Source: Sphingomonas astaxanthinifaciens DSM 22298
GTDB lineage: Bacteria; Pseudomonadota; Alphaproteobacteria; Sphingomonadales; Sphingomonadaceae
Reading direction: 5' to 3'
Length of the DNA: 64,000 nucleotides
Assembly: GCF_000711715.1 (NCBI RefSeq)
Contig: NZ_JONN01000001.1
Location: forward strand, 1,426,001 to 1,490,000
Shown: one piece after another, positions 1 to 64,000 of the stretch
Layout of the letters: every line of letters begins with the position of its first letter
How positions within the stretch are numbered: the first letter of the stretch is position 1
Notes under the pieces: generated by a model
Told to the model about the DNA's origin: nothing
Seen by the model: only the letters and a program-made list of their open reading frames with translations
Databases searched by the model: none
Made by a program: the position numbers and the translations under genes

Positions 1-2387
<2,387 letters not shown>

Positions 2388-2398
2388 GGCCTTGCATT

Positions 2399-2432
2399 GT
2401 CACAATTCCATGACATTTGACAGAAATGTGAC
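2399..2432. promoter_or_regulatory. nested inverted repeats upstream of the UrcA-family gene
   Basis: Two nested dyads are visible: GTCACA at 2399-2404 with TGTGAC at 2427-2432, and ACATTT at 2413-2418 with AAATGT at 2424-2429. They lie 44 to 77 bases before the start of the UrcA-family gene and just after the ligA stop. The AT-rich composition differs from the surroundings. A promoter or operator is plausible, but no regulator can be named from sequence. Confidence 0.35.
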
Positions 2433-2475
2433 GTTATGATTTCTGGACGGTGACAACCGTTCGAGGAGATCATCC

Positions 2476-2796
2476 ATGCGCGCTTTCCTGATCGCTTCCG
2501 CCGCCCTGCTCGCCTCGACCGCGGTCAGCGCCGAGCCTGCCGGAACCCTCGTCATCAAGGCCGACCGGGTCCTCGCCGACAACCAGCGCGCCGTCGCCTA
2601 CGGGGATCTCCAGCTCGCCTCGGCCGAGGGCCGCGCGGCGCTTCGCAACCGGGTCGGCATGGCGATCGACAGCCTGTGCGATCCCAAGCGCTTCTCGGTC
2701 GCCGAGCCGACCGACGCCAACAAGTGCGCGGCGCAGGCCTGGGCCGATGTCACCCCGCGCCTCAACGAACTCAGCCCGCGCCTCGCGGCGCGCTAA
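2476..2796 (+). CDS. UrcA family secreted protein
   Basis: A 106-residue protein with a cleavable Sec signal peptide (charged M-R, a hydrophobic run to about residue 18, then an A-x-A type site before E-P-A-G). The mature part fits the UrcA family common in Caulobacterales and Sphingomonadales: a D-L-x-L-A-S-x-E-G-R-A-A-L core, a later cysteine in D-S-L-C, and a second cysteine near K-C-A-A-Q-A-W. The two cysteines could form a disulfide in the periplasm. The family function is unknown. A GAGGAG ribosome binding site lies about 8 bases before the ATG. Inverted repeats lie upstream and a strong hairpin follows, so it is probably a single-gene unit. Confidence 0.8.
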   Translation: MRAFLIASAALLASTAVSAEPAGTLVIKADRVLADNQRAVAYGDLQLASAEGRAALRNRVGMAIDSLCDPKRFSVAEPTDANKCAAQAWADVTPRLNELSPRLAAR

Positions 2797-2817
2797 GCCT
2801 CACTCCTTCGGGATCTG

Positions 2818-2850
2818 GGAGCGCCGCCCGGCACCAGCCGGCGGCGCTCC
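2818..2850. terminator. hairpin terminator between UrcA-family gene and prmA
   Basis: A perfect 11-base-pair stem (2818-2828 with 2840-2850, GC-rich) encloses a short loop that can itself pair GGC with GCC. It is followed on the plus strand by a T-rich stretch (TCTCGTTT). It sits between two convergent genes and could end transcription of both. Confidence 0.75.
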
Positions 2851-2862
2851 TCTCGTTTGGGC

Positions 2863-3741
2863 TCAGGTGCGCTCGAGCACGAGCACGCGCCACTCGCCTT
2901 GGCCGCCCTCGACCAGCCGGCAGCCCCGGCGGGTGTAGGCCTCGGTGACCGCATCGGCCTGGGTGTCGAGCAGGCCCGCGAGGAGGATGGTGCCGCCCGG
3001 CGCCGTCGCGGCGACGAAATCCTCGGCGAGTTCGATCAGCGGACCAGCGAGGATGTTGGCGATCAGGAGGTCGAAGGGCGCGCGCTCGGCCAGCGCGGGA
3101 TGGCCCATGCCGTCGGCAACGGCCAGCGCCAGTGCACCCTTCCCCTCGCCCAGCGGCACCCGGTTCAACACGGCATTGTCGCGGGTGACGTCGATGCTGA
3201 CGGGATCGATGTCGGTGGCGATGGCGAGCGCTTCGGGCCACAGCCGCATCGCCCCGAAGGCAAGCAGGCCCGTGCCGGTGCCGATGTCGGCGATATTCGA
3301 GAAGTTCCTGCCCGCGCGTTCGAGCCGGTCGAGCGCCTCGAGACAGCCCTTGGTCGTGTGGTGGTGGCCGGTCCCGAAGGCGAGCCCGGCATCGATCAGG
3401 AAGTTGATCGATCCCGGATCGGGCGCATGGGCGGGGGTATGGACGTGGAAGCGACCGGCGCGGATCGGCTCGAGCCCGGCTTGGCTGCGGGTCACCCAGT
3501 CCTCGTCCTCGAGCTGCGCGACGCTCGGCTCACCGCTCGCCAGCCGCCGCAGCACCGCAAGGTCGGCCTCGCCGGGCTCTTCTTCGAAATAGGCATGGAT
3601 CACCCACTCGTCGGGGCGATCTTCGTCGGGCTCGTCGGCGACGATCACCGGCGGATTGGGATGATCGGGAAAGGGATCGTCCATCGCGCCGATCGCCTCG
3701 CCCTCGGCGCGATTGCAGGGAATGGTGACGCGCCAGCTCAC
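2863..3741 (-). CDS. prmA: ribosomal protein L11 methyltransferase PrmA
   Basis: SAM-dependent enzyme that trimethylates ribosomal protein L11 in the cytosol. The Rossmann-type core carries motif I D-I-G-T-G-T-G-L-L, an acidic residue at the end of strand 2 in A-T-D-I-D-P, and the family signature A-N-I-L-A-G-P-L that replaces the usual NPPY. Length (292 residues) is normal. The start is GTG at 3741, whose bases overlap the stop of the upstream metallo-beta-lactamase gene (GTGA), so the genes are probably cotranscribed and coupled. The two functions are unrelated. Confidence 0.93.
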   Translation of the reverse strand: MSWRVTIPCNRAEGEAIGAMDDPFPDHPNPPVIVADEPDEDRPDEWVIHAYFEEEPGEADLAVLRRLASGEPSVAQLEDEDWVTRSQAGLEPIRAGRFHVHTPAHAPDPGSINFLIDAGLAFGTGHHHTTKGCLEALDRLERAGRNFSNIADIGTGTGLLAFGAMRLWPEALAIATDIDPVSIDVTRDNAVLNRVPLGEGKGALALAVADGMGHPALAERAPFDLLIANILAGPLIELAEDFVAATAPGGTILLAGLLDTQADAVTEAYTRRGCRLVEGGQGEWRVLVLERT

Positions 3742-4646
3742 TTGGTGGCTTCCTTCGCAAGCCGCTCGTCGAGTTGCCGGGTCTTGGCGGCGGCATAGTC
3801 GGCGCAGCCCTTGGGATCGAACAGTGGCGCGGTCCCGGCAAAGCGCGCGGCCATGTTGCTCGCGGAAGGGTGCGGGGTCAGCAGGATGTCGCAGTCGAGC
3901 GCGGCGACCTTGGCGATGCTCGACCGGAAGGCGGCGACGAGCTCGGGGTGATCGGTGAAGCGATAGTCGTCGCGACTGACCGGGCTGAGGCTGTCGGCGA
4001 AGACGAAGCTCCGGCAGACCCCGCCGTCGCAGCTCACCCAGCTCCAGCTAAGCGCTCCGGCGGTGTGGCCGGGGGTCGCGTGGGCGGTGAGCTGGATCGC
4101 ACCCACCCGCACCGTGTCGCCGTCTTTCACCGTCCGCGCGACGGGGACCCGCGGCACGGGATCGATGACGCCGCGCTGGGGATCGTCATCGGCGACCAGC
4201 CCGGTCCGAAAGGCGGCCGCGGCGGCAGCCGAGGCGATGACCTCGCCCCCGGTCAGCTGCTGCATCCGCGCCATGCCGCCCACATGGTCGACATGCTCGT
4301 GGCTGTGGAGGATGTATTTCACGTCGCCCATCTGGAAGCCCAACCGGCGGATATTGGCGGCGACGAGGTCCGCCCCCTTCTCAGTCCCGGTATCGATCAG
4401 GATGTCGCCATCCTTGTCGGTGATCAGGATCGCGGCGATCCCGCAGGTCCCGACATAATAAGTGTTTCCGTGGAGGCGGATCGGGGGCGCGGGCTTGTCC
4501 CAGTCGTCGCTGCCGCGACAGACGCGCGCGAAGGCCGGGCCCGCGACCGCGATCGGGGCGGGCAATTTCTCGACCGGCTTTGCCCCGCCGAGCGGAATGG
4601 TGATCTGCGCCGCCGCCAGCGCCACGAGCACGGTCTTAGCGAACAT
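3738..4646 (-). CDS. subclass B3 metallo-beta-lactamase
   Basis: A predicted periplasmic zinc enzyme that hydrolyses beta-lactams. The metallo-beta-lactamase motif H-E-H-V-D-H-V-G-G is intact (His116, His118, Asp120 and His121 in standard numbering), the third ligand is in P-G-H-T-A-G, and a later T-P-H-P supplies the last histidine. Lack of the B1 cysteine and presence of Asp-His at 120-121 fit subclass B3. An N-terminal signal peptide (M-F-A-K-T-V-L-V-A-L) supports the ATG at 4646, preceded by GGAG at good spacing. The longer open frame upstream would lie inside the SDR gene. Final length is 302 residues. It lies between an SDR and prmA with short overlaps. Substrate range cannot be read from sequence. 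Confidence 0.9.
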   Translation of the reverse strand: MFAKTVLVALAAAQITIPLGGAKPVEKLPAPIAVAGPAFARVCRGSDDWDKPAPPIRLHGNTYYVGTCGIAAILITDKDGDILIDTGTEKGADLVAANIRRLGFQMGDVKYILHSHEHVDHVGGMARMQQLTGGEVIASAAAAAAFRTGLVADDDPQRGVIDPVPRVPVARTVKDGDTVRVGAIQLTAHATPGHTAGALSWSWVSCDGGVCRSFVFADSLSPVSRDDYRFTDHPELVAAFRSSIAKVAALDCDILLTPHPSASNMAARFAGTAPLFDPKGCADYAAAKTRQLDERLAKEATK

Positions 4647-5334
4647 AGCTGGCTCCATTGACGTCGATGACGCTGCCGGTCGCGCTGGCGGGCGCGTCGG
4701 TCGCCAGCCAGCGGATCGTCTCGCCCACCTCGGCCGCGCTCGCAACCCGGCCGAGAGGGATGTCGGCAAGGATCTTCTGGCCGCCGCGGCTGGCGAGATA
4801 TTCCTCGGTCATCTCGGTCACGGTGAAACCGGGCGCGACCGCGAAAGCGAAAATGCCCTCGGCCGCATAGCCGCGCGCGATGGTCTTGGTGACCGCGACC
4901 AGCGCTGCCTTGGACGCCGCATAATGCCAGTGCTGGGGCGAATCGCCGCGATAGCCCGCCCGACTGACGACATTGACGATCCGGCCCCCGCCATGTTCGC
5001 GGAAATGGGCGATGGCGCGCTGGCTGAGGTCGGCCGCGGCCTGGAGATTGACCTGCATGGTGCGGGCCCAGGCGGCCTGCCATGTGGACTCGGCGGCGTC
5101 GTCGGCGATCGCCTCGTAGATGCCGGCATTGTTGATCAGCACCTCGATCCGGCCGAGCCGTTCGACCGCCTCGGTCCAGCAGCGCGACGCCGCGGCCGGG
5201 TCGGCGAAATCGGCGGCGACGAGTCCGTCACCGCCCCTGGTGGAGGTGCCGAGGACCTTGTGCCCAGCGGCGATCAGGGCGTCATGCGCCGCCTTGCCGA
5301 TCCCCCGGCTCGCGCCGGTCAGAAGAATGTTCAT
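4636..5334 (-). CDS. SDR family oxidoreductase
   Basis: Short-chain dehydrogenase/reductase with the Rossmann cofactor motif T-G-A-S-R-G-I-G at the N-terminus, N-N-A-G in the middle, and a catalytic Ser-Tyr-Lys set (S in N-V-V-S-R, then Y-A-A-S-K). Length of 232 residues is typical. It resembles FabG-like 3-oxoacyl reductases but the substrate cannot be assigned. The ATG at 5334 begins directly before the Rossmann strand. No good ribosome site precedes it, and an upstream in-frame TTG at 5370 is an alternative. Its 3' end overlaps the metallo-beta-lactamase start by 11 bases. Confidence 0.88.
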   Translation of the reverse strand: MNILLTGASRGIGKAAHDALIAAGHKVLGTSTRGGDGLVAADFADPAAASRCWTEAVERLGRIEVLINNAGIYEAIADDAAESTWQAAWARTMQVNLQAAADLSQRAIAHFREHGGGRIVNVVSRAGYRGDSPQHWHYAASKAALVAVTKTIARGYAAEGIFAFAVAPGFTVTEMTEEYLASRGGQKILADIPLGRVASAAEVGETIRWLATDAPASATGSVIDVNGASYVR

Positions 5335-5388
5335 GGGGGTGGCTGTGTCACCACCTCCAGATGCACGCAACAGCTCGTTGTCGCGCGT

Positions 5389-6714
5389 TTACGCCGCGAA
5401 CTTGGCGATGAACTCGGCCGTCGCGCTCTTGAATTCGCCGATCTGCTCGGAGAAGCGACCGAAGCCCTGCTCGACCCCGTCGATGTCGCGGGCGACATTC
5501 TCGGTGTCGGTGCGGATCGCCGCGATGGTCGAGCTCATCGAGTCGGCGGCGAGCGCGGTCTCGTCGACCGCGGCGGTAATCATGGTGACGGTCTGCGCCT
5601 GCAGTTCCATCGCCTGGCGGATGCGGTCGGCGCTGGTCTGCACCTCCTCCACCGTGCCCTGGATCGAGCTGTTGGCATCGACCGTCTGGCGCGTCGCCGC
5701 GGTGATCGCCGAGATCTTGGCGGTGATGTCGTCGGTCGCACGCGCCGTCTGGCTGGCGAGGCTCTTCACTTCCTGTGCGACCACCGCGAAGCCGCGGCCG
5801 GCATCGCCCGCGCGCGCCGCCTCGATGGTGGCGTTCAAGGCCAGGAGGTTGGTCTGGCCGGCAATGTCGCGGATCAGGCCGAGGATCGATTCGATCGCCT
5901 CGACATGGGCGGAAAGGGCCTGGCTAACCTTGACCGCCTGGCTCGCCTGGTCGCCAGCGCGGCTGGCGACGTCGGCGGCGGTCTCGACTTCCGAACGGGC
6001 GTCTTCGATCGCGCGGATGAGCCCGGCGGCCGTATGCGCGGCCTCGCGCATCGCCACGGCGGACTGCTCGGCGGCGGCGGCGACTTCGCTGGTCTTGCCG
6101 AGCATGCCGCGGGTAGCGGCGGCGGTAGCGCTGGCCTGGCCGCGCAGCATGTCGCTGTCGCTCGACGCGCGGGCGACGCTGGCGACCACCCGGCGGTTGA
6201 ACTCCTCCGCCTTGGCCTGGCGCTCCTTGTCGTGGCTCTGCTGCTGCCAGTGGATGGCGTGGGCGACGAACACGTCGATCTCGACCATGTTCATCTCGTG
6301 AATGGTGCGCGCGGCGGCGGCCCGCTCGTCGCTGTCGGTGAAGGTCTCGCGCATCGCGGTGGTCAGCGCCTCGGCCTCGCCCGAGAGGCCCGCCAGCAGC
6401 GTCGTCAGCGAGACGTTGGCGGCCATCGCGTCCTCGACATAGCCGCGGGCGGTGTTGACCCAGCCATTTTCGGTCAGCCGGAGGAACTTGTTGCGCAGGT
6501 AGGGCAGGATCCGCTCGACCAGTTGCTCGAGCTTGGCGTCGCCGAACGCCTGCTGGTCGCCGCCATGCTCGCGATAGCGCTGCCAGAACTTGCGGGCGAT
6601 GTCGCGCTCATGGCCCTGGACCGAGCTCCACAAGGCGGCGGCGCGGGCCGGAAGGTCACCGGCGGGATCGAAGGCCCGGAGGCGGCGCTGGTGCGTGGCT
6701 TCGGTAGCGGGCAT
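5389..6714 (-). CDS. cytosolic methyl-accepting chemotaxis protein
   Basis: The C-terminal half is a standard chemoreceptor signalling domain: the hairpin tip [12 protein letters not shown] followed by [12 protein letters not shown] and V-A-x-E-V, flanked by long alanine-rich coiled-coil helices with Glu/Gln pairs typical of methylation sites. No transmembrane segment is visible, so it should be cytosolic. The N-terminal 180 residues are helical and resemble the size and position of a protoglobin-type sensor, but I see no clear haem-ligating histidine. The ATG at 6714 has GGGAG 11 bases upstream; an earlier in-frame start at 6771 is possible. The CheA, CheW and flagellar genes are not in the window. 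Confidence 0.88.
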
Positions 6715-6774
6715 CGTCAACTCTACTCCCAATCCGCGGTTTGCGTGGTCTGGAGCTTGACTAGTCGCCATTGG

Positions 6775-6789
6775 TTAAGAGCCGGTTAG
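6775..6789. promoter_or_regulatory. candidate CtrA-type site
   Basis: TTAA, seven bases, then TTAG: one mismatch from the alphaproteobacterial CtrA consensus TTAA-N7-TTAA. It sits 61 bases before the chemoreceptor start (minus strand) and 104 before sdhC. Chemotaxis genes are often under CtrA in this class, which makes the chemoreceptor the likelier target. A single near-match could arise by chance. Confidence 0.3.
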
Positions 6790-6892
6790 GCCGAACGGCC
6801 GTGCCGCTTCGCCTTGCCTCGCAAAGCCGCGCGTCCTAGGTGCAGCGCACACATCCACCTGCCGTCCCAAGCCGGAGCAATCGAAGGGTCTC

Positions 6893-7303
6893 ATGGCGCG
6901 CAACACAGCAAGGCCGCTTTCGCCGCACCTCACCATCTGGAAGTGGGGGCCGCACATGGTCGTCTCCATCCTCCACCGCGCGACCGGCGTCGCGCTGACC
7001 ATCGGCGGGCTGATCCTGCTGACCTGGTGGCTGCTCGCGCTGTCGGGCGGGACCGAGGCCTATGCGACCTTCGCGGGCTTCCTCGGCTGGAAGGCCGGGC
7101 CGGTTCCGCTGATCCAGCTCGGCCTGGTCGCGCTGACCTGGGCCTTCTTCCAGCACACGCTGTCGGGCATTCGCCACCTCGTCATGGACACTGGCGCGGG
7201 CTTCGAGCTCAAGACCAACCGGACCATGGCCTATGCGACCATCGTCGGTTCGCTGCTGCTGACCGCGCTCTTCTGGGCCCTCCTGCTGGGGAAGGGCGCA
7301 TGA
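6893..7303 (+). CDS. sdhC: succinate dehydrogenase cytochrome b556 subunit SdhC
   Basis: Membrane anchor of respiratory complex II. The 136-residue protein begins with R-P-L-S-P-H-L and S-I-L-H-R-A-T-G, the classic quinone-site segment with conserved Ser and Arg, and has three membrane helices. The haem-ligating histidine is in S-G-I-R-H-L-V-M-D. An AAGG ribosome site precedes the ATG. The stop overlaps the sdhD start (ATGA). First gene of the sdhCDA operon; the shared 179-base gap to the chemoreceptor must carry the promoter. Confidence 0.95.
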   Translation: MARNTARPLSPHLTIWKWGPHMVVSILHRATGVALTIGGLILLTWWLLALSGGTEAYATFAGFLGWKAGPVPLIQLGLVALTWAFFQHTLSGIRHLVMDTGAGFELKTNRTMAYATIVGSLLLTALFWALLLGKGA

Positions 7304-7731
7304 CCGGTCCCAAGAATCTCGGGCGCCACGAGCGCAATGCCGTTCCCGAGGGCAAGACGCCGCTCGGCCGGGTCCGCGGGCTCGGCTCGGCGCACCACGG
7401 CGGCGAGCACTGGATCAAGGAGCGCGTCTCTTCGGCCGCTTTGCTACTGCTCGGCAGCTGGTTCCTCGTTTCGCTGCTGCTGCTGCCGGACCTGTCGCCC
7501 TCGACCCTCGCCGCCTGGCTGTCGGGCCCGTTCGGCTTCGTGCCGATGGCGCTCCTCGTGTATCTCAGCTTCGAGCACAGCCTCGAGGGCGTGAAGGTCA
7601 TCGTCGACGACTATCAGGGTGACGAGGGCGGTCGCCTGACCTGGCACGTCGTCAGCCTCTTCCTCCATGTCGGGGCCGGCGCGCTCGCGCTGTTCGCCCT
7701 CGCCCGTCTCGCTTTCGGAGCCGCTTCCTGA
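7300..7731 (+). CDS. sdhD: succinate dehydrogenase membrane anchor SdhD
   Basis: Second membrane subunit of complex II, 143 residues, with three hydrophobic segments. The motif [13 protein letters not shown] matches the SdhD signature in which His ligates haem and Asp-Tyr contributes to the quinone site. The ATG at 7300 overlaps the sdhC stop. The frame is open further upstream, but that part would lie inside sdhC. The stop overlaps the sdhA start (TGATG). Confidence 0.93.
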
Positions 7732-9533
7732 TGTCTGCCGCCTACCAGATTATCGACCATGTCTACGACGTCGTGGTGGTGGGCGCCGGCGGCGCGGGCC
7801 TGCGCGCCACCATGGGTGCCGCCGAAAAGGGCCTCAAGACCGCCTGCGTCACCAAGGTCTTCCCGACCCGCAGCCACACCGTTGCCGCGCAGGGCGGCAT
7901 CGCGGCAAGCCTCGGCAACATGGGTCCGGACCACTGGACCTGGCACATGTACGACACCGTCAAGGGCTCCGACTGGCTCGGCGACCAGGACGCGATCGAG
8001 TATCTGACCCGCGAGGCCCCGGCCGCGGTCTATGAACTAGAGCATGCCGGCATGCCGTTCAGCCGGACCGAGGACGGGCGCATCTATCAGCGCGCCTTCG
8101 GCGGCATGACCCAGAACATGGGCGAGGGGCCCGCCGCGCAGCGCACCTGTGCCGCCGCCGACCGCACCGGCCACGCGATGCTGCACACGCTCTACCAGCA
8201 GAGCCTGCGCTACGACGCCGACTTCTTCGTCGAATATTTCGCCCTCGACCTCATCATGGAGGGGGGCGAGTGCCGCGGCCTCGTCGCCCTGTGCATGGAA
8301 GACGGGTCGATCCACCGCTTCCGCAGCCAGGCCGTGGTGCTCGCGACCGGCGGCTATGGTCGCTGCTATTTCTCGGCGACCAGCGCCCACACCTGCACCG
8401 GCGACGGCAATGCGATGGTGCTTCGCGCCGGCCTGCCGCTCCAGGACATGGAATTCGTCCAGTTCCACCCGACCGGCATCTACGGCGCCGGCGTCCTCAT
8501 CACCGAGGGCGCGCGCGGCGAAGGCGGCTATCTCACCAATTCCGAAGGTGAGCGCTTCATGGAGCGCTATGCGCCGAGCGCGAAGGATCTTGCCAGCCGC
8601 GACGTCGTCAGCCGCTCGATGGCGATGGAGATCCGCGAGGGCCGCGGCGTCGGCAAGGAAAAGGACCATATCTTCCTTCACCTCGACCACATCGACCCGA
8701 AGATCCTCGCCGAGCGCCTGCCGGGCATCACCGAGACCGCCAAGATCTTCGCCGGCGTCGACCTGACCCGCGAGCCGATCCCGGTCACCCCGACCGTCCA
8801 CTACAACATGGGCGGCATTCCGACGAACTATCATGGCGAAGTCGTCACCCTGAAGGACGGCAATCCGGACAGCATCGTCCCCGGCCTGTTCGCGGTCGGC
8901 GAAGCGGCCTGCGTTTCCGTCCACGGCGCCAATCGCCTCGGCTCGAACAGCCTGATCGACCTCGTGGTGTTCGGCCGCGCGGCCGGGCTTCGCCTCGGCG
9001 AGATCCTCAAACCCGGGGCCGCGCAGAAGCCGCTTCCGGCTGACAGCGCCGAGCTGTCGCTCGGACGGCTCGACCACTTCCGCCATGCCGAGGGCAGCAC
9101 CCCGACCGCGCAGATCCGGCTCGCGATGCAGCGCACGATGCAGGCCGATTGCGCCGTCTTCCGGACCGAACGCACGCTTGCCGAGGGCGTGGAGAAGATC
9201 GACGCCATCTATCGCAACCTCGCCGACGTCCGGGTCACCGATCGCAGCCTCGTTTGGAACACCGACCTCGTGGAGACGCTCGAGCTCGACAACATGGCCG
9301 CCCAGGCGCTCGTCACCATGCACAGCGCCGCGAACCGCAAGGAAAGCCGCGGCGCGCACATGCATGAGGACTTCCCCGATCGCGACGACGCGAACTGGAT
9401 GAAGCACACCGTCGCCTGGTTCGACGGCTGGGGCGGCAAGGGCGGCAACGTCCGGCTCGATTACCGCCCGGTCCACGATTACACGCTCACCGACGAGATC
9501 AGCTACATCAAGCCCAAGGCCCGCGTGTACTGA
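7731..9533 (+). CDS. sdhA: succinate dehydrogenase flavoprotein subunit SdhA
   Basis: Catalytic flavoprotein that oxidises succinate to fumarate. The 600-residue protein has the FAD-binding dinucleotide fold [10 protein letters not shown], the covalent flavin histidine in [10 protein letters not shown], the substrate-site H-P-T-G, the active-site arginine region around R-E, and N-R-L-G-S-N-S-L late in the chain. It is coupled to sdhD by overlap. The usual next gene, sdhB (iron-sulfur subunit), does not follow; the convergent kup gene lies 38 bases downstream. Confidence 0.97.
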
Positions 9534-9544
9534 TCAGGCCCTGA

Positions 9545-9569
9545 CCTCCCGTCGCCGTCCGGCGGGAGG
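9545..9569. terminator. hairpin between sdhA and kup
   Basis: CCTCCCGTC pairs with GGCGGGAGG (nine pairs including one G-T) around a 7-base loop. It sits in the 37-base gap between the convergent sdhA and kup genes, ending one base before the kup stop codon. No clear T tract follows on either strand, so efficiency is uncertain. Confidence 0.55.
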
Positions 9570-9570
9570 A

Positions 9571-11496
9571 TCAGATCCGCAGCTGGCTGCCGAGTTCGAT
9601 CACGCGGTTGGTCGGCAGCTTGAAGAACTCCATCGCGCTCTCGCTGTTCTTCATCATCCACGCGAACAGGCGTTCGCGCCACAGCGCCATCCCCGCTTCC
9701 TCGCGCGTTGCCACCAGCTTCTGGCGGCCGAGGAAGAAGCTCGTGTTCATCATGCTGAAGGGCGCGCCGCACTGGGTGATGCGGGCAAGGTCGGCGGGGA
9801 CGTCGACCTCTTCCATGAAACCATAGTGGAGGATCACCCGGAAGAACCCGGATTCGGCCGGATGGATCTCGAGCCGCTTCTCGGGCGCGACATGGGGCAC
9901 GTCCTCGACCTTGACGTTGAGGATTAGCACCCGCTCGTGGAGCACCTGGTTGTGCTTGAGGTTGTGGAGCAGCGCCGAGGGCACGGAATCGGCCGAGGTC
10001 GAGAGAAACACCGCGGTCCCCTTCACCCGGTGAACGCTCTTCGCCGACTTGGTGAAGACCGCCAGCGGTAGCGCGTCAGCCGCCAGTCGCTTGCGCATCA
10101 GCGCGCGGCCGGTCGCCCAGGTCGTCAGCACGGTGAAGATGACCGCCGCGACGCACAGCGGGAACCAGCCACCGTCGAGGATCTTGGTCACGTTCGAGGC
10201 GAAGAAGATCGCGTCGACCACCGCGAACAGGCCGATCACCAGGCACGACAGCCAGCGATTCCACCTCCACACCTGGAAGATGAGCACGGCCAGCATTGCG
10301 GTGGTGATGAGCATCGTGCCGCTGACCGAGATGCCGTAGGCGGCGGCGAGCGCGGTCGATTCCTTGAACCCGATCACCAGCAGAAGGACCATGACGAGCA
10401 GGGTCCAGTTGACCGCGGGAATGTATATCTGCCCGGCGGCGCGGGCGCTGGTGTGCTTGGTATGCAGCCGCGGGAGGAAACCCAGCTGGACTGCCTGGTG
10501 GGTGACGCTGAACGCGCCCGAAATCACCGCCTGGCTGGCGATGATGGTCGCTGCGGTCGCGATCAGCACCATCGGCAGGCGGGCCCACTCGGGGGCCATG
10601 TAGAAGAAGGGATTGGTGGCGGTCTCGGGATGGCCGAGCAGCAGCGCCCCCTGCCCCATGTAATTCAGCATCAGGCACGGATAGACGAGCGTCAGCCACG
10701 ACAAAGCGATCGGCCGCCGCCCGAAATGGCCCATGTCGGCGTAGAGCGTCTCGGCGCCGGTCACCGCGAGGAAGACCGAGCCCATGGCAAGGAAGGCCAG
10801 CCTGGGATCGTAGAGAAAGAAGGCCAGCGCATGATGCGGGCTGAGCGCGCCGAGGATCTGCGGCTGGTCGATGATGTTGGCGATGCCAAGTGCCGCCAGC
10901 GCCGCGAAATAGACCAGCACCACCGGCCCGAACAGCAGGCCGACCCGCGCGGTGCCGTAGGACTGGACGAAGAACAGGCCGATCAGGATGACGATCGCGA
11001 TCGGCACCACCAAAGGCGCGAATCCCTGGTTGACCACTGCCAGCCCCTCGACCGCGGACAGGACCGAGATGGCGGGCGTGATCATCGCGTCGCCGTAGAA
11101 GAGTGCCGTGGCGAGGACGCCGAGCGTCACCAGCGCCGCGGTCCACCGCTTCTCGCCCAGCGTTCGAGAGATAAGCGCCAGCAGCGCGAACGACCCGCCC
11201 TCGCCCTTGTTGTCGGCGCGCATCGCCACGAACACATATTTGGCGGTGACGACCAGCATCAGCGACCAGAAGACGAGGCTGATCACCCCGAAGATGTGGA
11301 CGGGATCGACCGCCAGCGGGTGCGCGCCGACGAAGGTCTCCTTCATCGCGTAGAGCGGCGAAGTCCCGATATCGCCATAGACGATCCCGACCGCGCCCAG
11401 CATGAGTGCCGGAAGCGAATGGCTGCGATGCTGGTCGGCGCCACCGTCCGCGGCGGGGGAAGCGACGGGCACGGGCTTGGAGACGGTGATGGCCAT
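9571..11496 (-). CDS. kup: low-affinity potassium transporter Kup
   Basis: Proton-coupled potassium uptake protein of the inner membrane, 641 residues. The N-terminal core has G-I-V-Y-G-D-I-G-T-S-P-L-Y, the best conserved KUP/HAK/KT signature, followed by about twelve membrane helices (A-L-F-Y-G-D-A-M-I-T-P-A in an early one and G-A-E-T-L-Y-A-D-M-G-H-F in a middle one) and a soluble C-terminal domain of about 150 residues. The ATG at 11496 is 57 bases from the divergent start of a KdpD/KdpE-like membrane regulator. This shared promoter region suggests that the regulator controls kup, which is inference. Confidence 0.95.
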   Translation of the reverse strand: MAITVSKPVPVASPAADGGADQHRSHSLPALMLGAVGIVYGDIGTSPLYAMKETFVGAHPLAVDPVHIFGVISLVFWSLMLVVTAKYVFVAMRADNKGEGGSFALLALISRTLGEKRWTAALVTLGVLATALFYGDAMITPAISVLSAVEGLAVVNQGFAPLVVPIAIVILIGLFFVQSYGTARVGLLFGPVVLVYFAALAALGIANIIDQPQILGALSPHHALAFFLYDPRLAFLAMGSVFLAVTGAETLYADMGHFGRRPIALSWLTLVYPCLMLNYMGQGALLLGHPETATNPFFYMAPEWARLPMVLIATAATIIASQAVISGAFSVTHQAVQLGFLPRLHTKHTSARAAGQIYIPAVNWTLLVMVLLLVIGFKESTALAAAYGISVSGTMLITTAMLAVLIFQVWRWNRWLSCLVIGLFAVVDAIFFASNVTKILDGGWFPLCVAAVIFTVLTTWATGRALMRKRLAADALPLAVFTKSAKSVHRVKGTAVFLSTSADSVPSALLHNLKHNQVLHERVLILNVKVEDVPHVAPEKRLEIHPAESGFFRVILHYGFMEEVDVPADLARITQCGAPFSMMNTSFFLGRQKLVATREEAGMALWRERLFAWMMKNSESAMEFFKLPTNRVIELGSQLRI

Positions 11497-11531
11497 CGCC
11501 GGCAGATGGGCGCGGGCCGCATTAAGTTTCC

Positions 11532-11547
11532 ATGTGGATTATATGTG
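11532..11547. promoter_or_regulatory. candidate OmpR/PhoB-type direct repeat in the kup/regulator gap
   Basis: ATGTG occurs at 11532-11536 and again at 11543-11547, an 11-base period, inside an unusually AT-rich stretch of the 57-base divergent gap. Winged-helix regulators of the OmpR/PhoB family commonly bind direct repeats with this one-turn spacing. The neighbouring regulator carries such a domain, so this is a plausible operator. The repeat is only five bases long. Confidence 0.35.
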
Positions 11548-11553
11548 CTCCCC

Positions 11554-12960
11554 ATGAAGGAAGGGCGTGAGATCGACCCCTTCCCCCTCGACGAAGTCGC
11601 CGGGCAGGCGCACCTAGTCGAGCGACACTGGACAGCCGGAGTGCCTGCGTTGCGCCGCTATTTCGAAGCCCTGCTCATGGTGGCTGCGGTTACCCTGCTC
11701 GGGCTGGTCATCGCCCCGCGCTGGGGCACCTCCGCGGTCGACCTGCTGTTCCTGCCCGCGGTCATCGTCGCCGCGATCCGGGGTGGGCGGGGCGCGTCGC
11801 TGCTCGCGGCGGCGGCTTCGACCCTGGCCTATAATTTCTTCTTCACCGCCCCGCGCCTGTCGCTGCGCATCGACGATCCGACCGAATTCGCGACCGTGCT
11901 GGTACTGTTCGGGGTCGCCCTGGTCACCAGCCAGCTCGCCGCCTCCGTCCGCCGCGAGGCCGAGGCCGCCCGCGCCCATGCCGAGCGCAACGCCACCATC
12001 GCGGGCCTTGCCCGTCGTCTCCTCGGCTGCACCAGCGAGGAGGATGTCCTTGCTGCCTCCACCGTCGAGCTCGCCAAGGTGTTCGGCGGCAATGCGGTGC
12101 TGGTCGGCGGCCCGCCGGCGCGCCTGCTCGGCAGCAGCCCCCCGGGCGTGCAGCTCACCCCCAGCGACATCGCGACCGCAGGGCTGGTGCTCGACACCGG
12201 CCAGCCCGCCGGCCGCGGCCTCGACCGGGCGCTTCCGGTCGAATGGCAATTCCACCCGATCCGCTCTGGCGAGACGGTGCTCGCGGTCGCCGGGCTCGCC
12301 CGCGACGACGGTGCACCGGCCGTGGTCGCCGACCAGTTCGCGCTGCTCGGGAGCCTGCTCGATCAGGTCGCGCTGGCGCTCGAGCGCAGCCGGCTCGAGC
12401 GCGACGCGCAGGAATTTGCCCGCACCCGCGAGCGCGACCGGGTCCGCTCGGCGTTGCTGGCCAGCATCGGCGACGACCTTCGTCCGCCGCTCAAGGCCAT
12501 CACCGACGCCTCGCGCCAGCTCCGCCGCGAGGGTGAGGCGCGGCGCGAGCTTTTGTCCGAGATCGACGCCGCCGGCGCGAAGCTCGACCGCTACCTCACC
12601 GGGCTTGCCGACCTCGGGAGCGACGAACCGCAGCGCCCGGTCAGCATCGGCGACGTCACCATCGACCTGTTCCAGCGCAGCGTCAGCCGCGGCGGGCGGG
12701 CGGTCCGGCTGACCCCCAAGGAATTCGGGATCCTGGCCGAGCTCGCCAAGCATCGCGGCCGCGTGCTGACCCATGCCCACCTCCTCCGCGCGGTGTGGGG
12801 TCCGGCGCAGGAGAAGCACACCGACTATCTGCGCGTCGCCGTACGCGGGCTTCGCCAGAAGCTCGAGGCCGATCCCGCCCACCCGGCGCTGATCATCAAC
12901 GAGCCCGCAGTCGGCTACCGGCTGGCTAGCGAAACTCCGGCCCTGGCCGGCACCGACTGA
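11554..12960 (+). CDS. KdpD-like membrane sensor fused to KdpE-like DNA-binding domain
   Basis: A 468-residue chimera. Residues 35-130 hold closely packed membrane helices like the DUF4118 segment of KdpD (including A-Y-N-F-F-F-T-A-P). A GAF-like region follows at about 145-280, then a KdpD-like dimerisation helix at 295-350. In its H-box the phosphorylated histidine is replaced by Asp307 (S-I-G-D-D-L-R-P-P-L where KdpD has S-H-D-L-R). There is no HATPase domain and no receiver. The chain goes straight into an OmpR/PhoB winged helix at 362-458 that matches KdpE closely: L-T-P-K-E-F, V-L-T-H, L-L-R-A-V-W-G-P, Y-L-R, L-R-Q-K-L-E, G-Y-R-L. It should be a membrane-bound one-component transcription factor, in the manner of ToxR or CadC. 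The ATG at 11554 has no clear Shine-Dalgarno sequence; an in-frame GTG at 11641 is an alternative. It is divergent from kup. Confidence 0.85.
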   Translation: MKEGREIDPFPLDEVAGQAHLVERHWTAGVPALRRYFEALLMVAAVTLLGLVIAPRWGTSAVDLLFLPAVIVAAIRGGRGASLLAAAASTLAYNFFFTAPRLSLRIDDPTEFATVLVLFGVALVTSQLAASVRREAEAARAHAERNATIAGLARRLLGCTSEEDVLAASTVELAKVFGGNAVLVGGPPARLLGSSPPGVQLTPSDIATAGLVLDTGQPAGRGLDRALPVEWQFHPIRSGETVLAVAGLARDDGAPAVVADQFALLGSLLDQVALALERSRLERDAQEFARTRERDRVRSALLASIGDDLRPPLKAITDASRQLRREGEARRELLSEIDAAGAKLDRYLTGLADLGSDEPQRPVSIGDVTIDLFQRSVSRGGRAVRLTPKEFGILAELAKHRGRVLTHAHLLRAVWGPAQEKHTDYLRVAVRGLRQKLEADPAHPALIINEPAVGYRLASETPALAGTD

Positions 12961-13021
12961 CAGCCGCCACAAACGAATTCCTTGGGAAAGTCACGAGGGC
13001 TCGGCTAAGGGCTCGCCGCTT

Positions 13022-13906
13022 ATGACTGATCCCATCCCCCCGAAGCGCATCTTCCCCGAAGCCAAGGTCGACGCCGAGGCCGCGAAGCACATCCCGTCGA
13101 GCCCGCAGACCGAGGACCCGGCTTACACGCTCGCGTTCCAGGACAAGGACTTCCTGCTTCGCCCCGACCTGCGGCCCGTCCGCTTCCAGCTCGAGCTGCT
13201 GAAGCCCGAACTGCTGCTCGACGAGCAGAAGATCGGTTCGACCTTCGTCTTCTACGGCTCGGCGCGGGTCCCCGAGCCCGCCAAGGCCGATGCCGTGCTT
13301 CACGCCGCGCGGACCGACAAGGAAAAGCTGATCGCCGAGCGGCTCAAGGCCAAGTCGCATTATTACGAGACCGCCCGCGAGCTTGCGCGGCTCGCCAGCC
13401 AGGTCGAGCGCGACGACGAGGGCAAGCGCCACTTCGTGGTCTGCTCGGGCGGCGGACCCTCGTTCATGGAAGCCGCCAACCGCGGCGCCGAGGACGTCGG
13501 GGCGGAGAGCATCGGGCTCAACATCGTGCTTCCGCACGAGCAATTGCCCAATCCTTATGTTACCCCGCATTTGAGCTTCCAGTTCCACTATTTCGCGCTC
13601 AGGAAGATGCACTTCCTGCTTCGGGCCCGCGCGGTGGCGGTCTTCCCGGGCGGCTTCGGCACTTTCGACGAGATGTTCGAGCTGCTGACGCTCATCCAGA
13701 CGGGCAAGGTCCGGCCGCTGCCGATCCTGCTCTACGGACGCGAATTCTGGGAGCGGGTGGTGAACTTCGAGGCGCTGGTCGAGGAAGGCGTCATCTCCGA
13801 GCGGGACCTCGACCTCCTGACCTGGTGCGAGACCGCCGAAGAGGGCTGGGCCAAGGTCTGCGACACCTATGCCTGCGAGGACGAGCCGCTGCGCGCCCGC
13901 TCGTAG
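13022..13906 (+). CDS. LOG family (lysine decarboxylase-like) protein
   Basis: A 294-residue cytosolic protein with the LOG/TIGR00730-type Rossmann fold: V-C-S-G-G-G-P-S-F-M-E-A-A-N-R-G, then the signature P-G-G-F-G-T-F-D-E-M-F-E. Family members studied elsewhere are nucleoside-5'-monophosphate phosphoribohydrolases (for example cytokinin-activating LOG or PpnN-type enzymes). The roughly 90-residue N-terminal extension makes this a long member, and substrate is unassigned. The 3' end overlaps the convergent DUF1801 gene by 40 bases. Confidence 0.85.
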   Translation: MTDPIPPKRIFPEAKVDAEAAKHIPSSPQTEDPAYTLAFQDKDFLLRPDLRPVRFQLELLKPELLLDEQKIGSTFVFYGSARVPEPAKADAVLHAARTDKEKLIAERLKAKSHYYETARELARLASQVERDDEGKRHFVVCSGGGPSFMEAANRGAEDVGAESIGLNIVLPHEQLPNPYVTPHLSFQFHYFALRKMHFLLRARAVAVFPGGFGTFDEMFELLTLIQTGKVRPLPILLYGREFWERVVNFEALVEEGVISERDLDLLTWCETAEEGWAKVCDTYACEDEPLRARS

Positions 13907-14334
13907 GCGGCGAGGAAGTCCTCGACCCCGACCGGCCGGATCGCGTTCGTGATGGCCGCTTCGTTGAGCCCTTCGGCGCTGACGAAGCGGACGCAGCCCT
14001 TGCCCATGTCGAGCTTCTGGCCCGCTTGCGCATAAGCGGCGCGAAACGCCGCGTCATGGGCGGGGCTCATGTAGAGCAAGGGGAAATGCAGCGCATTATG
14101 CCCCTTGGTCGTCGCCAGGGCGACGAACATCAGCGGCTGCTTGTTGTAGGTCTTGGGATAAAGGGCGAGCGGGACCGACCAGCAGATCATCCGCCCGCTG
14201 ACCGATTCCTCATAGCCCGCAGGCATGGTGCTACGGACCAGCGCATAGGCCGCCCGCAAGGCTTCGGCCCGTTCGGGCGGCAGGGCAGCGGCGAGAGTGT
14301 CGAGGAGGGCAGCGCTGTCGCCGCCCTCGCTCAC
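13867..14334 (-). CDS. DUF1801 domain-containing protein
   Basis: A 155-residue protein resembling the DUF1801 (YdhG-like) fold: a helical start (L-L-D-T-L-A-A-A-L-P), A-G-Y-E-E-S-V, then I-C-W-S-V-P and Y-P-K-T-Y-N-K-Q-P-L-M-F-V-A-L-A and K-G-H-N-A-L. The function of the family is unknown. The GTG at 14334 lies one base after the stop of the cytochrome c gene, so the two are probably cotranscribed. The open frame extends upstream, but that part is inside the cytochrome gene. Confidence 0.8.
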   Translation of the reverse strand: MSEGGDSAALLDTLAAALPPERAEALRAAYALVRSTMPAGYEESVSGRMICWSVPLALYPKTYNKQPLMFVALATTKGHNALHFPLLYMSPAHDAAFRAAYAQAGQKLDMGKGCVRFVSAEGLNEAAITNAIRPVGVEDFLAAYERARSGSSSQA

Positions 14335-14335
14335 C

Positions 14336-15082
14336 TTACTTCTTGGGGGCCGGCGGCGCGGTGGTGCCCGCCGCGCTGACGTTCGGAGCGCCTTCGCCCC
14401 GGACATTGGCCATGCCGCCCTTGGCCGCCTGCTGCTCGGTCAGGACCGGCTCATTGGCCGCCTTCTGGGCATTGGCATCGTCGGCCTCGGCCGCGGCCTT
14501 GTCGCCCGCCGCACCGTCGGCCGGAGCGCCAGCCGCGGGCGCTTCGCCAGCCGCCGGGGCCGCCGGCATCGGCAGCGGCGACGGGCTGTTCTGGTTGAGA
14601 TAGGCGATGACGTTGGCGCGGTCCTCGGGGGCGCTGAGACCCGCGAAGGTCATCTTGGTGCCCGGCGCGAAGGTCTTGGGGCTCTTCAGCCATTCGTTGA
14701 GGGTGGCGAAGTCCCAGTTGCCGCCCTTGCCCGACAGGGCGTCGGACCAGGCGAAGCCACGGCCCTGGCCGACCGGCTCACCGATGACGTGATAGAGGTT
14801 CGGGCCGAGACCGTTGGCGCCACCCTGGTTGATCGTGTGGCAGGCCTGGCACTTCTTGAACACCTCGGCGCCCTTCGCCGGATCGGCGCTGGCGAGGTAG
14901 AATTCGATCGGCTTGTCGGCCTCGGCGCCGCCGGCGCCTTCCTCGACCACGCCGGCGATCGGATAGCCCATCTTCTCCGGCCGCTCGGCCTTGAAGTAGG
15001 TGCCCGCGGCCAGGCTTCCGCCCAGCGCGACGATTCCGGCAAACAGCACCCAGCCGGCGATGGTGTTGTTATTGTCCTTCAT
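14336..15082 (-). CDS. membrane-anchored class I cytochrome c
   Basis: A 248-residue periplasmic electron carrier held by an uncleaved N-terminal helix (I-A-G-W-V-L-F-A-G-I-V-A-L-G). The haem motif C-Q-A-C-H is near residue 80 and the distal methionine ligand is in G-T-K-M-T-F. It resembles the CycM/c552 type that shuttles electrons from complex III to aa3 oxidase. The last 80 residues are a low-complexity Ala/Pro-rich tail (A-P-A-A-G-E, P-A-P-K-K end), unusual next to the compact fold and probably disordered. The DUF1801 gene follows directly. Confidence 0.9.
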   Translation of the reverse strand: MKDNNNTIAGWVLFAGIVALGGSLAAGTYFKAERPEKMGYPIAGVVEEGAGGAEADKPIEFYLASADPAKGAEVFKKCQACHTINQGGANGLGPNLYHVIGEPVGQGRGFAWSDALSGKGGNWDFATLNEWLKSPKTFAPGTKMTFAGLSAPEDRANVIAYLNQNSPSPLPMPAAPAAGEAPAAGAPADGAAGDKAAAEADDANAQKAANEPVLTEQQAAKGGMANVRGEGAPNVSAAGTTAPPAPKK

Positions 15083-15146
15083 GTGGGTCTTTTGGGTCCG
15101 ATCGGGAGAAAAACTCGCGCCCCTTTAAGCGGCGACCGGCGCTTCT

Positions 15147-15992
15147 TCAAGCGGCCAGCCAGTGCTCCAGCAGGCTGCGGGCGATGGCGAAGGGGGGTGG
15201 CGCGATGAAGCTGGCCGAGGGGGACCCCGCCAACGCCGCCGCGACCTCGTCCCGGGTGAACCAGCGCGCGTCCTCGAGTTCGGTCGTGTCGACGGTGAGC
15301 GCGTCCCCCTCGGACCGGGCGGTGCAGGCGATCATCAGCGAGGACGGAAAGGGCCAAGGCTGGCTCGCGACATAGCGAACGTCGTGGACCCTTACCCCCG
15401 CTTCCTCGAACAATTCGCGGGCGACCGCATCCTCGAGGCCTTCGCCGACCTCGACGAAGCCGGCGAGCGCCGAATAGCGATTGACCGGGAAGCGCGGCTG
15501 GCGGCCGAGCAGGACCCGCCCCTCATGCTCGGCGAGCATGATGACGACGGGGTCGACCCGCGGGAAATGCTCCGCCCCGCAATGCGGGCACTGGCGCGAC
15601 CAGCCGCCGCGGACGATGGCGCTGGCATGGCCGCAGACCGCGCAGAAGCCGTGCCGCCGATGCCACGACGCAAGGCTGGTCGCGGCGGCGAAGATCGGCG
15701 CGTCGGCGGGCCCGAGGTGGCCGAGGGCATTGAACTGGGCGCGCAGGTCGCCGGCATCCTCGCCGACCGACGAGAAGCAGGGGCAGTCGCCGTCCATGCC
15801 GAGGAACAGCGGCGCGTCGCCCATCTTCTCCCAGCGCAGGCTTCCTGCGGCATCGATTGCGGGGAGCCCGTTCTCCCAGACGAGTGCCCTCGCCTTCGAG
15901 GATCGGGCCAGAGCGGCAATCTGCTCGGGGTCGGAGCGGAGACTGTCGACCCGGTCGAGGCCGGGCCCAGCAAAGAAGATTTCAGTCGGCAA
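15147..15992 (-). CDS. nudC: NADH pyrophosphatase NudC
   Basis: Nudix hydrolase of NAD(H), and of NAD-capped RNA in studied homologues. The 281-residue protein has a four-cysteine zinc ribbon (C-A-V-C ... C-P-H-C), the Nudix box G-F-V-E-V-G-E-G-L-E with R-E-L-F-E-E-A-G, and the NudC-specific S-Q-P-W-P-F-P-S-S. The best start is TTG at 15992: a GGGAG ribosome site lies 7 bases upstream, while the longer frame upstream would be inside mutY and has no good site. The gene overlaps the mutY 3' end by 11 bases, so both are probably on one message. Confidence 0.93.
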   Translation of the reverse strand: MPTEIFFAGPGLDRVDSLRSDPEQIAALARSSKARALVWENGLPAIDAAGSLRWEKMGDAPLFLGMDGDCPCFSSVGEDAGDLRAQFNALGHLGPADAPIFAAATSLASWHRRHGFCAVCGHASAIVRGGWSRQCPHCGAEHFPRVDPVVIMLAEHEGRVLLGRQPRFPVNRYSALAGFVEVGEGLEDAVARELFEEAGVRVHDVRYVASQPWPFPSSLMIACTARSEGDALTVDTTELEDARWFTRDEVAAALAGSPSASFIAPPPFAIARSLLEHWLAA

Positions 15993-16968
15993 GACGCGGC
16001 TCCCGTTCGGACTTGAGCGCCGCCTCGACAGCGCGGCGATAGAGGGTGGGCAGGCCGGCGCGGTCGAGCTCGCCGAGCGGCTGCCACCACCCCTCCCCGG
16101 GCGGCGGCTCGACCCGAGGCACGACGTGCAGGTCGAGGGTGAAGTGAGTGAAGCCGTGGCGGTGGATGGCGAGCGCATTCACCATCGCGGGCGCTTCGTC
16201 CCATTCGCCGCCCGGCAGCGCGGCCATGCCGCCGAGCAGACCCTCGGCCGGCCGGCGCACCAGCCAGACCTCGTCGCCGCGCCGGATCCACCAGGCGACG
16301 CCATGGCGATGCGGCCGCTCCTTCTTCACCTTGGGCGCCGGGAAGGCCTCGGGCTTGCCGAGCGCCGCGGCGCGGCAATCCGCTTCGAGCGGGCAGCGGC
16401 CGCATTCGGGCTTTTTGGGTCGGCAGAGGCTCGCGCCAAGATCCATCAGCGCCTGCGCGAAGTCGCCGTGGCGGCCGGTGGGAAACCAGGCCTTGGCCGC
16501 CGCCGGCACGTCCGCGCGGTTCGCAAGGCCGAAGACACGGGCGACGACGCGCTCGACATTGGTATCGACCGGCACCGCATCCTCGCCGAACGCGATCGCC
16601 GCCACCGCCGCCGCCGTGTAGGCGCCGAGGCCCGGCAGCTTGCGCAGCTCACTTTCGGTTTCGGGAAAACTGCCGCGTTCGGCCACGGCGCGGGCACAGG
16701 CGATGAGGTTGCGGGCCCGGGCGTAATAGCCGAGCCCTGCCCACTCGCCGAGGATGTCCTCGTCCTTGGCGGCGGCCAGCGCCTCCACCGTCGGCCAGCG
16801 TTCCAGAAAGCGGCGGAAACGCGGGGTGACGGTGGCGACGGTGGTCTGCTGGAGCATCACTTCACTCAGCCAGGTGCGATAGGGATCGCGCTCGCCCCGC
16901 CGCCAGGGCAGGTCGCGGGCGGTCGCCTGATAATGGTCGAGAAGCTTCGCCGCCGCGGTAGCGTCCAT
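15982..16968 (-). CDS. mutY: adenine DNA glycosylase MutY
   Basis: Removes adenine mispaired with 8-oxoguanine. The 328-residue protein has the N-terminal W-R region and E-V-M-L-Q-Q-T-T-V (catalytic Glu), helix-hairpin-helix L-P-G-L-G-A-Y-T-A-A followed by V-P-V-D-T-N-V (catalytic Asp), the iron-sulfur cluster loop C-R-P-K-K-P-E-C-G-R-C-P-L-E-A-D-C, and a C-terminal Nudix-like domain for 8-oxoG recognition. The ATG at 16968 begins M-D-A-T-A-A-A. Only 27 bases separate it from the divergent dciA-like gene. The operon partner nudC overlaps its stop. Confidence 0.95.
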   Translation of the reverse strand: MDATAAAKLLDHYQATARDLPWRRGERDPYRTWLSEVMLQQTTVATVTPRFRRFLERWPTVEALAAAKDEDILGEWAGLGYYARARNLIACARAVAERGSFPETESELRKLPGLGAYTAAAVAAIAFGEDAVPVDTNVERVVARVFGLANRADVPAAAKAWFPTGRHGDFAQALMDLGASLCRPKKPECGRCPLEADCRAAALGKPEAFPAPKVKKERPHRHGVAWWIRRGDEVWLVRRPAEGLLGGMAALPGGEWDEAPAMVNALAIHRHGFTHFTLDLHVVPRVEPPPGEGWWQPLGELDRAGLPTLYRRAVEAALKSEREPRLAD

Positions 16969-16995
16969 GCGCCGCCTATGGCATGACCCGCCGCG

Positions 16996-17583
16996 ATGTC
17001 GAAGAAAAAGCCCGCGACCGAAGAAGCCGCACGGCGCGCCAAGGCCGCCGACGCGCCGCGTCAGGGCCGGCTCCGCGCGGCGGGCGAGCTTGCGCTCGAC
17101 ATCGGGGGCATGGCGTTCAAGCGCTTCGGCTTCGTCCAGGGCGCGGTGGTCGCCCGCTGGACCGAGATCGTGGGCGAACGCTACGCCAAGGTCTCGACCC
17201 CGGAATCGATCCGCTTTCCGGCCGGCAAGAAGAGCGGCGGCACGCTGACGCTGTGCGTCGAAGGCGCCCACGCCCCGCTGATCCAGCATCTCGCGCCGAT
17301 GATCATGGAGCGGGTCAATCGCTTCTTCGGCTATGAGGCGGTGGCGAAGATCGTCTTCCGCCAGGGCGCCGTCACCCGCGCCAAGGCGCAGCTCCAGCGG
17401 CCCCGACCGGTCCCCGTCCCCCGCGAACTGGGTGACGGCCTGCGCGAGATCGCCGACCCCGAGCTTCGCACCATGCTCGAAAGCCTTGCCGGCAAGATCG
17501 CCGCGGCCGAGGGTCCGCCGCGGATCGTCGCCGCGCCCTTCACACTTGGAAAACTCACCAATCGGAGTGATCAGGACGTATGA
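16996..17583 (+). CDS. DciA family protein (DUF721), probable DnaB loader
   Basis: A 195-residue protein with the DUF721 core: V-V-A-R-W-T-E-I-V-G near residue 55, then L-T-L-C-V-E-G, Q-H-L-A-P-M-I-M-E-R-V-N and F-F-G-Y. DciA proteins load the replicative helicase in bacteria that lack DnaC. The lysine- and arginine-rich first 30 residues probably bind nucleic acid. Its stop overlaps the start of the DsbA-like gene (ATGA), and mutY diverges 27 bases upstream. Confidence 0.85.
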   Translation: MSKKKPATEEAARRAKAADAPRQGRLRAAGELALDIGGMAFKRFGFVQGAVVARWTEIVGERYAKVSTPESIRFPAGKKSGGTLTLCVEGAHAPLIQHLAPMIMERVNRFFGYEAVAKIVFRQGAVTRAKAQLQRPRPVPVPRELGDGLREIADPELRTMLESLAGKIAAAEGPPRIVAAPFTLGKLTNRSDQDV

Positions 17584-18323
17584 ACAAGTTCTCCCTCGCC
17601 GTCGCCGCCAGCCTCCTGGTACTGGGCGCCTCGGCCTGCAAGAAGGAGCCGACGGCGGCCAATGACAGCCCGTCGGCCGCGCCGGTCCAGGCGCCCAACG
17701 GCGACTGGTCCAAGCTCGTCAGCCAGACGAGCGAGGGCGGGATGCTGATGGGCAATCCGCAGGCCAAGGTGAAGATCGTCGAGTTCGGCTCGATGAGCTG
17801 CTCGCACTGCGCCGAATTCTCGAAGGAGGGTGAGCCCAAGCTGGTCGAGAATTACGTCAAGACCGGCAACGTCAGCTTCGAATTCCGCAACTTCGTCCGC
17901 GATCCGCTCGACATCAGCGCGTCGCTGATCACCCGCTGCGTCGGCGCGACTCCGCAGTTCTTCGACCTGACCAACGGTATCTACGCCGACCAGAAGAGCT
18001 TCTTCGACCGGCTCCAGGCGGTACCGCAGCAGCAGCTCGCCGCACTCCAGGGCATGACCCCAGCGCAGCAGTTCACCAAGATGGCGCAGTTCGCGGGCCT
18101 GCAGGAATGGGCGGCGCAGCGCGGGGTGCCCTCGGGCAAGTCGAGCCAGTGCCTCACCAACCAGGCCGAGATCGACCGCCTGGTGCAGATGGTGAGCGAT
18201 GCCTCGAGCCAGTATACGATCGAGGGCACGCCGACCTTCCTCCTCAACGGCGAGGTGGTCGAGATCACCGCGGGCACGCCGACCTGGGACCAGCTCGAGG
18301 GAGCGATCAAGAAGGCGCTCTGA
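17580..18323 (+). CDS. DsbA-like thioredoxin-fold lipoprotein
   Basis: A 247-residue exported protein with a lipoprotein-type signal ending in G-A-S-A-C at residue 20. The lipobox has Ala rather than Leu at -3, so lipidation is likely but not certain. The mature part begins P-Q-A-K-V-K-I-V-E-F-G-S, with a C-S-H-C redox site and the cis-proline segment E-G-T-P-T-F-L-L-N-G. It resembles the DsbA/DsbG-like thioredoxin_4 family that forms or rearranges disulfides in the periplasm. It is coupled to the dciA-like gene by ATGA overlap. The DsbB candidate partner is encoded about 10 kb away. Confidence 0.88.
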   Translation: MNKFSLAVAASLLVLGASACKKEPTAANDSPSAAPVQAPNGDWSKLVSQTSEGGMLMGNPQAKVKIVEFGSMSCSHCAEFSKEGEPKLVENYVKTGNVSFEFRNFVRDPLDISASLITRCVGATPQFFDLTNGIYADQKSFFDRLQAVPQQQLAALQGMTPAQQFTKMAQFAGLQEWAAQRGVPSGKSSQCLTNQAEIDRLVQMVSDASSQYTIEGTPTFLLNGEVVEITAGTPTWDQLEGAIKKAL

Positions 18324-18365
18324 TCCCAGAGGAGCGCGTTCGCGACCGGGGGGAGTGACGCTCAG

Positions 18366-21300
18366 GTGCGGTTTCGCCGCCTCAAGCTGACTGGCTTCAA
18401 GAGCTTCGTCGAACCGGCCGATCTTCGGATCGAGCCGGGGCTGACGGGGGTCGTGGGTCCGAACGGCTGCGGCAAGTCGAACCTGCTCGAGGCGTTGCGC
18501 TGGGTGATGGGCGAAGGCAGTCCCAAGTCGCTGCGTGGCGGCGGCATGGAAGACGTGATCTTCGCGGGCACCACCCAGCGCCCCGCCCGCGACTTCGCCG
18601 AGGTCTCGCTGCTGGTCGAGCGCGACGAGGAGGGCGAGAGCGAGGTCACCCGCCGGATCGAGCGCGGCGCGGGCTCGGCCTATCGGATCGATGGCCGCGA
18701 CGTCCGCCAGAAGGACGTCGCCTTGCTGTTCGCGGACGCGGCGACCGGCGCCCATTCGCCCGCCCTGGTCAGCCAGAACCGGATCGGCGCGGTGATCGCC
18801 GCGCGGCCCGCCGAACGGCGCCAGATGCTCGAGGAAGCGGCGGGGATCGCCGGCCTCCACGTCCGCCGCAAGGACGCCGAGCAGAAATTGCGCGCGACCG
18901 AAGCCAATCTCCAGCGGCTGGACGAACTGCTCGGCGACCAGGAGCAACGGGTCGCGGCGCTGAAGCGCCAGGCGCGCACCGCCGAACGCTATCGCGCGCT
19001 TACCGACCGGATCCGGCTGGCCGAGGGGCGGCTCGTCTACCAGCGCTGGGCGGAGGCGGAGGCGGCGGCCAAGGCGGCGGGCGCGGAGGCCGATTCGGCG
19101 ATGCGCGAGGTCGACGCCCTGGGCGCGCGGCTCGGCGAAGCGCAAAAGGCGCAGGCGGCCGCAGCGGCATTGGTGGCCGAGAAAAGACAGGCCGCGACCA
19201 GCGCCCGCGAGGAAGGCCAGGAGCTCGCGCACAAGCTTGCCACCGCGCGTGCCGGTCTCGACACGGCCCGGAGGCGCCTGACCGAGCTCGATCGCATGGC
19301 CGGGCAGCTCACGGTCGAGCGCGAGCGCGAGCAGGCCCTCAAGGCCGATGCCGAGCAGGCGGTGACCGCGCTGGCGGCGGAGATTGCCGCGATTGGCGAA
19401 CGCCTTGCGAGTAGCGAAGCGCGGCAGGAGCGACTGGTCCGGGCGCTGGGCAAGGCCGAGGAAGCCAACCGCACTGCCGAGGCGGCGCTCGCCGGGCTGC
19501 TGACCCGCGAGGCGGCGCTGCGGGCCGAAAGGCAGGTCGCGGTCGCCGCGCTCCATGCCGCACGAAGCCAGGCCAGCCGGCTCGCGGCCGAGGTCGAGGA
19601 GCTCGAACGCGCGCTGGCGGAGCTGCAGTCGGGCGAGGACCTGGCGGCGCGGCGGGCTGCGGCGACCAAGGCGGCGGAGCGCGCCGTCGCCGAATCCGCG
19701 GCGGCCGAGCAGGCGATCGAAACCGCCGAAGGGCGTCGCCAGCAGGCCGCGGCCGAGCGGGAGACGGCCGACCTCGCGCTGTCGGCGGCGCGCGCGGCGC
19801 ATTCGGCGGCGACCAGCGAAATCGCCGCGCTCGAGCGGACCCTGGCCTCGGCCCCGGGGAAGGGTGTGCTCGCGCGGATCAAGGTGGCAGCCGGCTATGA
19901 AAAGGCGCTGGCGGCGGCGCTCGGCGACGATCTCGGCGCACCGGTGGGAACCACGGAAGATCGTGGCTGGGCGGGCGCGGAGCCGGCCCGCGACGACCCA
20001 CCGCTCGGCGCCGGGCTCCAACCCCTGGCCGACCGGGTCGAGGCGCCCGCCGAGCTCGCCCGGCGGCTCGCGCAAATCGGAGTGGCCGACGCGGACACGG
20101 GGCAGGCGCTTGCGGTCGGCCAGCGGCTGGTCACCCGCGACGGCCGGCTGCGACGGTGGGATGGCTTCGTCAGCTCGGGCAATGGTTCGGCGGCGGCCGA
20201 GCGGCTCGAGCGCAGCAACCGGCTGGCCGCGCTTCGCGAGGAATTTCCTCGCCTCGAGCGTGAGCATGAGGCGGCCGCCGGGGCCCAGCAGGCCGCTTCC
20301 GCCATGCTTGCCGAACAAGGCAAGGCGGTGGAGAAAGCGCGCCGTGCGCTGGCGGAGGCCGAAGGACGCGCGCGGCTCGCCCGGCGCGAGGAGGATAGCG
20401 CACATGCGCTGCTCGAGCGCCAGCAGCAGCAGCGCGAATCGCTCGACAGGAGGCGCGCCGAACTCGACCCCGTCCATGCTTCGGCCCGAGCCGCGGTGGT
20501 CGAAGCCGAGCGCGTGCTGGCAGCGCTTCCCGCCGAGGACATGCTTGCCGCGTCCGTGGCGGAGGCGCGGGCCGAAGCCGCCGAGCAGGGCCGCCTGCTG
20601 GCCGAGCGCCGCGCCGACCTGGCCACCGCCGGCCGCGCCGCCAGCAGCGACCGCGAACGCCAGCTTGCCGCCGCGCGCGAGCAATCGGCATGGGAGGAGC
20701 GCACCAAGGCCGCCGACCAGCGCATCGCCGACACCCTTGTCCGCGCCGAGCGGATCGCGGCCGAGAAGACCAGCCTCGAGGACGAGCCCGAGCGGCTCCA
20801 GGGCGAGGTCAAGCGCGTCGAGCAGGCGTTGCAGGGATCGGGGCGGCTGCTCCAGGTCGCGCTCCACGCCGAGCGCGAGGCCGAGCAGGCGCTGGCCGAC
20901 ATCGGCGCCGCCTTCGCCCGCGAGAACGAGGCGATGGCGAGCGCGCGCGAGCGGCGGGCGGCGGCGGCGGCCCGGGCCGAGGCGCAGGTCGCACGGCGGA
21001 TCGAATATGCGCGGGTGTGCGGCGAAAAATTCGAATGCCCCCCGCCCCTGCTGCCCGGAAAACTCGGCTTCGATGCCGCCGTGCTGACCGATGCGGCCGA
21101 GGAGAGCGCGACCCTCGAACGGCTGTCGGCCGAGCGCGAACGGCTGGGGCCGGTCAATCTCGTCGCCGAGCAGGAACTGGCCGAGCTCGAGCAATCGCGG
21201 CTTCAGGGCGCGGCCGAACGCGACGAGCTGGCCGAGGCGATCAATCGCCTGCGCGGCTCGATCGGCAGCCTCAACCGCGAGGGTCGCGCCCGGCTGCTTG

Positions 21301-21770
21301 CCGCGTTCGAGGCGGTCGACCGCCATTTCCGGAGCCTCTTCACGACCCTGTTCGACGGCGGCCAGGCCCATCTCGCCCTGATCGACAGCGACGATCCGCT
21401 CGAGGCGGGGCTCGAGATCATGGCGCAGCCGCCGGGCAAACGCCTGACCGCCTTGTCGCTGCTGTCGGGGGGCGAGCAGGCACTGACCGCGGTCGCCCTG
21501 ATCTTCGCCCTCTTCCTGACCAAGCCCTCACCGATCTGCGTACTGGACGAGGTCGACGCGCCGCTCGACGACGCCAATGTCGAGCGCTTCTGCGACCTTC
21601 TCGTGCGGATGACCGCCGAGACCGATACCCGCTACCTGATCGTTACCCACAATGCCGTGACGATGAGCCGGATGCACCGCCTCTACGGCGTGACCATGGT
21701 CGAGCGGGGAGTGAGCCGGATCGTGTCGGTCGATCTTGGCGGGGCAGAGGCGCTGCTGGCCGCCGAATAG
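18366..21770 (+). CDS. smc: chromosome segregation protein SMC
   Basis: A 1134-residue ATPase that organises and segregates the chromosome. The N-terminal ATP-binding lobe has Walker A G-P-N-G-C-G-K-S-N at residues 32-40. Two long Ala/Glu/Arg-rich coiled coils flank a central hinge (about residues 490-620). The C-terminal lobe has the signature L-L-S-G-G-E-Q and Walker B I-C-V-L-D-E-V-D-A-P. The GTG at 18366 is preceded by a G-rich ribosome site. ScpA and ScpB are not in the window. The following 130 bases contain the receptor promoter region. Confidence 0.96.
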   Translation: MRFRRLKLTGFKSFVEPADLRIEPGLTGVVGPNGCGKSNLLEALRWVMGEGSPKSLRGGGMEDVIFAGTTQRPARDFAEVSLLVERDEEGESEVTRRIERGAGSAYRIDGRDVRQKDVALLFADAATGAHSPALVSQNRIGAVIAARPAERRQMLEEAAGIAGLHVRRKDAEQKLRATEANLQRLDELLGDQEQRVAALKRQARTAERYRALTDRIRLAEGRLVYQRWAEAEAAAKAAGAEADSAMREVDALGARLGEAQKAQAAAAALVAEKRQAATSAREEGQELAHKLATARAGLDTARRRLTELDRMAGQLTVEREREQALKADAEQAVTALAAEIAAIGERLASSEARQERLVRALGKAEEANRTAEAALAGLLTREAALRAERQVAVAALHAARSQASRLAAEVEELERALAELQSGEDLAARRAAATKAAERAVAESAAAEQAIETAEGRRQQAAAERETADLALSAARAAHSAATSEIAALERTLASAPGKGVLARIKVAAGYEKALAAALGDDLGAPVGTTEDRGWAGAEPARDDPPLGAGLQPLADRVEAPAELARRLAQIGVADADTGQALAVGQRLVTRDGRLRRWDGFVSSGNGSAAAERLERSNRLAALREEFPRLEREHEAAAGAQQAASAMLAEQGKAVEKARRALAEAEGRARLARREEDSAHALLERQQQQRESLDRRRAELDPVHASARAAVVEAERVLAALPAEDMLAASVAEARAEAAEQGRLLAERRADLATAGRAASSDRERQLAAAREQSAWEERTKAADQRIADTLVRAERIAAEKTSLEDEPERLQGEVKRVEQALQGSGRLLQVALHAEREAEQALADIGAAFARENEAMASARERRAAAAARAEAQVARRIEYARVCGEKFECPPPLLPGKLGFDAAVLTDAAEESATLERLSAERERLGPVNLVAEQELAELEQSRLQGAAERDELAEAINRLRGSIGSLNREGRARLLAAFEAVDRHFRSLFTTLFDGGQAHLALIDSDDPLEAGLEIMAQPPGKRLTALSLLSGGEQALTAVALIFALFLTKPSPICVLDEVDAPLDDANVERFCDLLVRMTAETDTRYLIVTHNAVTMSRMHRLYGVTMVERGVSRIVSVDLGGAEALLAAE

Positions 21771-21832
21771 ATCGGGTTTTCCAATCGACGAGACGCCCTC
21801 GATGAGAGATTCCGAACATCGCGCGCGGCTTG

Positions 21833-21853
21833 TTGCGAATAACTCTCATTAGC
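21833..21853. promoter_or_regulatory. candidate Fur box upstream of TonB-dependent receptor
   Basis: An AT-rich stretch (TTGCGAATAACTCTCATTAGC) in an otherwise GC-rich region, 50 to 70 bases before the receptor start. It resembles alphaproteobacterial Fur or Fur-like operators, which contain degenerate GAATAA / TCATTA-type elements. The iron-receptor context makes it credible; the match is by eye only. Confidence 0.45.
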
Positions 21854-21902
21854 TTTAGCAAGACCTCACCGAAACGATCCCGCGTTTTCGAAGGAACTGA
21901 CC

Positions 21903-23999
21903 TTGACCGTGCTTGCGCGCGCCCTTGCTGGCGCCACCCTTCTCGTCGTCCCCAACGCCGCCGCCATCGCCAGTGGCGGCACGACCACCGAGGCCGCCGC
22001 CGCGACTGAGGAACAGGCCGCGCAGGTCATCACCGTGACCGGCAAGCGCGAGGAATATGGGGTCAAGTCGACCATCACGGGGACCAAGACCAACACCCCG
22101 CTCAAGGACATTCCACAGGCGATGTCGGTCGTGTCGGAAGCGCAGATCGAGGACCAGTCGCTGCGCTCGGTCGCCGATCTCCTGCTCTTCGTGCCCGGCG
22201 CGACCCCGGGAACGGGCGAAGCCAATCGGGACCAGCTGACCCTGCGCGGCAACAACACCACCGCCGACTTCTTCGTCGACGGCCTGCGCGACGATGCTCA
22301 ATATTTCCGCGACTTCTACAATCTCGACCGGGTCGAGGTACTGAAGGGTCCCAATGCGATGATCTTCGGTCGTGGCGGCGGCGGCGGGATCATCAACCGG
22401 GTGACCAAGCGCGCGACCCTGTCCGACGACCATCAGTTCCTGATCAGCCACGATAGCGAGGGCGGTACCCGCCTGACGGCCGACGACAATGTCCGTCTCG
22501 GCGGCGCGCTGGGCCTGCGGGTCAATGGCGTGTGGGAGCATGGCGACAGCTTCCGCGACTTCACCAAGGTCAAACGCTACGGCGTCAATCCGACGATCGG
22601 CTGGCAGCCCGGCGCCGATACCCGCGTCGACCTGTCCTACGAATATTTCCACGACCGTCGCACCGCCGACCGCGGCATCCCGTCGCAGGGCGGACGCCCG
22701 CTCGAGGGCTTCGACCGGGCCTTCTTCGGCGATCCCGACGACAGCTACTCGGACGCCGACGTCCAGATCGCGTCCCTCGCGATCGAGCAGAAGTTCGGCG
22801 ACAACCTCCTGCTCCGCCACCGCAGCCAGTTCGCCGATTACGACAAATTCTACCAGAACATCTATCCGAGCGGCGCGGTGAGCAGCACCGGCACCGTCTC
22901 GCTCGGCGCCTACAACAGCCGCAACGACCGCCGGAACCTCATCAGCCAGACCGATCTCGTCTGGGACGGCAGCCTCGCCGGCATCGACCAGACCTGGCTG
23001 GCCGGTTTCGAGCTCAGCCGGCAGACCAGCCGCAACCACCGGATGAGCGGCACCGCCGTCGCGCCCGTGACGCTGGGCGAAACCGCCGTCGACCGGACGC
23101 CCAGCTTCACCACCCTGGCGAGTGACGCGGACAACCGGACCCGCGCGACCGTGGGCGCGGCCTATATCCAGAGCCAGCTGCGACCAGCGGACTGGATCGA
23201 ACTTGTCGCGGGCCTGCGCTTCGACCGCTTCCGCCTGTCGGTCGACGACACGCGGCCCACCGTCGCCGACTTCGCACGGACCGACGAACTGGTGTCCCCC
23301 CGCATCGGCCTCGTTCTGAAGCCGCGCCGCGAACTGTCCCTCTACACCAGCTATTCGCGCTCTTATCTCCCGCAATCGGGCGACCAGTTCAGCGGGCTGA
23401 CCTCGCTTACCAGCGAACTCAAGCCCGAGCGCTTCGACAACATCGAGGCGGGCGCCAAATGGGAGCTGCTCGACGGGCTGCTCGCGACGGCCGCCGTCTA
23501 CCAGCTCGACCGGACCAACACCCAGTATCGCGATCCCGCGACCGGGGTGGTCCAGTTGTCGGGCGCGACCCGCAATCGCGGCCTCGAGCTGGGCATCGAG
23601 CGGAGCATCGCCTCGCGGCTGCAGATCTCGGCCGGCTATGCGCTGCAGAAGAGCGAGATCCGCCGCGCGACCAGCGCGCCGGCCGGGCGCAAGGTGCCGC
23701 TCGTCCCGCGTCACAGCTTCTCGCTCTGGTCCAAATATCAGTTCAGCAAGCCGTTCGCGGCGGGGCTGGGCGTGCTGGCGCGCTCGAAGAGCTATGCGTC
23801 GATCAACAACGCCGTCGTGCTGCCCGGCTATGCCCGGCTCGACGGGGCGCTCTATTACAAGCTGATGCCGGGCATCGAGGCGCAGCTCAACGTCGAGAAC
23901 ATCACCAACCGCGACTATTTCCCGACCGCGCACAACGACAACAATATCGCGCCCGGAGCCCCGCGGACGGCGCGCCTGACGCTGCGCGCGGACTTCTAG
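21903..23999 (+). CDS. TonB-dependent siderophore receptor
   Basis: A 698-residue outer membrane transporter. It has a signal peptide, then the plug domain (I-T-V-T-G-K-R-E, D-I-P-Q-A-M-S-V-V, L-R-S-V-A-D-L-L, T-L-R-G-N-N-T-T-A-D-F-F-V-D-G, R-V-E-V-L-K-G-P-N-A-M-I-F-G-R-G), a 22-strand type barrel, and the family C-terminal ending in L-R-A-D-F. The plug resembles the Fiu/catecholate siderophore group, but the ligand is not certain. The start is TTG at 21903 with AAGGA 7 bases upstream; the GTG two codons later is an alternative. A Fur-like box precedes it. The 3' end overlaps the convergent udgX remnant by 4 bases. Confidence 0.92.
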   Translation: MTVLARALAGATLLVVPNAAAIASGGTTTEAAAATEEQAAQVITVTGKREEYGVKSTITGTKTNTPLKDIPQAMSVVSEAQIEDQSLRSVADLLLFVPGATPGTGEANRDQLTLRGNNTTADFFVDGLRDDAQYFRDFYNLDRVEVLKGPNAMIFGRGGGGGIINRVTKRATLSDDHQFLISHDSEGGTRLTADDNVRLGGALGLRVNGVWEHGDSFRDFTKVKRYGVNPTIGWQPGADTRVDLSYEYFHDRRTADRGIPSQGGRPLEGFDRAFFGDPDDSYSDADVQIASLAIEQKFGDNLLLRHRSQFADYDKFYQNIYPSGAVSSTGTVSLGAYNSRNDRRNLISQTDLVWDGSLAGIDQTWLAGFELSRQTSRNHRMSGTAVAPVTLGETAVDRTPSFTTLASDADNRTRATVGAAYIQSQLRPADWIELVAGLRFDRFRLSVDDTRPTVADFARTDELVSPRIGLVLKPRRELSLYTSYSRSYLPQSGDQFSGLTSLTSELKPERFDNIEAGAKWELLDGLLATAAVYQLDRTNTQYRDPATGVVQLSGATRNRGLELGIERSIASRLQISAGYALQKSEIRRATSAPAGRKVPLVPRHSFSLWSKYQFSKPFAAGLGVLARSKSYASINNAVVLPGYARLDGALYYKLMPGIEAQLNVENITNRDYFPTAHNDNNIAPGAPRTARLTLRADF

Positions 24000-25428
24000 G
24001 CGGCCACGAGCGCCTCGCTTCGCGCGCGGATCCGCTGAAGGTCCTCGACGAAGCGGGCGCGTTCCTCGCGGCGGCGTTCCTCGTCGGGGATGCGAAGAAG
24101 GAAGCTCGGGTGAACCGTCACCCAGCATTCGCTTCCATCCGCCAGGACGAGGGGCGCCTCGCGCGCCTTGGTGATGGTCAGCGTCTTGCCGGTCAGCGAG
24201 CGAGCCGCGGTCGCGCCGAGTGCGACGGTCAGCGGCGGACGAATGATCGCCCGCTCCTGCTCCTGCCACCAGCGGCAGGAGTCGATCTCGCCCGCACCGG
24301 GCTTGGAATGGATGCGCTGCTTGCCGCGCAGCACGAACTTGAAATGCTTGACAGCATTGGTGACGTAGGTCTGGCTGCCTGCTCACCGACGAAGAAGATG
24401 CGCGCGTCGAGCGGCCCCTCGCCGAAGACGGTCTGGGTGCCGCAGCGGTGGAGGTCGCAGCGGGTGCAGGCCAGCGCCTCGCTCCGCAGCGCCGCCCAGG
24501 CCGCCTCGATGTTGCCGCCCGCCCGAGGCTGCGATTGTGCGCGTTCGATCATCTCCAGCTCCCGTGCCCGCGCCCCCGCGATCAGGGGAGCAACGAGCGC
24601 GGTCTCGGGCATGTTGCGCCAATATTTCTTCGGCATCTCCTTGAGCATCGCCTTCACCTTGAGGCGCGCGGGATTAAAGATGCTCGAATAATAGGTCCGC
24701 CAGGTTTCCTCGAGCGGGTCGCCGTCGGGCGCGTCGGCCCGAGTCGCGCCAGGACCTTCGCTGAGCGTCTCGCTCTCGGGCTCCCAGTGGATCGACAGCT
24801 CGGGCGTCAGGATCGACCACCGCATCGTGGCGAAGCGGCGGACGAAGAAGCCCGCCTCGCGCCGGACGATGTGATGGTCGGGCTCGAAGAAGGCGACGAA
24901 GCGGGTACCGCCCTCCTCCGCCACTTCGCGGAAGCGGACGAACGCGTGCATCTTGTGCGCGTCGCGGCGGACTTCCTTGGCCAGCTTCTCGAGCCGGTCG
25001 ACGAGCGGATCGGCGCGGTCGTCGAGCGCGCGGCGATTGGCCTTCAATTTCCACAGCAGGCTGTAGAGAAGCGCGAAGCGCTGCGGGTCGGAGTGGCAGA
25101 TGGCCGCCTTGGCGAGGTCGATGAAGGGCTTGGGCACGGAGAACATCGGTTCGCCCCCGGTCGGCGGCGGGACCGCGCCTTCGCTCCCGAACAATCCGCC
25201 GTCGTCGCCCGCGACCTGCCACACCACGCCCATGGGAGGCACGCCCGCGAGGATCAGCTCGCGCGCGGCGGCGCGCCAGCCATCGAAGTCGTCCGGCCGG
25301 TCGAGCGTGATCTTGAGCGGGTCGACCTGCGGCCCGTCGGGGAGCAGCACCCCCGCCTTGCCGCTGAGGCCGTGCCGCGCGTCGAACAGGTCGGCCGGAT
25401 TGCCGCAGCGGCCGTTGGCGTCGCTCAC
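23996..25428 (-). pseudogene. udgX: UdgX-type uracil-DNA glycosylase/DNA-binding protein, disrupted
   Basis: The N-terminal 260 residues are the DUF4130-type DNA metabolism domain that precedes UdgX proteins. The glycosylase part starts with C-T-R-C-D-L-H and ends normally at first in R-I-F-F-V-G-E-Q. Just after that (24368-24378) the frame changes. Sequence resumes in another frame with Q-T-Y-V-T-N-A-V-K-H-F-K-F, the UdgX signature loop (R-G-K-Q-R-I-H-S-K-P) with its DNA-linking histidine, and a normal C-terminus (V-H-P-S-F-L-L-R). About 30 residues usually found between, including the catalytic P-G-D-Q-E-D and F-V-G-P-A-G motifs, are missing. A deletion of roughly 90 bases, not a multiple of three, explains this. 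The GTG at 25428 overlaps the stop of the radical SAM gene. Confidence 0.8.
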
Positions 25429-26669
25429 GCCGCGAACAATTCCATCTGCTTGGCGTCGGGCTTGATCCAGCGCTTGAGGTCGGCGCGGTCGGTAAGCAGG
25501 GTCGGTCGCCAGTCGCTGGTGACGATGAACGGGCGGATCTTGGCGATGCTGACGGTCAACCGCGCGACGTCGTCGAGCGTGAAGGTGCGATAGCGGCGCG
25601 AGCGGAGCAGCCGGTCGACCGCCTTGGTCCCAAGGCCGGGCACCCGCAGCAACTGCTCGCGGCTGGCGCGATTGACGTCGACCGGGAAATGCTCCCGGAA
25701 CTTGAGCGCCCAAGCAAGCTTGGGGTCGATGTCGAGCGGAAGCATGCCGTCGGGCTCGGCCGCGCTCACCACTTCCTCCGGCTTGAACCCGTAGAAGCGC
25801 ATCAGCCAGTCGGATTGATAGAGACGATGCTCGCGCATCAATGGCGGGCGCTGGAGCGGGAGCACCGCGCTGGCGTCGGGGATGGGCGAAAAGGCCGAGT
25901 AATAGACGCGGCGAAGGCTGAACCGGCCGTAGAGCGTGCTGGCCTTGAGGACGATGTCGCCATCGGTCGCTGCGTCGGCACCGACGATCATCTGGGTCGA
26001 CTGGCCAGCCGGCGCAAAACTGGGCGCCGAGCGATATTTCTTCTTCGCGTCCTTGCCGTCCTCGATCGCGCCTTTCATGCCGAGCATCGCACCCTCGATC
26101 TGCGGCGCGCTCTTCTCGGGGGCGAGGCGCTTGAGGCCGGGCTCGGTCGGAAGCTCGACGTTGATCGAGACGCGATCGGCGTAGAGGCCCGCCATCAGGA
26201 CCAGCTCGGGATCGGCGTCGGGGATGGTCTTCAAATGGATGTAGCCGCGGAAATCATGGTCCTCGCGCAGGCTGCGCGCGACCTCGACCAACTGCTCCAT
26301 CGTGTAGTTGGACGAGGCGATGATCCCCGACGACAGGAACAGGCCCTCGATATAGTTGCGCTTATAGAAGGCGAGAGTGAGCTGGACGACTTCCTGCGCC
26401 GTGAAGCGCGCGCGGCGGACGTTCGAACTCTTGCGGTTGATGCAATAATGGCAGTCGAAGATGCAGCTGTTGGTCAGCAGGATCTTGAGGAGGCTGATGC
26501 AGCGCCCGTCGGGAGCATAAGCGTGGCAGATGCCCATACCCTCGGTCGAGCCGATGCCCTTGCCGCCGACACTGTTGCGCTTCGACGTCCCCGAGGACGC
26601 GCAGCTGGCATCATATTTGGCCGCATCCGCGAGGATCGCCAGTTTCTCGCGAGTGTCGAGCTGCGCCAT
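25425..26669 (-). CDS. UDG-linked DNA modification/repair radical SAM protein
   Basis: A 414-residue enzyme of the family annotated as putative DNA modification/repair radical SAM protein (rSAM_link_UDG), which is found beside UdgX genes. The radical SAM cluster motif C-I-F-D-C-H-Y-C is near residue 70. The family-specific N-terminal D-A-A-K-Y-D-A-S-C and G-I-C-H-A-Y precede it. A helix-hairpin-helix at the C-terminus (L-L-R-V-P-G-L-G-T-K-A-V) should bind DNA. Substrate and reaction are unknown. A perfect alphaproteobacterial LexA box lies 2 bases before the ATG, so expression should be SOS-induced. The downstream partner udgX is broken. Confidence 0.92.
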   Translation of the reverse strand: MAQLDTREKLAILADAAKYDASCASSGTSKRNSVGGKGIGSTEGMGICHAYAPDGRCISLLKILLTNSCIFDCHYCINRKSSNVRRARFTAQEVVQLTLAFYKRNYIEGLFLSSGIIASSNYTMEQLVEVARSLREDHDFRGYIHLKTIPDADPELVLMAGLYADRVSINVELPTEPGLKRLAPEKSAPQIEGAMLGMKGAIEDGKDAKKKYRSAPSFAPAGQSTQMIVGADAATDGDIVLKASTLYGRFSLRRVYYSAFSPIPDASAVLPLQRPPLMREHRLYQSDWLMRFYGFKPEEVVSAAEPDGMLPLDIDPKLAWALKFREHFPVDVNRASREQLLRVPGLGTKAVDRLLRSRRYRTFTLDDVARLTVSIAKIRPFIVTSDWRPTLLTDRADLKRWIKPDAKQMELFAA

Positions 26670-26671
26670 AT

Positions 26672-26686
26672 GTTCGGTATATGTTC
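26672..26686. promoter_or_regulatory. LexA box (GTTC-N7-GTTC)
   Basis: GTTC at 26672-26675, seven bases, then GTTC at 26683-26686: an exact match to the alphaproteobacterial LexA operator. It ends 2 bases before the ATG of the radical SAM gene on the minus strand, so bound LexA would cover the start region. Intact LexA sites are expected on DNA repair operons, which fits the UdgX-linked context. Confidence 0.85.
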
Positions 26687-26731
26687 CCCGCTCGCGATTG
26701 CAAGCTTTTCCGGTCTTTTCCTCGGCTTAGG

Positions 26732-27544
26732 TCAAACCGGAAGCTTGTCGCGCGCCTTAGCGGCGAGCTTGCCGACGGGAACGTCGTTGAGCATCCGATA
26801 GCGTGCCTCGATCAGGCAGTAGAGGCCGAACAGGAACAAGCCGACCGCGACGATCGAATCCCACGGCGAGGTCAGCCAGTCGAGCGCTTCCTCCATCCCG
26901 CCGGCCTCGCGCGACTTCTGCTCGAGCCCGGCGCTCACCAGGAAGCTGCCGGTGATGAGGAAGACGAGGCCGCGCGCGGCATAGCCCCCCTGCCCCGTCC
27001 AGCGCGCCCAGGGCTGGCCGGCCACGCGCGGCTCGAGATGCCGGAGGAAATCCGCCTTCCACGCCTTGATTAGTTGTGCGACGCCGACGCCGAGGAGGAC
27101 GAGACCGGCGATCTCGAGCATGAACGTGCCAAGCGGAAGCTGGAGCGCGGTTGCCGCCCCCTGCTCGGCCCCGCTGTCCGCGCCACCTCCGCCCGCGCCA
27201 GTCCCGCGGAACAGTCGGAGCGCCTGCCACGCGAGGAACAGGTGGACGACCCCACTGACCGCCGCGCCGACCCGTTCGCGCTTGCCGCGGCCGTCGCTCC
27301 CGTGCCGCTCGACATTGAAGGCGGCGTCGGCGAGCCGCCACAGGCCATAGGCGAGGAAGCCGAGGATGATGAGGAGGAGGAGGATCCGGCCGCCCCCCTC
27401 GGCGACGACCCCGAGCGCGCCGGTCGCATCCTCGGTCCTGCCCGAGCGAAGGACCAGAAGGCCGATCACCAGATAAAGCAGCCCGCGCGCGGCAAAGCCG
27501 AGGCGGGTGAATATGGTCATTGCGGCGCTGGGGTCGGTGCGCAT
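26732..27544 (-). CDS. DUF1206 domain-containing membrane protein
   Basis: A 270-residue inner membrane protein with six helices arranged as three two-helix repeats. Each begins with an A-R-G-L-like segment (F-A-A-R-G-L-L-Y-L-V-I-G; a second V-S-G-V-V-H-L-F-L-A-W-Q-A; a third Y-A-A-R-G-L-V-F-L-I-T-G), the hallmark of DUF1206. Function is unknown. The ATG at 27544 has AAGGAG 10 bases upstream; another ATG lies 8 codons later. It stands alone on the minus strand. Confidence 0.88.
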   Translation of the reverse strand: MRTDPSAAMTIFTRLGFAARGLLYLVIGLLVLRSGRTEDATGALGVVAEGGGRILLLLIILGFLAYGLWRLADAAFNVERHGSDGRGKRERVGAAVSGVVHLFLAWQALRLFRGTGAGGGGADSGAEQGAATALQLPLGTFMLEIAGLVLLGVGVAQLIKAWKADFLRHLEPRVAGQPWARWTGQGGYAARGLVFLITGSFLVSAGLEQKSREAGGMEEALDWLTSPWDSIVAVGLFLFGLYCLIEARYRMLNDVPVGKLAAKARDKLPV

Positions 27545-27631
27545 CGGGTCGGCTCTCCTTCCAGGGCCCAACCCGCGCCAGTCAACAGCCGTTCCGTGCC
27601 GGCAACAGCGGCCTTTCGGCCATGTGCCCGC

Positions 27632-28036
27632 TTATTGCTCGGGCGGGGTGTCCGCGGCGTCCTGCTCGTTGCGCTCGGCAACGCCCTGCTGGATTTCCTT
27701 CAGGCCGCAGCCGAGTTCGCCGCCGGGGCCAACGCCCGAGCAGGTGCCGGGTCCGGTCTGGCCCACAGTCGCGAGCTGCTTGGAACGGGTCGCCCAGCTC
27801 TGGCTGAGTTGCGGCGGGCCCGACGGACGCAGCGCCTCGGGCAGCCGATAGCGTTCCTTCTCGGGGCGCCGGGCGCAGACCACGACCTCGTCATCGGTGG
27901 CGCGCGGGCAGGGATCGGTGCCGAACACCACGATCTCCTTGGTGCGCGGCGCGGACTGCTGCGCCGCGGCCGGAAGCGCGGCGGCAAGGTCGGCGCCGGC
28001 GAGGGCGAGGGCCGCGAATGACAGGCTGGTCTTCAT
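27632..28036 (-). CDS. conserved secreted protein of unknown function
   Basis: A 134-residue protein with a Sec signal peptide (M-K-T-S-L-S-F-A-A-L ... A-A-A-Q). The mature part contains E-I-V-V-F-G-T-D-P-C-P and E-V-V-V-C-A-R-R-P-E, then Y-R-L-P-E. Similar segments occur in small exported proteins of sphingomonads, to which I can give no function. Four cysteines in the mature part may form disulfides. AAGGA lies 8 bases before the ATG. Confidence 0.75.
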   Translation of the reverse strand: MKTSLSFAALALAGADLAAALPAAAQQSAPRTKEIVVFGTDPCPRATDDEVVVCARRPEKERYRLPEALRPSGPPQLSQSWATRSKQLATVGQTGPGTCSGVGPGGELGCGLKEIQQGVAERNEQDAADTPPEQ

Positions 28037-28090
28037 GTTCGTCGTCCTTTCAGGCGCTTCAGCGCTTGGGGGCGCCGCGTCGTTCCGCGG

Positions 28091-28648
28091 CTAGACCTTC
28101 TTGGAGACCGCAATGGCGGCCTTGCAGATGGAGCGGATGGCAAAGCTGAGCAGCGGATAGGCCGGCGTCTCGAGCGCGCCATGCTCGCGCGCGGTGTCGC
28201 GATGCTCGAGCTCCTCGGCCTGGAACTGGCGGATGTCTGCGCTCAGTTCGGGGTCGCGGTCGCCGAGCTGCTCAAGCTGCTCGGCATAATGGATGTCGAT
28301 CTCGGTCTCGACCGCCTCGGTGCAGGCCATGGCCGCCTTCTCGCTGATCAGCGCGGTGACCGCGCCGAGCGCGAAGCCGCCGACGTGCCAGAGCGGCTGG
28401 AGCAAGGTCGGGCGGACCCGGCGCTCGGCCAGCAACTGATTGAAGCGGGCGAGATGCCGCTCCTCCTGCGCCGCCATGTGCGCCACCAGATGCGCCGCCG
28501 GCGAGGCCCCGCGCAGCACGGCAAGCTGGCCGGCGTAGATGCGAGTTGCGCCATATTCGCCGGCATGGTCGACACGCAGCATCGAATGCAGGTCGGGCCT
28601 GCGGTCGCCCGGCTTCCAGCCGGGATTCAGCGCTTCGCCATCAGCCAC
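28091..28648 (-). CDS. coq7: demethoxyubiquinone hydroxylase Coq7
   Basis: Di-iron monooxygenase that hydroxylates demethoxyubiquinone in ubiquinone synthesis. The 185-residue protein shows the iron ligands: the Glu in D-H-A-G-E-Y-G-A, E-x2-H in Q-E-E-R-H-L, the Glu in C-T-E-A-V-E-T-E, and E-x2-H in E-E-L-E-H-R-D. GTG at 28648 is chosen because GGGAG lies 7 bases upstream; a longer frame would run through dsbB. It overlaps the dsbB 3' end by 22 bases and is the last gene of the nadD-to-coq7 run. Confidence 0.92.
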   Translation of the reverse strand: MADGEALNPGWKPGDRRPDLHSMLRVDHAGEYGATRIYAGQLAVLRGASPAAHLVAHMAAQEERHLARFNQLLAERRVRPTLLQPLWHVGGFALGAVTALISEKAAMACTEAVETEIDIHYAEQLEQLGDRDPELSADIRQFQAEELEHRDTAREHGALETPAYPLLSFAIRSICKAAIAVSKKV

Positions 28649-29127
28649 GTGATCACTCCCACCGACAACAGCGAGATAATGGCATTCCAGGCCGCGAGCG
28701 ACAGACCGGCAAAGGACCATTGCACCTGGTCGCAGCGGACCAGCGGGGTCGCGAGGATCGACTTCAGGAGCTCGTCGGGTGTCGCGCCGGCGGCGGTGGT
28801 CGAGCAGGCCGTCAGCCCCTGCCACCAGCCCGCCTCGACTCCGGCATGGAAAACCCCGATCGCGCCCGAGACGGCGATGGCGATCACCGCCAGCACGGTC
28901 AGCAGGCGGGCCTGCCGCGGCAGCGCGAGCGAGAGGCCGGCAAGAACGATGGCAGCAAGGTGCGGCCAGCGCTGCCACATGCACATCTCGCAGGGCACGA
29001 GCCCGCCGATCACCTGCGAACCGAGCGCGCCGAGCAGCAGGGCGCCGGGCACCGCCAGCGCAAGCCACTGGGCGAGGCGGAGCCTTCCGCCGGACACCGC
29101 CGCGAGCGAGGTCGTGCGGGCGTCCAT
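28627..29127 (-). CDS. dsbB: disulfide bond formation protein DsbB
   Basis: A 166-residue membrane protein with four helices that reoxidises a DsbA-type partner and passes electrons to ubiquinone. The first periplasmic loop has C-E-M-C followed by W-Q-R-W-P-H, matching the DsbB quinone-side motif. The second loop has C-S-T-T ... L-V-R-C-D. The start overlaps the ctpA stop, and its 3' end overlaps coq7, a ubiquinone synthesis gene. Confidence 0.92.
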   Translation of the reverse strand: MDARTTSLAAVSGGRLRLAQWLALAVPGALLLGALGSQVIGGLVPCEMCMWQRWPHLAAIVLAGLSLALPRQARLLTVLAVIAIAVSGAIGVFHAGVEAGWWQGLTACSTTAAGATPDELLKSILATPLVRCDQVQWSFAGLSLAAWNAIISLLSVGVITWLMAKR

Positions 29128-30452
29128 CAGCGCGCCTTGGACAGGCTCGAAGGCCCGGAGGCCAAGCGGCGCAGCGCCTTTACCGCATAGTCGAGCTGGA
29201 AGTCCTTGACCCCCTTCTTCTCGAGCTCGGCGGCGGTCAGGTTGAAGCGCGGATCGACGCTGTCGTCCTTTTCAAGGAGCTTGTCGTCGACCTTGTTCTG
29301 GCTGATCAGGTGACGGCGGAGGTCGGCTTCGCGGACGGTCGGGCGATCCTTGTAGTCGGGGTCGCTGAGCTGGGGCACGACGATGTCGGGGTCGATCCCG
29401 CCCGCCTGCACCGAGCGGCCCGACGGCGTGTAATAGCGTGCCGTGGTCAGGCGCAGCGCGCTGTTCTGGTCGAGCTGGATCACGGTCTGGACCGAGCCCT
29501 TGCCGAAGCTCCGCTCACCCATGACCAGCGCGCGGCGATGATCCTGAAGCGCGCCTGCGACGATCTCGGCCGCGCTCGCCGAACCGGCGTCGACCAGCAC
29601 GATCAGCGGCTTGCCGCCGGTGAGGTCTCCCGGGCGGGCATAGAAACGCTCGATATCGTCCTTGGCGCGGCCGCGCTCGCTGACGATCTCGCCGCGGTCG
29701 AGGAAGGCGTCGCTGACCGACACCGCCTGGTCGAGCAGCCCGCCGGGGTTGCTGCGCAGGTCGATGATGTAGCCGATCGGCTTGGCCGCGCCGGCGGCCT
29801 TGTCCATCGCGGTCAGCGCCGCGGCGACCTGGTCACCGACATTGGCGGAGAACTGGTTGATGTTGAGGACGCCGACGCCGTCCTTGATCTCCCACTTGAC
29901 CGGGCGAAGCTCGATCCGCTCGCGCTTCAGGGTCACGTCGAACGGCTTGTCACGGCCCGGGCGGACGATGGTCAGCTTGATCGCGCTGCCGGGAGGGCCG
30001 CGCATCTTCTCGACCGCCTGGTCGAGGTCGAGGCCGTAGAGCAATTCGCCATCGAGGTGGGTGATGTAGTCGCCCGCCTTGATGCCCGCGCGGTCGGCCG
30101 GCGTGTCCTCGGTCGGGGCGATCACCTTGACGGTGCCGTCCTCCTGCGTGACCGACAGGCCGAGCCCGCCGTAATTGCCGTCGGTGGTGGTCTTCAATTG
30201 CTGGAAGTCCGACGCCTCCAGATAGCTGCTGTGCGGATCGAGGCTGGCGAGCATGCCGTCGATCGCCCCCTTGATCAGCTGGTGGTCGTCGACCTTGTCG
30301 ACATAATTGGCGCGGACCCGCTCGAAGACCCCCATGAAGGTCTCGAGCTCCTTGTAGGTGTCGGCATCGGCCGCGGCGACGGTGGCCGTGGTGACGGGGA
30401 CCAGCGCGAGCGCGCCGACGAGGGCCAGAGGCGGAAGGAGCTTGCGGATCAT
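29127..30452 (-). CDS. ctpA: C-terminal processing peptidase (S41 family)
   Basis: A 441-residue exported serine protease that cleaves proteins at hydrophobic C-termini. It has a signal peptide, a PDZ domain (Y-G-G-L-G-L, A-G-I-K-A-G-D-Y-I), and the S41 catalytic domain with I-D-L-R-S-N-P-G-G, the nucleophile in D-A-G-S-A-S-A-A-E, and the general-base lysine in S-F-G-K-G-S-V-Q. The upstream envC-like gene ends 10 bases before its start. Pairing of envC and ctpA is common in this class and suggests a role in cell-wall remodelling. Confidence 0.95.
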   Translation of the reverse strand: MIRKLLPPLALVGALALVPVTTATVAAADADTYKELETFMGVFERVRANYVDKVDDHQLIKGAIDGMLASLDPHSSYLEASDFQQLKTTTDGNYGGLGLSVTQEDGTVKVIAPTEDTPADRAGIKAGDYITHLDGELLYGLDLDQAVEKMRGPPGSAIKLTIVRPGRDKPFDVTLKRERIELRPVKWEIKDGVGVLNINQFSANVGDQVAAALTAMDKAAGAAKPIGYIIDLRSNPGGLLDQAVSVSDAFLDRGEIVSERGRAKDDIERFYARPGDLTGGKPLIVLVDAGSASAAEIVAGALQDHRRALVMGERSFGKGSVQTVIQLDQNSALRLTTARYYTPSGRSVQAGGIDPDIVVPQLSDPDYKDRPTVREADLRRHLISQNKVDDKLLEKDDSVDPRFNLTAAELEKKGVKDFQLDYAVKALRRLASGPSSLSKAR

Positions 30453-30462
30453 GGACTCACTT

Positions 30463-31608
30463 CTAGCGATTACTGCCGCCAGTTAACAGCGGCGAGGATG
30501 AACGGGCGATGAGGGCGGCAGGCTCGGCCGTGCCGCCATGAAACAGTTCGGCGGTGACCGGGCCGAGCGCGCGGCCGACCGGCGTCCCGGCGGCGACCCG
30601 CTCCCCCGCGCGGACCGAGGCGCGGGTCCCGGTCAACAGGGTCATGAAGCCCCCGCCATGATCAATCACCACTACCGCGGCCTGGCGACGGAAGGGGCCG
30701 GCGAAGGCGACGGTGCCGGCGGCCGGCGCGGTCACCTGCGTCCCCGCCGCCGCGGCGATGGTGACACCGCGGCTGCGGACCCCGTTGGCGAGGAGCTCGC
30801 CCATGCCCACCGAGACCGGCCCGGTGGCGGGGACCTGCCAGGCGAGGCCGGCATCGGGCGCCGCGCCCTCGGGGCCGAGCGGCCGCGCCTCGGCTGGAGG
30901 AAGCGCCGCCAGCTGCGCGGCGAGGCGGAGCGCGAGCCGGCGCTGTTCCGCCTCGCCGGCGAGGTCGGCGACCCGCTCGCTGCGGTCGATCACCCGGTCC
31001 GTTGCCCCAAAGGCCAGCGCACCGTTGCGCTCGGCACTGGCGAGAAGGGCCTGCTCGAGCGACAGCAGGCGCTGGCGGGCCTTGGCGGAACGATCGCGCT
31101 CGCTCGCAAGCTGCGCCTGCAGCTGTCCCTGCCGGCGCTCGAGCGCGGTGGCCGAATCGAGCTGTCGGCGAAGTCCCGCCGAGCGCCGCTCGACCTCGGG
31201 CCCCAGCGTCCGGACCAGGGCGGCGAGCCGGACCTGCTCCTCGGCGGTGCGGGCGCCTGCGAGCGCCAGCCAGGCGGGACGGCGCGCGGCTTCGGCCAGT
31301 CCGGCGAGAAGTGCCGCAGTCGGCCGGCGCGCCTCGGCCAGCCGGGCAGCGGCAGCCTCGCGGCGACGGCGCAGGTCGAGAAGCTGGGTTTCGGCAAGCG
31401 CGATCCGGGCGTCGATCGCGACGATCGCCTGGGCGGCGGCGGCGGATTGCGCGGCGGCGCGCTCGGCCCCGCTGCGCGCATCTGCGGCGGCCCGGTCGAG
31501 GCGCTGCTGCTCGGCCTGCGCTTGGGCGGCCTCGTCGGCGGCGACGCGGACGGGATCGGCCGCCGAGGCAAGCAGGGGCGCGAGACCGAGGATCAGCAGG
31601 CGGCGCAT
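30463..31608 (-). CDS. EnvC-like murein hydrolase activator
   Basis: A 381-residue exported protein: signal peptide (R-R-L-L-I-L-G-L-A-P), a long Ala/Arg/Glu-rich coiled coil (about residues 30-240), and a C-terminal LytM/M23-like domain. The M23 zinc ligands are not intact: the first His-x3-Asp site reads R-S-R-G-V-T-I, and the last H-x-H is absent. This fits EnvC-type amidase activators rather than an active endopeptidase. The ATG at 31608 follows the rlmH stop by 4 bases with AAGG upstream. Confidence 0.85.
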   Translation of the reverse strand: MRRLLILGLAPLLASAADPVRVAADEAAQAQAEQQRLDRAAADARSGAERAAAQSAAAAQAIVAIDARIALAETQLLDLRRRREAAAARLAEARRPTAALLAGLAEAARRPAWLALAGARTAEEQVRLAALVRTLGPEVERRSAGLRRQLDSATALERRQGQLQAQLASERDRSAKARQRLLSLEQALLASAERNGALAFGATDRVIDRSERVADLAGEAEQRRLALRLAAQLAALPPAEARPLGPEGAAPDAGLAWQVPATGPVSVGMGELLANGVRSRGVTIAAAAGTQVTAPAAGTVAFAGPFRRQAAVVVIDHGGGFMTLLTGTRASVRAGERVAAGTPVGRALGPVTAELFHGGTAEPAALIARSSSPLLTGGSNR

Positions 31609-31612
31609 CGGC

Positions 31613-32035
31613 TCAGCCTTGCCGGTGATAGGGGTGTCCTGCAAGCCAGCTGGTTGCCCGGTAGAGCTGCTCGGCGAGCATGGCGCGGGCAAGAAGGTGC
31701 GGCCAAGTCGCCGGCCCGAAGCTCAGGAGCAGGTCCGCCGCCTCCCGCTCGGTGTCGGAATGGCCGTCGGCGGCCCCGATCACGAAGCGGCATTCGCGCC
31801 GGCCTTCGTCCCGCCAGCGTTCGAGCCGGGCGGCGAGCTCGCTCGAAGCCAGCGCCTTGCCGCGCTCGTCGAGGAGCACCGTGACGGCCGGGGTCGTCGG
31901 CGGCGGGACGGACCCGCCGCGATCCGGGAGCTCGGTCAGCTTCGACGGCCAGGTCAGCCGCTTGAGATAGCGGTCGGTAAGCTCGGCCTCGGGCGAGCGG
32001 CCGATCTTGCCCCTCGCGATGATGTGCAGCAGCAA
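31613..32035 (-). CDS. rlmH: 23S rRNA pseudouridine-1915 N3-methyltransferase RlmH
   Basis: A 140-residue SPOUT methyltransferase acting on assembled ribosomes. It shows the family's L-L-D-E-R-G-K segment, F-V-I-G-A-A-D-G-H, the knot residues L-L-A-R-A-M-L-A-E-Q-L-Y-R-A, and the C-terminal Y-H-R-Q, close to the usual Y-H-R/K. It begins at the base before the rsfS stop. Confidence 0.95.
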   Translation of the reverse strand: MLLHIIARGKIGRSPEAELTDRYLKRLTWPSKLTELPDRGGSVPPPTTPAVTVLLDERGKALASSELAARLERWRDEGRRECRFVIGAADGHSDTEREAADLLLSFGPATWPHLLARAMLAEQLYRATSWLAGHPYHRQG

Positions 32036-32443
32036 CTAGCCCGCCGCGACCGCCTTCTCGTCCCCGAATGCCCACATGCGCTCGAGATTGTAGAAGGTGC
32101 GGACCTCGGGGCGGAACAGGTGGACGATGATGTCGTCGGCATCGATCAGCACCCAGTCCGCCGTCGGCAGCCCCTCGATCCGGACCAGTTTGCCATGGTC
32201 CTGCTTGAGGCGGTCGGCGAGCTTGGTGGCCATGCTGGCGACCTGGCGCGTCGAACGGCCCGAGGCGATGACCATGTGGTCGGCGATGCTGGACTTGCCC
32301 GCAAGGGGGATGGAGACAATGTCGAGGGCCTGATCATCGTCGAGGCTGCGCAGGACTGCGTCATGCAGTTCGTCGACGGTGGCCGATGCGGGTGCACTGG
32401 CCTGTTCAGGGGTGTCGGCCAAGGTCTCTCCTGTGTCTTGCAT
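32036..32443 (-). CDS. rsfS: ribosome silencing factor RsfS
   Basis: Binds ribosomal protein L14 and blocks subunit joining in slow growth. The conserved core D-I-V-S-I-P-L-A-G-K-S-S-I-A-D-H-M-V-I-A-S-G-type strand, then R-I-E-G-L-P, D-W-V-L-I-D, and V-H-L-F-R-P-E-V-R-x-F-Y-N-L-E, is complete. I place the start at ATG 32443 (135 residues). An in-frame ATG at 32491 is possible; neither has a good ribosome site. It overlaps the nadD 3' end. Confidence 0.9.
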   Translation of the reverse strand: MQDTGETLADTPEQASAPASATVDELHDAVLRSLDDDQALDIVSIPLAGKSSIADHMVIASGRSTRQVASMATKLADRLKQDHGKLVRIEGLPTADWVLIDADDIIVHLFRPEVRTFYNLERMWAFGDEKAVAAG

Positions 32444-33065
32444 AAGGTGGAACGCACGAGGCCGCGGCCGTGTTGCGGCCGAAGCGTTCATGCCAAAGGG
32501 GGTCGGCGGCGCGGAGCTGCGTGGCGGAGGTCCGATCGGGCGGAAGCCTCAGGAAAATGATCGCCGGGGCACTCCAACGCGTCCAGTCGCTTTGCTGGCT
32601 GCGGGGCCGGACGAAGCGCCGAAGCCAGCTCGCAGCGCGAGCCGTGCGAGCGTCGTCATCATACCCCGGCCGGGACATGACCGCAATCGGCAGCTGTCGG
32701 GCGAGCGTTCGCCAGTCCTTCCACTGATGGAATTGCGCCACAGTATCCTCGCCCATCAGCCAGATGAAGCGGTCGTTGGGATAGCGGCGGAGCACCGCCC
32801 GGACGGTGTCGACGGTATAGACGGTGCCCAGCCGGCACTCGAGGTCGGTCGGCCGGATCCGCGAGCGCCGGGCCATTGTCCGTGCCGAGGCGAGCCGCGC
32901 GGCGAAGGGCGCCATACCCTGCTTCGGCTTGAGCGGATTGCCGGGCGAGACCAGCCACCAGACTTCGTCGAGGCCGAGCGCATCGGCCGCCGCGAGGCTC
33001 ATCGCCCGGTGCGCGCGATGCGCCGGGTTGAAGCTCCCGCCGAGAAGTCCGATGCGCCGTTCCAC
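32406..33065 (-). CDS. nadD: nicotinate-nucleotide adenylyltransferase NadD
   Basis: Makes nicotinate adenine dinucleotide in NAD synthesis. The 219-residue protein has the nucleotidyltransferase motif G-G-S-F-N-P-A-H-R-A-H at residues 9-19 and the late S-A-T-Q-L-R that matches the family's I-S-S/A-T-x-I-R. About 25 extra residues after the normal end overlap rsfS. First gene of the minus-strand run through rsfS, rlmH, envC, ctpA, dsbB and coq7; 62 bases separate it from the divergent DUF3667 gene. Confidence 0.93.
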   Translation of the reverse strand: MERRIGLLGGSFNPAHRAHRAMSLAAADALGLDEVWWLVSPGNPLKPKQGMAPFAARLASARTMARRSRIRPTDLECRLGTVYTVDTVRAVLRRYPNDRFIWLMGEDTVAQFHQWKDWRTLARQLPIAVMSRPGYDDDARTARAASWLRRFVRPRSQQSDWTRWSAPAIIFLRLPPDRTSATQLRAADPLWHERFGRNTAAASCVPPYARHRRDLGRHP

Positions 33066-33127
33066 GCCGCCGGGGCTAGCAGGCGTCGCTCGCCTCTGCC
33101 AATCTGGCCGCCTCTCGGGGGAGAAGA

Positions 33128-34099
33128 ATGAACGCGCTCGAACAGCCCATCGTCGCGACCGGCGACGCGAGCTGCCTCAATTGCGGCACGCCGCTCGGCG
33201 GCGCCTTCTGTGCCAATTGCGGCCAGAAGGCGCGGATCAATCGCTCGCTCGCCGCTTTCTTCAGTGATCTCGTCGCCGGGCTGTTCAACTTCGAGAGCCG
33301 CTTCTGGCGGACGCTGCCGATGCTGGCCTGGTGCCCGGGCGATCTCACCCGCCGCTATGTCGAGGGTCAGCGGGCGCGCTTCATCTCGCCGATCGCGCTC
33401 TACCTGTTCAGCGTGTTCCTGATGTTCGCGGCGCTCGGCGCGAGCATGGGGGGCGACGGCGGAATCAGCTTCAACAGCAAGGTCGACGAATCGATCGTCA
33501 AGACCCGCCAGCAGATCGCCACCCTCGAGAAGCAGCGGGCCCAGCTTTCGGCCAAGGGGGCCAGCACCGCCAGCGTCGACCGCAAGCTCGCCGCCGAGCG
33601 CGACGACCTTGGCGACCTCCAGAAGGTCAAGGACGGCACGATCGTCGGTGGCTTCACCGACGGGACAAGCCAAGGCCCGCCGCAACTGGTCAATGCGGTG
33701 AAGAAGGCGACACAAAATCCGCGCGAGGCGATGGGCCATGTCCAGGAAGCCGCGTCGAAATACAGCTGGGTGCTGATCCCAATCTCGCTTCCCTTCATGT
33801 TCCTGCTGTTCCCGCTGCGGCGCCGCCACGTCTTCGACCACGCGGTGTTCGTGACCTATTCGCTCTCGTTCATGATGCTGCTGATCCTGGCCGGCAGCCT
33901 GATGGTCCTGATCGGGATCAGCAACTGGGTCCCGCTGCTGCTGCTGCTGCCGCCGATCCACATGTACCGGCAATTGAAGGGCGCCTATCAGCTGCGCTGG
34001 TGGAGCGCCCTGTTCCGCACCTTCCTGCTGCTGAACTTCGCCTTCATCGCGCTCGGGCTCTTCACCGCCGCGGTCGTCGCGCTCGGCCTGCTCAGCTGA
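33128..34099 (+). CDS. DUF3667 domain-containing membrane protein
   Basis: A 323-residue protein with an N-terminal zinc ribbon (C-L-N-C ... C-A-N-C, residues 16-31), a conserved segment with F-N-F-E-S-R-F-W-R-T and P-G-D-L-T-R-R-Y-V-x-G-x-R-x-R-F-I-S-P, and then membrane helices. One follows directly (A-L-Y-L-F-S-V-F-L-M-F). A coiled coil sits at about 118-165, and three or four helices end the chain. This order is that of DUF3667, which has no known function. A GGGGAG site lies 4 bases before the ATG. Confidence 0.85.
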   Translation: MNALEQPIVATGDASCLNCGTPLGGAFCANCGQKARINRSLAAFFSDLVAGLFNFESRFWRTLPMLAWCPGDLTRRYVEGQRARFISPIALYLFSVFLMFAALGASMGGDGGISFNSKVDESIVKTRQQIATLEKQRAQLSAKGASTASVDRKLAAERDDLGDLQKVKDGTIVGGFTDGTSQGPPQLVNAVKKATQNPREAMGHVQEAASKYSWVLIPISLPFMFLLFPLRRRHVFDHAVFVTYSLSFMMLLILAGSLMVLIGISNWVPLLLLLPPIHMYRQLKGAYQLRWWSALFRTFLLLNFAFIALGLFTAAVVALGLLS

Positions 34100-34483
34100 T
34101 CAGGCGCAGGGGTAGCGCCGCGCGAGGATGTGGCGAAAGCCGTCGGTGGTGGTCATGCCCTTGGCCTGCGCGGCGGGGATGGCGCGCAATTCGGCAAGGA
34201 CCTGCTGCGGCTTCATTGCGAGCGACTTCTGGTCCTTGGGCGGGCAATAAGGCGGCTTGCGGCCCGCCTTCTCGGCGGCGAGGCGCTCGGCGCGGAGCGC
34301 TGCCGCCGCAGCCTTCATCTCGTCCTGCAGCGCCCTGATCTCGCCCATGCTGAAGACCGCCAGCGGTCCCTTCTTCTCAAGCGCAGTCCCGCGCTGCACG
34401 AATGACGGGAGCGGCATCGATTGCGCCGCCGCGAGGCTGGCGGTGGAGGCAAGCGCAAGGAAGGCGAGAATAGGTCTGATCAT
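34100..34483 (-). CDS. small secreted protein, paralogue A
   Basis: A 127-residue exported protein with a clear signal peptide (I-R-P-I-L-A-F-L-A-L ... A-A-A-Q). The mature part has K-K-G-P-L-A-V-F, a basic helix with E-R-L-A-A-E-K-A-G-R, P-P-Y-C-P-P, L-A-E-L-R-A-I-P, and a C-terminal A-R-R-Y-P-C. The neighbouring gene encodes a similar protein, which implies tandem duplication. The two cysteines (mid-chain and second-last residue) recall the C-terminal layout of Rap1a/Tai immunity-type proteins, but that similarity is weak. A G-rich ribosome site precedes the ATG. Confidence 0.7.
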   Translation of the reverse strand: MIRPILAFLALASTASLAAAQSMPLPSFVQRGTALEKKGPLAVFSMGEIRALQDEMKAAAAALRAERLAAEKAGRKPPYCPPKDQKSLAMKPQQVLAELRAIPAAQAKGMTTTDGFRHILARRYPCA

Positions 34484-34516
34484 GGGTCCCCCCGGACAAG
34501 TGGCGTAGGCGCCGGC

Positions 34517-34888
34517 TCAGCGCCGGCAGGGATATTTCTTCTGCAGGACGACGAGCATGGCGGCGCGCAGGCTCATCCGCTGGCGCTGGGCCTGCGGAAT
34601 CTTCCGCAGCGCACCAAGGAATTCCATATTGCCCATCTCGGCGCGCGGCTTCGCGCTGCAATAGAGGATCGGCTTCCCCGCCTTTTCGGCGGCCTCGCGC
34701 TCGTGCTGGATGCTCTCCCCCGCTGCGGTGCCTTCGCGCTGGAGCTTCTTGTAGTCGGGGTCGAACAGCGCGAGCGGCCCCTTGCCGAGCAGCCGATCGG
34801 CCCGCTCGAGAAAATTCTGCGCTGTGCCCGGGGCGGCCGCCGCGACAGGGGTGGCAAGGGCGACGATGACAAGGGCGAGGCCCGGCAC
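34517..34888 (-). CDS. small secreted protein, paralogue B
   Basis: A 123-residue protein, similar to its downstream neighbour in K-G-P-L-A-L-F, E-A-A-E-K-A-G-K, L-Y-C, A-L-R-K-I-P-Q-A-Q, M-S-L-R-A-A and final K-K-Y-P-C. The first 19 residues are hydrophobic and look like a signal peptide, but lack the usual positive charge. The start is GTG at 34888 with no clear ribosome site, so it is provisional. 33 bases separate it from paralogue A, so both may be one transcript. No function is known. Confidence 0.65.
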   Translation of the reverse strand: MPGLALVIVALATPVAAAAPGTAQNFLERADRLLGKGPLALFDPDYKKLQREGTAAGESIQHEREAAEKAGKPILYCSAKPRAEMGNMEFLGALRKIPQAQRQRMSLRAAMLVVLQKKYPCRR

Positions 34889-34944
34889 GAAAAAGCGGCT
34901 TATGCCCGAGACATGCGCCGCAGGAGTGAACGCGATGTGAATGC

Positions 34945-36894
<1,950 letters not shown>

Positions 36895-37106
36895 GGCGAC
36901 AATGTAGGTGAGGCAGGGCCCACCGCCTAGAGGGGCCCGTGGGCCATGCCGGGATTCGATTCGCCGCGCTCAGGTCACGGTTCGCCTCACCCGCCGGCCA
37001 AGTGCTTGTCCGGGAAGGGAACATCACCCTAGCGTTAAGGAACCGTTGGGCTGATCGCCGCGATACTGCGCGGAACGTCGGTCCTTTCCCTGTCGATGGA
37101 GCCCAG

Positions 37107-37961
37107 ATGCGCGTTCTCGCCTTTGCCGCCTGGATTCTGGCCCTCTTCTCCGCGCAGCCCGTGCTGGCGGCCTCCAACCCCGCGCTGAAGTCGGTGGAGC
37201 AACAGCTGGCCTCGCTCCTCGCTTCGCGCAGCGGTGACGTCGGGGTCGCCGCGCTGGACCTCGCCTCGGGCGAGATGATCGCGGTCAACGGCGACAAGAG
37301 CTATCCAATGGCGAGCACGATGAAGGTCGCGGTCGCCGCCGCTTTCCTCGCGCAGGTCGACCACGGCCGGCGCAGCCTCGACGACCGAATCGCCGGCCAG
37401 TCGGCGCGCGGGCTGCTCGAGGCGATGCTGATCCATTCGAACAACGTCGCGACCGATCATCTCATCAACAATCTCGGCGGACCGACCGCGGTCCAGAGCT
37501 GGCTGACATTCAACAATGTTCGCGGCGTTCGCGTCGACCGCACCATCGCCCGCCTGCTCGCCGACAAGCGTGACCTGTGGGACCTGCGCGACAGCGCGAC
37601 ACCGCTGGCGATGGTTCAGCTGCTGCGAACGATCGACAGGGGTAATGTCCTAAGCCAGTCCAGCCACCGCTACCTGCTGAGCGTCATGGCCCGCTGCCAG
37701 ACCGGCAAGAACCGGATTCGCGGCATGCTGAGCGGCGTGCCCATCGAGCACAAGACCGGCACGCTCAACAATTACGCCAGCGATGTCGGCTTCATCACCA
37801 TGCCCGACGGCCGCCGGCTGGCCATCGCCATTTTCGCCCGCGGCGGCACGGATCGTCCGACCACCATCGCGCAGACCGCGCGCACCATCTACGACGGCTT
37901 CGCGACCTGGGTGCGCGCCAACCTGTTCGATCCCCTCGGTTCGAGCGCCACCGCCAACTAG
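37107..37961 (+). CDS. class A beta-lactamase-like serine hydrolase
   Basis: A 284-residue exported protein (signal peptide R-V-L-A-F-A-A-W-I-L ... V-L-A). It has the serine motif S-T-M-K, an S-N-N in place of S-D-N, and K-T-G followed by T-L-N-N-Y-A-S-D-V-G. In class A enzymes the omega loop carries Glu166 and Asn170 in R-W-E-P-E-L-N. Here the matching segment reads R-T-I-A-R-L-L, so both residues are missing. Acylation by a beta-lactam may occur, but efficient deacylation is doubtful. A penicillin-binding or peptidase role is possible. GGAG precedes the ATG at 37107. Confidence 0.82.
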   Translation: MRVLAFAAWILALFSAQPVLAASNPALKSVEQQLASLLASRSGDVGVAALDLASGEMIAVNGDKSYPMASTMKVAVAAAFLAQVDHGRRSLDDRIAGQSARGLLEAMLIHSNNVATDHLINNLGGPTAVQSWLTFNNVRGVRVDRTIARLLADKRDLWDLRDSATPLAMVQLLRTIDRGNVLSQSSHRYLLSVMARCQTGKNRIRGMLSGVPIEHKTGTLNNYASDVGFITMPDGRRLAIAIFARGGTDRPTTIAQTARTIYDGFATWVRANLFDPLGSSATAN

Positions 37962-38893
37962 GCGCGCGGCGGCTCGGGCGAGAGCTTCCACACTTCCCCG
38001 CCAGTCAGCAGCGCGCCCGCGAGCGTGCACCGCCCCCCGCGGCGCAGACACTCGAGCGCGCGGTCGAGTTCGGGCCCGCGCGGGCGTCCCGGTCCCAGCC
38101 GGCGGAAGGCCCTGGCGAGTAGCCTGCGCTGCAATTCGGCGGGAAGGTCGAAGGCATGCAGGCTGACGCCCGAAGCGGTCACCCACAGCCGCTCCTGCTC
38201 GAGCGGGCGAAGGGCAAAATCGAGTGCTTCCTCGGCCTCCGCCAGCGCAGCCGCCGAACGGGCCAGCCGGGCGGGCTCGATCCAGTCATGCGCCGCCAGC
38301 AGCGAGCGGAAGCGGGTCCGGTCGTGCGCCGGGTCGCGGTTCGAGGGATCGTCGACGGGGTCGATGCCAGCCTGCTCGACCACCGCCCGGAGCTCGGCCT
38401 TGGACCAGTCGAGTAGCGGGCGGATGATGGTGAGGTCGGGCGAGATGGGCAGCCGCTCGCGGATCGCGGACAGGCCCGACAGGCCGCTACCGCGCGCGAG
38501 GCGCATGAGCAGGGTCTCCGCCTGGTCGTCGGCATGATGCGCGGTGGCAAGCCAGCGCAGCCGCCGCGCCATCATCCACAGGGCAAGCACGTCGTAGCGG
38601 GCGTCGCGGGCACGCGCCTGCCGGCTGGCACCGTCGGCGACTTCGGCGCGGAGGGTGAAATGGGGAACGCCGAGCCGGTCGCAGATGTCGGCGACCTTCG
38701 CCGCCTCGGCCGCGCTTTCGGGCCGGAGGCCGTGATCGACCGTCGCGACCTCGATGTCGTTCGGCCGCGCGCGGGCAGCGAGGAGCAGCAGGGCGAGGCT
38801 GTCGGGCCCTCCCGATACCGCAAGGCCGACCCGCCCCTCGGGAGCGAGCCGGTCGAGCGTGGCGTCGAAGAGTGGGTCGCCCGTTACTTGCAC
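37958..38893 (-). CDS. tilS: tRNA(Ile)-lysidine synthetase TilS
   Basis: Converts the wobble cytidine of tRNA-Ile(CAU) to lysidine. The 311-residue protein has the PP-loop S-G-G-P-D-S at residues 27-32, V-D-H-G-L-R near 55, and A-T-A-H-H-A-D-D-Q-A-E-T, the family's ATP/tRNA site. Start is GTG at 38893, overlapping the cpoB stop, with AAGG upstream. The open frame continues upstream only inside cpoB. The stop overlaps the convergent hydrolase gene by 4 bases. Confidence 0.94.
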   Translation of the reverse strand: MQVTGDPLFDATLDRLAPEGRVGLAVSGGPDSLALLLLAARARPNDIEVATVDHGLRPESAAEAAKVADICDRLGVPHFTLRAEVADGASRQARARDARYDVLALWMMARRLRWLATAHHADDQAETLLMRLARGSGLSGLSAIRERLPISPDLTIIRPLLDWSKAELRAVVEQAGIDPVDDPSNRDPAHDRTRFRSLLAAHDWIEPARLARSAAALAEAEEALDFALRPLEQERLWVTASGVSLHAFDLPAELQRRLLARAFRRLGPGRPRGPELDRALECLRRGGRCTLAGALLTGGEVWKLSPEPPRA

Positions 38894-39738
38894 CCCGCCT
38901 TGGCCTTGGCCGCCGGAAGCAGCGCCCGCAGATCGGCGCGGATGCCGCTGCCGTAGACTTCCTCCAGCTCGGCATAGGCCTTGCAGGCCTGCGCGGGCTG
39001 CTTGAGCGCCATCAGCGACTGGCCGAGATAAAATAGGCTGTCGGGCGCCCGCTCGCCTTTCGGATTGCCGCGATAATTGGCGAGCAGCGCCTCGGCGGCG
39101 GCGCGCGGCTGGCCGCTGTCGAGCAAGGCGCGCCCGGCAAGGTTGTTGGCCCAGCTCACCCGGCGGTGGCCCGGGAAGCTCGACGCCATGGCCCGCAGCG
39201 CGGCGACCGCCTGCGGATATTTCTTCTGCATCCACAGCTGGTAGCCGACGTCATAGGCCGCTTCGCCGTCGGCGGTGACGTCGCCGGTCCGAACGGGCTT
39301 GGGTGCCGGCGCCGGCTTGGGCTCGGCCGGCAGGGCGGCTTCGGTCGGGGGCTCGCTCGTGGCCGCCGCGGGCTCGGCCGGCGCGCTGGTCTCGATCCGG
39401 CGAAGGCGCGTGTCGAGGTCGGTGCGCAGCCGCGACAGCTCGGTCTCGAGCGTGGCGACGCGGTTGCCATTTTCCTCGGCGAGGCGAGTCATTTCGGCCA
39501 GCTGCCGCTCGAGCGCGTCGATCCTGTTCGACAAGGCGACCACGACCACCTGGCTGGCGGCGGGGCTGTCGTCGACTCCAGCGGTGTCGGCGGGCTGGCC
39601 CTTGGGGAAGACCTGCCGCTGGAGCTGGCGGGTCTGCCGCTCGAGGCGGTCGATCCGCTGCTCGGGGCTCGGCTGGCGCTGGGCGGTGGCAGGGACGGCA
39701 AGGGCGAAGGCCGAAAGGCCGAGGAGAAGGTGGCGCAT
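38884..39738 (-). CDS. cpoB: Tol-Pal system protein YbgF/CpoB
   Basis: A 284-residue periplasmic protein that links the Tol-Pal complex with peptidoglycan synthesis. It has a signal peptide, an N-terminal coiled coil (R-I-D-R-L-E-R-Q and R-I-D-A-L-E-R-Q-L-A-E-M), a Pro/Ala-rich linker, and TPR repeats (A-Y-D-V-G-Y-Q-L-W ... Y-P-Q-A-V-A-A-L; then F-Y-L-G-Q-S-L-M; Q-A-C-K-A-Y). The second of two adjacent ATG codons is chosen from the AAAGG position. The rest of the tol genes are not in the window. Confidence 0.88.
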   Translation of the reverse strand: MRHLLLGLSAFALAVPATAQRQPSPEQRIDRLERQTRQLQRQVFPKGQPADTAGVDDSPAASQVVVVALSNRIDALERQLAEMTRLAEENGNRVATLETELSRLRTDLDTRLRRIETSAPAEPAAATSEPPTEAALPAEPKPAPAPKPVRTGDVTADGEAAYDVGYQLWMQKKYPQAVAALRAMASSFPGHRRVSWANNLAGRALLDSGQPRAAAEALLANYRGNPKGERAPDSLFYLGQSLMALKQPAQACKAYAELEEVYGSGIRADLRALLPAAKAKAGCK

Positions 39739-39781
39739 CATGACCTTTTCCGTGTCGGCAGCGAGCTTGCCGGTCAATGAA

Positions 39782-40579
39782 CTAGCGCGCGGCGGGCGCA
39801 GCCGGGGCGGCGGGCGTTGCGGCAGGGCCACGCATCAGGTCGGCAGGAAGCAGGCTGACGTTGCCGACCGTGGTGTCGGCAGGGCCGACCGGCGGGGCGT
39901 CCGCGGTTCCGACCGAGATGCGGATCGACTGTGGCCGTCCCGTGCGGAGGACCGGCGCGGTCGCGGTCGCGGGCACCTCGTAGCTCTGGCCCGAGGAGAG
40001 CTCCGCTTCGAACAATTTCTTGCCGCCGCGCTCCTTGACCTGGATCCAGACCGGTTCGTTGGCGGTGATCACGACCGGGCCGGTCGGCGTGGCGGCCGGC
40101 GTCGCCCCCGGGGCCGGCGGAGCGCCTGCGGCAGGAGCCTGCGCCGGGTCGGTAGCGGGCGCGGGATCGGCCGAGGGGCTAAGCTGCCGATTGTGCCAGA
40201 GGAGCGCTGCGGCGATCACGGCAACCAGCGCCAGCAGCGCCACGATGACCAGCCAGCGCGGCATGACCCGGGCCGGATCGGCCGGCTCGAACACCTGCGC
40301 TTCGGGACGGGCGGCGAGCGCGCCATGACCAAGCTCGGCCCGGAGTGCATCGCCGATCTCGGTGCGGTCGAGGCCGACCACCGTGGCATAGGATTTGGCA
40401 AATCCCATGGTGTAGGTCGGGGCCGGAAGCTTTCCCCACTCCGAATTCTCGAGGCTCTCCAGGTGCCGCGTCGGAATGCGGGTTCGAGCAGCGACGTCCT
40501 CGAGCGTGATTCCCTGGGCCTCGCGCGCGGTTCGCAGCTGCTCGCCGACTGTCACCGAACCGTCCGTCACGTCATCCAT
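39782..40579 (-). CDS. RodZ-like helix-turn-helix membrane protein
   Basis: A 265-residue bitopic protein. An N-terminal Xre-type helix-turn-helix (L-R-T-A-R-E-A-Q-G-I-T-L-E-D-V-A, H-L-E-S-L-E-N, T-Y-T-M-G-F-A-K-S-Y-A) is followed by one membrane helix (residues about 115-135), a Pro/Ala linker and a C-terminal DUF4115-type beta domain (W-I-Q-V-K). RodZ connects the MreB cytoskeleton with the wall machinery. The match to RodZ is by architecture. The ATG at 40579 has only a weak ribosome site. The C-terminal 20 residues are low complexity. Confidence 0.85.
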   Translation of the reverse strand: MDDVTDGSVTVGEQLRTAREAQGITLEDVAARTRIPTRHLESLENSEWGKLPAPTYTMGFAKSYATVVGLDRTEIGDALRAELGHGALAARPEAQVFEPADPARVMPRWLVIVALLALVAVIAAALLWHNRQLSPSADPAPATDPAQAPAAGAPPAPGATPAATPTGPVVITANEPVWIQVKERGGKKLFEAELSSGQSYEVPATATAPVLRTGRPQSIRISVGTADAPPVGPADTTVGNVSLLPADLMRGPAATPAAPAAPAAR

Positions 40580-40662
40580 TGCGAACCGCCCCGCCTCTTC
40601 ATGAACGCCACTTGCTGCACCGCCTTGTTGCGGGGTGAAGGGCAACCGTCAACTTGCACGCC

Positions 40663-42927
40663 TCAGTCGAGCGCGACCGAGTGCCGCCTGGCCCAGTCGG
40701 TGAGGGTCTTGCGCATGTCGCGCGGGGGCTTGGCGAGCAGGGCCGCCACCTTGGCCTGAACCGCCGCCGCGTCGAGCGAGCGGAGCATCGCCTTGACCGG
40801 CCCGACCGCGGCCGGGGTGATCGAGAAATTGGTGATCCCGATCCCGACCAGCGCCATGGCCTCGAGCGGGCGGCCGCCCATCTCGCCGCAGACGCGGACG
40901 GGCACGCCCGCCGCATTGGCCTCGACCGAGATGCGGCGCAGGAAGCGCAGGATCGCCGGGCTCAGCCAGTCGTAGCGCAGCGCGAGCCGCGGATCGGCGC
41001 GATCGGCCGCGAACAGGAACTGCGTGAGGTCATTGGTGCCGATCGACAGGAAGTCGACTCGCGGCAGCAGCTGGTCGAGCATTTCGGCAAGGCTCGGCAC
41101 CTCGAGCATCGCGCCGAATTCGATCTTCGCGGGCCCGGGCTTGCGCTTCTTCACCCACTCGATCTGCGCCTCGAACAGCGCGCGCGCCTCCTCATATTCC
41201 CATGGCTCGGAGATCATCGGGAACATGACCCGGAGGATGCGGCCCTCGGCGGCCTCGATCAGCGCCCGGGCCTGGGCTTTCATCAGCGCGGTGCGATCGA
41301 GGCTGAGACGGAGCGCGCGCCAGCCCATCGCCGGATTCTCGGATTCGTCGCTGGCGTCGGCGAGATAGGGCAACGCCTTGTCGCCGCCGATGTCGACCGT
41401 GCGGAAGACCACCGGCCGGTCGCCCGCCGCCTCGAGCACCTGGCGGTAGAGCCGATACTGGGCGTCGCGCCCCGGCAAGGCGGCGGAGATGAGGAACTGG
41501 AACTCGGTCCGGAACAGGCCGATCCCGTCGGCGCCGCTCAAATCGAGCTGGGCCGCGTCCTCGGCGAGACCGGCATTGACCATCAGGGTCGCGCGCAACC
41601 CGTCCTTGGTGATCGGCGGAAGCGCGCGGATCGCCGCAAATTCGGCGCGGCGGCGCTGGCTCATCGCCATGCGCCCCTCGAACGAGGTGGCGACGGTCCG
41701 CGTCGGCCGGACGACCAGGCTGCCCTGGTTGCCGTCGATCAGCAGGGTATCCCCCTCGCCCGCGATATGACCGATGTCCTTGACCCGGCCGATCACCGGC
41801 ACCCCCATGGCGCGGGCGACGATGGTGACATGGGCGGTGAGCGAACCTTCCTCGAGCACCACGCCCTTCAGCCGGCGGCGGTCATATTCGAGAAGCTCGG
41901 CGGGTCCGAGGTTGCGGGCGATGAGGATGGCGTCCCCGCTCAGCCCGGTCTGCGCCGCCGTGCCCATCCGCCCGCTGACGATTCGCATCAGCCGGTTCGA
42001 CAGGTCCTCGAGGTCGTGCATCCGCTCCTTGAGCAGCGGATCGTCGATCTCCTGCATCCGGGCGCGGGTGCGCTGCTGGACCCGCTCGATCGCCGCCTCG
42101 GCGGTGAGGCCGCTGTCGATCGCGGTGTTGATCCGCCGGACCCAGCCCTCGTCATAGGCGAACATCTTGTAGGTCTCGAGGATCTCCTGATGCTCGCCCG
42201 CGGTGCCGAATTCGGCTTCGCGGGTCATGTGCTCGATCTGCTCGCGCATCTTGCGGAAGGCGGAGATGACGCGCGACCGCTCGAGCTCGGGATCGTCGGC
42301 GACCGTATGCTCGACCACCACCCGCGGCTGGTGGAAGACCGCGGTTCCCCGCGCCATGCCAGCGACGAGTTTCAGGCCGGCGAGGCGCACCATTCCCTCG
42401 CGCTGGCCGCCGCGCCGCTCGGCGCCGTCGACCAGCCGCGCCCCGGCGATGAGTTCGCTCAGCACCATGGCGACGGTCTGCAGCGCCTCGATCTCGACAT
42501 CGGCATAGGCCCGCGGATCGGCATGCTGGACCGCAAGCACCCCGATCGCACGCTCGCGAAAGATGATCGGCACGCCCGCGAAGCTGTGGAACTTGTCCTC
42601 GCCCGTTTCGGGCCGATAGGCGAAGGCCGGGTGATTGCTGGCCTCGGCAAGATTGAGGATCCGCCCTTCCGAAACGATCGTGCCGACCAGGCCCTGGCCG
42701 GGCGCAAGGCGGGTGACGTGCACCGCTTCCTTGTTGAGGCCATGGGTCGCGAACAGCTCGAGCACCGAATCGCGCAGCAGGTAGATCGAGCAGACCTCGC
42801 TCCCCATCGCTTCGGCGATCAGGTCGACGACATGGTCGAGCTTGGTCTGCGCCGCGCCGCGTCCGGCCATGACTCCGTGCAGACCCGTCAGGATCTCGCG
42901 GGCGGAAGTGGCGGCGGACAGGGGCAT
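40663..42927 (-). CDS. ptsP: phosphoenolpyruvate-protein phosphotransferase PtsP (EI-Ntr)
   Basis: First enzyme of the nitrogen-related phosphotransferase chain, passing phosphate from PEP to NPr. The 754-residue protein has a GAF domain (about residues 10-160), the PEP-utilising N-terminal domain, the phospho-histidine region (G-S-L-T-A-H-V-T-I-V-A-R), and the C-terminal PEP-binding barrel (G-L-F-R-T-E-F-Q-F, R-T-V-D-I-G-G-D-K, S-I-G-T-N-D-L-T-Q-F). The GAF domain may sense glutamine or nitrogen status. Neighbours include a DnaJ-domain protein, nitronate monooxygenase-like enzyme and lysC; NPr is not in the window. Confidence 0.95.
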   Translation of the reverse strand: MPLSAATSAREILTGLHGVMAGRGAAQTKLDHVVDLIAEAMGSEVCSIYLLRDSVLELFATHGLNKEAVHVTRLAPGQGLVGTIVSEGRILNLAEASNHPAFAYRPETGEDKFHSFAGVPIIFRERAIGVLAVQHADPRAYADVEIEALQTVAMVLSELIAGARLVDGAERRGGQREGMVRLAGLKLVAGMARGTAVFHQPRVVVEHTVADDPELERSRVISAFRKMREQIEHMTREAEFGTAGEHQEILETYKMFAYDEGWVRRINTAIDSGLTAEAAIERVQQRTRARMQEIDDPLLKERMHDLEDLSNRLMRIVSGRMGTAAQTGLSGDAILIARNLGPAELLEYDRRRLKGVVLEEGSLTAHVTIVARAMGVPVIGRVKDIGHIAGEGDTLLIDGNQGSLVVRPTRTVATSFEGRMAMSQRRRAEFAAIRALPPITKDGLRATLMVNAGLAEDAAQLDLSGADGIGLFRTEFQFLISAALPGRDAQYRLYRQVLEAAGDRPVVFRTVDIGGDKALPYLADASDESENPAMGWRALRLSLDRTALMKAQARALIEAAEGRILRVMFPMISEPWEYEEARALFEAQIEWVKKRKPGPAKIEFGAMLEVPSLAEMLDQLLPRVDFLSIGTNDLTQFLFAADRADPRLALRYDWLSPAILRFLRRISVEANAAGVPVRVCGEMGGRPLEAMALVGIGITNFSITPAAVGPVKAMLRSLDAAAVQAKVAALLAKPPRDMRKTLTDWARRHSVALD

Positions 42928-42987
42928 GGGCGCATTCGCTAACAGACAGGCCCGCGGCTTCCAAGCGAGCAGCCCGGCCGCGGCGGG

Positions 42988-43830
42988 TCAGTTGCGCATG
43001 ATCTCCGCGATTTCCTGGTTGCGACGGAGATAGGCGTCGCGACGGCAAAGGTCGGTGGCACAGGCCGAGAGCTTCGCGACGAACTGGTCGCGGGTCGAGA
43101 AGAGCCGCGCCCGCTTGGCCGCGTTGCCGTAGCGGACGCTCTGGTCGGTCAGCAGCTGGAGGTGATGCTCGAGCCCGGCAAGGTCGATGGTGGGCGTCGT
43201 CGGCACCGGACCCTCGGATCGCGACGGGACCGGGGAAACCGGCATCCTGCGCGCCGGGTCCGCGCGGGGGGCCGGGGCGGAAGCGGCGCCGGGCGCGGGG
43301 CGGACCACGGGTAGCGGGGGAAGGATGATCGATCCCTCCAGGGGCGTTTCGACCCGCTCCCTGGCGATCGGTAGCGGCGATTCGACGCGCAGAAGCGGAT
43401 CGGCCGCCTCGACCTCGATGGGCGCGAAGCGGACGTCGGCCGCCGGCTCGACCGGCTCGGCACGCGCCTGGACGGAATGGCCGCGCGGCGCTGGAAGCGG
43501 CTGCTGGAGCGCCCAATAGCCGAGGCCCGCGGTCCCCGCGGCGACCAGCAGGAACAGGTTGCGGCCGAGCGGACCGCCGCGGACCCGCGAGGGCGGCGGG
43601 GCGGCGGCGGTCCCGGCGAAGGAAAGGACGCGCGCCCGGTCATAGGCCGCGCGTCGCTCGGGATCGCGCAGCACCTCATAGGCGGCGGTCACGTCCTGCG
43701 CCTTCTGCCGGTCGGCCTCGCCCCCGTGCCGATCGGGATGGAAGCGGCGCATCCGTTCGACATAGGCGCCGCGAATGGTGGCTCCGTCGGCGTCCGGGTC
43801 GATCCCGAGCGTGCGATAATGGTTGGTCAT
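42988..43830 (-). CDS. J-domain membrane protein
   Basis: A 280-residue protein with an N-terminal J domain (H-Y-R-T-L-G-I, then the H-P-D motif in R-R-F-H-P-D-R, and A-Y-E-V-L-R-D-P-E-R-R-A-A-Y-D), one membrane helix (N-L-F-L-L-V-A-A-G-T-A-G-L-G-Y), a long Pro-rich periplasmic stretch and a C-terminal helical region with a two-cysteine C-A-T-D-L-C. A partner DnaK cannot be inferred. ATG at 43830 follows a GGGAGG site. Similar J-domain proteins with a periplasmic tail occur in sphingomonads without a known role. Confidence 0.8.
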   Translation of the reverse strand: MTNHYRTLGIDPDADGATIRGAYVERMRRFHPDRHGGEADRQKAQDVTAAYEVLRDPERRAAYDRARVLSFAGTAAAPPPSRVRGGPLGRNLFLLVAAGTAGLGYWALQQPLPAPRGHSVQARAEPVEPAADVRFAPIEVEAADPLLRVESPLPIARERVETPLEGSIILPPLPVVRPAPGAASAPAPRADPARRMPVSPVPSRSEGPVPTTPTIDLAGLEHHLQLLTDQSVRYGNAAKRARLFSTRDQFVAKLSACATDLCRRDAYLRRNQEIAEIMRN

Positions 43831-43903
43831 GCCCTCCCGGCCCGACGACGCTGGCGTCGCTCCTGCCATCTATAGCCGAGCGCGACCGCCCGCGCGACCG
43901 GGA

Positions 43904-44908
43904 CTATTGCCGACGGCCGAGCGCCGCCTCGGCTTCGCCAACCAGCTCGGCGATGATATCGGCGGTGGGCTCTTCCCTGGTCACCATGCCGACCGACTGG
44001 CCGGCCATAACGCTGCCGGTCTCGACGTCGCCGTCGATCACCGCGCGGCGCAAGGCCCCTGCCCAGTAATGCTCGATCTGGAGCTGGGCCTCGGCCATCT
44101 CGAGCGCCTTGCTGTCGAGCTGCGCGGCGATCTCGCGCTGCTTGGCGGCGAATCGCTCGGTTTCCTTGTTCTTGAGCGCCCGCACCGGGATCACCGGCAG
44201 GCGGGGGTCGATCTGCACGCTCGGCACCGCATCGCGCGCCGAGGCACGGATGAAGGCCTTCTTGAAGTTGGCATGGGCAATGCTCTCGGTCGCGCAGACG
44301 AAGCGGGTGCCGAGCTGGACTCCGGCCGCGCCCATTTCGAGATAGGCGGCGATCGCCTCCCCCCGACCGATCCCGCCGGCGACGAACACCGGCACGTCGG
44401 CGGCGACGTGCGGAAGGATCTCCTGCGCCAGCACCGAGGTCGAAACCGGCCCGATGTGCCCGCCCGCTTCCATGCCTTCGATCACGATCGCGTCGGCGCC
44501 CGAGCGGGTCAGCTTCTTGGCGAGGCTCAGCGCCGGCGCGAAGGCGATGAGCTTCGCGCCCGTGCCCTTGATGCGGTCGATCGCGCCACCCGGCGGAAGC
44601 CCGCCGGCGAGCACGACATGGCCAACCTGGTGGCGGCCGCAAACGTCGATCAGCTCGCTTAACTGCGGGTGCATGGTGATGAGGTTGACGCCGAACGGCT
44701 TGTCGGTGCGCTTCTTCGTCTCGGCGATTTCGGTGTCGAGGAGCTCGGGGGTCATCGCCCCGCAGGCGATGACGCCGAAACCGCCGGCATTGCTGATCGC
44801 GGCAACGAGGTTGCGCTCGGAGACCCAGCTCATCGCCCCGCCGAGAATGGCGTAGCGGGTGCCGAGGAAGTCGGCGCCGCGCGCCATCAGTGCATCGAGG
44901 CGGCTCAT
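43904..44908 (-). CDS. nitronate monooxygenase family flavoenzyme
   Basis: A 334-residue FMN-dependent TIM-barrel protein of the nitronate monooxygenase/2-nitropropane dioxygenase family. It has N-A-G-G-F-G-V-I near residue 40, K-P-F-G-V-N, D-A-I-V-I-E-G-M-E-A-G-G-H, V-F-V-A-G-G-I-G-R-G, and G-A-A-G-V-Q-L-G-T-R-F. Many members are really NADH:quinone reductases, so the exact reaction is open. It overlaps the lysC stop by 4 bases (ATGA). Confidence 0.87.
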   Translation of the reverse strand: MSRLDALMARGADFLGTRYAILGGAMSWVSERNLVAAISNAGGFGVIACGAMTPELLDTEIAETKKRTDKPFGVNLITMHPQLSELIDVCGRHQVGHVVLAGGLPPGGAIDRIKGTGAKLIAFAPALSLAKKLTRSGADAIVIEGMEAGGHIGPVSTSVLAQEILPHVAADVPVFVAGGIGRGEAIAAYLEMGAAGVQLGTRFVCATESIAHANFKKAFIRASARDAVPSVQIDPRLPVIPVRALKNKETERFAAKQREIAAQLDSKALEMAEAQLQIEHYWAGALRRAVIDGDVETGSVMAGQSVGMVTREEPTADIIAELVGEAEAALGRRQ

Positions 44909-46134
44909 GCCTGCGGCTCCTCGTCGAGGCCGAAGCTGGTGTGGAGCACCCGGACCGCGAGCTCGAGCTCGTCCTCGGCGATCAGGGCCGACACCTTGAT
45001 CTCGCTGGTGGTCACGGCGAGGAGGTTGATCCGTCGCTCGGCCAGCACGTCGAACATGCGGGCGGCGAGCTCGGGATTGGAGCGAATGCCGACGCCCACG
45101 ATCGAGACCTTGGCGACCCGGTCGTCGGTGATCAGCTTGTCGTAGCCGATGTCGCCCTTCCAGTCCTCGATCACCGCGATCGCCTGCGACAGGCTGGCGC
45201 GCGGAACGGTGAAGGTGAGGTCCGAGGCGCCCGCGCTCGGGGTCGCGGCATGGACGATCATGTCGACCGCGATGCCCGCCTGGGCGAGCGGGCGGATGAC
45301 CCGGGCGACCGTCCCCGGCTTGTCGGCGATCCCCGTCAGGGTGATGCGCGCCTCGTTGCGGTCGGCGGCGATGCCGGCGATTTCGTTTCTTTCCATGTCC
45401 CCGCTCAGTTCGACCACGATCTGCGTGCCCGGCTTGTCTTCGAACGCGCTCAGCACCCGGAGCGGCAGGCGCTCGCGCATGGCGAGGCCGACGCTGCGGA
45501 CCTGGAGCACTTTGGAACCGACCCCGGCGAGCTCGAGCATTTCCTCGAACGTCACTTCGGCAAGCTTGCGCGCCTTGGGCACGATCCGGGGATCGGTGGT
45601 GTAGACGCCATCGACGTCGGTGTAGATGTCGCAGCGGTCGGCCTTGACCCCGGCGGCGATGGCGACCGCGCTGGTGTCCGAGCCGCCGCGGCCGAGGGTC
45701 GCGATCCGGCCATCGTCGCTGACCCCCTGAAAGCCCGGGATGACGCAGACCGTGCCGGCCTTGAGCGCCTCGTCGAGGAGCCGGCGCTCGACCGTCTCGA
45801 CCCGCGCATTGCCGTGGGTGCCGGTCGCGCGGACCAGCTGCCAGCCCATGAAGCTGCGCGAAGGCACGCCGTTATTCTGGAGCGTCATGGCAAGAAGGCC
45901 CGCGGTGACCTGCTCGCCGCTCGCCACCACCACGTCATATTCGCGCGGGTCGTGGAGGGCAGCAGCCTCGCGGCAGAGCTGGACCAGTCGGTCGGTCTCG
46001 CCCGCCATGGCCGAGACCACCACCAGCACCTCATTGCCCGCCGCCGCCTCGCGTCCGACCCGCTCCGCCACGCTGCGGATGCGCTCGATCCCGGCCATGG
46101 AGGTGCCGCCGAACTTCATCACGATGCGGGCCAT
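44905..46134 (-). CDS. lysC: aspartate kinase LysC
   Basis: First step of lysine, threonine and methionine synthesis. The 409-residue protein has the kinase start I-V-M-K-F-G-G-T-S and V-V-V-A-S-G-E-Q-V, G-R-G-G-S-D-T-S-A-V-A, Y-T-D-V-D-G-V-Y-T-T-D-P, and two C-terminal ACT domains (I-T-L-T-G-I-A-D-K-P-G, then V-S-I-V-G-V-G-I-R). The ACT domains imply feedback control. ATG at 46134 gives the family's usual start; the divergent ubiG starts 57 bases away. No attenuator is visible in that gap. Confidence 0.95.
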   Translation of the reverse strand: MARIVMKFGGTSMAGIERIRSVAERVGREAAAGNEVLVVVSAMAGETDRLVQLCREAAALHDPREYDVVVASGEQVTAGLLAMTLQNNGVPSRSFMGWQLVRATGTHGNARVETVERRLLDEALKAGTVCVIPGFQGVSDDGRIATLGRGGSDTSAVAIAAGVKADRCDIYTDVDGVYTTDPRIVPKARKLAEVTFEEMLELAGVGSKVLQVRSVGLAMRERLPLRVLSAFEDKPGTQIVVELSGDMERNEIAGIAADRNEARITLTGIADKPGTVARVIRPLAQAGIAVDMIVHAATPSAGASDLTFTVPRASLSQAIAVIEDWKGDIGYDKLITDDRVAKVSIVGVGIRSNPELAARMFDVLAERRINLLAVTTSEIKVSALIAEDELELAVRVLHTSFGLDEEPQA

Positions 46135-46190
46135 GGCCTGGGGTGCAGCACTTTCTTGGGTTGAGGGCGGCGTCCTGTTAGGGGGCGGAA

Positions 46191-46913
46191 ATGGCCGAAA
46201 CAAGTATCCGACCCGAAGAAGCCGCGCACTTTGGCGCCATGGCCGCCGACTGGTGGGACCCCAGGGGTTCTTCGGCGATGCTCCACCGGCTCAATCCGGT
46301 CCGCCTGGGCTTCATCCGGGCCGAGATCGACCGCCACTTCGGCAGTGACGCGCGGACTCTTCGTCCGCTTGAGGGCCGCTCGGCGCTCGACGTCGGCTGC
46401 GGGGCCGGGCTGCTGGCCGAGCCGCTGGCACGGATGGGCGCCTTCGTCACCGGCGTCGATGCCGCGCCGGAATTGATCGAGGCCGCACGGACCCATGCCG
46501 GGCAGAGCGGTCTCGCGATCCGCTATGTCGCCGGTGAAGTGGCGGCGCTCGACGGTTGCTTCGATCTCGTCACCGCGCTCGAGGTGGTCGAACATGTCGC
46601 CGACCCCGCCACCTTCGTCGCCGACCTGTCGGCGCGGCTCGCCCCCGGCGGCCTTCTCGTCATGAGCACGCCCAACCGCACCCCCTTGGCGCGGCTGCTG
46701 ACCATCACGCTCGCCGAAGGGACCGGGCAGATCCCGCGCGGCACCCATGACTATGAGCAGTTCATTCCGCCCGAGGGGCTCGCGGGGCTGCTCGGCGCGG
46801 CGGGGCTTGAGGTCCGGGCCACGCGCGGGATCGCCTTCAGCGCGACGCGCGGCCTTCATCTCAGCGACGATCTCAGGCTCAACTATCTGGTGGCAGCGGC
46901 GCGCGCCGCCTGA
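46191..46913 (+). CDS. ubiG: ubiquinone biosynthesis O-methyltransferase UbiG
   Basis: Carries out both O-methylations in ubiquinone synthesis with SAM. The 240-residue protein begins with E-A-A-H-F-G-A-M-A-A-D-W-W-D-P and shows S-A-M-L-H-R-L-N-P-V-R, the SAM motif D-V-G-C-G-A-G, V-D-A-A-P-E-L-I, E-V-V-E-H-V and the late R-G-T-H-D-Y-E-Q-F. The coq7 gene for another step is also in the window. Confidence 0.95.
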   Translation: MAETSIRPEEAAHFGAMAADWWDPRGSSAMLHRLNPVRLGFIRAEIDRHFGSDARTLRPLEGRSALDVGCGAGLLAEPLARMGAFVTGVDAAPELIEAARTHAGQSGLAIRYVAGEVAALDGCFDLVTALEVVEHVADPATFVADLSARLAPGGLLVMSTPNRTPLARLLTITLAEGTGQIPRGTHDYEQFIPPEGLAGLLGAAGLEVRATRGIAFSATRGLHLSDDLRLNYLVAAARAA

Positions 46914-46916
46914 ACG

Positions 46917-47183
46917 TTACTTGCCCTCGGCCTGATGGACCGCGAGGATCTTCAATCCGCTGCGGCCGCCGATCGACCAGCGGACCTGCGCCTCAACCGT
47001 GCCGAGGGTCGGAATGGTCGCGACCAGCATTTCGCCGATGCGAAAGTCGCCGCGGATGCAGCAGCCGCCCTCCGACACGTCCTCGAACTCGGCCGGCTGG
47101 ATCGCATCGCCGGACCGGCGGACGTACCCGCGCAGCTCGCCCTTCCGGCGTTCCTCGCTGCGTGGAACCTCGTCGATGCCCAT
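46917..47183 (-). CDS. single PilZ domain protein
   Basis: An 88-residue protein made of one PilZ domain. It has the arginine-rich N-terminal segment (E-E-R-R-K-G-E-L-R), the D-V-S-E-G-G-C-C-I motif and the beta strand V-E-A-Q-V-R-W. PilZ domains bind cyclic di-GMP; the R-x3-R and D-x-S-x2-G pattern here is broadly kept. ATG at 47183 is preceded by a G-rich stretch; an upstream ATG at 47216 is possible. Two further PilZ genes lie on the other strand. Confidence 0.82.
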   Translation of the reverse strand: MGIDEVPRSEERRKGELRGYVRRSGDAIQPAEFEDVSEGGCCIRGDFRIGEMLVATIPTLGTVEAQVRWSIGGRSGLKILAVHQAEGK

Positions 47184-47206
47184 GACGCCCCCGGAAACTG
47201 GCCGCT

Positions 47207-47311
47207 CGCTTAACATCGATAACGCAACTGGGCTAGTATGGGTTCTGACAGCTGGCGGAATTCCGCGAATGATCTATTCTTGGTCGGTTCCGCCTAGCAT
47301 CCTGTTAAGCG
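47207..47311. promoter_or_regulatory. 9-base inverted repeat flanking the divergent PilZ gap
   Basis: CGCTTAACA at 47207-47215 is the exact reverse complement of TGTTAAGCG at 47303-47311. A related TGTTTAACGCG follows at 47316. These sit in the 184-base gap between divergent PilZ genes, close to each start. A common regulator of both sides is possible; nothing known binds this precise sequence as far as I can tell. Confidence 0.3.
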
Positions 47312-47367
47312 TAGCTGTTTAACGCGTGCTGATACTTCGGCTTCATTGAAGCTCCCAGGAGTAGGAA

Positions 47368-47625
47368 ATGAACGCGCCCCTCACCCGGCCGAGAAACAAC
47401 CGCAGCAGCGTCGCGCTGCAGGCGCTGCTCAGCCGCGTGCCCGGCGCCTCCGAAACCGTGGAGGTCGAGGACATCTCGATCGACGGCTGCTGCATCCGCG
47501 GTTATTTCCGCGTCGGCGAGCAGGTCTCCCTGCACCTCCCGAGGATCGGCCGCTTCACCGCCCGTGTGCGCTGGGCCCGCGGCGGCAAGGCGGGTCTCAA
47601 GTTCGATCGCGAGCCGGCGGCATGA
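47368..47625 (+). CDS. single PilZ domain protein
   Basis: An 85-residue PilZ domain with R-N-N-R-S-S-V near the N-terminus, E-D-I-S-I-D-G-C-C-I-R-G and a final V-R-W-A-R-G-G-K-A-G-L-K-F. It closely resembles the single-domain PilZ protein on the minus strand (same G-C-C-I-R-G segment), so the two are probably paralogues. An AGGAG site precedes the ATG. Its stop overlaps the next PilZ gene (ATGA). Confidence 0.85.
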   Translation: MNAPLTRPRNNRSSVALQALLSRVPGASETVEVEDISIDGCCIRGYFRVGEQVSLHLPRIGRFTARVRWARGGKAGLKFDREPAA

Positions 47626-48203
47626 ACGTTCCCCACCCCCCCGTCGGCCCCGACCTGCGTCCGCGCAAGTCGCGTGACGAGCGGCGGCCGGTGGCCCTCC
47701 GGGGGTGGATGGTCCTGTCCTCGGACAATTCGATCTGGGACTTCACCCTCACCGATCTCTCCTATGGCGGGTGCCGGCTCGAGACGGCGGCGCCCTTGCG
47801 CCGGGGCGACGAGGTCAAGCTGTCGGTCGCCAATCGCGGCAAGATCGACGCGGTCGTGCGCTGGCGCCGCGAGCGGGCGGCGGGCTTCGCCTTCACCCAG
47901 GCGGCCGAGGTGGGGCAGACCCCGCGCCAGGTCGAACGGCTCAAGACCGATCTCGAGGTCATCGTCCGGCGGCAAGGTCGCCGCGGCCAGCCGCTCGATG
48001 CCCGCGACATTTCGCCTCTCGGCTGCTGTCTCGTATTCGTCGACGTGCCCCGGGTCGACGACCGGATCTGGATCCAGCTTCCGGGGCTCGAGGCGATCGA
48101 AGCCAAGGTCCGCTGGGTCGAGGGTCACTGCGCCGGCGTCATGTTCGAGAAGTCGATCCACGACGCAGTGTTCGACCTGCTGTTGGAGCGCTGGCTGCGC
48201 TGA
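47622..48203 (+). CDS. tandem PilZ domain protein
   Basis: A 193-residue protein with two PilZ domains. The first (about residues 15-95) has R-D-E-R-R-P-V, T-D-L-S-Y-G-G-C-R-L and V-V-R-W-R-R; the second (about 105-190) has R-R-Q-G-R-R-G, R-D-I-S-P-L-G-C-C-L and V-R-W-V-E-G. It is translationally coupled to the upstream single-domain gene. The two-domain form may integrate c-di-GMP by intramolecular pairing, which is inference. Confidence 0.85.
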   Translation: MNVPHPPVGPDLRPRKSRDERRPVALRGWMVLSSDNSIWDFTLTDLSYGGCRLETAAPLRRGDEVKLSVANRGKIDAVVRWRRERAAGFAFTQAAEVGQTPRQVERLKTDLEVIVRRQGRRGQPLDARDISPLGCCLVFVDVPRVDDRIWIQLPGLEAIEAKVRWVEGHCAGVMFEKSIHDAVFDLLLERWLR

Positions 48204-48207
48204 GCGC

Positions 48208-48879
48208 CTAGAAGTCGACCTTGTCGTAATGCTGCGGCGGCACGATCACCTCCATCCGCTCGCCGAGCAGGGGACGGAAGGCCGGCCGGCTCTTCATCAC
48301 CGAATACCAGTCCTTGGTCTGCTTGTGCCCGCGCCAGTCGACCGCGCCCAGGTAATCGATCACGCTCAGATGCGCGGCGGCGGTGAAGTCGGCAAGGCTC
48401 AGCGCCGGCCCGGCCAGCCAGCGCCGGTGGTCGAGCAGATAGTCGAGATAGTCGAGGTGGTTGTTGCCCACCCGCATCGCCTCGCGAAGCACGCGCGTGT
48501 CGGGGCTTTCCTTGCTGACGAGGCGCTTGCGCATCCGCTCGACCATCAGCGGCTCGACCACCTCGCGGAACAGCTTCTCGTCGAACCATTCGGTCAGGCG
48601 GCGGATCTCGGCGCGCTGCTTGGCATCGCCGTGGATCATCGGCACCTTGTCGATGGTCTCCTCAAAATATTCGGCGATCGGCTGGCTGCCGATCAGCGTG
48701 ATCCCGAGTTCGGTTTCGACCAGCACCGGGGTCTCGCCGGCGGGATTGAGGTCGATGAATTCGTCCCGCCGCTCCCACGGATTTTCGCGCACCAGTTCGG
48801 CCGGCACGCCCTTCTCGGCCATGATCAGCCGGACCTTGCGCGAGAAGGGACACAAAGGAAATTGCAGGAGCTGCCACAT
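48208..48879 (-). CDS. glutathione S-transferase family protein
   Basis: A 223-residue cytosolic protein with a thioredoxin-like N-terminal domain (L-L-Q-F-P-L-C-P-F-S-R-K-V-R, then N-P-A-G-E-T-P-V-L and a Q-P-I-A-E-Y-F segment) and an all-helical C-terminal domain (L-A-G-P-A-L-S-L-A-D-F-T-A-A). The cysteine at C-P-F-S could act in a glutaredoxin-like way. Substrate unknown. It converges with the tandem PilZ gene, with a 4-base gap. Confidence 0.87.
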   Translation of the reverse strand: MWQLLQFPLCPFSRKVRLIMAEKGVPAELVRENPWERRDEFIDLNPAGETPVLVETELGITLIGSQPIAEYFEETIDKVPMIHGDAKQRAEIRRLTEWFDEKLFREVVEPLMVERMRKRLVSKESPDTRVLREAMRVGNNHLDYLDYLLDHRRWLAGPALSLADFTAAAHLSVIDYLGAVDWRGHKQTKDWYSVMKSRPAFRPLLGERMEVIVPPQHYDKVDF

Positions 48880-48936
48880 GGGTCCGGCTTTAACGCGGGT
48901 TCACCACGGGGCAAGGCGAAGCTACAGCGTGGGCCC

Positions 48937-49683
48937 ATGACCCGCCGCAAGAAGTCGCACCAGTCGAGCCACGGCTCCGCCAACCGTCCCCGTTTCTGGG
49001 GCAAGCATGCGGTTGCCGCCGCGCTCGATAATCCCGATCGCCACGTCCTCAAGGCGTGGGCGACGCAGGACGCCGCCAATTTCATGAACTTCCCGCCCGA
49101 GGTCGTGCTGACCCGCGCGGAAGTCACCGACCTCGCCCGCCTGGTTCCCCACGACGCCCCCCACCAGGGTGTGGTGATCGAGGTCGAGCCGCTCGAGGAC
49201 CTGTGGCTCGGCGACGTGCTCGCCGAGGCCGACGAGAGCGCGGTTCTGCTGGTCCTCGACCAAGTCACCGATCCGCACAATGTCGGCGCGATCCTGCGCT
49301 CGACCGCGGCCTTCGGCGCGATCGGGATCGTAACCCAGGACCGCCACTCGCCGCCCGAGGGCGGCGCGCTCGCCAAGGCGGCATCGGGCGCGCTCGAGCG
49401 GGTGCCGTGGGTGCGTGTCGTCAACCTTGCCCGTGCGCTCGACGAAATGGCCGAGGCCGGCTTCTGGCGGATCGGCCTGACCGGCGATGCCCGCGCGACG
49501 CTCGGCGAAGCGCTCGGCCCAAAGAAGGTCGCGCTGGTGCTCGGCGCCGAGGGTGCGGGGATGCGCCAGAACATCCGCGAGCATTGCGACGCCCTCGCCA
49601 AGCTCCCGATCACCGACGCGGTCGAAAGCCTCAACGTCTCCAACGCGGCCGCCATCGCGCTCTACGCGGCCAGCCAGGCCTGA
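48937..49683 (+). CDS. rlmB: 23S rRNA guanosine-2'-O-methyltransferase RlmB (TrmH family)
   Basis: A 248-residue SPOUT enzyme. It has a lysine-rich start, an N-terminal substrate-binding domain (F-W-G-K-H-A-V-A-A-A-L, H-Q-G-V-V-I-E-V), and the knot domain with L-D-Q-V-T-D-P-H-N-V-G-A-I-L-R, L-V-L-G-A-E-G-A-G-M, and I-T-D-A-V-E-S-L-N-V-S-N-A. RlmB as opposed to another TrmH member is inferred from length and order. Its stop overlaps the next start (TGATG). The open frame continues upstream but would run through the GST gene region. Confidence 0.9.
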   Translation: MTRRKKSHQSSHGSANRPRFWGKHAVAAALDNPDRHVLKAWATQDAANFMNFPPEVVLTRAEVTDLARLVPHDAPHQGVVIEVEPLEDLWLGDVLAEADESAVLLVLDQVTDPHNVGAILRSTAAFGAIGIVTQDRHSPPEGGALAKAASGALERVPWVRVVNLARALDEMAEAGFWRIGLTGDARATLGEALGPKKVALVLGAEGAGMRQNIREHCDALAKLPITDAVESLNVSNAAAIALYAASQA

Positions 49684-50300
49684 TGGTCCACAGTCCCGAG
49701 AGCATCGACCGGGCGCTCGACCATCTGACCGGGGCCGAACCCGCTTTCGAGGCGGTGATCGAGCGGCACGGCGTGCCCGAGCCGCGTATCAGCGAGCGCG
49801 GCACGGCGGCGCTCCTGCGGACAATCGTCGGCCAGCAGGTCAGCGTCGCCGCCGCCCGCTCGATGTGGAACAAGCTCACCGAGGCCTATGGCGATCCGCC
49901 CGACCTCGAGCGGCTGCAGGCGGCGAGCGACGAGGAATTGCGCGCGCTCGGGCAGTCGCGCCAGAAGGCCGGCTATCTGCGCAGCCTCGCCGGGCTCGTC
50001 CTGTCGGGCGAGCTCGACCTCGCTTCGCTACCGGCCGACAATGAGGAAGCCATCGCGCTCTTGACCCGGGTGAAGGGCATCGGCCGCTGGTCGGCCGAGA
50101 TCTACCTGCTGTTCGCCGAAGGGCGCGAGGACGTCTTCCCGGCGGGCGATCTCGCGGTCCAGATCGAGCTCGGCAGGATGTTCGGCCTCGCTGAGCGGCC
50201 GAGCGAGAAATGGCTTCGCGAGCGGGCCGAGGGATGGTCTCCTTACCGGGGTGCGGCGGCGCTGCTGGCGTGGCACAGCTATAACACCAAGGTGATCTGA
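49683..50300 (+). CDS. AlkA-like DNA-3-methyladenine glycosylase
   Basis: A 205-residue helix-hairpin-helix glycosylase that should remove alkylated bases. It shows I-V-G-Q-Q-V-S-V-A-A-A, the hairpin V-K-G-I-G-R-W-S-A-E, and the catalytic aspartate in F-P-A-G-D-L-A-V-Q. It lacks the N-terminal domain of E. coli AlkA, like many short members. The ATG overlaps the rlmB stop, so it is translationally coupled. No Ada gene is present. Confidence 0.9.
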   Translation: MVHSPESIDRALDHLTGAEPAFEAVIERHGVPEPRISERGTAALLRTIVGQQVSVAAARSMWNKLTEAYGDPPDLERLQAASDEELRALGQSRQKAGYLRSLAGLVLSGELDLASLPADNEEAIALLTRVKGIGRWSAEIYLLFAEGREDVFPAGDLAVQIELGRMFGLAERPSEKWLRERAEGWSPYRGAAALLAWHSYNTKVI

Positions 50301-50303
50301 CCC

Positions 50304-50861
50304 ATGAGCCGCCGCATTGTCGCCATCGGCGGGACTACCCGCCCCGCCAGCAGCACCGAGCGCGTGCTCGGGCTTGCTGCCGACGCCGCGCGCGAGATGG
50401 GGGCCGAGATCAACCTCTTCGGTGGCGACTATATCGCCTCCCTGCCCCATTATCGCGGACCCGACTGGACACCCGACAAGGGCGCCGAACTGATCGCGGC
50501 GGTGCGCGAGGCCGACGGCATCCTGCTCGCCACGCCCGGCTATCACGGCACCGTCTCGGGCATGGTCAAGAACGCGATCGACTATCTCGAGGAGCTCGCC
50601 GACGATGCCCGTCCCTATCTCGAGGGTCGGCCGGTCGGGCTCATCGTCACCGCCTTCGGTCACCAGGCGGCGAACAGCTCGATGACCACGCTGCGGACCA
50701 TCGCCCATGCGCTGCGGGGCTGGCCGACGCCGTTCGGCGCGGCGCTCAAGATCAATGCCGACAGCTTCGGGGCCGACGGCCGTCTCGCTGACCCCGACAT
50801 CGCCGCGCAGCTGCGGTTGGTCGGAGGCCAGGTCGCGCAGGCCGCCGGGCGCCTGGGGTGA
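50304..50861 (+). CDS. NADPH-dependent FMN reductase-like protein
   Basis: A 185-residue flavodoxin-like protein with the early I-G-G-T-T-R-P-A-S-S-T and the flavin loop T-P-G-Y-H-G-T-V-S-G-M-V-K-N-A-I-D-Y. It belongs to the NADPH-dependent FMN reductase family (for example SsuE, ArsH or chromate/quinone reductases). The electron acceptor is not evident. Its stop overlaps the glpK start (GTGA). Confidence 0.87.
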   Translation: MSRRIVAIGGTTRPASSTERVLGLAADAAREMGAEINLFGGDYIASLPHYRGPDWTPDKGAELIAAVREADGILLATPGYHGTVSGMVKNAIDYLEELADDARPYLEGRPVGLIVTAFGHQAANSSMTTLRTIAHALRGWPTPFGAALKINADSFGADGRLADPDIAAQLRLVGGQVAQAAGRLG

Positions 50862-52321
50862 GCGAGCGCGAGCTCCTGGTCCTCGACGCCGGGACCAGTT
50901 CGACCCGCGCCATCCGTTATGCCCCCGATGGCCGCGTGCTCGGCCAGTGCAGCCGCGACATCGTCCAGCATTATCCGGGCCCGGGCCTCGTCGAACATGA
51001 CGCGGCGGAGATCTGGACCAAGACCCTGGGCTGCGCGCGGCAGATGGTCGCCGAAGCCGGTGGACCCGACCGGATTGCCGCCATCGGTATTACCAACCAG
51101 CGCGAGACCGTGGTCGCCTGGCGCCGCTCGACCGGCGAGCCGCTCGCCCGCGCGATCGTCTGGCAGGACCGCCGTACCGCCGACCGCTGCCGGATCCTCC
51201 GGGAGGCCGGGCACGAACCGCAGTTGCAGCAGCGGACCGGGCTTCGCCTCGATCCCTATTTCTCGGCCACCAAGATGGGCTGGCTGCTCGCCAATGACGC
51301 AGCCGTTAGCAGCGCCGGCAGCGACCTTGCGCTCGGCACGATCGAGACCTGGCTTGCCTGGAAGCTGACCGGTCGCCAGCTGACCGACGCCAGCAATGCC
51401 AGCCGCACGCTCCTCCTCGACCTCGAAGGCAAGGACTGGGAACCCGAGCTGCTGACCCTGTTCGGCGTGCCCCGCGCCGCGCTTGGCGAAGTGGTCGGCA
51501 ATGCCGGGAATTTCGGATCGACGATGCCCGCGCTGTTCGGCGCGCCGATCCCCCTCACCGCCCTGGTCGGCGACCAGCAATCGGCGACAATCGGCCAGGC
51601 CTGCCTTGCCCCCGGCCAGACCAAGCTCACGCTCGGCACCGGCGCCTTCGTGCTGACCAATCGCGGGACCGCGCGCCCACAGGCGGCCGAGGGCCTGCTC
51701 GGCACCGTGCTGTGCGAACTCGGCGGCGCGCGCCAGTTTGCGCTCGAGGGCGCGATCTTCGTCGCCGGGAGCCTGATCAAGTGGCTGCGCGACAATCTCG
51801 GGATCGTCCGCTCGGCCGCTGAGACCGACGCGCTCGCCCGCTCGGTCCCCGACAATGGCGGGGTCGCCATCCTGCCCGCGCTCTCGGGTCTCGGCGCGCC
51901 CTACTGGAAGCCCGACGCGACCGCCGCGATCACCGGCCTCAGCTTCGCCGCCACCCGCGCCCATGTCGCGCGGGCTGCGCTCGAGACCGTCAGCCACCAG
52001 CTGGTCGACCTTGCCGCCGCCTTCGCCGCCGCCGACTGCCCGTGGCACGACCTCAGGATCGACGGGGGCATGGCCGCCAACGACTGGCTGGCGCAGGACA
52101 TCGCCGACATGACCGGCCTCGCGGTCGGCCGACCGAGCGACGTCGAGACCACGGCGCGCGGCGCCGCGATCCTCGCCGCGGTGGGCGCGGGCCTTTACCC
52201 CGACCTCGCGTTGGCCGCCGCCGCCATGACCCCGTCCCGCGACCACTTTGCCCCGCGCGACATCGGTGCCGAGCGCTCGACCCGGCTCGCCGCGTGGCGC
52301 AGGCTGGTCGACCAGGCCTGA
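50858..52321 (+). CDS. glpK: glycerol kinase GlpK
   Basis: Phosphorylates glycerol with ATP. The 487-residue FGGY-family protein has D-A-G-T-S-S-T-R-A near the N-terminus (E. coli has D-Q-G-T-T), G-L-V-E-H-D, G-I-T-N-Q-R-E-T-V-V-A-W, I-V-W-Q-D-R-R-T, the catalytic G-D-Q-Q-S-A, G-T-G-A-F-V, and G-L-G-A-P-Y-W. Start GTG at 50858. Neither glpF nor glpD is adjacent; its neighbours are a reductase and a DUF885 protein. Confidence 0.93.
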   Translation: MSERELLVLDAGTSSTRAIRYAPDGRVLGQCSRDIVQHYPGPGLVEHDAAEIWTKTLGCARQMVAEAGGPDRIAAIGITNQRETVVAWRRSTGEPLARAIVWQDRRTADRCRILREAGHEPQLQQRTGLRLDPYFSATKMGWLLANDAAVSSAGSDLALGTIETWLAWKLTGRQLTDASNASRTLLLDLEGKDWEPELLTLFGVPRAALGEVVGNAGNFGSTMPALFGAPIPLTALVGDQQSATIGQACLAPGQTKLTLGTGAFVLTNRGTARPQAAEGLLGTVLCELGGARQFALEGAIFVAGSLIKWLRDNLGIVRSAAETDALARSVPDNGGVAILPALSGLGAPYWKPDATAAITGLSFAATRAHVARAALETVSHQLVDLAAAFAAADCPWHDLRIDGGMAANDWLAQDIADMTGLAVGRPSDVETTARGAAILAAVGAGLYPDLALAAAAMTPSRDHFAPRDIGAERSTRLAAWRRLVDQA

Positions 52322-52381
52322 GCCCTCCCCTTGCCTTGGGCCGGGGCCCGGGTGCATCCTCCCGCTGAAGGGGGACAAATC

Positions 52382-54064
52382 ATGCGGCATCTGACCTTGG
52401 CAATGGCCCTGGCGTTCTCGGGCGCGCCGGCGATGGCGGCCCAGTCCCCGGTCCCTGCGGCAGCGCCTGCCAGTCGCGGTCATGCCGAGCTCGTGACCCT
52501 GTTCCGCGAGTGGCGCGCTTTCGTCAGCCCACGAATGGTCGCCGGCGTCCCCGATTATTCGGCCGCGGCGATGACCCGGCAGGCCGCGGCGCTCCCCGCC
52601 TGGCGCGCGCGGCTGGCGGCGATCGACCGCAGCGGCATGAGCGTCGCCGAGGCCAATGACGCGCGCTACGTCGAGAGCGAGATCAACGCCCTCGACTTCT
52701 TCCAGCGCGTCCTCCGGCCGTGGGCACGCGACCCGGGCTTCTACCAGAACGTCTTCGCCGAGATGAGCGACGTCCCCGCGCACGAGGGCCCCTCGGCCGA
52801 GCCCAATGTCGACCTCTGGCAGTTCCGCTATCCCTTGACCCGCGCCGACGATCGCCGGCTCGCCACCCTGCTCGAGACCGTCCCGCCGCTCCTTGCGCAG
52901 GCCCGCACCAACCTCGCGGCAAGCACCGTCCACGACCTCTGGGCCTATGGCGACCGCGCCTTCATCGACCAGGTCGAGGCGCTCGCCGCGCTCGAGGCGG
53001 GGACCTTGTCCCTGAACGACCTCGATGGTCGCCGCACCGCCTCACTGGCGGGCGCGAGCGCGCGCCTCAAGGCCGCCGTCCGCAATGCCCGGCTGGCCTC
53101 GGAGAGCTTCGCCGCCTGGGTCAAGGCGGAAGCGCCACGGCGGGTCGGCCCTTCGGGCGTCGGGAAGGACAATTACAACTGGTATCTGAAGAACGTCCTG
53201 CTCAGCCCTTATGACTATGACCAGCAGGTCGTGATCCTCCAGCGCGAACTCGACCGGTCGCTCGCCTCTCTCCGGATCGAGGAAGCCCGCAACCGCGCCG
53301 CGCCGCCGATCCCCGAACTCAGCGATCCCGCGGCCTATCGGCGGATGGCCGAGGGACGCAACCAGCGCCTGTGGGAGTTGCTGGTATCGACCGGTATCAC
53401 GCCTGACCGGCCTTATTACCGCTCCGCGCTCTTCGGCCAGCTCGGCGACTATACCCCGCCCGCGCAGCGCAACTTCTTCACGCACGTGACCGCGCTCGAC
53501 CCGCTGCCTTTGTCCTCGCACCAGTTCCACTGGATCGAACTCGCGCGGCTGAAATACGAGCCGCACGCGAGCCCGATCCGCGCGACCCCGCCCCTGTTCA
53601 ACATCTATGCCGACCGCTCCGAAGGCTTCGCGACGGCGATGGAGGAGTTGCTGGCGCAGGCCGGCCTCTACGACGACGAGCCCCATGGGCGCGAGCTGGT
53701 CTGGATCATGCTCGCCAACCGGGCCGCGCGTGGGCTCGCCTCGCTCCGGGTGCAGGCGAACGAGATCGATCTTGCCCAGGCCGGCCAATTCCACGCCGCC
53801 TGGACCCCGCGCGGCTGGTCCGATGCCAACAGCAAGCTCGTCGGCTTCGAGCAGCTGCTTTATCTCCGCCAGCCGGGCTATGGCCCCAGTTACATCATCG
53901 GCAAGACGCAGCTCGACCGGCTGCTCGCCGTCCAGTCGCATGCTGCTGAGGTGGCGGGTCGCCCCCTCACACTCGGCGCCGCCATGACCCGCATCTTCGC
54001 CAGCGGGATCGTCCAGCCCTCCCTGATCGAGCGCGAGCTGGCGGCCGGCGCGCCTAGGCCATGA
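52382..54064 (+). CDS. DUF885 family exported protein
   Basis: A 560-residue protein with a signal peptide (R-H-L-T-L-A-M-A-L-A ... A-M-A-A). It is mainly helical with DUF885 features: V-G-K-D-N-Y-N-W-Y-L, a segment S-E-G-F-A-T-A-M-E-E-L-L, R-A-A-R-G-L-A-S-L-R-V, and G-Y-G-P-S-Y-I-I-G-K. The family resembles metallopeptidases, but the usual ligands E-G-W-A-x-Y are here E-G-F-A-T-A, so activity is uncertain. A GGGGGAC site precedes the ATG. The 3' end overlaps a tiny convergent gene by 11 bases. Confidence 0.85.
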   Translation: MRHLTLAMALAFSGAPAMAAQSPVPAAAPASRGHAELVTLFREWRAFVSPRMVAGVPDYSAAAMTRQAAALPAWRARLAAIDRSGMSVAEANDARYVESEINALDFFQRVLRPWARDPGFYQNVFAEMSDVPAHEGPSAEPNVDLWQFRYPLTRADDRRLATLLETVPPLLAQARTNLAASTVHDLWAYGDRAFIDQVEALAALEAGTLSLNDLDGRRTASLAGASARLKAAVRNARLASESFAAWVKAEAPRRVGPSGVGKDNYNWYLKNVLLSPYDYDQQVVILQRELDRSLASLRIEEARNRAAPPIPELSDPAAYRRMAEGRNQRLWELLVSTGITPDRPYYRSALFGQLGDYTPPAQRNFFTHVTALDPLPLSSHQFHWIELARLKYEPHASPIRATPPLFNIYADRSEGFATAMEELLAQAGLYDDEPHGRELVWIMLANRAARGLASLRVQANEIDLAQAGQFHAAWTPRGWSDANSKLVGFEQLLYLRQPGYGPSYIIGKTQLDRLLAVQSHAAEVAGRPLTLGAAMTRIFASGIVQPSLIERELAAGAPRP

Positions 54065-54233
54065 TGCACTCGGCCGGCGCGTCGCACGGGGCGAGCGCGT
54101 CGGCCCGGCGCTCGTAATCCTCGGCGATGCTGGTCAGCGCCCAGGTGCGATAATCGTCGGAAGCGGTTTCGGCGAGGCGGCGGCAGATGGCGGCGCGGCG
54201 GCGCAGATAGGTGACGCTCGGACGATCAGACAT
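54054..54233 (-). CDS. small conserved-looking protein (59 residues)
   Basis: A 59-residue frame from ATG 54233 to TAG 54054. It encodes M-S-D-R-P-S-V-T-Y-L-R-R-R, then C-R-R-L-A-E-T-A-S-D-D-Y-R and I-A-E-D-Y-E-R-R-A-D. The balanced charged helical composition is that of a real short protein and not of an antisense frame, and no longer gene claims this stretch. It may be a sphingomonad-specific small protein. Function unknown. Confidence 0.6.
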   Translation of the reverse strand: MSDRPSVTYLRRRAAICRRLAETASDDYRTWALTSIAEDYERRADALAPCDAPAECIMA

Positions 54234-54427
54234 TACTTGGGATTATTGACGCGGATCAGTTTTCGGTAGCCGCCCGTCTACGGATTGCCTTCTGCGGTCG
54301 ACCAACGCCCGCCGGCGATGCCACAGCGGGCCGCGCCATCGTCCCATGCCGAGGCTCGGGATTTCAGTGGCACGAATGGAACCGATCTTAACCGACCGGC
54401 AATTCCTCGCCCCCTATCCCCTCGGGC

Positions 54428-54583
54428 GTGTCGCTGTTCCAGTCCGCCGCCTTGGTCGGCATATTCCTTGTCGCCTTCAGCTCGCTTGCCGTCGCCTATC
54501 AGGGCGAGACCTCGCGGCGCGAACTCGAGCGCTGCAACGCTCTCCTCAAGGACCTGCTGGCTACCATGCGCGAGCGTCTTTGA
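54428..54583 (+). CDS. possible small single-helix membrane protein (51 residues)
   Basis: GTG at 54428 to TGA at 54583. The product has one membrane helix (A-L-V-G-I-F-L-V-A-F-S-S-L-A-V-A) followed by a charged helix likely to form a coiled coil (R-R-E-L-E-R-C-N-A-L-L-K-D-L-L). No ribosome site is evident. The hydrophobic-then-amphipathic order and codon use argue for a real gene, but homology has not been tested. Confidence 0.4.
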   Translation: MSLFQSAALVGIFLVAFSSLAVAYQGETSRRELERCNALLKDLLATMRERL

Positions 54584-54609
54584 GCGGGATGGCTAGGCGT
54601 TTCGGGCGG

Positions 54610-54683
54610 TGGAGCGGGTGAAGGGAATCGAACCCTCGTCGTAAGCTTGGAAGGCTTCTGCTCTACCATTGAGCTACACCCGC
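54610..54683 (-). tRNA. tRNA-Gly (anticodon TCC)
   Basis: The minus strand gives a full cloverleaf: acceptor GCGGGTG paired with CACCCGC, D arm GCTC/GAGC, anticodon arm with loop CTTCCAA (anticodon TCC), and T arm with TTCGATT. CCA is encoded at the 3' end (54610-54612). The only flaw is a mismatch at the outer pair of the anticodon stem. It borders the accessory region on its 5' side. Confidence 0.95.
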
Positions 54684-54740
54684 AGTTTTCCGCAGAAAAC
54701 GGACATTTCGAGCAACGGAATTTCGCAACTCTGTTCGTCT

Positions 54741-54764
54741 TTTTACAGGCCCTTTTACAGGCCC
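54741..54764. repeat. 12-base perfect tandem repeat near the tRNA-Gly
   Basis: TTTTACAGGCCC occurs twice head to tail (54741-54752 and 54753-54764), 58 bases from the tRNA. Such short repeats beside an integrase gene can be recombinase arm sites or an attachment region. A GTTTTC-CGCA-GAAAAC palindrome (54685-54700) lies between them and the tRNA. Confidence 0.6.
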
Positions 54765-54874
54765 TGAAAACGCTGTCGCGAGATGCTCGAGCACTGCGAT
54801 TGCCACAGGGAGCGGCAGCAGGTCAACTCGCTCAAAGCCCGGAGTGGCGCGGCCTAGCTGACCTTCGCGAACCC

Positions 54875-55267
54875 TCAGACGAGCTGAGAATCAAGATACT
54901 GACGGACCACGTAGAGATCCCCGACGTTGCCTGCAGTCATGCGCTGGATTGCGCTTTGGCCGGCGAAGAGCGGCGCCCGGTCTGGCCGACGCATCCAACC
55001 ATCTGCTCGACTCCGCTCCGGCAGAAGGATGTTGATGGCCTTGTAAATGCCGAACACATACGAGATCCGCTCAACTGTGTCGCGCCGAAGGATCTGGACA
55101 CGCCCGTTCCTCCACCTTTGCAAGGTCGAGCGGGCTTCTATGCCCAGAATTCTCATTTGCTCTTCGTCACTGAGTCCCCAGGCCTCGGCCACATTGAAGA
55201 AGGTACGGAGCGCCGGTCCCCCCAGTCCGCGTATCGCAGCTGCCTTTCGGTCTCCGGCGGATTTCAT
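54875..55267 (-). CDS. MbcA/ParS/Xre antitoxin family protein (orphan)
   Basis: A 130-residue protein of the DUF2384/Xre-like antitoxin group: an N-terminal F-F-N-V-A-E-A-W-G-L-S-D-E-E-Q segment, I-E-A-R-S-T-L-Q-R-W helix-turn-helix region, R-D-T-V-E-R-I-S-Y-V-F-G-I-Y-K-A, and the C-terminal A-P-L-F-A-G-Q-S-A ... R-M-T-A-G-N-V-G-D-L. These usually precede a RES-domain toxin (NAD-degrading). No such toxin follows here, only the tRNA gene. ATG 55267 has GGAG 9 bases upstream. It could act as a solitary regulator or be a remnant. Confidence 0.8.
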   Translation of the reverse strand: MKSAGDRKAAAIRGLGGPALRTFFNVAEAWGLSDEEQMRILGIEARSTLQRWRNGRVQILRRDTVERISYVFGIYKAINILLPERSRADGWMRRPDRAPLFAGQSAIQRMTAGNVGDLYVVRQYLDSQLV

Positions 55268-55419
55268 ATTCTCATTCTCCAAGCGCAGCGCCCCAATACG
55301 ATTTTGTTCACCTTTGTCTAACCACGGATTGGCCGATCCAGTCTCACCTCACCAATCCTTTGCTCCGCCAAGGCTGGGTCACCGAGCTTGCACGCCCCTC
55401 GCCTCCAATAGCTTGCGGC

Positions 55420-56658
55420 TCAATGCCGGTTAGCGTTCGCGCGGCGCTCATTCCGGCGTAGAACGAGAGCCGAAACATAGGCGTCCTGGTCAATGTAGAA
55501 TTTCCGAATATTGGCCACGCGATCAGACGCCCACCCCATGATGTCTGCGATCTCGGGATCGGAGAGCTCGAGCTCTTTGATCAGCCGCGTGATGAAAGTG
55601 CCGCGGAGGTCATGGAAATGCTTCTTGCGAGCGCGGGGACGGCCGTCGTCGTCGAGCTCATCTTCATCGAAGTGGACCAGGGCGAGATCGTCGCGGATCT
55701 CCTGAACGGCGCGGGTCAGAACGTCCGGATTCCATGGGGCACCCTTGTCGTTCACCAGGATGGTCTCACACGCCACACCCCGAGGACGTGCCTGAAGCTC
55801 CTCGAGAAGGTCGTTCAGCTCGGGCAGACGGGGAATGGCCGCCGCCGGCCGGCGCCGCTTCGTTCTCTTCTTCGTGCGCTTGACGATCGTATGCTGCCGC
55901 AAATGGGCAGTGGTCAGGCTGACCAGATCGGCGCGTCGCAGACCAGTGAGCGCTGCCAGCCTCACCGCGTCTCCAACGGCGGGCTGACCCTTGTCATTGG
56001 CCGCGGCCACGAAGTTCGTGATGTCTTCGTCGGTCCAGATGATCTCGGGCCTGTTCCCATCTTCATAGAGGCGAGAAATATTGGCGGCGATATTGATGCA
56101 GGAGCCAACGTAGGGGCCTCCGAATTTCAGCAAAGCTCGAAGCACACTTACCCCGGTGTCGGCGGCTCGAGGAGTGACCCGACGGCTATTGCGCCATTTG
56201 ATGACCTTGAGCTTCGACCGCTCGTCGTAGAAAGTCTCAATCGCTTCCTTCCCCCACTTGCGGTTGATGAGGTTCAGCGCCGAGCCCCAGGTTTTCCGGG
56301 TGTTGCTCGTCATGCTGCACCATTCGGGGCTCGCGACCCAAAGAGCGATCAGCCACGCGAGAGGCTTACCAGTCGGATCATCCGGATCTTCGGCAAGTTT
56401 ACGCTCCTCGAGCAGCGTATGCACTTTCGCCATGATCGCCGAAGTTAGGATCGGGCGAGCGTCGCTCTCCGCGCGGAGAACCCGGGGACCACCGCGCCAA
56501 GCATAGACATACCAGACACCGGGTTTACCGACCCGCTGGCAGTGCACAAAGTGAACCCCATTAATAGTTTGCGCCGCAGGGTCGAGGCCGGTCCCTGATG
56601 CTGAACCGGCTCGTGACCAAGGAAGTGGAAGTCTATGCCGACGAAGGGACTGCGACAA
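55420..56658 (-). CDS. phage-type tyrosine recombinase (integrase)
   Basis: A 412-residue site-specific recombinase. The catalytic domain has the first arginine in T-G-L-R-R-A-D-L, H-x2-R in H-F-H-D-L-R-G-T-F, and the nucleophile tyrosine in I-R-K-F-Y-I-D near the C-terminus, about 9 residues after a G-W-A-S-D. An N-terminal SAM-like core-binding part contains W-I-A-L-W and S-A-L-N-L-I-N-R-K. The outermost start is TTG at 56658 without a strong ribosome site, so the true N-terminus is uncertain. It lies between the antitoxin and the defence cassette. Confidence 0.88.
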   Translation of the reverse strand: MSQSLRRHRLPLPWSRAGSASGTGLDPAAQTINGVHFVHCQRVGKPGVWYVYAWRGGPRVLRAESDARPILTSAIMAKVHTLLEERKLAEDPDDPTGKPLAWLIALWVASPEWCSMTSNTRKTWGSALNLINRKWGKEAIETFYDERSKLKVIKWRNSRRVTPRAADTGVSVLRALLKFGGPYVGSCINIAANISRLYEDGNRPEIIWTDEDITNFVAAANDKGQPAVGDAVRLAALTGLRRADLVSLTTAHLRQHTIVKRTKKRTKRRRPAAAIPRLPELNDLLEELQARPRGVACETILVNDKGAPWNPDVLTRAVQEIRDDLALVHFDEDELDDDGRPRARKKHFHDLRGTFITRLIKELELSDPEIADIMGWASDRVANIRKFYIDQDAYVSALVLRRNERRANANRH

Positions 56659-56710
56659 TCTCTGGCGCCGGGGAAATGCTAAGTTTCGATGGCAAGGCTG
56701 TCGTTGAGGC

Positions 56711-59700
56711 CTAGTCCAGTTTCCTATGCGCGAAGGCAGACAGGTTCAGGGTAAGGCGCTGCAGTGACTGCGTAGCTTCGGGATCGTCATCGGTGAGAAG
56801 CTCGACCAGATCCTCCTGATCGGGCTGGCCGAGCGCCACGCGGTAGAGCAGCCGCTGCGTCTTCAGCTTCGTGAAGCGATCGATGTCGCGGCTCTGTGGC
56901 AGCGCGAACAGGTGCCGCTTGAGCTCTGCACCTGGTAACGTCCACCAGGGCGTTAGACCGCTTTCGTCGTCCTTGAAGGTCTTATTGGCGCAGGCGGCGA
57001 TCATCTCCCAAGGCGAACTGCCATCGCGCCGCGCTGCGGCCAAGGCGTCCGCCCCGAGCATTTTGGCGAGCGGACGCCGCACCGTCAGCCCGCCGAAGCG
57101 CTGAACGCGTCCTTCCCGCTGTTCCAGATCGACCGGGCTCGAACATAGATCCCAATGACCAAGCCGGTCGCACCAGCTGTGGAAATCGAGACCTTCCTGA
57201 CCGACCGACGTGGTGGCGAGAATGTAGGGCCAAAAGGGCGTGTTGAAGGCGCTGCGGATCTCCTCCGAACGAGCGGGCCTCTGGGTGTCGTCGCCCTGAT
57301 CCTGGCGAATGGGCTCGCTCTCGGTCATACCAAACGGCACTGCCGCATGACAGCGGATGCGAATCTTGTCCTTCTTGGCCTGACCCTTGAAGCCGAACGT
57401 TCCGATGTTGGCGGACAGCGCCGCCGACAGATCGTCGATGAGGCCGGCCGCGCCCACCTTCGATTTACGCAGCCAGAAATGCTCGTCGAGAACCGCCTCG
57501 AGGCAGCCCTCAACGCAGGCGCGCTGATATTTCGCCGTGGCGTCTTCGCCGGGCAAAACGGCCCAAAAGACCGGACGATCGAGATAGGTGCGAAGCTTCG
57601 TCCAGCAGAACCGCGCCAGTTTTCGGTAATGTTTGGCCTTGAAGTCGAACAGGTCCGGCAGGTGCCGGAGAAGCGCGCGCCCCGCCACCACCCCCGGCGC
57701 ACCGAGGGAAATCTCCACAAGAGCGTCGAGCTCCCACTTGCTAATCCAGCTGATAGGCTCGGCTTCGCTGCGGAGGTCGAGAAGCGACTGGAGCGCGGCG
57801 TCCTTTGGCGCGGCCTTGGACCAGGCTCTCTGGGTCGATGCAAACTCACCCGCGTAGGGCTGCTTTTGCGCCGCTTCGATCGCAGCGAGCACCGCCCAGG
57901 CGGGCTTGCGGCGGCGACCGTCGCGCTTGTTCGGGGCTTCAGGCGCAATGGATGGCGGCAGCGCGCGAATGATCTGTTGCCGAGCGCGAGCACGGATTCG
58001 CCTGATTGACGCGCTTGCGCGGACGTCGAGCGGGTCGACAGCGCGGATCAGGAATGGGCTTGGGTGGAAAAGCGCCAGGGTAGGTCCCTGATTGGGTTTG
58101 GGGTTGAGGTGCCGCTTCTTCCAGGCGTTCTCGTACTGGAGGCTAGGCTTCGCCACGAATTTACGTTCGACCTCCAGGCTGACGAGGGCGGCCACGCTCT
58201 GCGGCGTCGCCCTGAAGCGGCTGAAGATCAGCATTTTTTGCGGATGTGTGACTCTCGCCCACGGACCGGCTGCATCCCACCAGGTGAGCGACGGCAGCAT
58301 CCAAGGTAAGGCGAGCGCGTCGGTCGGAACGATTTCGCCCAGCGCTCGAAGCTTGGCACTACCCCACCCATCGCGTGGAGGTTTGGACCAGGTGGTGACG
58401 CCGAGCCGCGGAACGCTCCGCGTGGCCGGGAAGTCCAGGCCACGCGTGATCTGATAGCGCTCGCCGAGGGACTGTGCGGGCAGGGGGACGGACAGCCAGT
58501 ACGCGATTGTCGATGTCCTCAGCTTTTCGGCAACCCCCTTGGTGAAATGACGGTAGACGTCGAGGTCGTGCGGTTCGATCCGCACGGGCTTTGGCGGCGG
58601 TTCCTTGCCCTCTCGGACTGTCGTGCGCTCGGTCCGCGACATGAGCGGCGTCAGAAGGGCCTCGAGCTCATGCTTGATCGTCTCAGCCTCGGCGATCGCG
58701 GGTTGGCGTTTCTCGACCGGCAAGCGACCGATCAAATGGAGCAGGTCGCCGAACCGACGGAATTGCGTCTCCGCCTTCCCGCGAATGTCGGTGCCGCCTA
58801 GAAATGCGATAAGATCGAAAAGCTCGAGGTGCGGCGCGGCACCCGCTCCGGTTTCCCAACGTTCGGCGTAGAAGCGATAGGGCGTGGCGGAGAGCAGCAG
58901 GATGGGAGGCGCGGTCGTTCCATCTTTGCCATTAAGCAGCTGTTTCGCAAGCGGGTTGTCGGCGCCCGCATCGAGCAGCTCACGGTAGCACTGGAACTCA
59001 TCTAGGATGACGAGATGCGGCATGGTTGAGTCAAGCGCCGCCTGTGCCAGAGCACTACGCATCAGACCGATCGTATGACCGTGCGAGATCTTCGGGTCGT
59101 TTGCCATCTTGGCGATCGCGTGACGTGCTGGCATGCCAAATTGACTTCGAAGCGCGCGACCGTAGGCGGTCTTGAACCCTGTGGATGCGTGCTCAAACTT
59201 CTCTTCCGCTTCGGCGACCGCCCGGCGCCAGCCAGTTGTCGCACCGTGCTCGATAAAATGCTTTGGGAAAGCATCTGTCAGGCCGGGATAGATCTCGTCG
59301 AGCAGCAACTTAATAAAGGCACGCTCGACCGCCTTTCCGCCATAGAGGCGCTTAGTCCCGGGGAACGAGGTGAGCGGGGTGAACGCGTACAGACGGAGGC
59401 TACCGGCGCGTTTCTCTTCAAACGGGATGAGCCCGACGCGATCGACTTTCGATAGCGCCGCGTCAGCGGCATCCTCGTCGAGGAAGCGCAGCAGCTCGGT
59501 CTTATTCTGATCCGCCACCTTGTGGCCGCTCGAGATGTAATACACCGTGAATTTGCGCGCATTGTCACAAAGGGCCGCCAGCGTGTCGCGGGCAACGACG
59601 GTCTTGCCGAGGCCGACCTCGTCAGCGACAAGGAACCGGCGGAGCGGGTTAGCGCCCCGAAGAGCCTCTGTCGCGGCCGCGACGGTCGCCTTCTGGAAGG

Positions 59701-59719
59701 GCTTTGACGATGCGCTCAT
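56711..59719 (-). CDS. large SNF2/DEAD-like helicase of putative defence cassette
   Basis: A 1002-residue superfamily 2 helicase. Walker A lies in A-D-E-V-G-L-G-K-T (residues 32-40), Walker B in V-I-L-D-E-F-Q (237-243), motif III in L-L-L-S-A-T-P-Y-R (274-282), and the second RecA domain has T-S-V-G-Q-E-G-L-D-F and a motif VI Q-R-E-G-R-V-Q-R near 870. The roughly 240 residues between the RecA lobes (about 560-800) match no domain I know. ATG 59719 overlaps the PLD stop (ATGA); a longer frame to 59749 would lie in the PLD gene. By analogy with DISARM and other helicase-nuclease systems it may move on DNA of invaders. Confidence 0.9.
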   Translation of the reverse strand: MSASSKPFQKATVAAATEALRGANPLRRFLVADEVGLGKTVVARDTLAALCDNARKFTVYYISSGHKVADQNKTELLRFLDEDAADAALSKVDRVGLIPFEEKRAGSLRLYAFTPLTSFPGTKRLYGGKAVERAFIKLLLDEIYPGLTDAFPKHFIEHGATTGWRRAVAEAEEKFEHASTGFKTAYGRALRSQFGMPARHAIAKMANDPKISHGHTIGLMRSALAQAALDSTMPHLVILDEFQCYRELLDAGADNPLAKQLLNGKDGTTAPPILLLSATPYRFYAERWETGAGAAPHLELFDLIAFLGGTDIRGKAETQFRRFGDLLHLIGRLPVEKRQPAIAEAETIKHELEALLTPLMSRTERTTVREGKEPPPKPVRIEPHDLDVYRHFTKGVAEKLRTSTIAYWLSVPLPAQSLGERYQITRGLDFPATRSVPRLGVTTWSKPPRDGWGSAKLRALGEIVPTDALALPWMLPSLTWWDAAGPWARVTHPQKMLIFSRFRATPQSVAALVSLEVERKFVAKPSLQYENAWKKRHLNPKPNQGPTLALFHPSPFLIRAVDPLDVRASASIRRIRARARQQIIRALPPSIAPEAPNKRDGRRRKPAWAVLAAIEAAQKQPYAGEFASTQRAWSKAAPKDAALQSLLDLRSEAEPISWISKWELDALVEISLGAPGVVAGRALLRHLPDLFDFKAKHYRKLARFCWTKLRTYLDRPVFWAVLPGEDATAKYQRACVEGCLEAVLDEHFWLRKSKVGAAGLIDDLSAALSANIGTFGFKGQAKKDKIRIRCHAAVPFGMTESEPIRQDQGDDTQRPARSEEIRSAFNTPFWPYILATTSVGQEGLDFHSWCDRLGHWDLCSSPVDLEQREGRVQRFGGLTVRRPLAKMLGADALAAARRDGSSPWEMIAACANKTFKDDESGLTPWWTLPGAELKRHLFALPQSRDIDRFTKLKTQRLLYRVALGQPDQEDLVELLTDDDPEATQSLQRLTLNLSAFAHRKLD

Positions 59720-61527
59720 CGTACGAGTTGCATGCGGGCCATAGCCCATATTTGCCGGAGCTCGTTCAGATCCTTCTTCTCTGCCAAACTGAGGTTCTCA
59801 TCATGGGTGAGCAGCGCCTCGACATAGGGATCAAAGTGCTTGTCTACTCGTGCGAACGCATCTGGGTCGCGCGCCCACGCGGTGAGGATATCTTCAAGCG
59901 TCAATCGGCTATCTGCAAGCGCCGAGCGCCCCCTGGCTGATCCACCCACGTCTTCGTCCCAGGCAAAGTTGCCGGCTGGAATTGTCTCGCCATTCAGCCT
60001 TGCCCGCATCCAGTCGTGAAAGGCGCGCAAGCCCATGTGGCTCGCGAGAGCAGCGAGGTCTCGCGTGTCGTCAAGGGGCGGATCCACCTCCACCCGCTGC
60101 AGCCACCGCAGCGCTTCATCGCCCGAGGCGATCTGGATCTGAATGAAGGCGGATTGGATCGACAGCGGTAGCTTCCCGAGATCGAGGCGGGTGCCGCCTT
60201 GCGGCCATGCGAGAAGGTCACTGTTGGCGTGCCCGGCTGAAAGTCGGTGTCCTTGATGTGCAAGCCGCGGCAGCGCTCTCGCGTCGAGGACGAAGAGATC
60301 TTGATCGCGGCGCAAGATCGGGTCCCAAGACGCGGTCAGTGCCTTGCGGGATTCCTCGAGAGCATCGACTACGCTGGTGTCGGCGGGTTTTGCCTGCGCA
60401 AGTTCGGCCAGCGTGACCGTTGTGGCCTTGCCAATCAGAAATTGTAGGCCGGGATTGAACGCGTCACTCGCCTCCAGTTCGATCATCACTTCCGAATTGC
60501 GGCCCGACCAGGCACGTCCAGTCGCGTTGGCACTACCGACTCGGACTATCGTCGTGTCGCCCTGATGAAAGGCGACGAATTTGGCGTGAAGCGCCATTGG
60601 CTGTGGCTCGGCGTCGTCGTCGTCGGCCGGCGATGCTGCGGAGGGCGCCGGCAGCATATTCTCGATTGTCTCGTCCGGAGCCGCATAAGCGAGCACGCGA
60701 GTGAAGGCGCTGAGCGGGGCGCTCGGTCTGTTCGCCATGTCGACCAGCGCCGGCATCGACGAGATCAAGGTCCGAGTTCCTGCCTGACCCCAGCGCCCGG
60801 CTGTTTTCAAAAAGTCAGGAGACAGGAAGGGACTGACGATCGTGACGCCATCGATCGCGCCCTCCTCCGGCGGATCAATCGGCAGAGCGACATTCTCTTC
60901 TAGCCCATCAAGGAGCGCGCGTAGACGGAATCCGTCAGGAGCTTCCCACCACACGGCATCCAGCTCCGCGGCGATAGCGGAGGAGTCCGAGCGCCCGGCG
61001 GCCTTTGCGAGGTTAGCCCCAAGGCGCCCAATGCCTTTGAGACCTGCTCTGCCTTTGCCGCGCTTTGGCTGCCCGTGGAGGAGAACGCCGAGCTCGAGAT
61101 CCTGAGTCCGGGTGAGATTGCGGCTTCCGATCCAGAGCTTCCACCCCGTCGAACCCTTTTCGCTTTCGTAAGCCACAAGCGCGATTTTCGGATGCCAGCT
61201 GCGCTCGCGCTCGTCATGCGTCTGCTCAACGACAAACTGGTCCAGAATGCCTGCGACACGGGGCAGGGCGATCGGCTTCGCGATCCTTCCACGCTGAATG
61301 ATAATCCGCACGCGGTCTCGCAATTGATCGACTGCCTCCGCAAAATCGATCGCGGCGCCGCTGCCTCTCTCATTGTTCCGGCCGATCAGCGCCAGCAGCA
61401 CGGCCGCGATCGCAGACAGGTCCACCGAGTAGGTCGCGAACAAGGCGAGTCGAACGGTCTCGCCGCGCTCGGGCCGCAGTTCATCCAGATAGGGCTGCCC
61501 AGGCCAAGCTGGCGGGCGCTCTTTCAT
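59716..61527 (-). CDS. phospholipase D-like (double HKD) protein of putative defence cassette
   Basis: A 603-residue protein with two HKD-type motifs. The first is H-P-K at 112-114 with W-I-G-S-R-N at 132-137; the second is H-A-K at 314-316 with V-G-S-A-N at 330-334. Both match the PLD superfamily, though each lacks the usual Asp of H-x-K-x4-D. PLD-fold enzymes in defence systems are often nucleases or phosphodiesterases. The C-terminal 200 residues are helical without a recognised domain. ATG 61527 overlaps the DUF6361 stop (ATGA), and the stop overlaps the helicase start, so the three genes should be coupled. Confidence 0.87.
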   Translation of the reverse strand: MKERPPAWPGQPYLDELRPERGETVRLALFATYSVDLSAIAAVLLALIGRNNERGSGAAIDFAEAVDQLRDRVRIIIQRGRIAKPIALPRVAGILDQFVVEQTHDERERSWHPKIALVAYESEKGSTGWKLWIGSRNLTRTQDLELGVLLHGQPKRGKGRAGLKGIGRLGANLAKAAGRSDSSAIAAELDAVWWEAPDGFRLRALLDGLEENVALPIDPPEEGAIDGVTIVSPFLSPDFLKTAGRWGQAGTRTLISSMPALVDMANRPSAPLSAFTRVLAYAAPDETIENMLPAPSAASPADDDDAEPQPMALHAKFVAFHQGDTTIVRVGSANATGRAWSGRNSEVMIELEASDAFNPGLQFLIGKATTVTLAELAQAKPADTSVVDALEESRKALTASWDPILRRDQDLFVLDARALPRLAHQGHRLSAGHANSDLLAWPQGGTRLDLGKLPLSIQSAFIQIQIASGDEALRWLQRVEVDPPLDDTRDLAALASHMGLRAFHDWMRARLNGETIPAGNFAWDEDVGGSARGRSALADSRLTLEDILTAWARDPDAFARVDKHFDPYVEALLTHDENLSLAEKKDLNELRQIWAMARMQLVR

Positions 61528-62738
61528 GCGACACCCTCCAGATCGCGGAGCAGGCGTTTCACGTTTCCCCAGCGATAGTGAAGCGGCTCGGCACAGCCAT
61601 GCTTGTCGGCTTGCCACTCCATGCGCCGATCGACGCCGAATTGGTTGTTGGCGAGGCGGGCTCGGTTGCCTTTGCGGCTATATTCGGCTTTCTCGTAGAC
61701 GCCGAGCAGCGGGAGGGGATCCTTGGCCTTCGAGCGGATCCAGGCGAGTGTTTCGCGAAGCGCAGCCTCGACGGGTGCTGGCAGGTGGCCGACGTCCTCG
61801 AGAAACTGAGCAAAATCGAGGGCTGCTGCCCGTGCCCCCCACTGTCCGACGATTTCGGCTAGATCTTCTCTGTGCAGCCTCTCCTGCGGACGCTTGTCAC
61901 GCTCTTCCTTTAGGGTCTCCACCAAGGCTGCATAAATGGCCCGGCCTATCGCTGAGACCGCAGCTGCCTGTCCTGCGCGCTTCAGGCGTGCCGCTTCATT
62001 GCCTGCTAACGCCAGGATTTCATCGTTCCAACAATGTTGGACGTCGGTCAGCGGGCGCCCGACGAGCTTGGAAAGCAGCGAAGATTCGCGGGGATCGGTT
62101 GGCGAGCGTACCGCGCGCAGTTTGCGCGCCAGAAACGCGCGCTCGCATTCGGAGAGTTCAAGGGTCAATTTGCCGGTGCCGTTCCACTCCACAGGCGCCT
62201 CGATCATCCCGGTGATCGGCCAAGCCACCGTTTCGAGCGGCTTCTCGTCATCATCCAAGAGTGATTTCTTGCTCCCGGCAGCGAGGAGCCTTGCCATGTC
62301 GGGGCGGCTCCAGGGACGTCCGTCTGGCCGCGTGCCAATCAATCCCCATTTGGCAAGCGCGGTCCAGTAGACATAAGCCGGCGGCTGGCTGATGGCTCGG
62401 GGGTAAACGTCGCCACCGATCACGCCGTCCGGCTCGCCCGCGCCGTCCTTGAATTGAAGGCGACCGGTCAGGCCATGTTCGAGATCGACGAAAGCCTGCG
62501 CGAAATCCTTGGGAACAGGTCGCTTGGCGCGCAGGCTTTGATAGAGCCAAGGGATGAGGAGCGCATATCGCAGCCGGGTATGCAGGACCGAGGTCCCCGG
62601 AAAGAGATGGTCCGCGTAGCGCTGGTGAACAAGCAGGAAGCCGACCTCGTCGCGCACGCCCGCATTGGCGCCGAACATCATCTGCTCTGCTTGCCCAAGC
62701 GCCTTCCGTGATAGAAACGTAAAACCAAATGACGACAA
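61524..62738 (-). CDS. DUF6361 family protein of putative defence cassette
   Basis: A 404-residue protein matching the DUF6361 family by its start S-S-F-G-F-T-F, D-E-V-G-F-L-L-V-H-Q-R-Y-A-D-H-L-F-P-G-T-S, and R-L-R-Y-A-L-L-I-P-W-L-Y. No catalytic motif is evident. The start is TTG at 62738, with GGGGGG 8 bases upstream and the family N-terminus right after it; the longer frame upstream is not supported. First gene of the cassette. DUF6361 genes often sit with PLD and helicase genes in variable islands, to my recollection. Confidence 0.85.
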   Translation of the reverse strand: MSSFGFTFLSRKALGQAEQMMFGANAGVRDEVGFLLVHQRYADHLFPGTSVLHTRLRYALLIPWLYQSLRAKRPVPKDFAQAFVDLEHGLTGRLQFKDGAGEPDGVIGGDVYPRAISQPPAYVYWTALAKWGLIGTRPDGRPWSRPDMARLLAAGSKKSLLDDDEKPLETVAWPITGMIEAPVEWNGTGKLTLELSECERAFLARKLRAVRSPTDPRESSLLSKLVGRPLTDVQHCWNDEILALAGNEAARLKRAGQAAAVSAIGRAIYAALVETLKEERDKRPQERLHREDLAEIVGQWGARAAALDFAQFLEDVGHLPAPVEAALRETLAWIRSKAKDPLPLLGVYEKAEYSRKGNRARLANNQFGVDRRMEWQADKHGCAEPLHYRWGNVKRLLRDLEGVA

Positions 62739-63538
62739 ACTATGGTCCCCCCGGAACGCGACGCTTCGGATCGCTGTTCGACCGCGGTCTGGGCGATCAA
62801 GCCTAGTTCCCGCAATCTGGCCTCGCAACGGAGGTCCAATCAACCCTTTCATCGGACGTTTCGCATCGACCTGGCTCAATATTGCCACTGTAATTACATG
62901 GGAGTTGGCAAGGAGCGAGGTTTGATCAAAGGGTCGGAATCGCCTTTTCCGGTCGTCGGATTCTACGATGCAATGCAGCCTGGAAGAAAACTAAGTCTCG
63001 AAATAGCGAAACCGGTCTCTCGCAAACGGGACAGCAGTTGGTCTCTTGGGCACCTTTTCTCTCCGCATCAGTCGGAGCGGATCTTACAGGCAAACGCTTT
63101 GCACTCTACCAGAGCTTCCAACGCGAGCTGCGGCGCTCGATCACCTTGACGACGGCGCCCGTGCGGCCTCCACTTTCGTCAGGAGCTGCCGTCCGCGCCG
63201 GGTTCATCCGTAAGCCGCTTTGTCCCGCTTTCAGCAATTTTTCGGGTGACGACCACGATGAACGAACGGCGGGTTTAGGCATCGCGCCGGATCAGGCTGA
63301 ACGGCGACAATGGGCGCTAAGGCGCTGCCCGGGCGTCCACACGGTTAAACGTCTGCTTTTGCCGGTGCGGGCCCGAAAGCCGCCATTCCGCTTCCCACCA
63401 CCAGCAGGCGTTCGGATTTGCCAACCTAGGCGTCTGCCTCTGGCCGGCAGAAGACGGTCCGGGGTTCGTGTTCAAACTTGAAAGGCGGCCACTAATAGAC
63501 CTGCGCCAAAGGATCCGCTCTTGGACGCAGTCGCCGCG
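62739..63538. other. 800-base stretch without a recognisable gene
   Basis: Frames exist on the plus strand (for example 62742-63149 and 63038-63481), but their products are rich in Arg, Pro and Ser, match no family I know, and have no ribosome sites. The part next to the DUF6361 gene should hold the cassette promoter. I see no tRNA, insertion sequence end or CRISPR repeat. Confidence 0.55.
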
Positions 63539-64000
63539 CTAGATATCGCGTGGGGATTCAAGAGGCGCTGATCTCGGCGGGTAGCCCAGGTGAGCCTCCA
63601 TCAGCCTCGATGCGAGCCGTAGGGCATCGGGGCCCGCTCGATGGGGGACTGGGGCGCGGCTGAGGAGACAGGCGAGCTGACGGTGCTGGTCTGAACTGAA
63701 ATCGGCGGTCATGATTTCGATGTTGAATAGCGTGAACTGCTGTTCGCGGCCTGCGGCCTTGAACAAGGTGTCGAGCCAGTCCTGGTCATAGCGTGGAGCA
63801 TCACTCGCGACGATCGTTCTCGACCCCAGCAGGGTATTAAGCCAGTCGCACACCTGCTCCACTTCGCGGCCATCCCTTTCCGCAAGCTCGAGTGGAATGC
63901 CGTGGACAGCCGCGGATGCGTCCGACCACAAACCACTTCGAAGCCATGCTTCCGTCGGTTGGATCAGCGAGGCACCAACTTCGATAATCTTGGTAGGGGC
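63539..64000 (-). CDS. DnaQ-like 3'-5' exonuclease domain protein, C-terminal part
   Basis: The frame is open to the last base of the window, so the N-terminus lies outside. The visible 153 residues show I-I-E-V-G-A-S-L-I, W-S-D-A-S-A-A-V-H-G-I, V-C-D-W-L-N, S-D-A-P-R-Y-D-Q-D-W-L-D-T-L-F-K-A-A-G. These fit a DEDD exonuclease-like family in which the first D-x-E (not visible) is followed by the H-G-I and D-x4-D segments. The family label is inference, because the key first motif is cut off. Confidence 0.6.
   Translation of the reverse strand, partial: APTKIIEVGASLIQPTEAWLRSGLWSDASAAVHGIPLELAERDGREVEQVCDWLNTLLGSRTIVASDAPRYDQDWLDTLFKAAGREQQFTLFNIEIMTADFSSDQHRQLACLLSRAPVPHRAGPDALRLASRLMEAHLGYPPRSAPLESPRDI

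Follow-up and report, generated by a model that had tools for sequence, protein, structure and literature searches.

The gene facing kup in Sphingomonas astaxanthinifaciens DSM 22298 specifies a protein resembling both partners of the KdpD/KdpE two-component system, which raises the question of whether it is a regulator of its neighbour and, if so, how it could act and from where it came. The window, that is, the whole stretch of 64,000 nucleotides that was analysed, contains this gene as an open reading frame of 468 codons at positions 11554..12960 on the forward strand. The K+ transporter gene kup, with the Pfam domains K_trans and K_trans_C, is located at 9571..11496 on the reverse strand. 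In the original prediction, the product was described as a membrane-bound one-component chimera of KdpD and KdpE that faces kup across 57 bases. The start at 11532 given there is out of frame with the 468-residue open reading frame; the gap of 57 bp was confirmed, counted to the ATG at 11554.

Pfam assigned residues 36-141 of the protein (11659..11976) to DUF4118, the membrane domain of KdpD (E 1.6e-26), and residues 381-457 to Trans_reg_C (E 1.3e-20). HisKA matched residues 298-356 with an E value of 0.012, under its cut-off, and a match to 6TM_PilS was also sub-threshold (E 0.28). The closest NCBIfam models were KdpD (positions 401-682 of 895) and KdpE (positions 124-223 of 225), both under their cut-offs, as is expected because the protein is a fusion. 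Sequences of solved structures matching the chimera include the winged helix of KdpE, the membrane domain of KdpD (2ksf) and the GAF domain of KdpD (4qpr); CadC is also among the matches. In the AlphaFold model of a single chain (mean pLDDT 84.2, pTM 0.56), membrane helices are followed by a GAF-like fold, then a long pair of helices and finally a winged helix. Values of pLDDT are below 50 for residues 1-27 and 462-468 and for the junction (357-359); the pTM is low, and the placement of the domains relative to each other is therefore uncertain. KdpE chains accounted for five of the six best structural matches of the model (3zq7 with a TM-score by target of 0.94), and the first match beyond winged helices was the GAF domain of E. 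coli KdpD (4y2f, TM-score by target 0.79).

From these analyses the proposed KdpD-like character of the membrane and GAF regions was borne out, for the former by Pfam and for the latter (residues 156-279, 12019..12390) by sequence and fold matches. Likewise, sequence models, solved sequences and fold matches agree that the C-terminal OmpR-type winged helix (residues 363-457, 12640..12924), with Arg427 and Arg434 in its recognition helix, is closest to that of KdpE. Membrane segments and DNA-binding domain are thus present in one chain, the former visible as three hydropathy peaks above 1.6 and as model helices between residues 29 and 157. The DHp helices (residues 298-356, 12445..12621) are predicted to be kinase-dead and carry, as had been noticed, Asp307 (12472-12474) at the phospho-His position of the KdpD-like dimerisation helix. 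They are followed by the fusion junction or linker (residues 357-362, 12622..12639), the place at which the chain lacks the ATPase and receiver domains. The predicted lack of both domains was confirmed, as neither HATPase_c nor Response_reg, nor the N-terminal KdpD domain (PF02702), was found among Pfam matches up to E 10. PF02702 and HATPase_c are present in the genome's own KdpD, HATPase_c also in the short kinase of a two-component locus (L014, see below), and the receiver domain in the regulator of that locus.

A protein search with the chimera yielded 2444 relatives with E values up to 0.001, and DUF4118 and Trans_reg_C occurred together in all of the best 120. Scanning 84,980 species genomes revealed 107 relatives; 80 loci were kept, 40 of which were read as chimeras (L042-L080 and L084, of which L079 ends at a contig end and L084 lies in several frames). 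The genera concerned include Sphingomonas, Sphingosinicella, Erythrobacter, Altererythrobacter, Novosphingobium, Tsuneonella and Chakrabartia. A search for the architecture across sphingomonads had been suggested along with the original prediction; the architecture is conserved there, and an assembly error or a one-off fusion is ruled out by the dozens of other genomes with the same architecture. The distribution within the Sphingomonadales is patchy. Of 396 genomes sampled evenly across the order, 19 harbor a chimera, representing 9 of 84 genera; in a class sample of 385 genomes, it was detected in the strain's own genome and in none of the 384 others. Both counts refer to matches with E up to 1e-70, so that copies that are broken or have diverged strongly escape detection. 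Within the genus, reading of 71 genomes revealed the chimera in 18, including a copy in several frames in G010, the two-component form in one (G024) and a sensor-only protein in another (G388).

The residues at the phospho-site were compared in 168 distinct chimeras, obtained from 183 rows (the best 120 of the 2444 proteins and 63 loci) by removal of near-identical ones, and in 120 short KdpD-like kinases, the listed ones of 4888 found. While His is present in all 120 short kinases, it is retained in only seven chimeras, the remaining ones having Gln (95), Glu (36), Asp (21), Ala (3), Thr (2), Arg (2), Lys (1) or another residue (1). Position 311, the Thr of the motif HDLRTPL, is Thr in 120 of 120 short kinases and Pro in 162 of the 168 chimeras. 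Arg298 is kept in every protein of both sets. By its residues, the DHp bundle is retained as a fold, not as an enzyme. Since the chimera has neither ATPase nor receiver domain, independence from phosphorylation is strongly implied.

Conservation of the kup neighbourhood had been proposed as a check, and kup is divergent from the chimera gene in all 48 distinct loci with kup in reach. These 48 were obtained from 98 loci by removing duplicates. Dropped from the set were L015 and L084 (same species, several frames), L079 (truncated at the end of its contig) and L012, L047 and L196, which belong to one genome (G026), have no kup in reach and of which L012 lies inside L047. The copy in several frames from Sphingomonas daechungensis (L084:6001-7254) may reflect sequencing errors or decay. 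The window's genome has a second kup, 61% identical to the first. Fifteen kup proteins of the genus are at least 70% identical to that of the window; 14 are from genomes with the chimera and one is from the genome with the G024 pair. The link is not strict, as the neighbouring kup is just 53-62% identical to the window's in 7 of the 48 distinct loci. G026 is the sole chimera genome found without an adjoining kup. It has kup elsewhere, and its chimera faces trkA-trkH, another K+ uptake system (L047:605-3489, reverse strand), an arrangement that was counted in favour of the activator reading set out below.

Between kup and the chimera gene, an 11-base direct repeat had been noted, which proved to be real and conserved. 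It corresponds to a 21-bp element at 11520..11540, reading AATCCACATGGAAACTTAATG on the kup strand, with the half-sites CACATG-N5-TTAATG. The two 11-bp units are CATTAAGTTTC (11520..11530) and CATGTGGATTA (11531..11541), followed in register by two weaker ones, TATGTGCTCCC and CATGAAGGAAG (11542..11563), which are absent from most loci. The consensus of the family is CATAAAGATTCCATGTGGATT on the chimera strand and AATC-CACATG-GAATC-TTTATG on the kup strand, with two half-sites 11 bp apart that are alike in 7 of 11 unit bases. In all 48 distinct divergent loci the element is present with at least 17 of 21 positions, 10 of which are identical throughout; shuffled versions of the same regions (2400 shuffles) gave best scores of 8-15, mostly 10 or 11. 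Toward the chimera gene, the sequence flanking the element is poorly conserved. L015, the copy in several frames outside the 48, keeps the element at 21/21, and in G026 a weaker version (16/21) is located 389 bp before trkA, which counts against the activator reading. A search of the region 11300-11800 for known RNA elements gave no Rfam match up to E 1.

Searching the 2.53-Mb genome with 20 bases of the element and up to three mismatches yielded one match, and the reversed control none. With up to two mismatches, the element was found in 31 of 396 genomes, including all 19 chimera genomes with one match each at the chimera locus; since consensus and search pattern were built from these loci, the latter being written after the loci of these genomes had been seen, 48/48 and 19/19 describe the family and are no independent test. 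The other 12, out of 377 chimera-less genomes, hold 13 matches, with two mismatches each. The reversed pattern gave 14 over all 396 genomes, and the 13 are therefore at background level. One of them (G259) precedes kup in a two-component locus (L173). According to the part of PMC3264566 considered here, the E. coli KdpE site consists of the 6-bp repeats TTTATA and TTTACA separated by 5 bp, and the DNA-binding residues of KdpE include R193, R200 and T215. The element has the same 6-N5-6 geometry. In alignments, R193 corresponds to Arg427 of the chimera (kept in 167 of 168 proteins) and R200 to Arg434 (168 of 168), while T215 is aligned with a differing residue, Asn449 (168 of 168). The element is a site by its conservation and a probable operator; binding of the chimera would be in keeping with these similarities.

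On the kup strand, 47 of 48 loci have an in-frame kup start at a distance of 22-27 bp from the element, 43 of them at 23 or 24 bp, when in-frame starts at 20-28 bp are counted; in the exception, L068, the sole candidate is a TTG at 14 bp. A -10-like box, CCATCT at 11504..11509 in the window, precedes the kup ATG by about 7 bp. Its most common form is CCACAT, positioned 11 bp beyond the element and some 7 bp ahead of kup; the dinucleotide CA is retained by 47 of 48 loci, and the box matches the sigma-70 -10 poorly. The element itself occupies the place of a -35 region at a nearly fixed distance from kup, and no conserved -35-like hexamer was detected beside it on this strand in the 48 loci, which suits an activator-dependent kup promoter. 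From the spacing alone, the kup mRNA is predicted to be leaderless, and the -35 region would be replaced by an activator site.

On the chimera side, a CTCGAC-like hexamer, sought in four allowed spellings, is present in 48 of 48 loci, 18 bp before a CAtcT-like box; in the window these are CTCGAC (11587..11592) and CACCTA (11611..11616), resembling -35 and -10 regions, respectively. In 46 of 48 loci an in-frame chimera start follows 36-40 bp from the first base of the hexamer. The exceptions are L073, in which the first in-frame start is a TTG at 41 bp, and the window's own copy (L002), which has CGA where relatives have the start codon, so that the ATG at 11554 may be the wrong start. The next in-frame start is the GTG at 11641. 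Thus, the chimera probably starts downstream of 11554, perhaps at this GTG; it would then comprise 439 residues, and the gap to kup would be about 144 bp. The distance between element and -35-like hexamer falls into four classes, 33-34, 43-45, 54 and 65-68 bp, close to three, four, five and six times 11 bp (p 0.0032 for ten distinct values against a uniform distribution, a weak test because neighbouring values are related).

The origin of the chimera can be traced by comparison with two-component loci. In G024 (L014), an intact pair is found at the same place, divergent from kup, with a kinase of 531 aa (DUF4118-HisKA-HATPase, His in HDLRTPL) and a regulator of 229 aa (receiver and winged helix). 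Aligned with this pair, the chimera corresponds to the kinase up to just past the DHp helices and continues as the regulator from just before the winged helix. Further short pairs are divergent from kup in L168-L171, L177 and L178 (in L168 about 1.5 kb apart), and short KdpD/KdpE pairs co-directional with kup are present in L107, L110, L172-L176 and L179. The existence of intact kup-linked short pairs, that of G024 at the same place, argues that the chimera probably descends from a kup-linked pair of a short KdpD without the N-terminal domains and a KdpE. In trees of sensor plus DHp sequences, the chimeras fall among G024-type short kinases, with full KdpD proteins and the short kinases belonging to other kup-linked pairs branching elsewhere. 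Descent from a two-component pair is thus supported by the trees, and deletion of the ATPase and receiver domains is the probable event. A fusion of the genome's own kdpDE is disfavoured: the KdpD part groups with the short kinases, and the genome still has a kdp operon with open reading frames read as kdpA, kdpB, kdpC, a full KdpD of 886 aa (by Pfam) and KdpE. A short kup-linked pair is more likely to be the parent than the pair of the kdp operon.

The number of fusions is less obvious from the trees. In both free trees, some short kinases are nested in a chimera group, nine of them in the second, a quick tree of 71 hand-picked rows with the short kinases of L168 and L170 assigned to the outgroup, and this speaks against a single fusion. 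Several independent fusions, as suggested by these trees, are not required, since a tree with the chimeras in one clade scores better than the free quick tree (lnL higher by 8.51, p-AU 0.59) and a single origin is not rejected. The fusion probably arose once.

KdpE-like boxes are also found in the two-component loci. With a pattern of the TTTAYR-N5-YTTAYG type, written after such boxes had been seen, one box was detected on the kup side or in the gap in 13 of 15 kup-linked pair loci; L014, L175 and the own kdp stretch (L181) have none of this type. All eight co-directional loci contain a second box of the chimera type after the first, in seven of them about 32-33 bp later. These second boxes agree with the chimera consensus at 13-18 of 21 positions (L173 18, L110 16, L107 15, the others 13-14), and the site of the G024 pair at 14 of 21, placed as far from kup as it is in chimera loci. 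Unrelated places in two-component loci reach 13-14 as well, and it is the positions before kup, not the scores alone, that argue that the site type predates the fusion. Seven of the eight co-directional loci thus have a pair of KdpE-like boxes before kup, spaced by about three helical turns.

Taking protein, neighbour and site together, it appears quite likely that the chimera is a membrane-bound, phosphorylation-free activator of kup, derived from a kup-linked pair and acting at the 21-bp element. The membrane and GAF domains would sense a KdpD-type signal, presumably K+ shortage or turgor, as judged from their inheritance, and the DHp helix pair would stay as a dimer core without built-in kinase. 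A change in the dimer could set the two winged helices on the half-sites 11 bp apart (CACATG-N5-TTTATG). KdpE- and PhoB-type regulators activate by recruiting RNA polymerase, and the bound chimera would most likely do the same at kup. The same element probably also provides autoregulation of the chimera gene through the spacing in multiples of 11 bp to its -35-like hexamer. Direct control of kup by binding, activation rather than repression, a K+ or turgor signal and independence from an outside phosphate donor are what the sequences suggest. A more specific version has about even chances: a two-component pair was turned once into a phosphate-free regulator, with the dead DHp bundle as a mechanical coupler between a K+ or turgor sensor of the KdpD type and paired KdpE winged helices, the operator being inherited along with it, both messages being leaderless and the locus being drawn to the membrane. 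For such a coupler, the single element site in the genome would mean that the kup/chimera locus itself must come to the membrane.

Opposite regulation would result if the bound element blocked RNA polymerase and K+ shortage freed it. The distance from the element to the kup start codon, at most about 50 bp, is short enough for promoter block, and the chimera gene has -35-like and -10-like hexamers of its own, so that the protein may be made constantly. Repression is nevertheless rather unlikely: the kup strand lacks a conserved -35-like hexamer by the element, and KdpE activates kdpFABC, as stated in the section of PMC3264566 used here. With the element where the -35 region of a leaderless kup promoter should be, activation is the most likely outcome.

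A role in a phosphorelay, in which another kinase phosphorylates the chimera or a partner, could be imagined from the seven proteins that retain His and from the full KdpD and KdpE in the same genome. It is improbable given the replacement of His in all other chimeras, the change from Thr to Pro in the motif HDLRTPL of 162 of 168, and the lack of receiver and ATPase domains. Even less credit is due to the idea of a decaying kinase pseudogene whose neighbour was retained just through the short distance. The patchy spread (19 of 396 genomes) and the G010 copy in several frames would fit decay, but dN/dS ratios of 0.01-0.27 per region in the 12 closest chimera pairs let all four regions look under purifying selection, and the gene has been conserved over a long time together with its own DNA site. 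Selection and site in the main refute this explanation.

With KdpD/KdpE, the chimera shares the membrane, GAF and DHp parts, the winged helix and the 6-N5-6 site. It differs in being one protein without N-terminal KdpD region, ATPase and receiver, in having mostly lost the phospho-His, and in adjoining kup, not kdpFABC. ToxR, CadC and TcpP are membrane-anchored one-component regulators with an OmpR-type winged helix, which the chimera is predicted to be as well. In ToxR and CadC, the winged helix is at the N-terminus, whereas in the chimera it is C-terminal (residues 381-457) and preceded by a membrane domain of kinase origin, GAF and DHp. The likeness to ToxR and CadC put forward originally therefore holds for membrane segments and a DNA-binding domain in one chain, not for the position of the winged helix.

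The excerpts of PMC10269533 and PMC6528607 available here describe Rsp of Neisseria gonorrhoeae, a PilS receptor fused to the PilR DNA-binding domain, with different effects: repression of pilA in the former and apparently no role in pilE transcription in the latter. Rsp thus joins the membrane sensor of a kinase to the DNA-binding domain of its partner, as the chimera does, but belongs to the PilS/PilR families; the KdpD-KdpE chimera occurs in numerous genera and is accompanied by a conserved site of its own. In its excerpt, PMC10269533 also raises a two-component origin of membrane-bound regulators with Rsp as example, and defines hybrid two-component regulators by keeping at least one of receiver, HATPase_c and HisKA. 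The hybrid two-component systems of Bacteroides likewise unite a sensor with a DNA-binding domain in a single membrane protein, whereas the chimera keeps merely a degenerate HisKA below the Pfam cut-off. Among the open-licence PMC papers that searches brought up, none describes this architecture or its setting, as judged by titles and abstract openings, which is a weak negative. One-component membrane regulators and one kinase-regulator chimera, Rsp, were already known; a widely conserved family derived from KdpDE with its own site did not emerge from these papers. This widespread family coexists with presumed two-component twins, whose loci are the same or similar and whose DNA site is of the same type as the conserved site of the chimeras. 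It offers a direct way of asking whether the dimerisation bundle of a kinase can relay a signal to a DNA-binding domain when no phosphate is involved. It also reduces the KdpD sensor to a minimal protein for which one target is predicted, which is useful for finding out what KdpD senses.

The sensor-only protein of G388 mentioned above consists of 285 aa (L209:5361-6218, reverse strand) with DUF4118 as its sole Pfam match. This sensor without output domain adjoins a gene for a BBP2 porin and kdp transporter genes.
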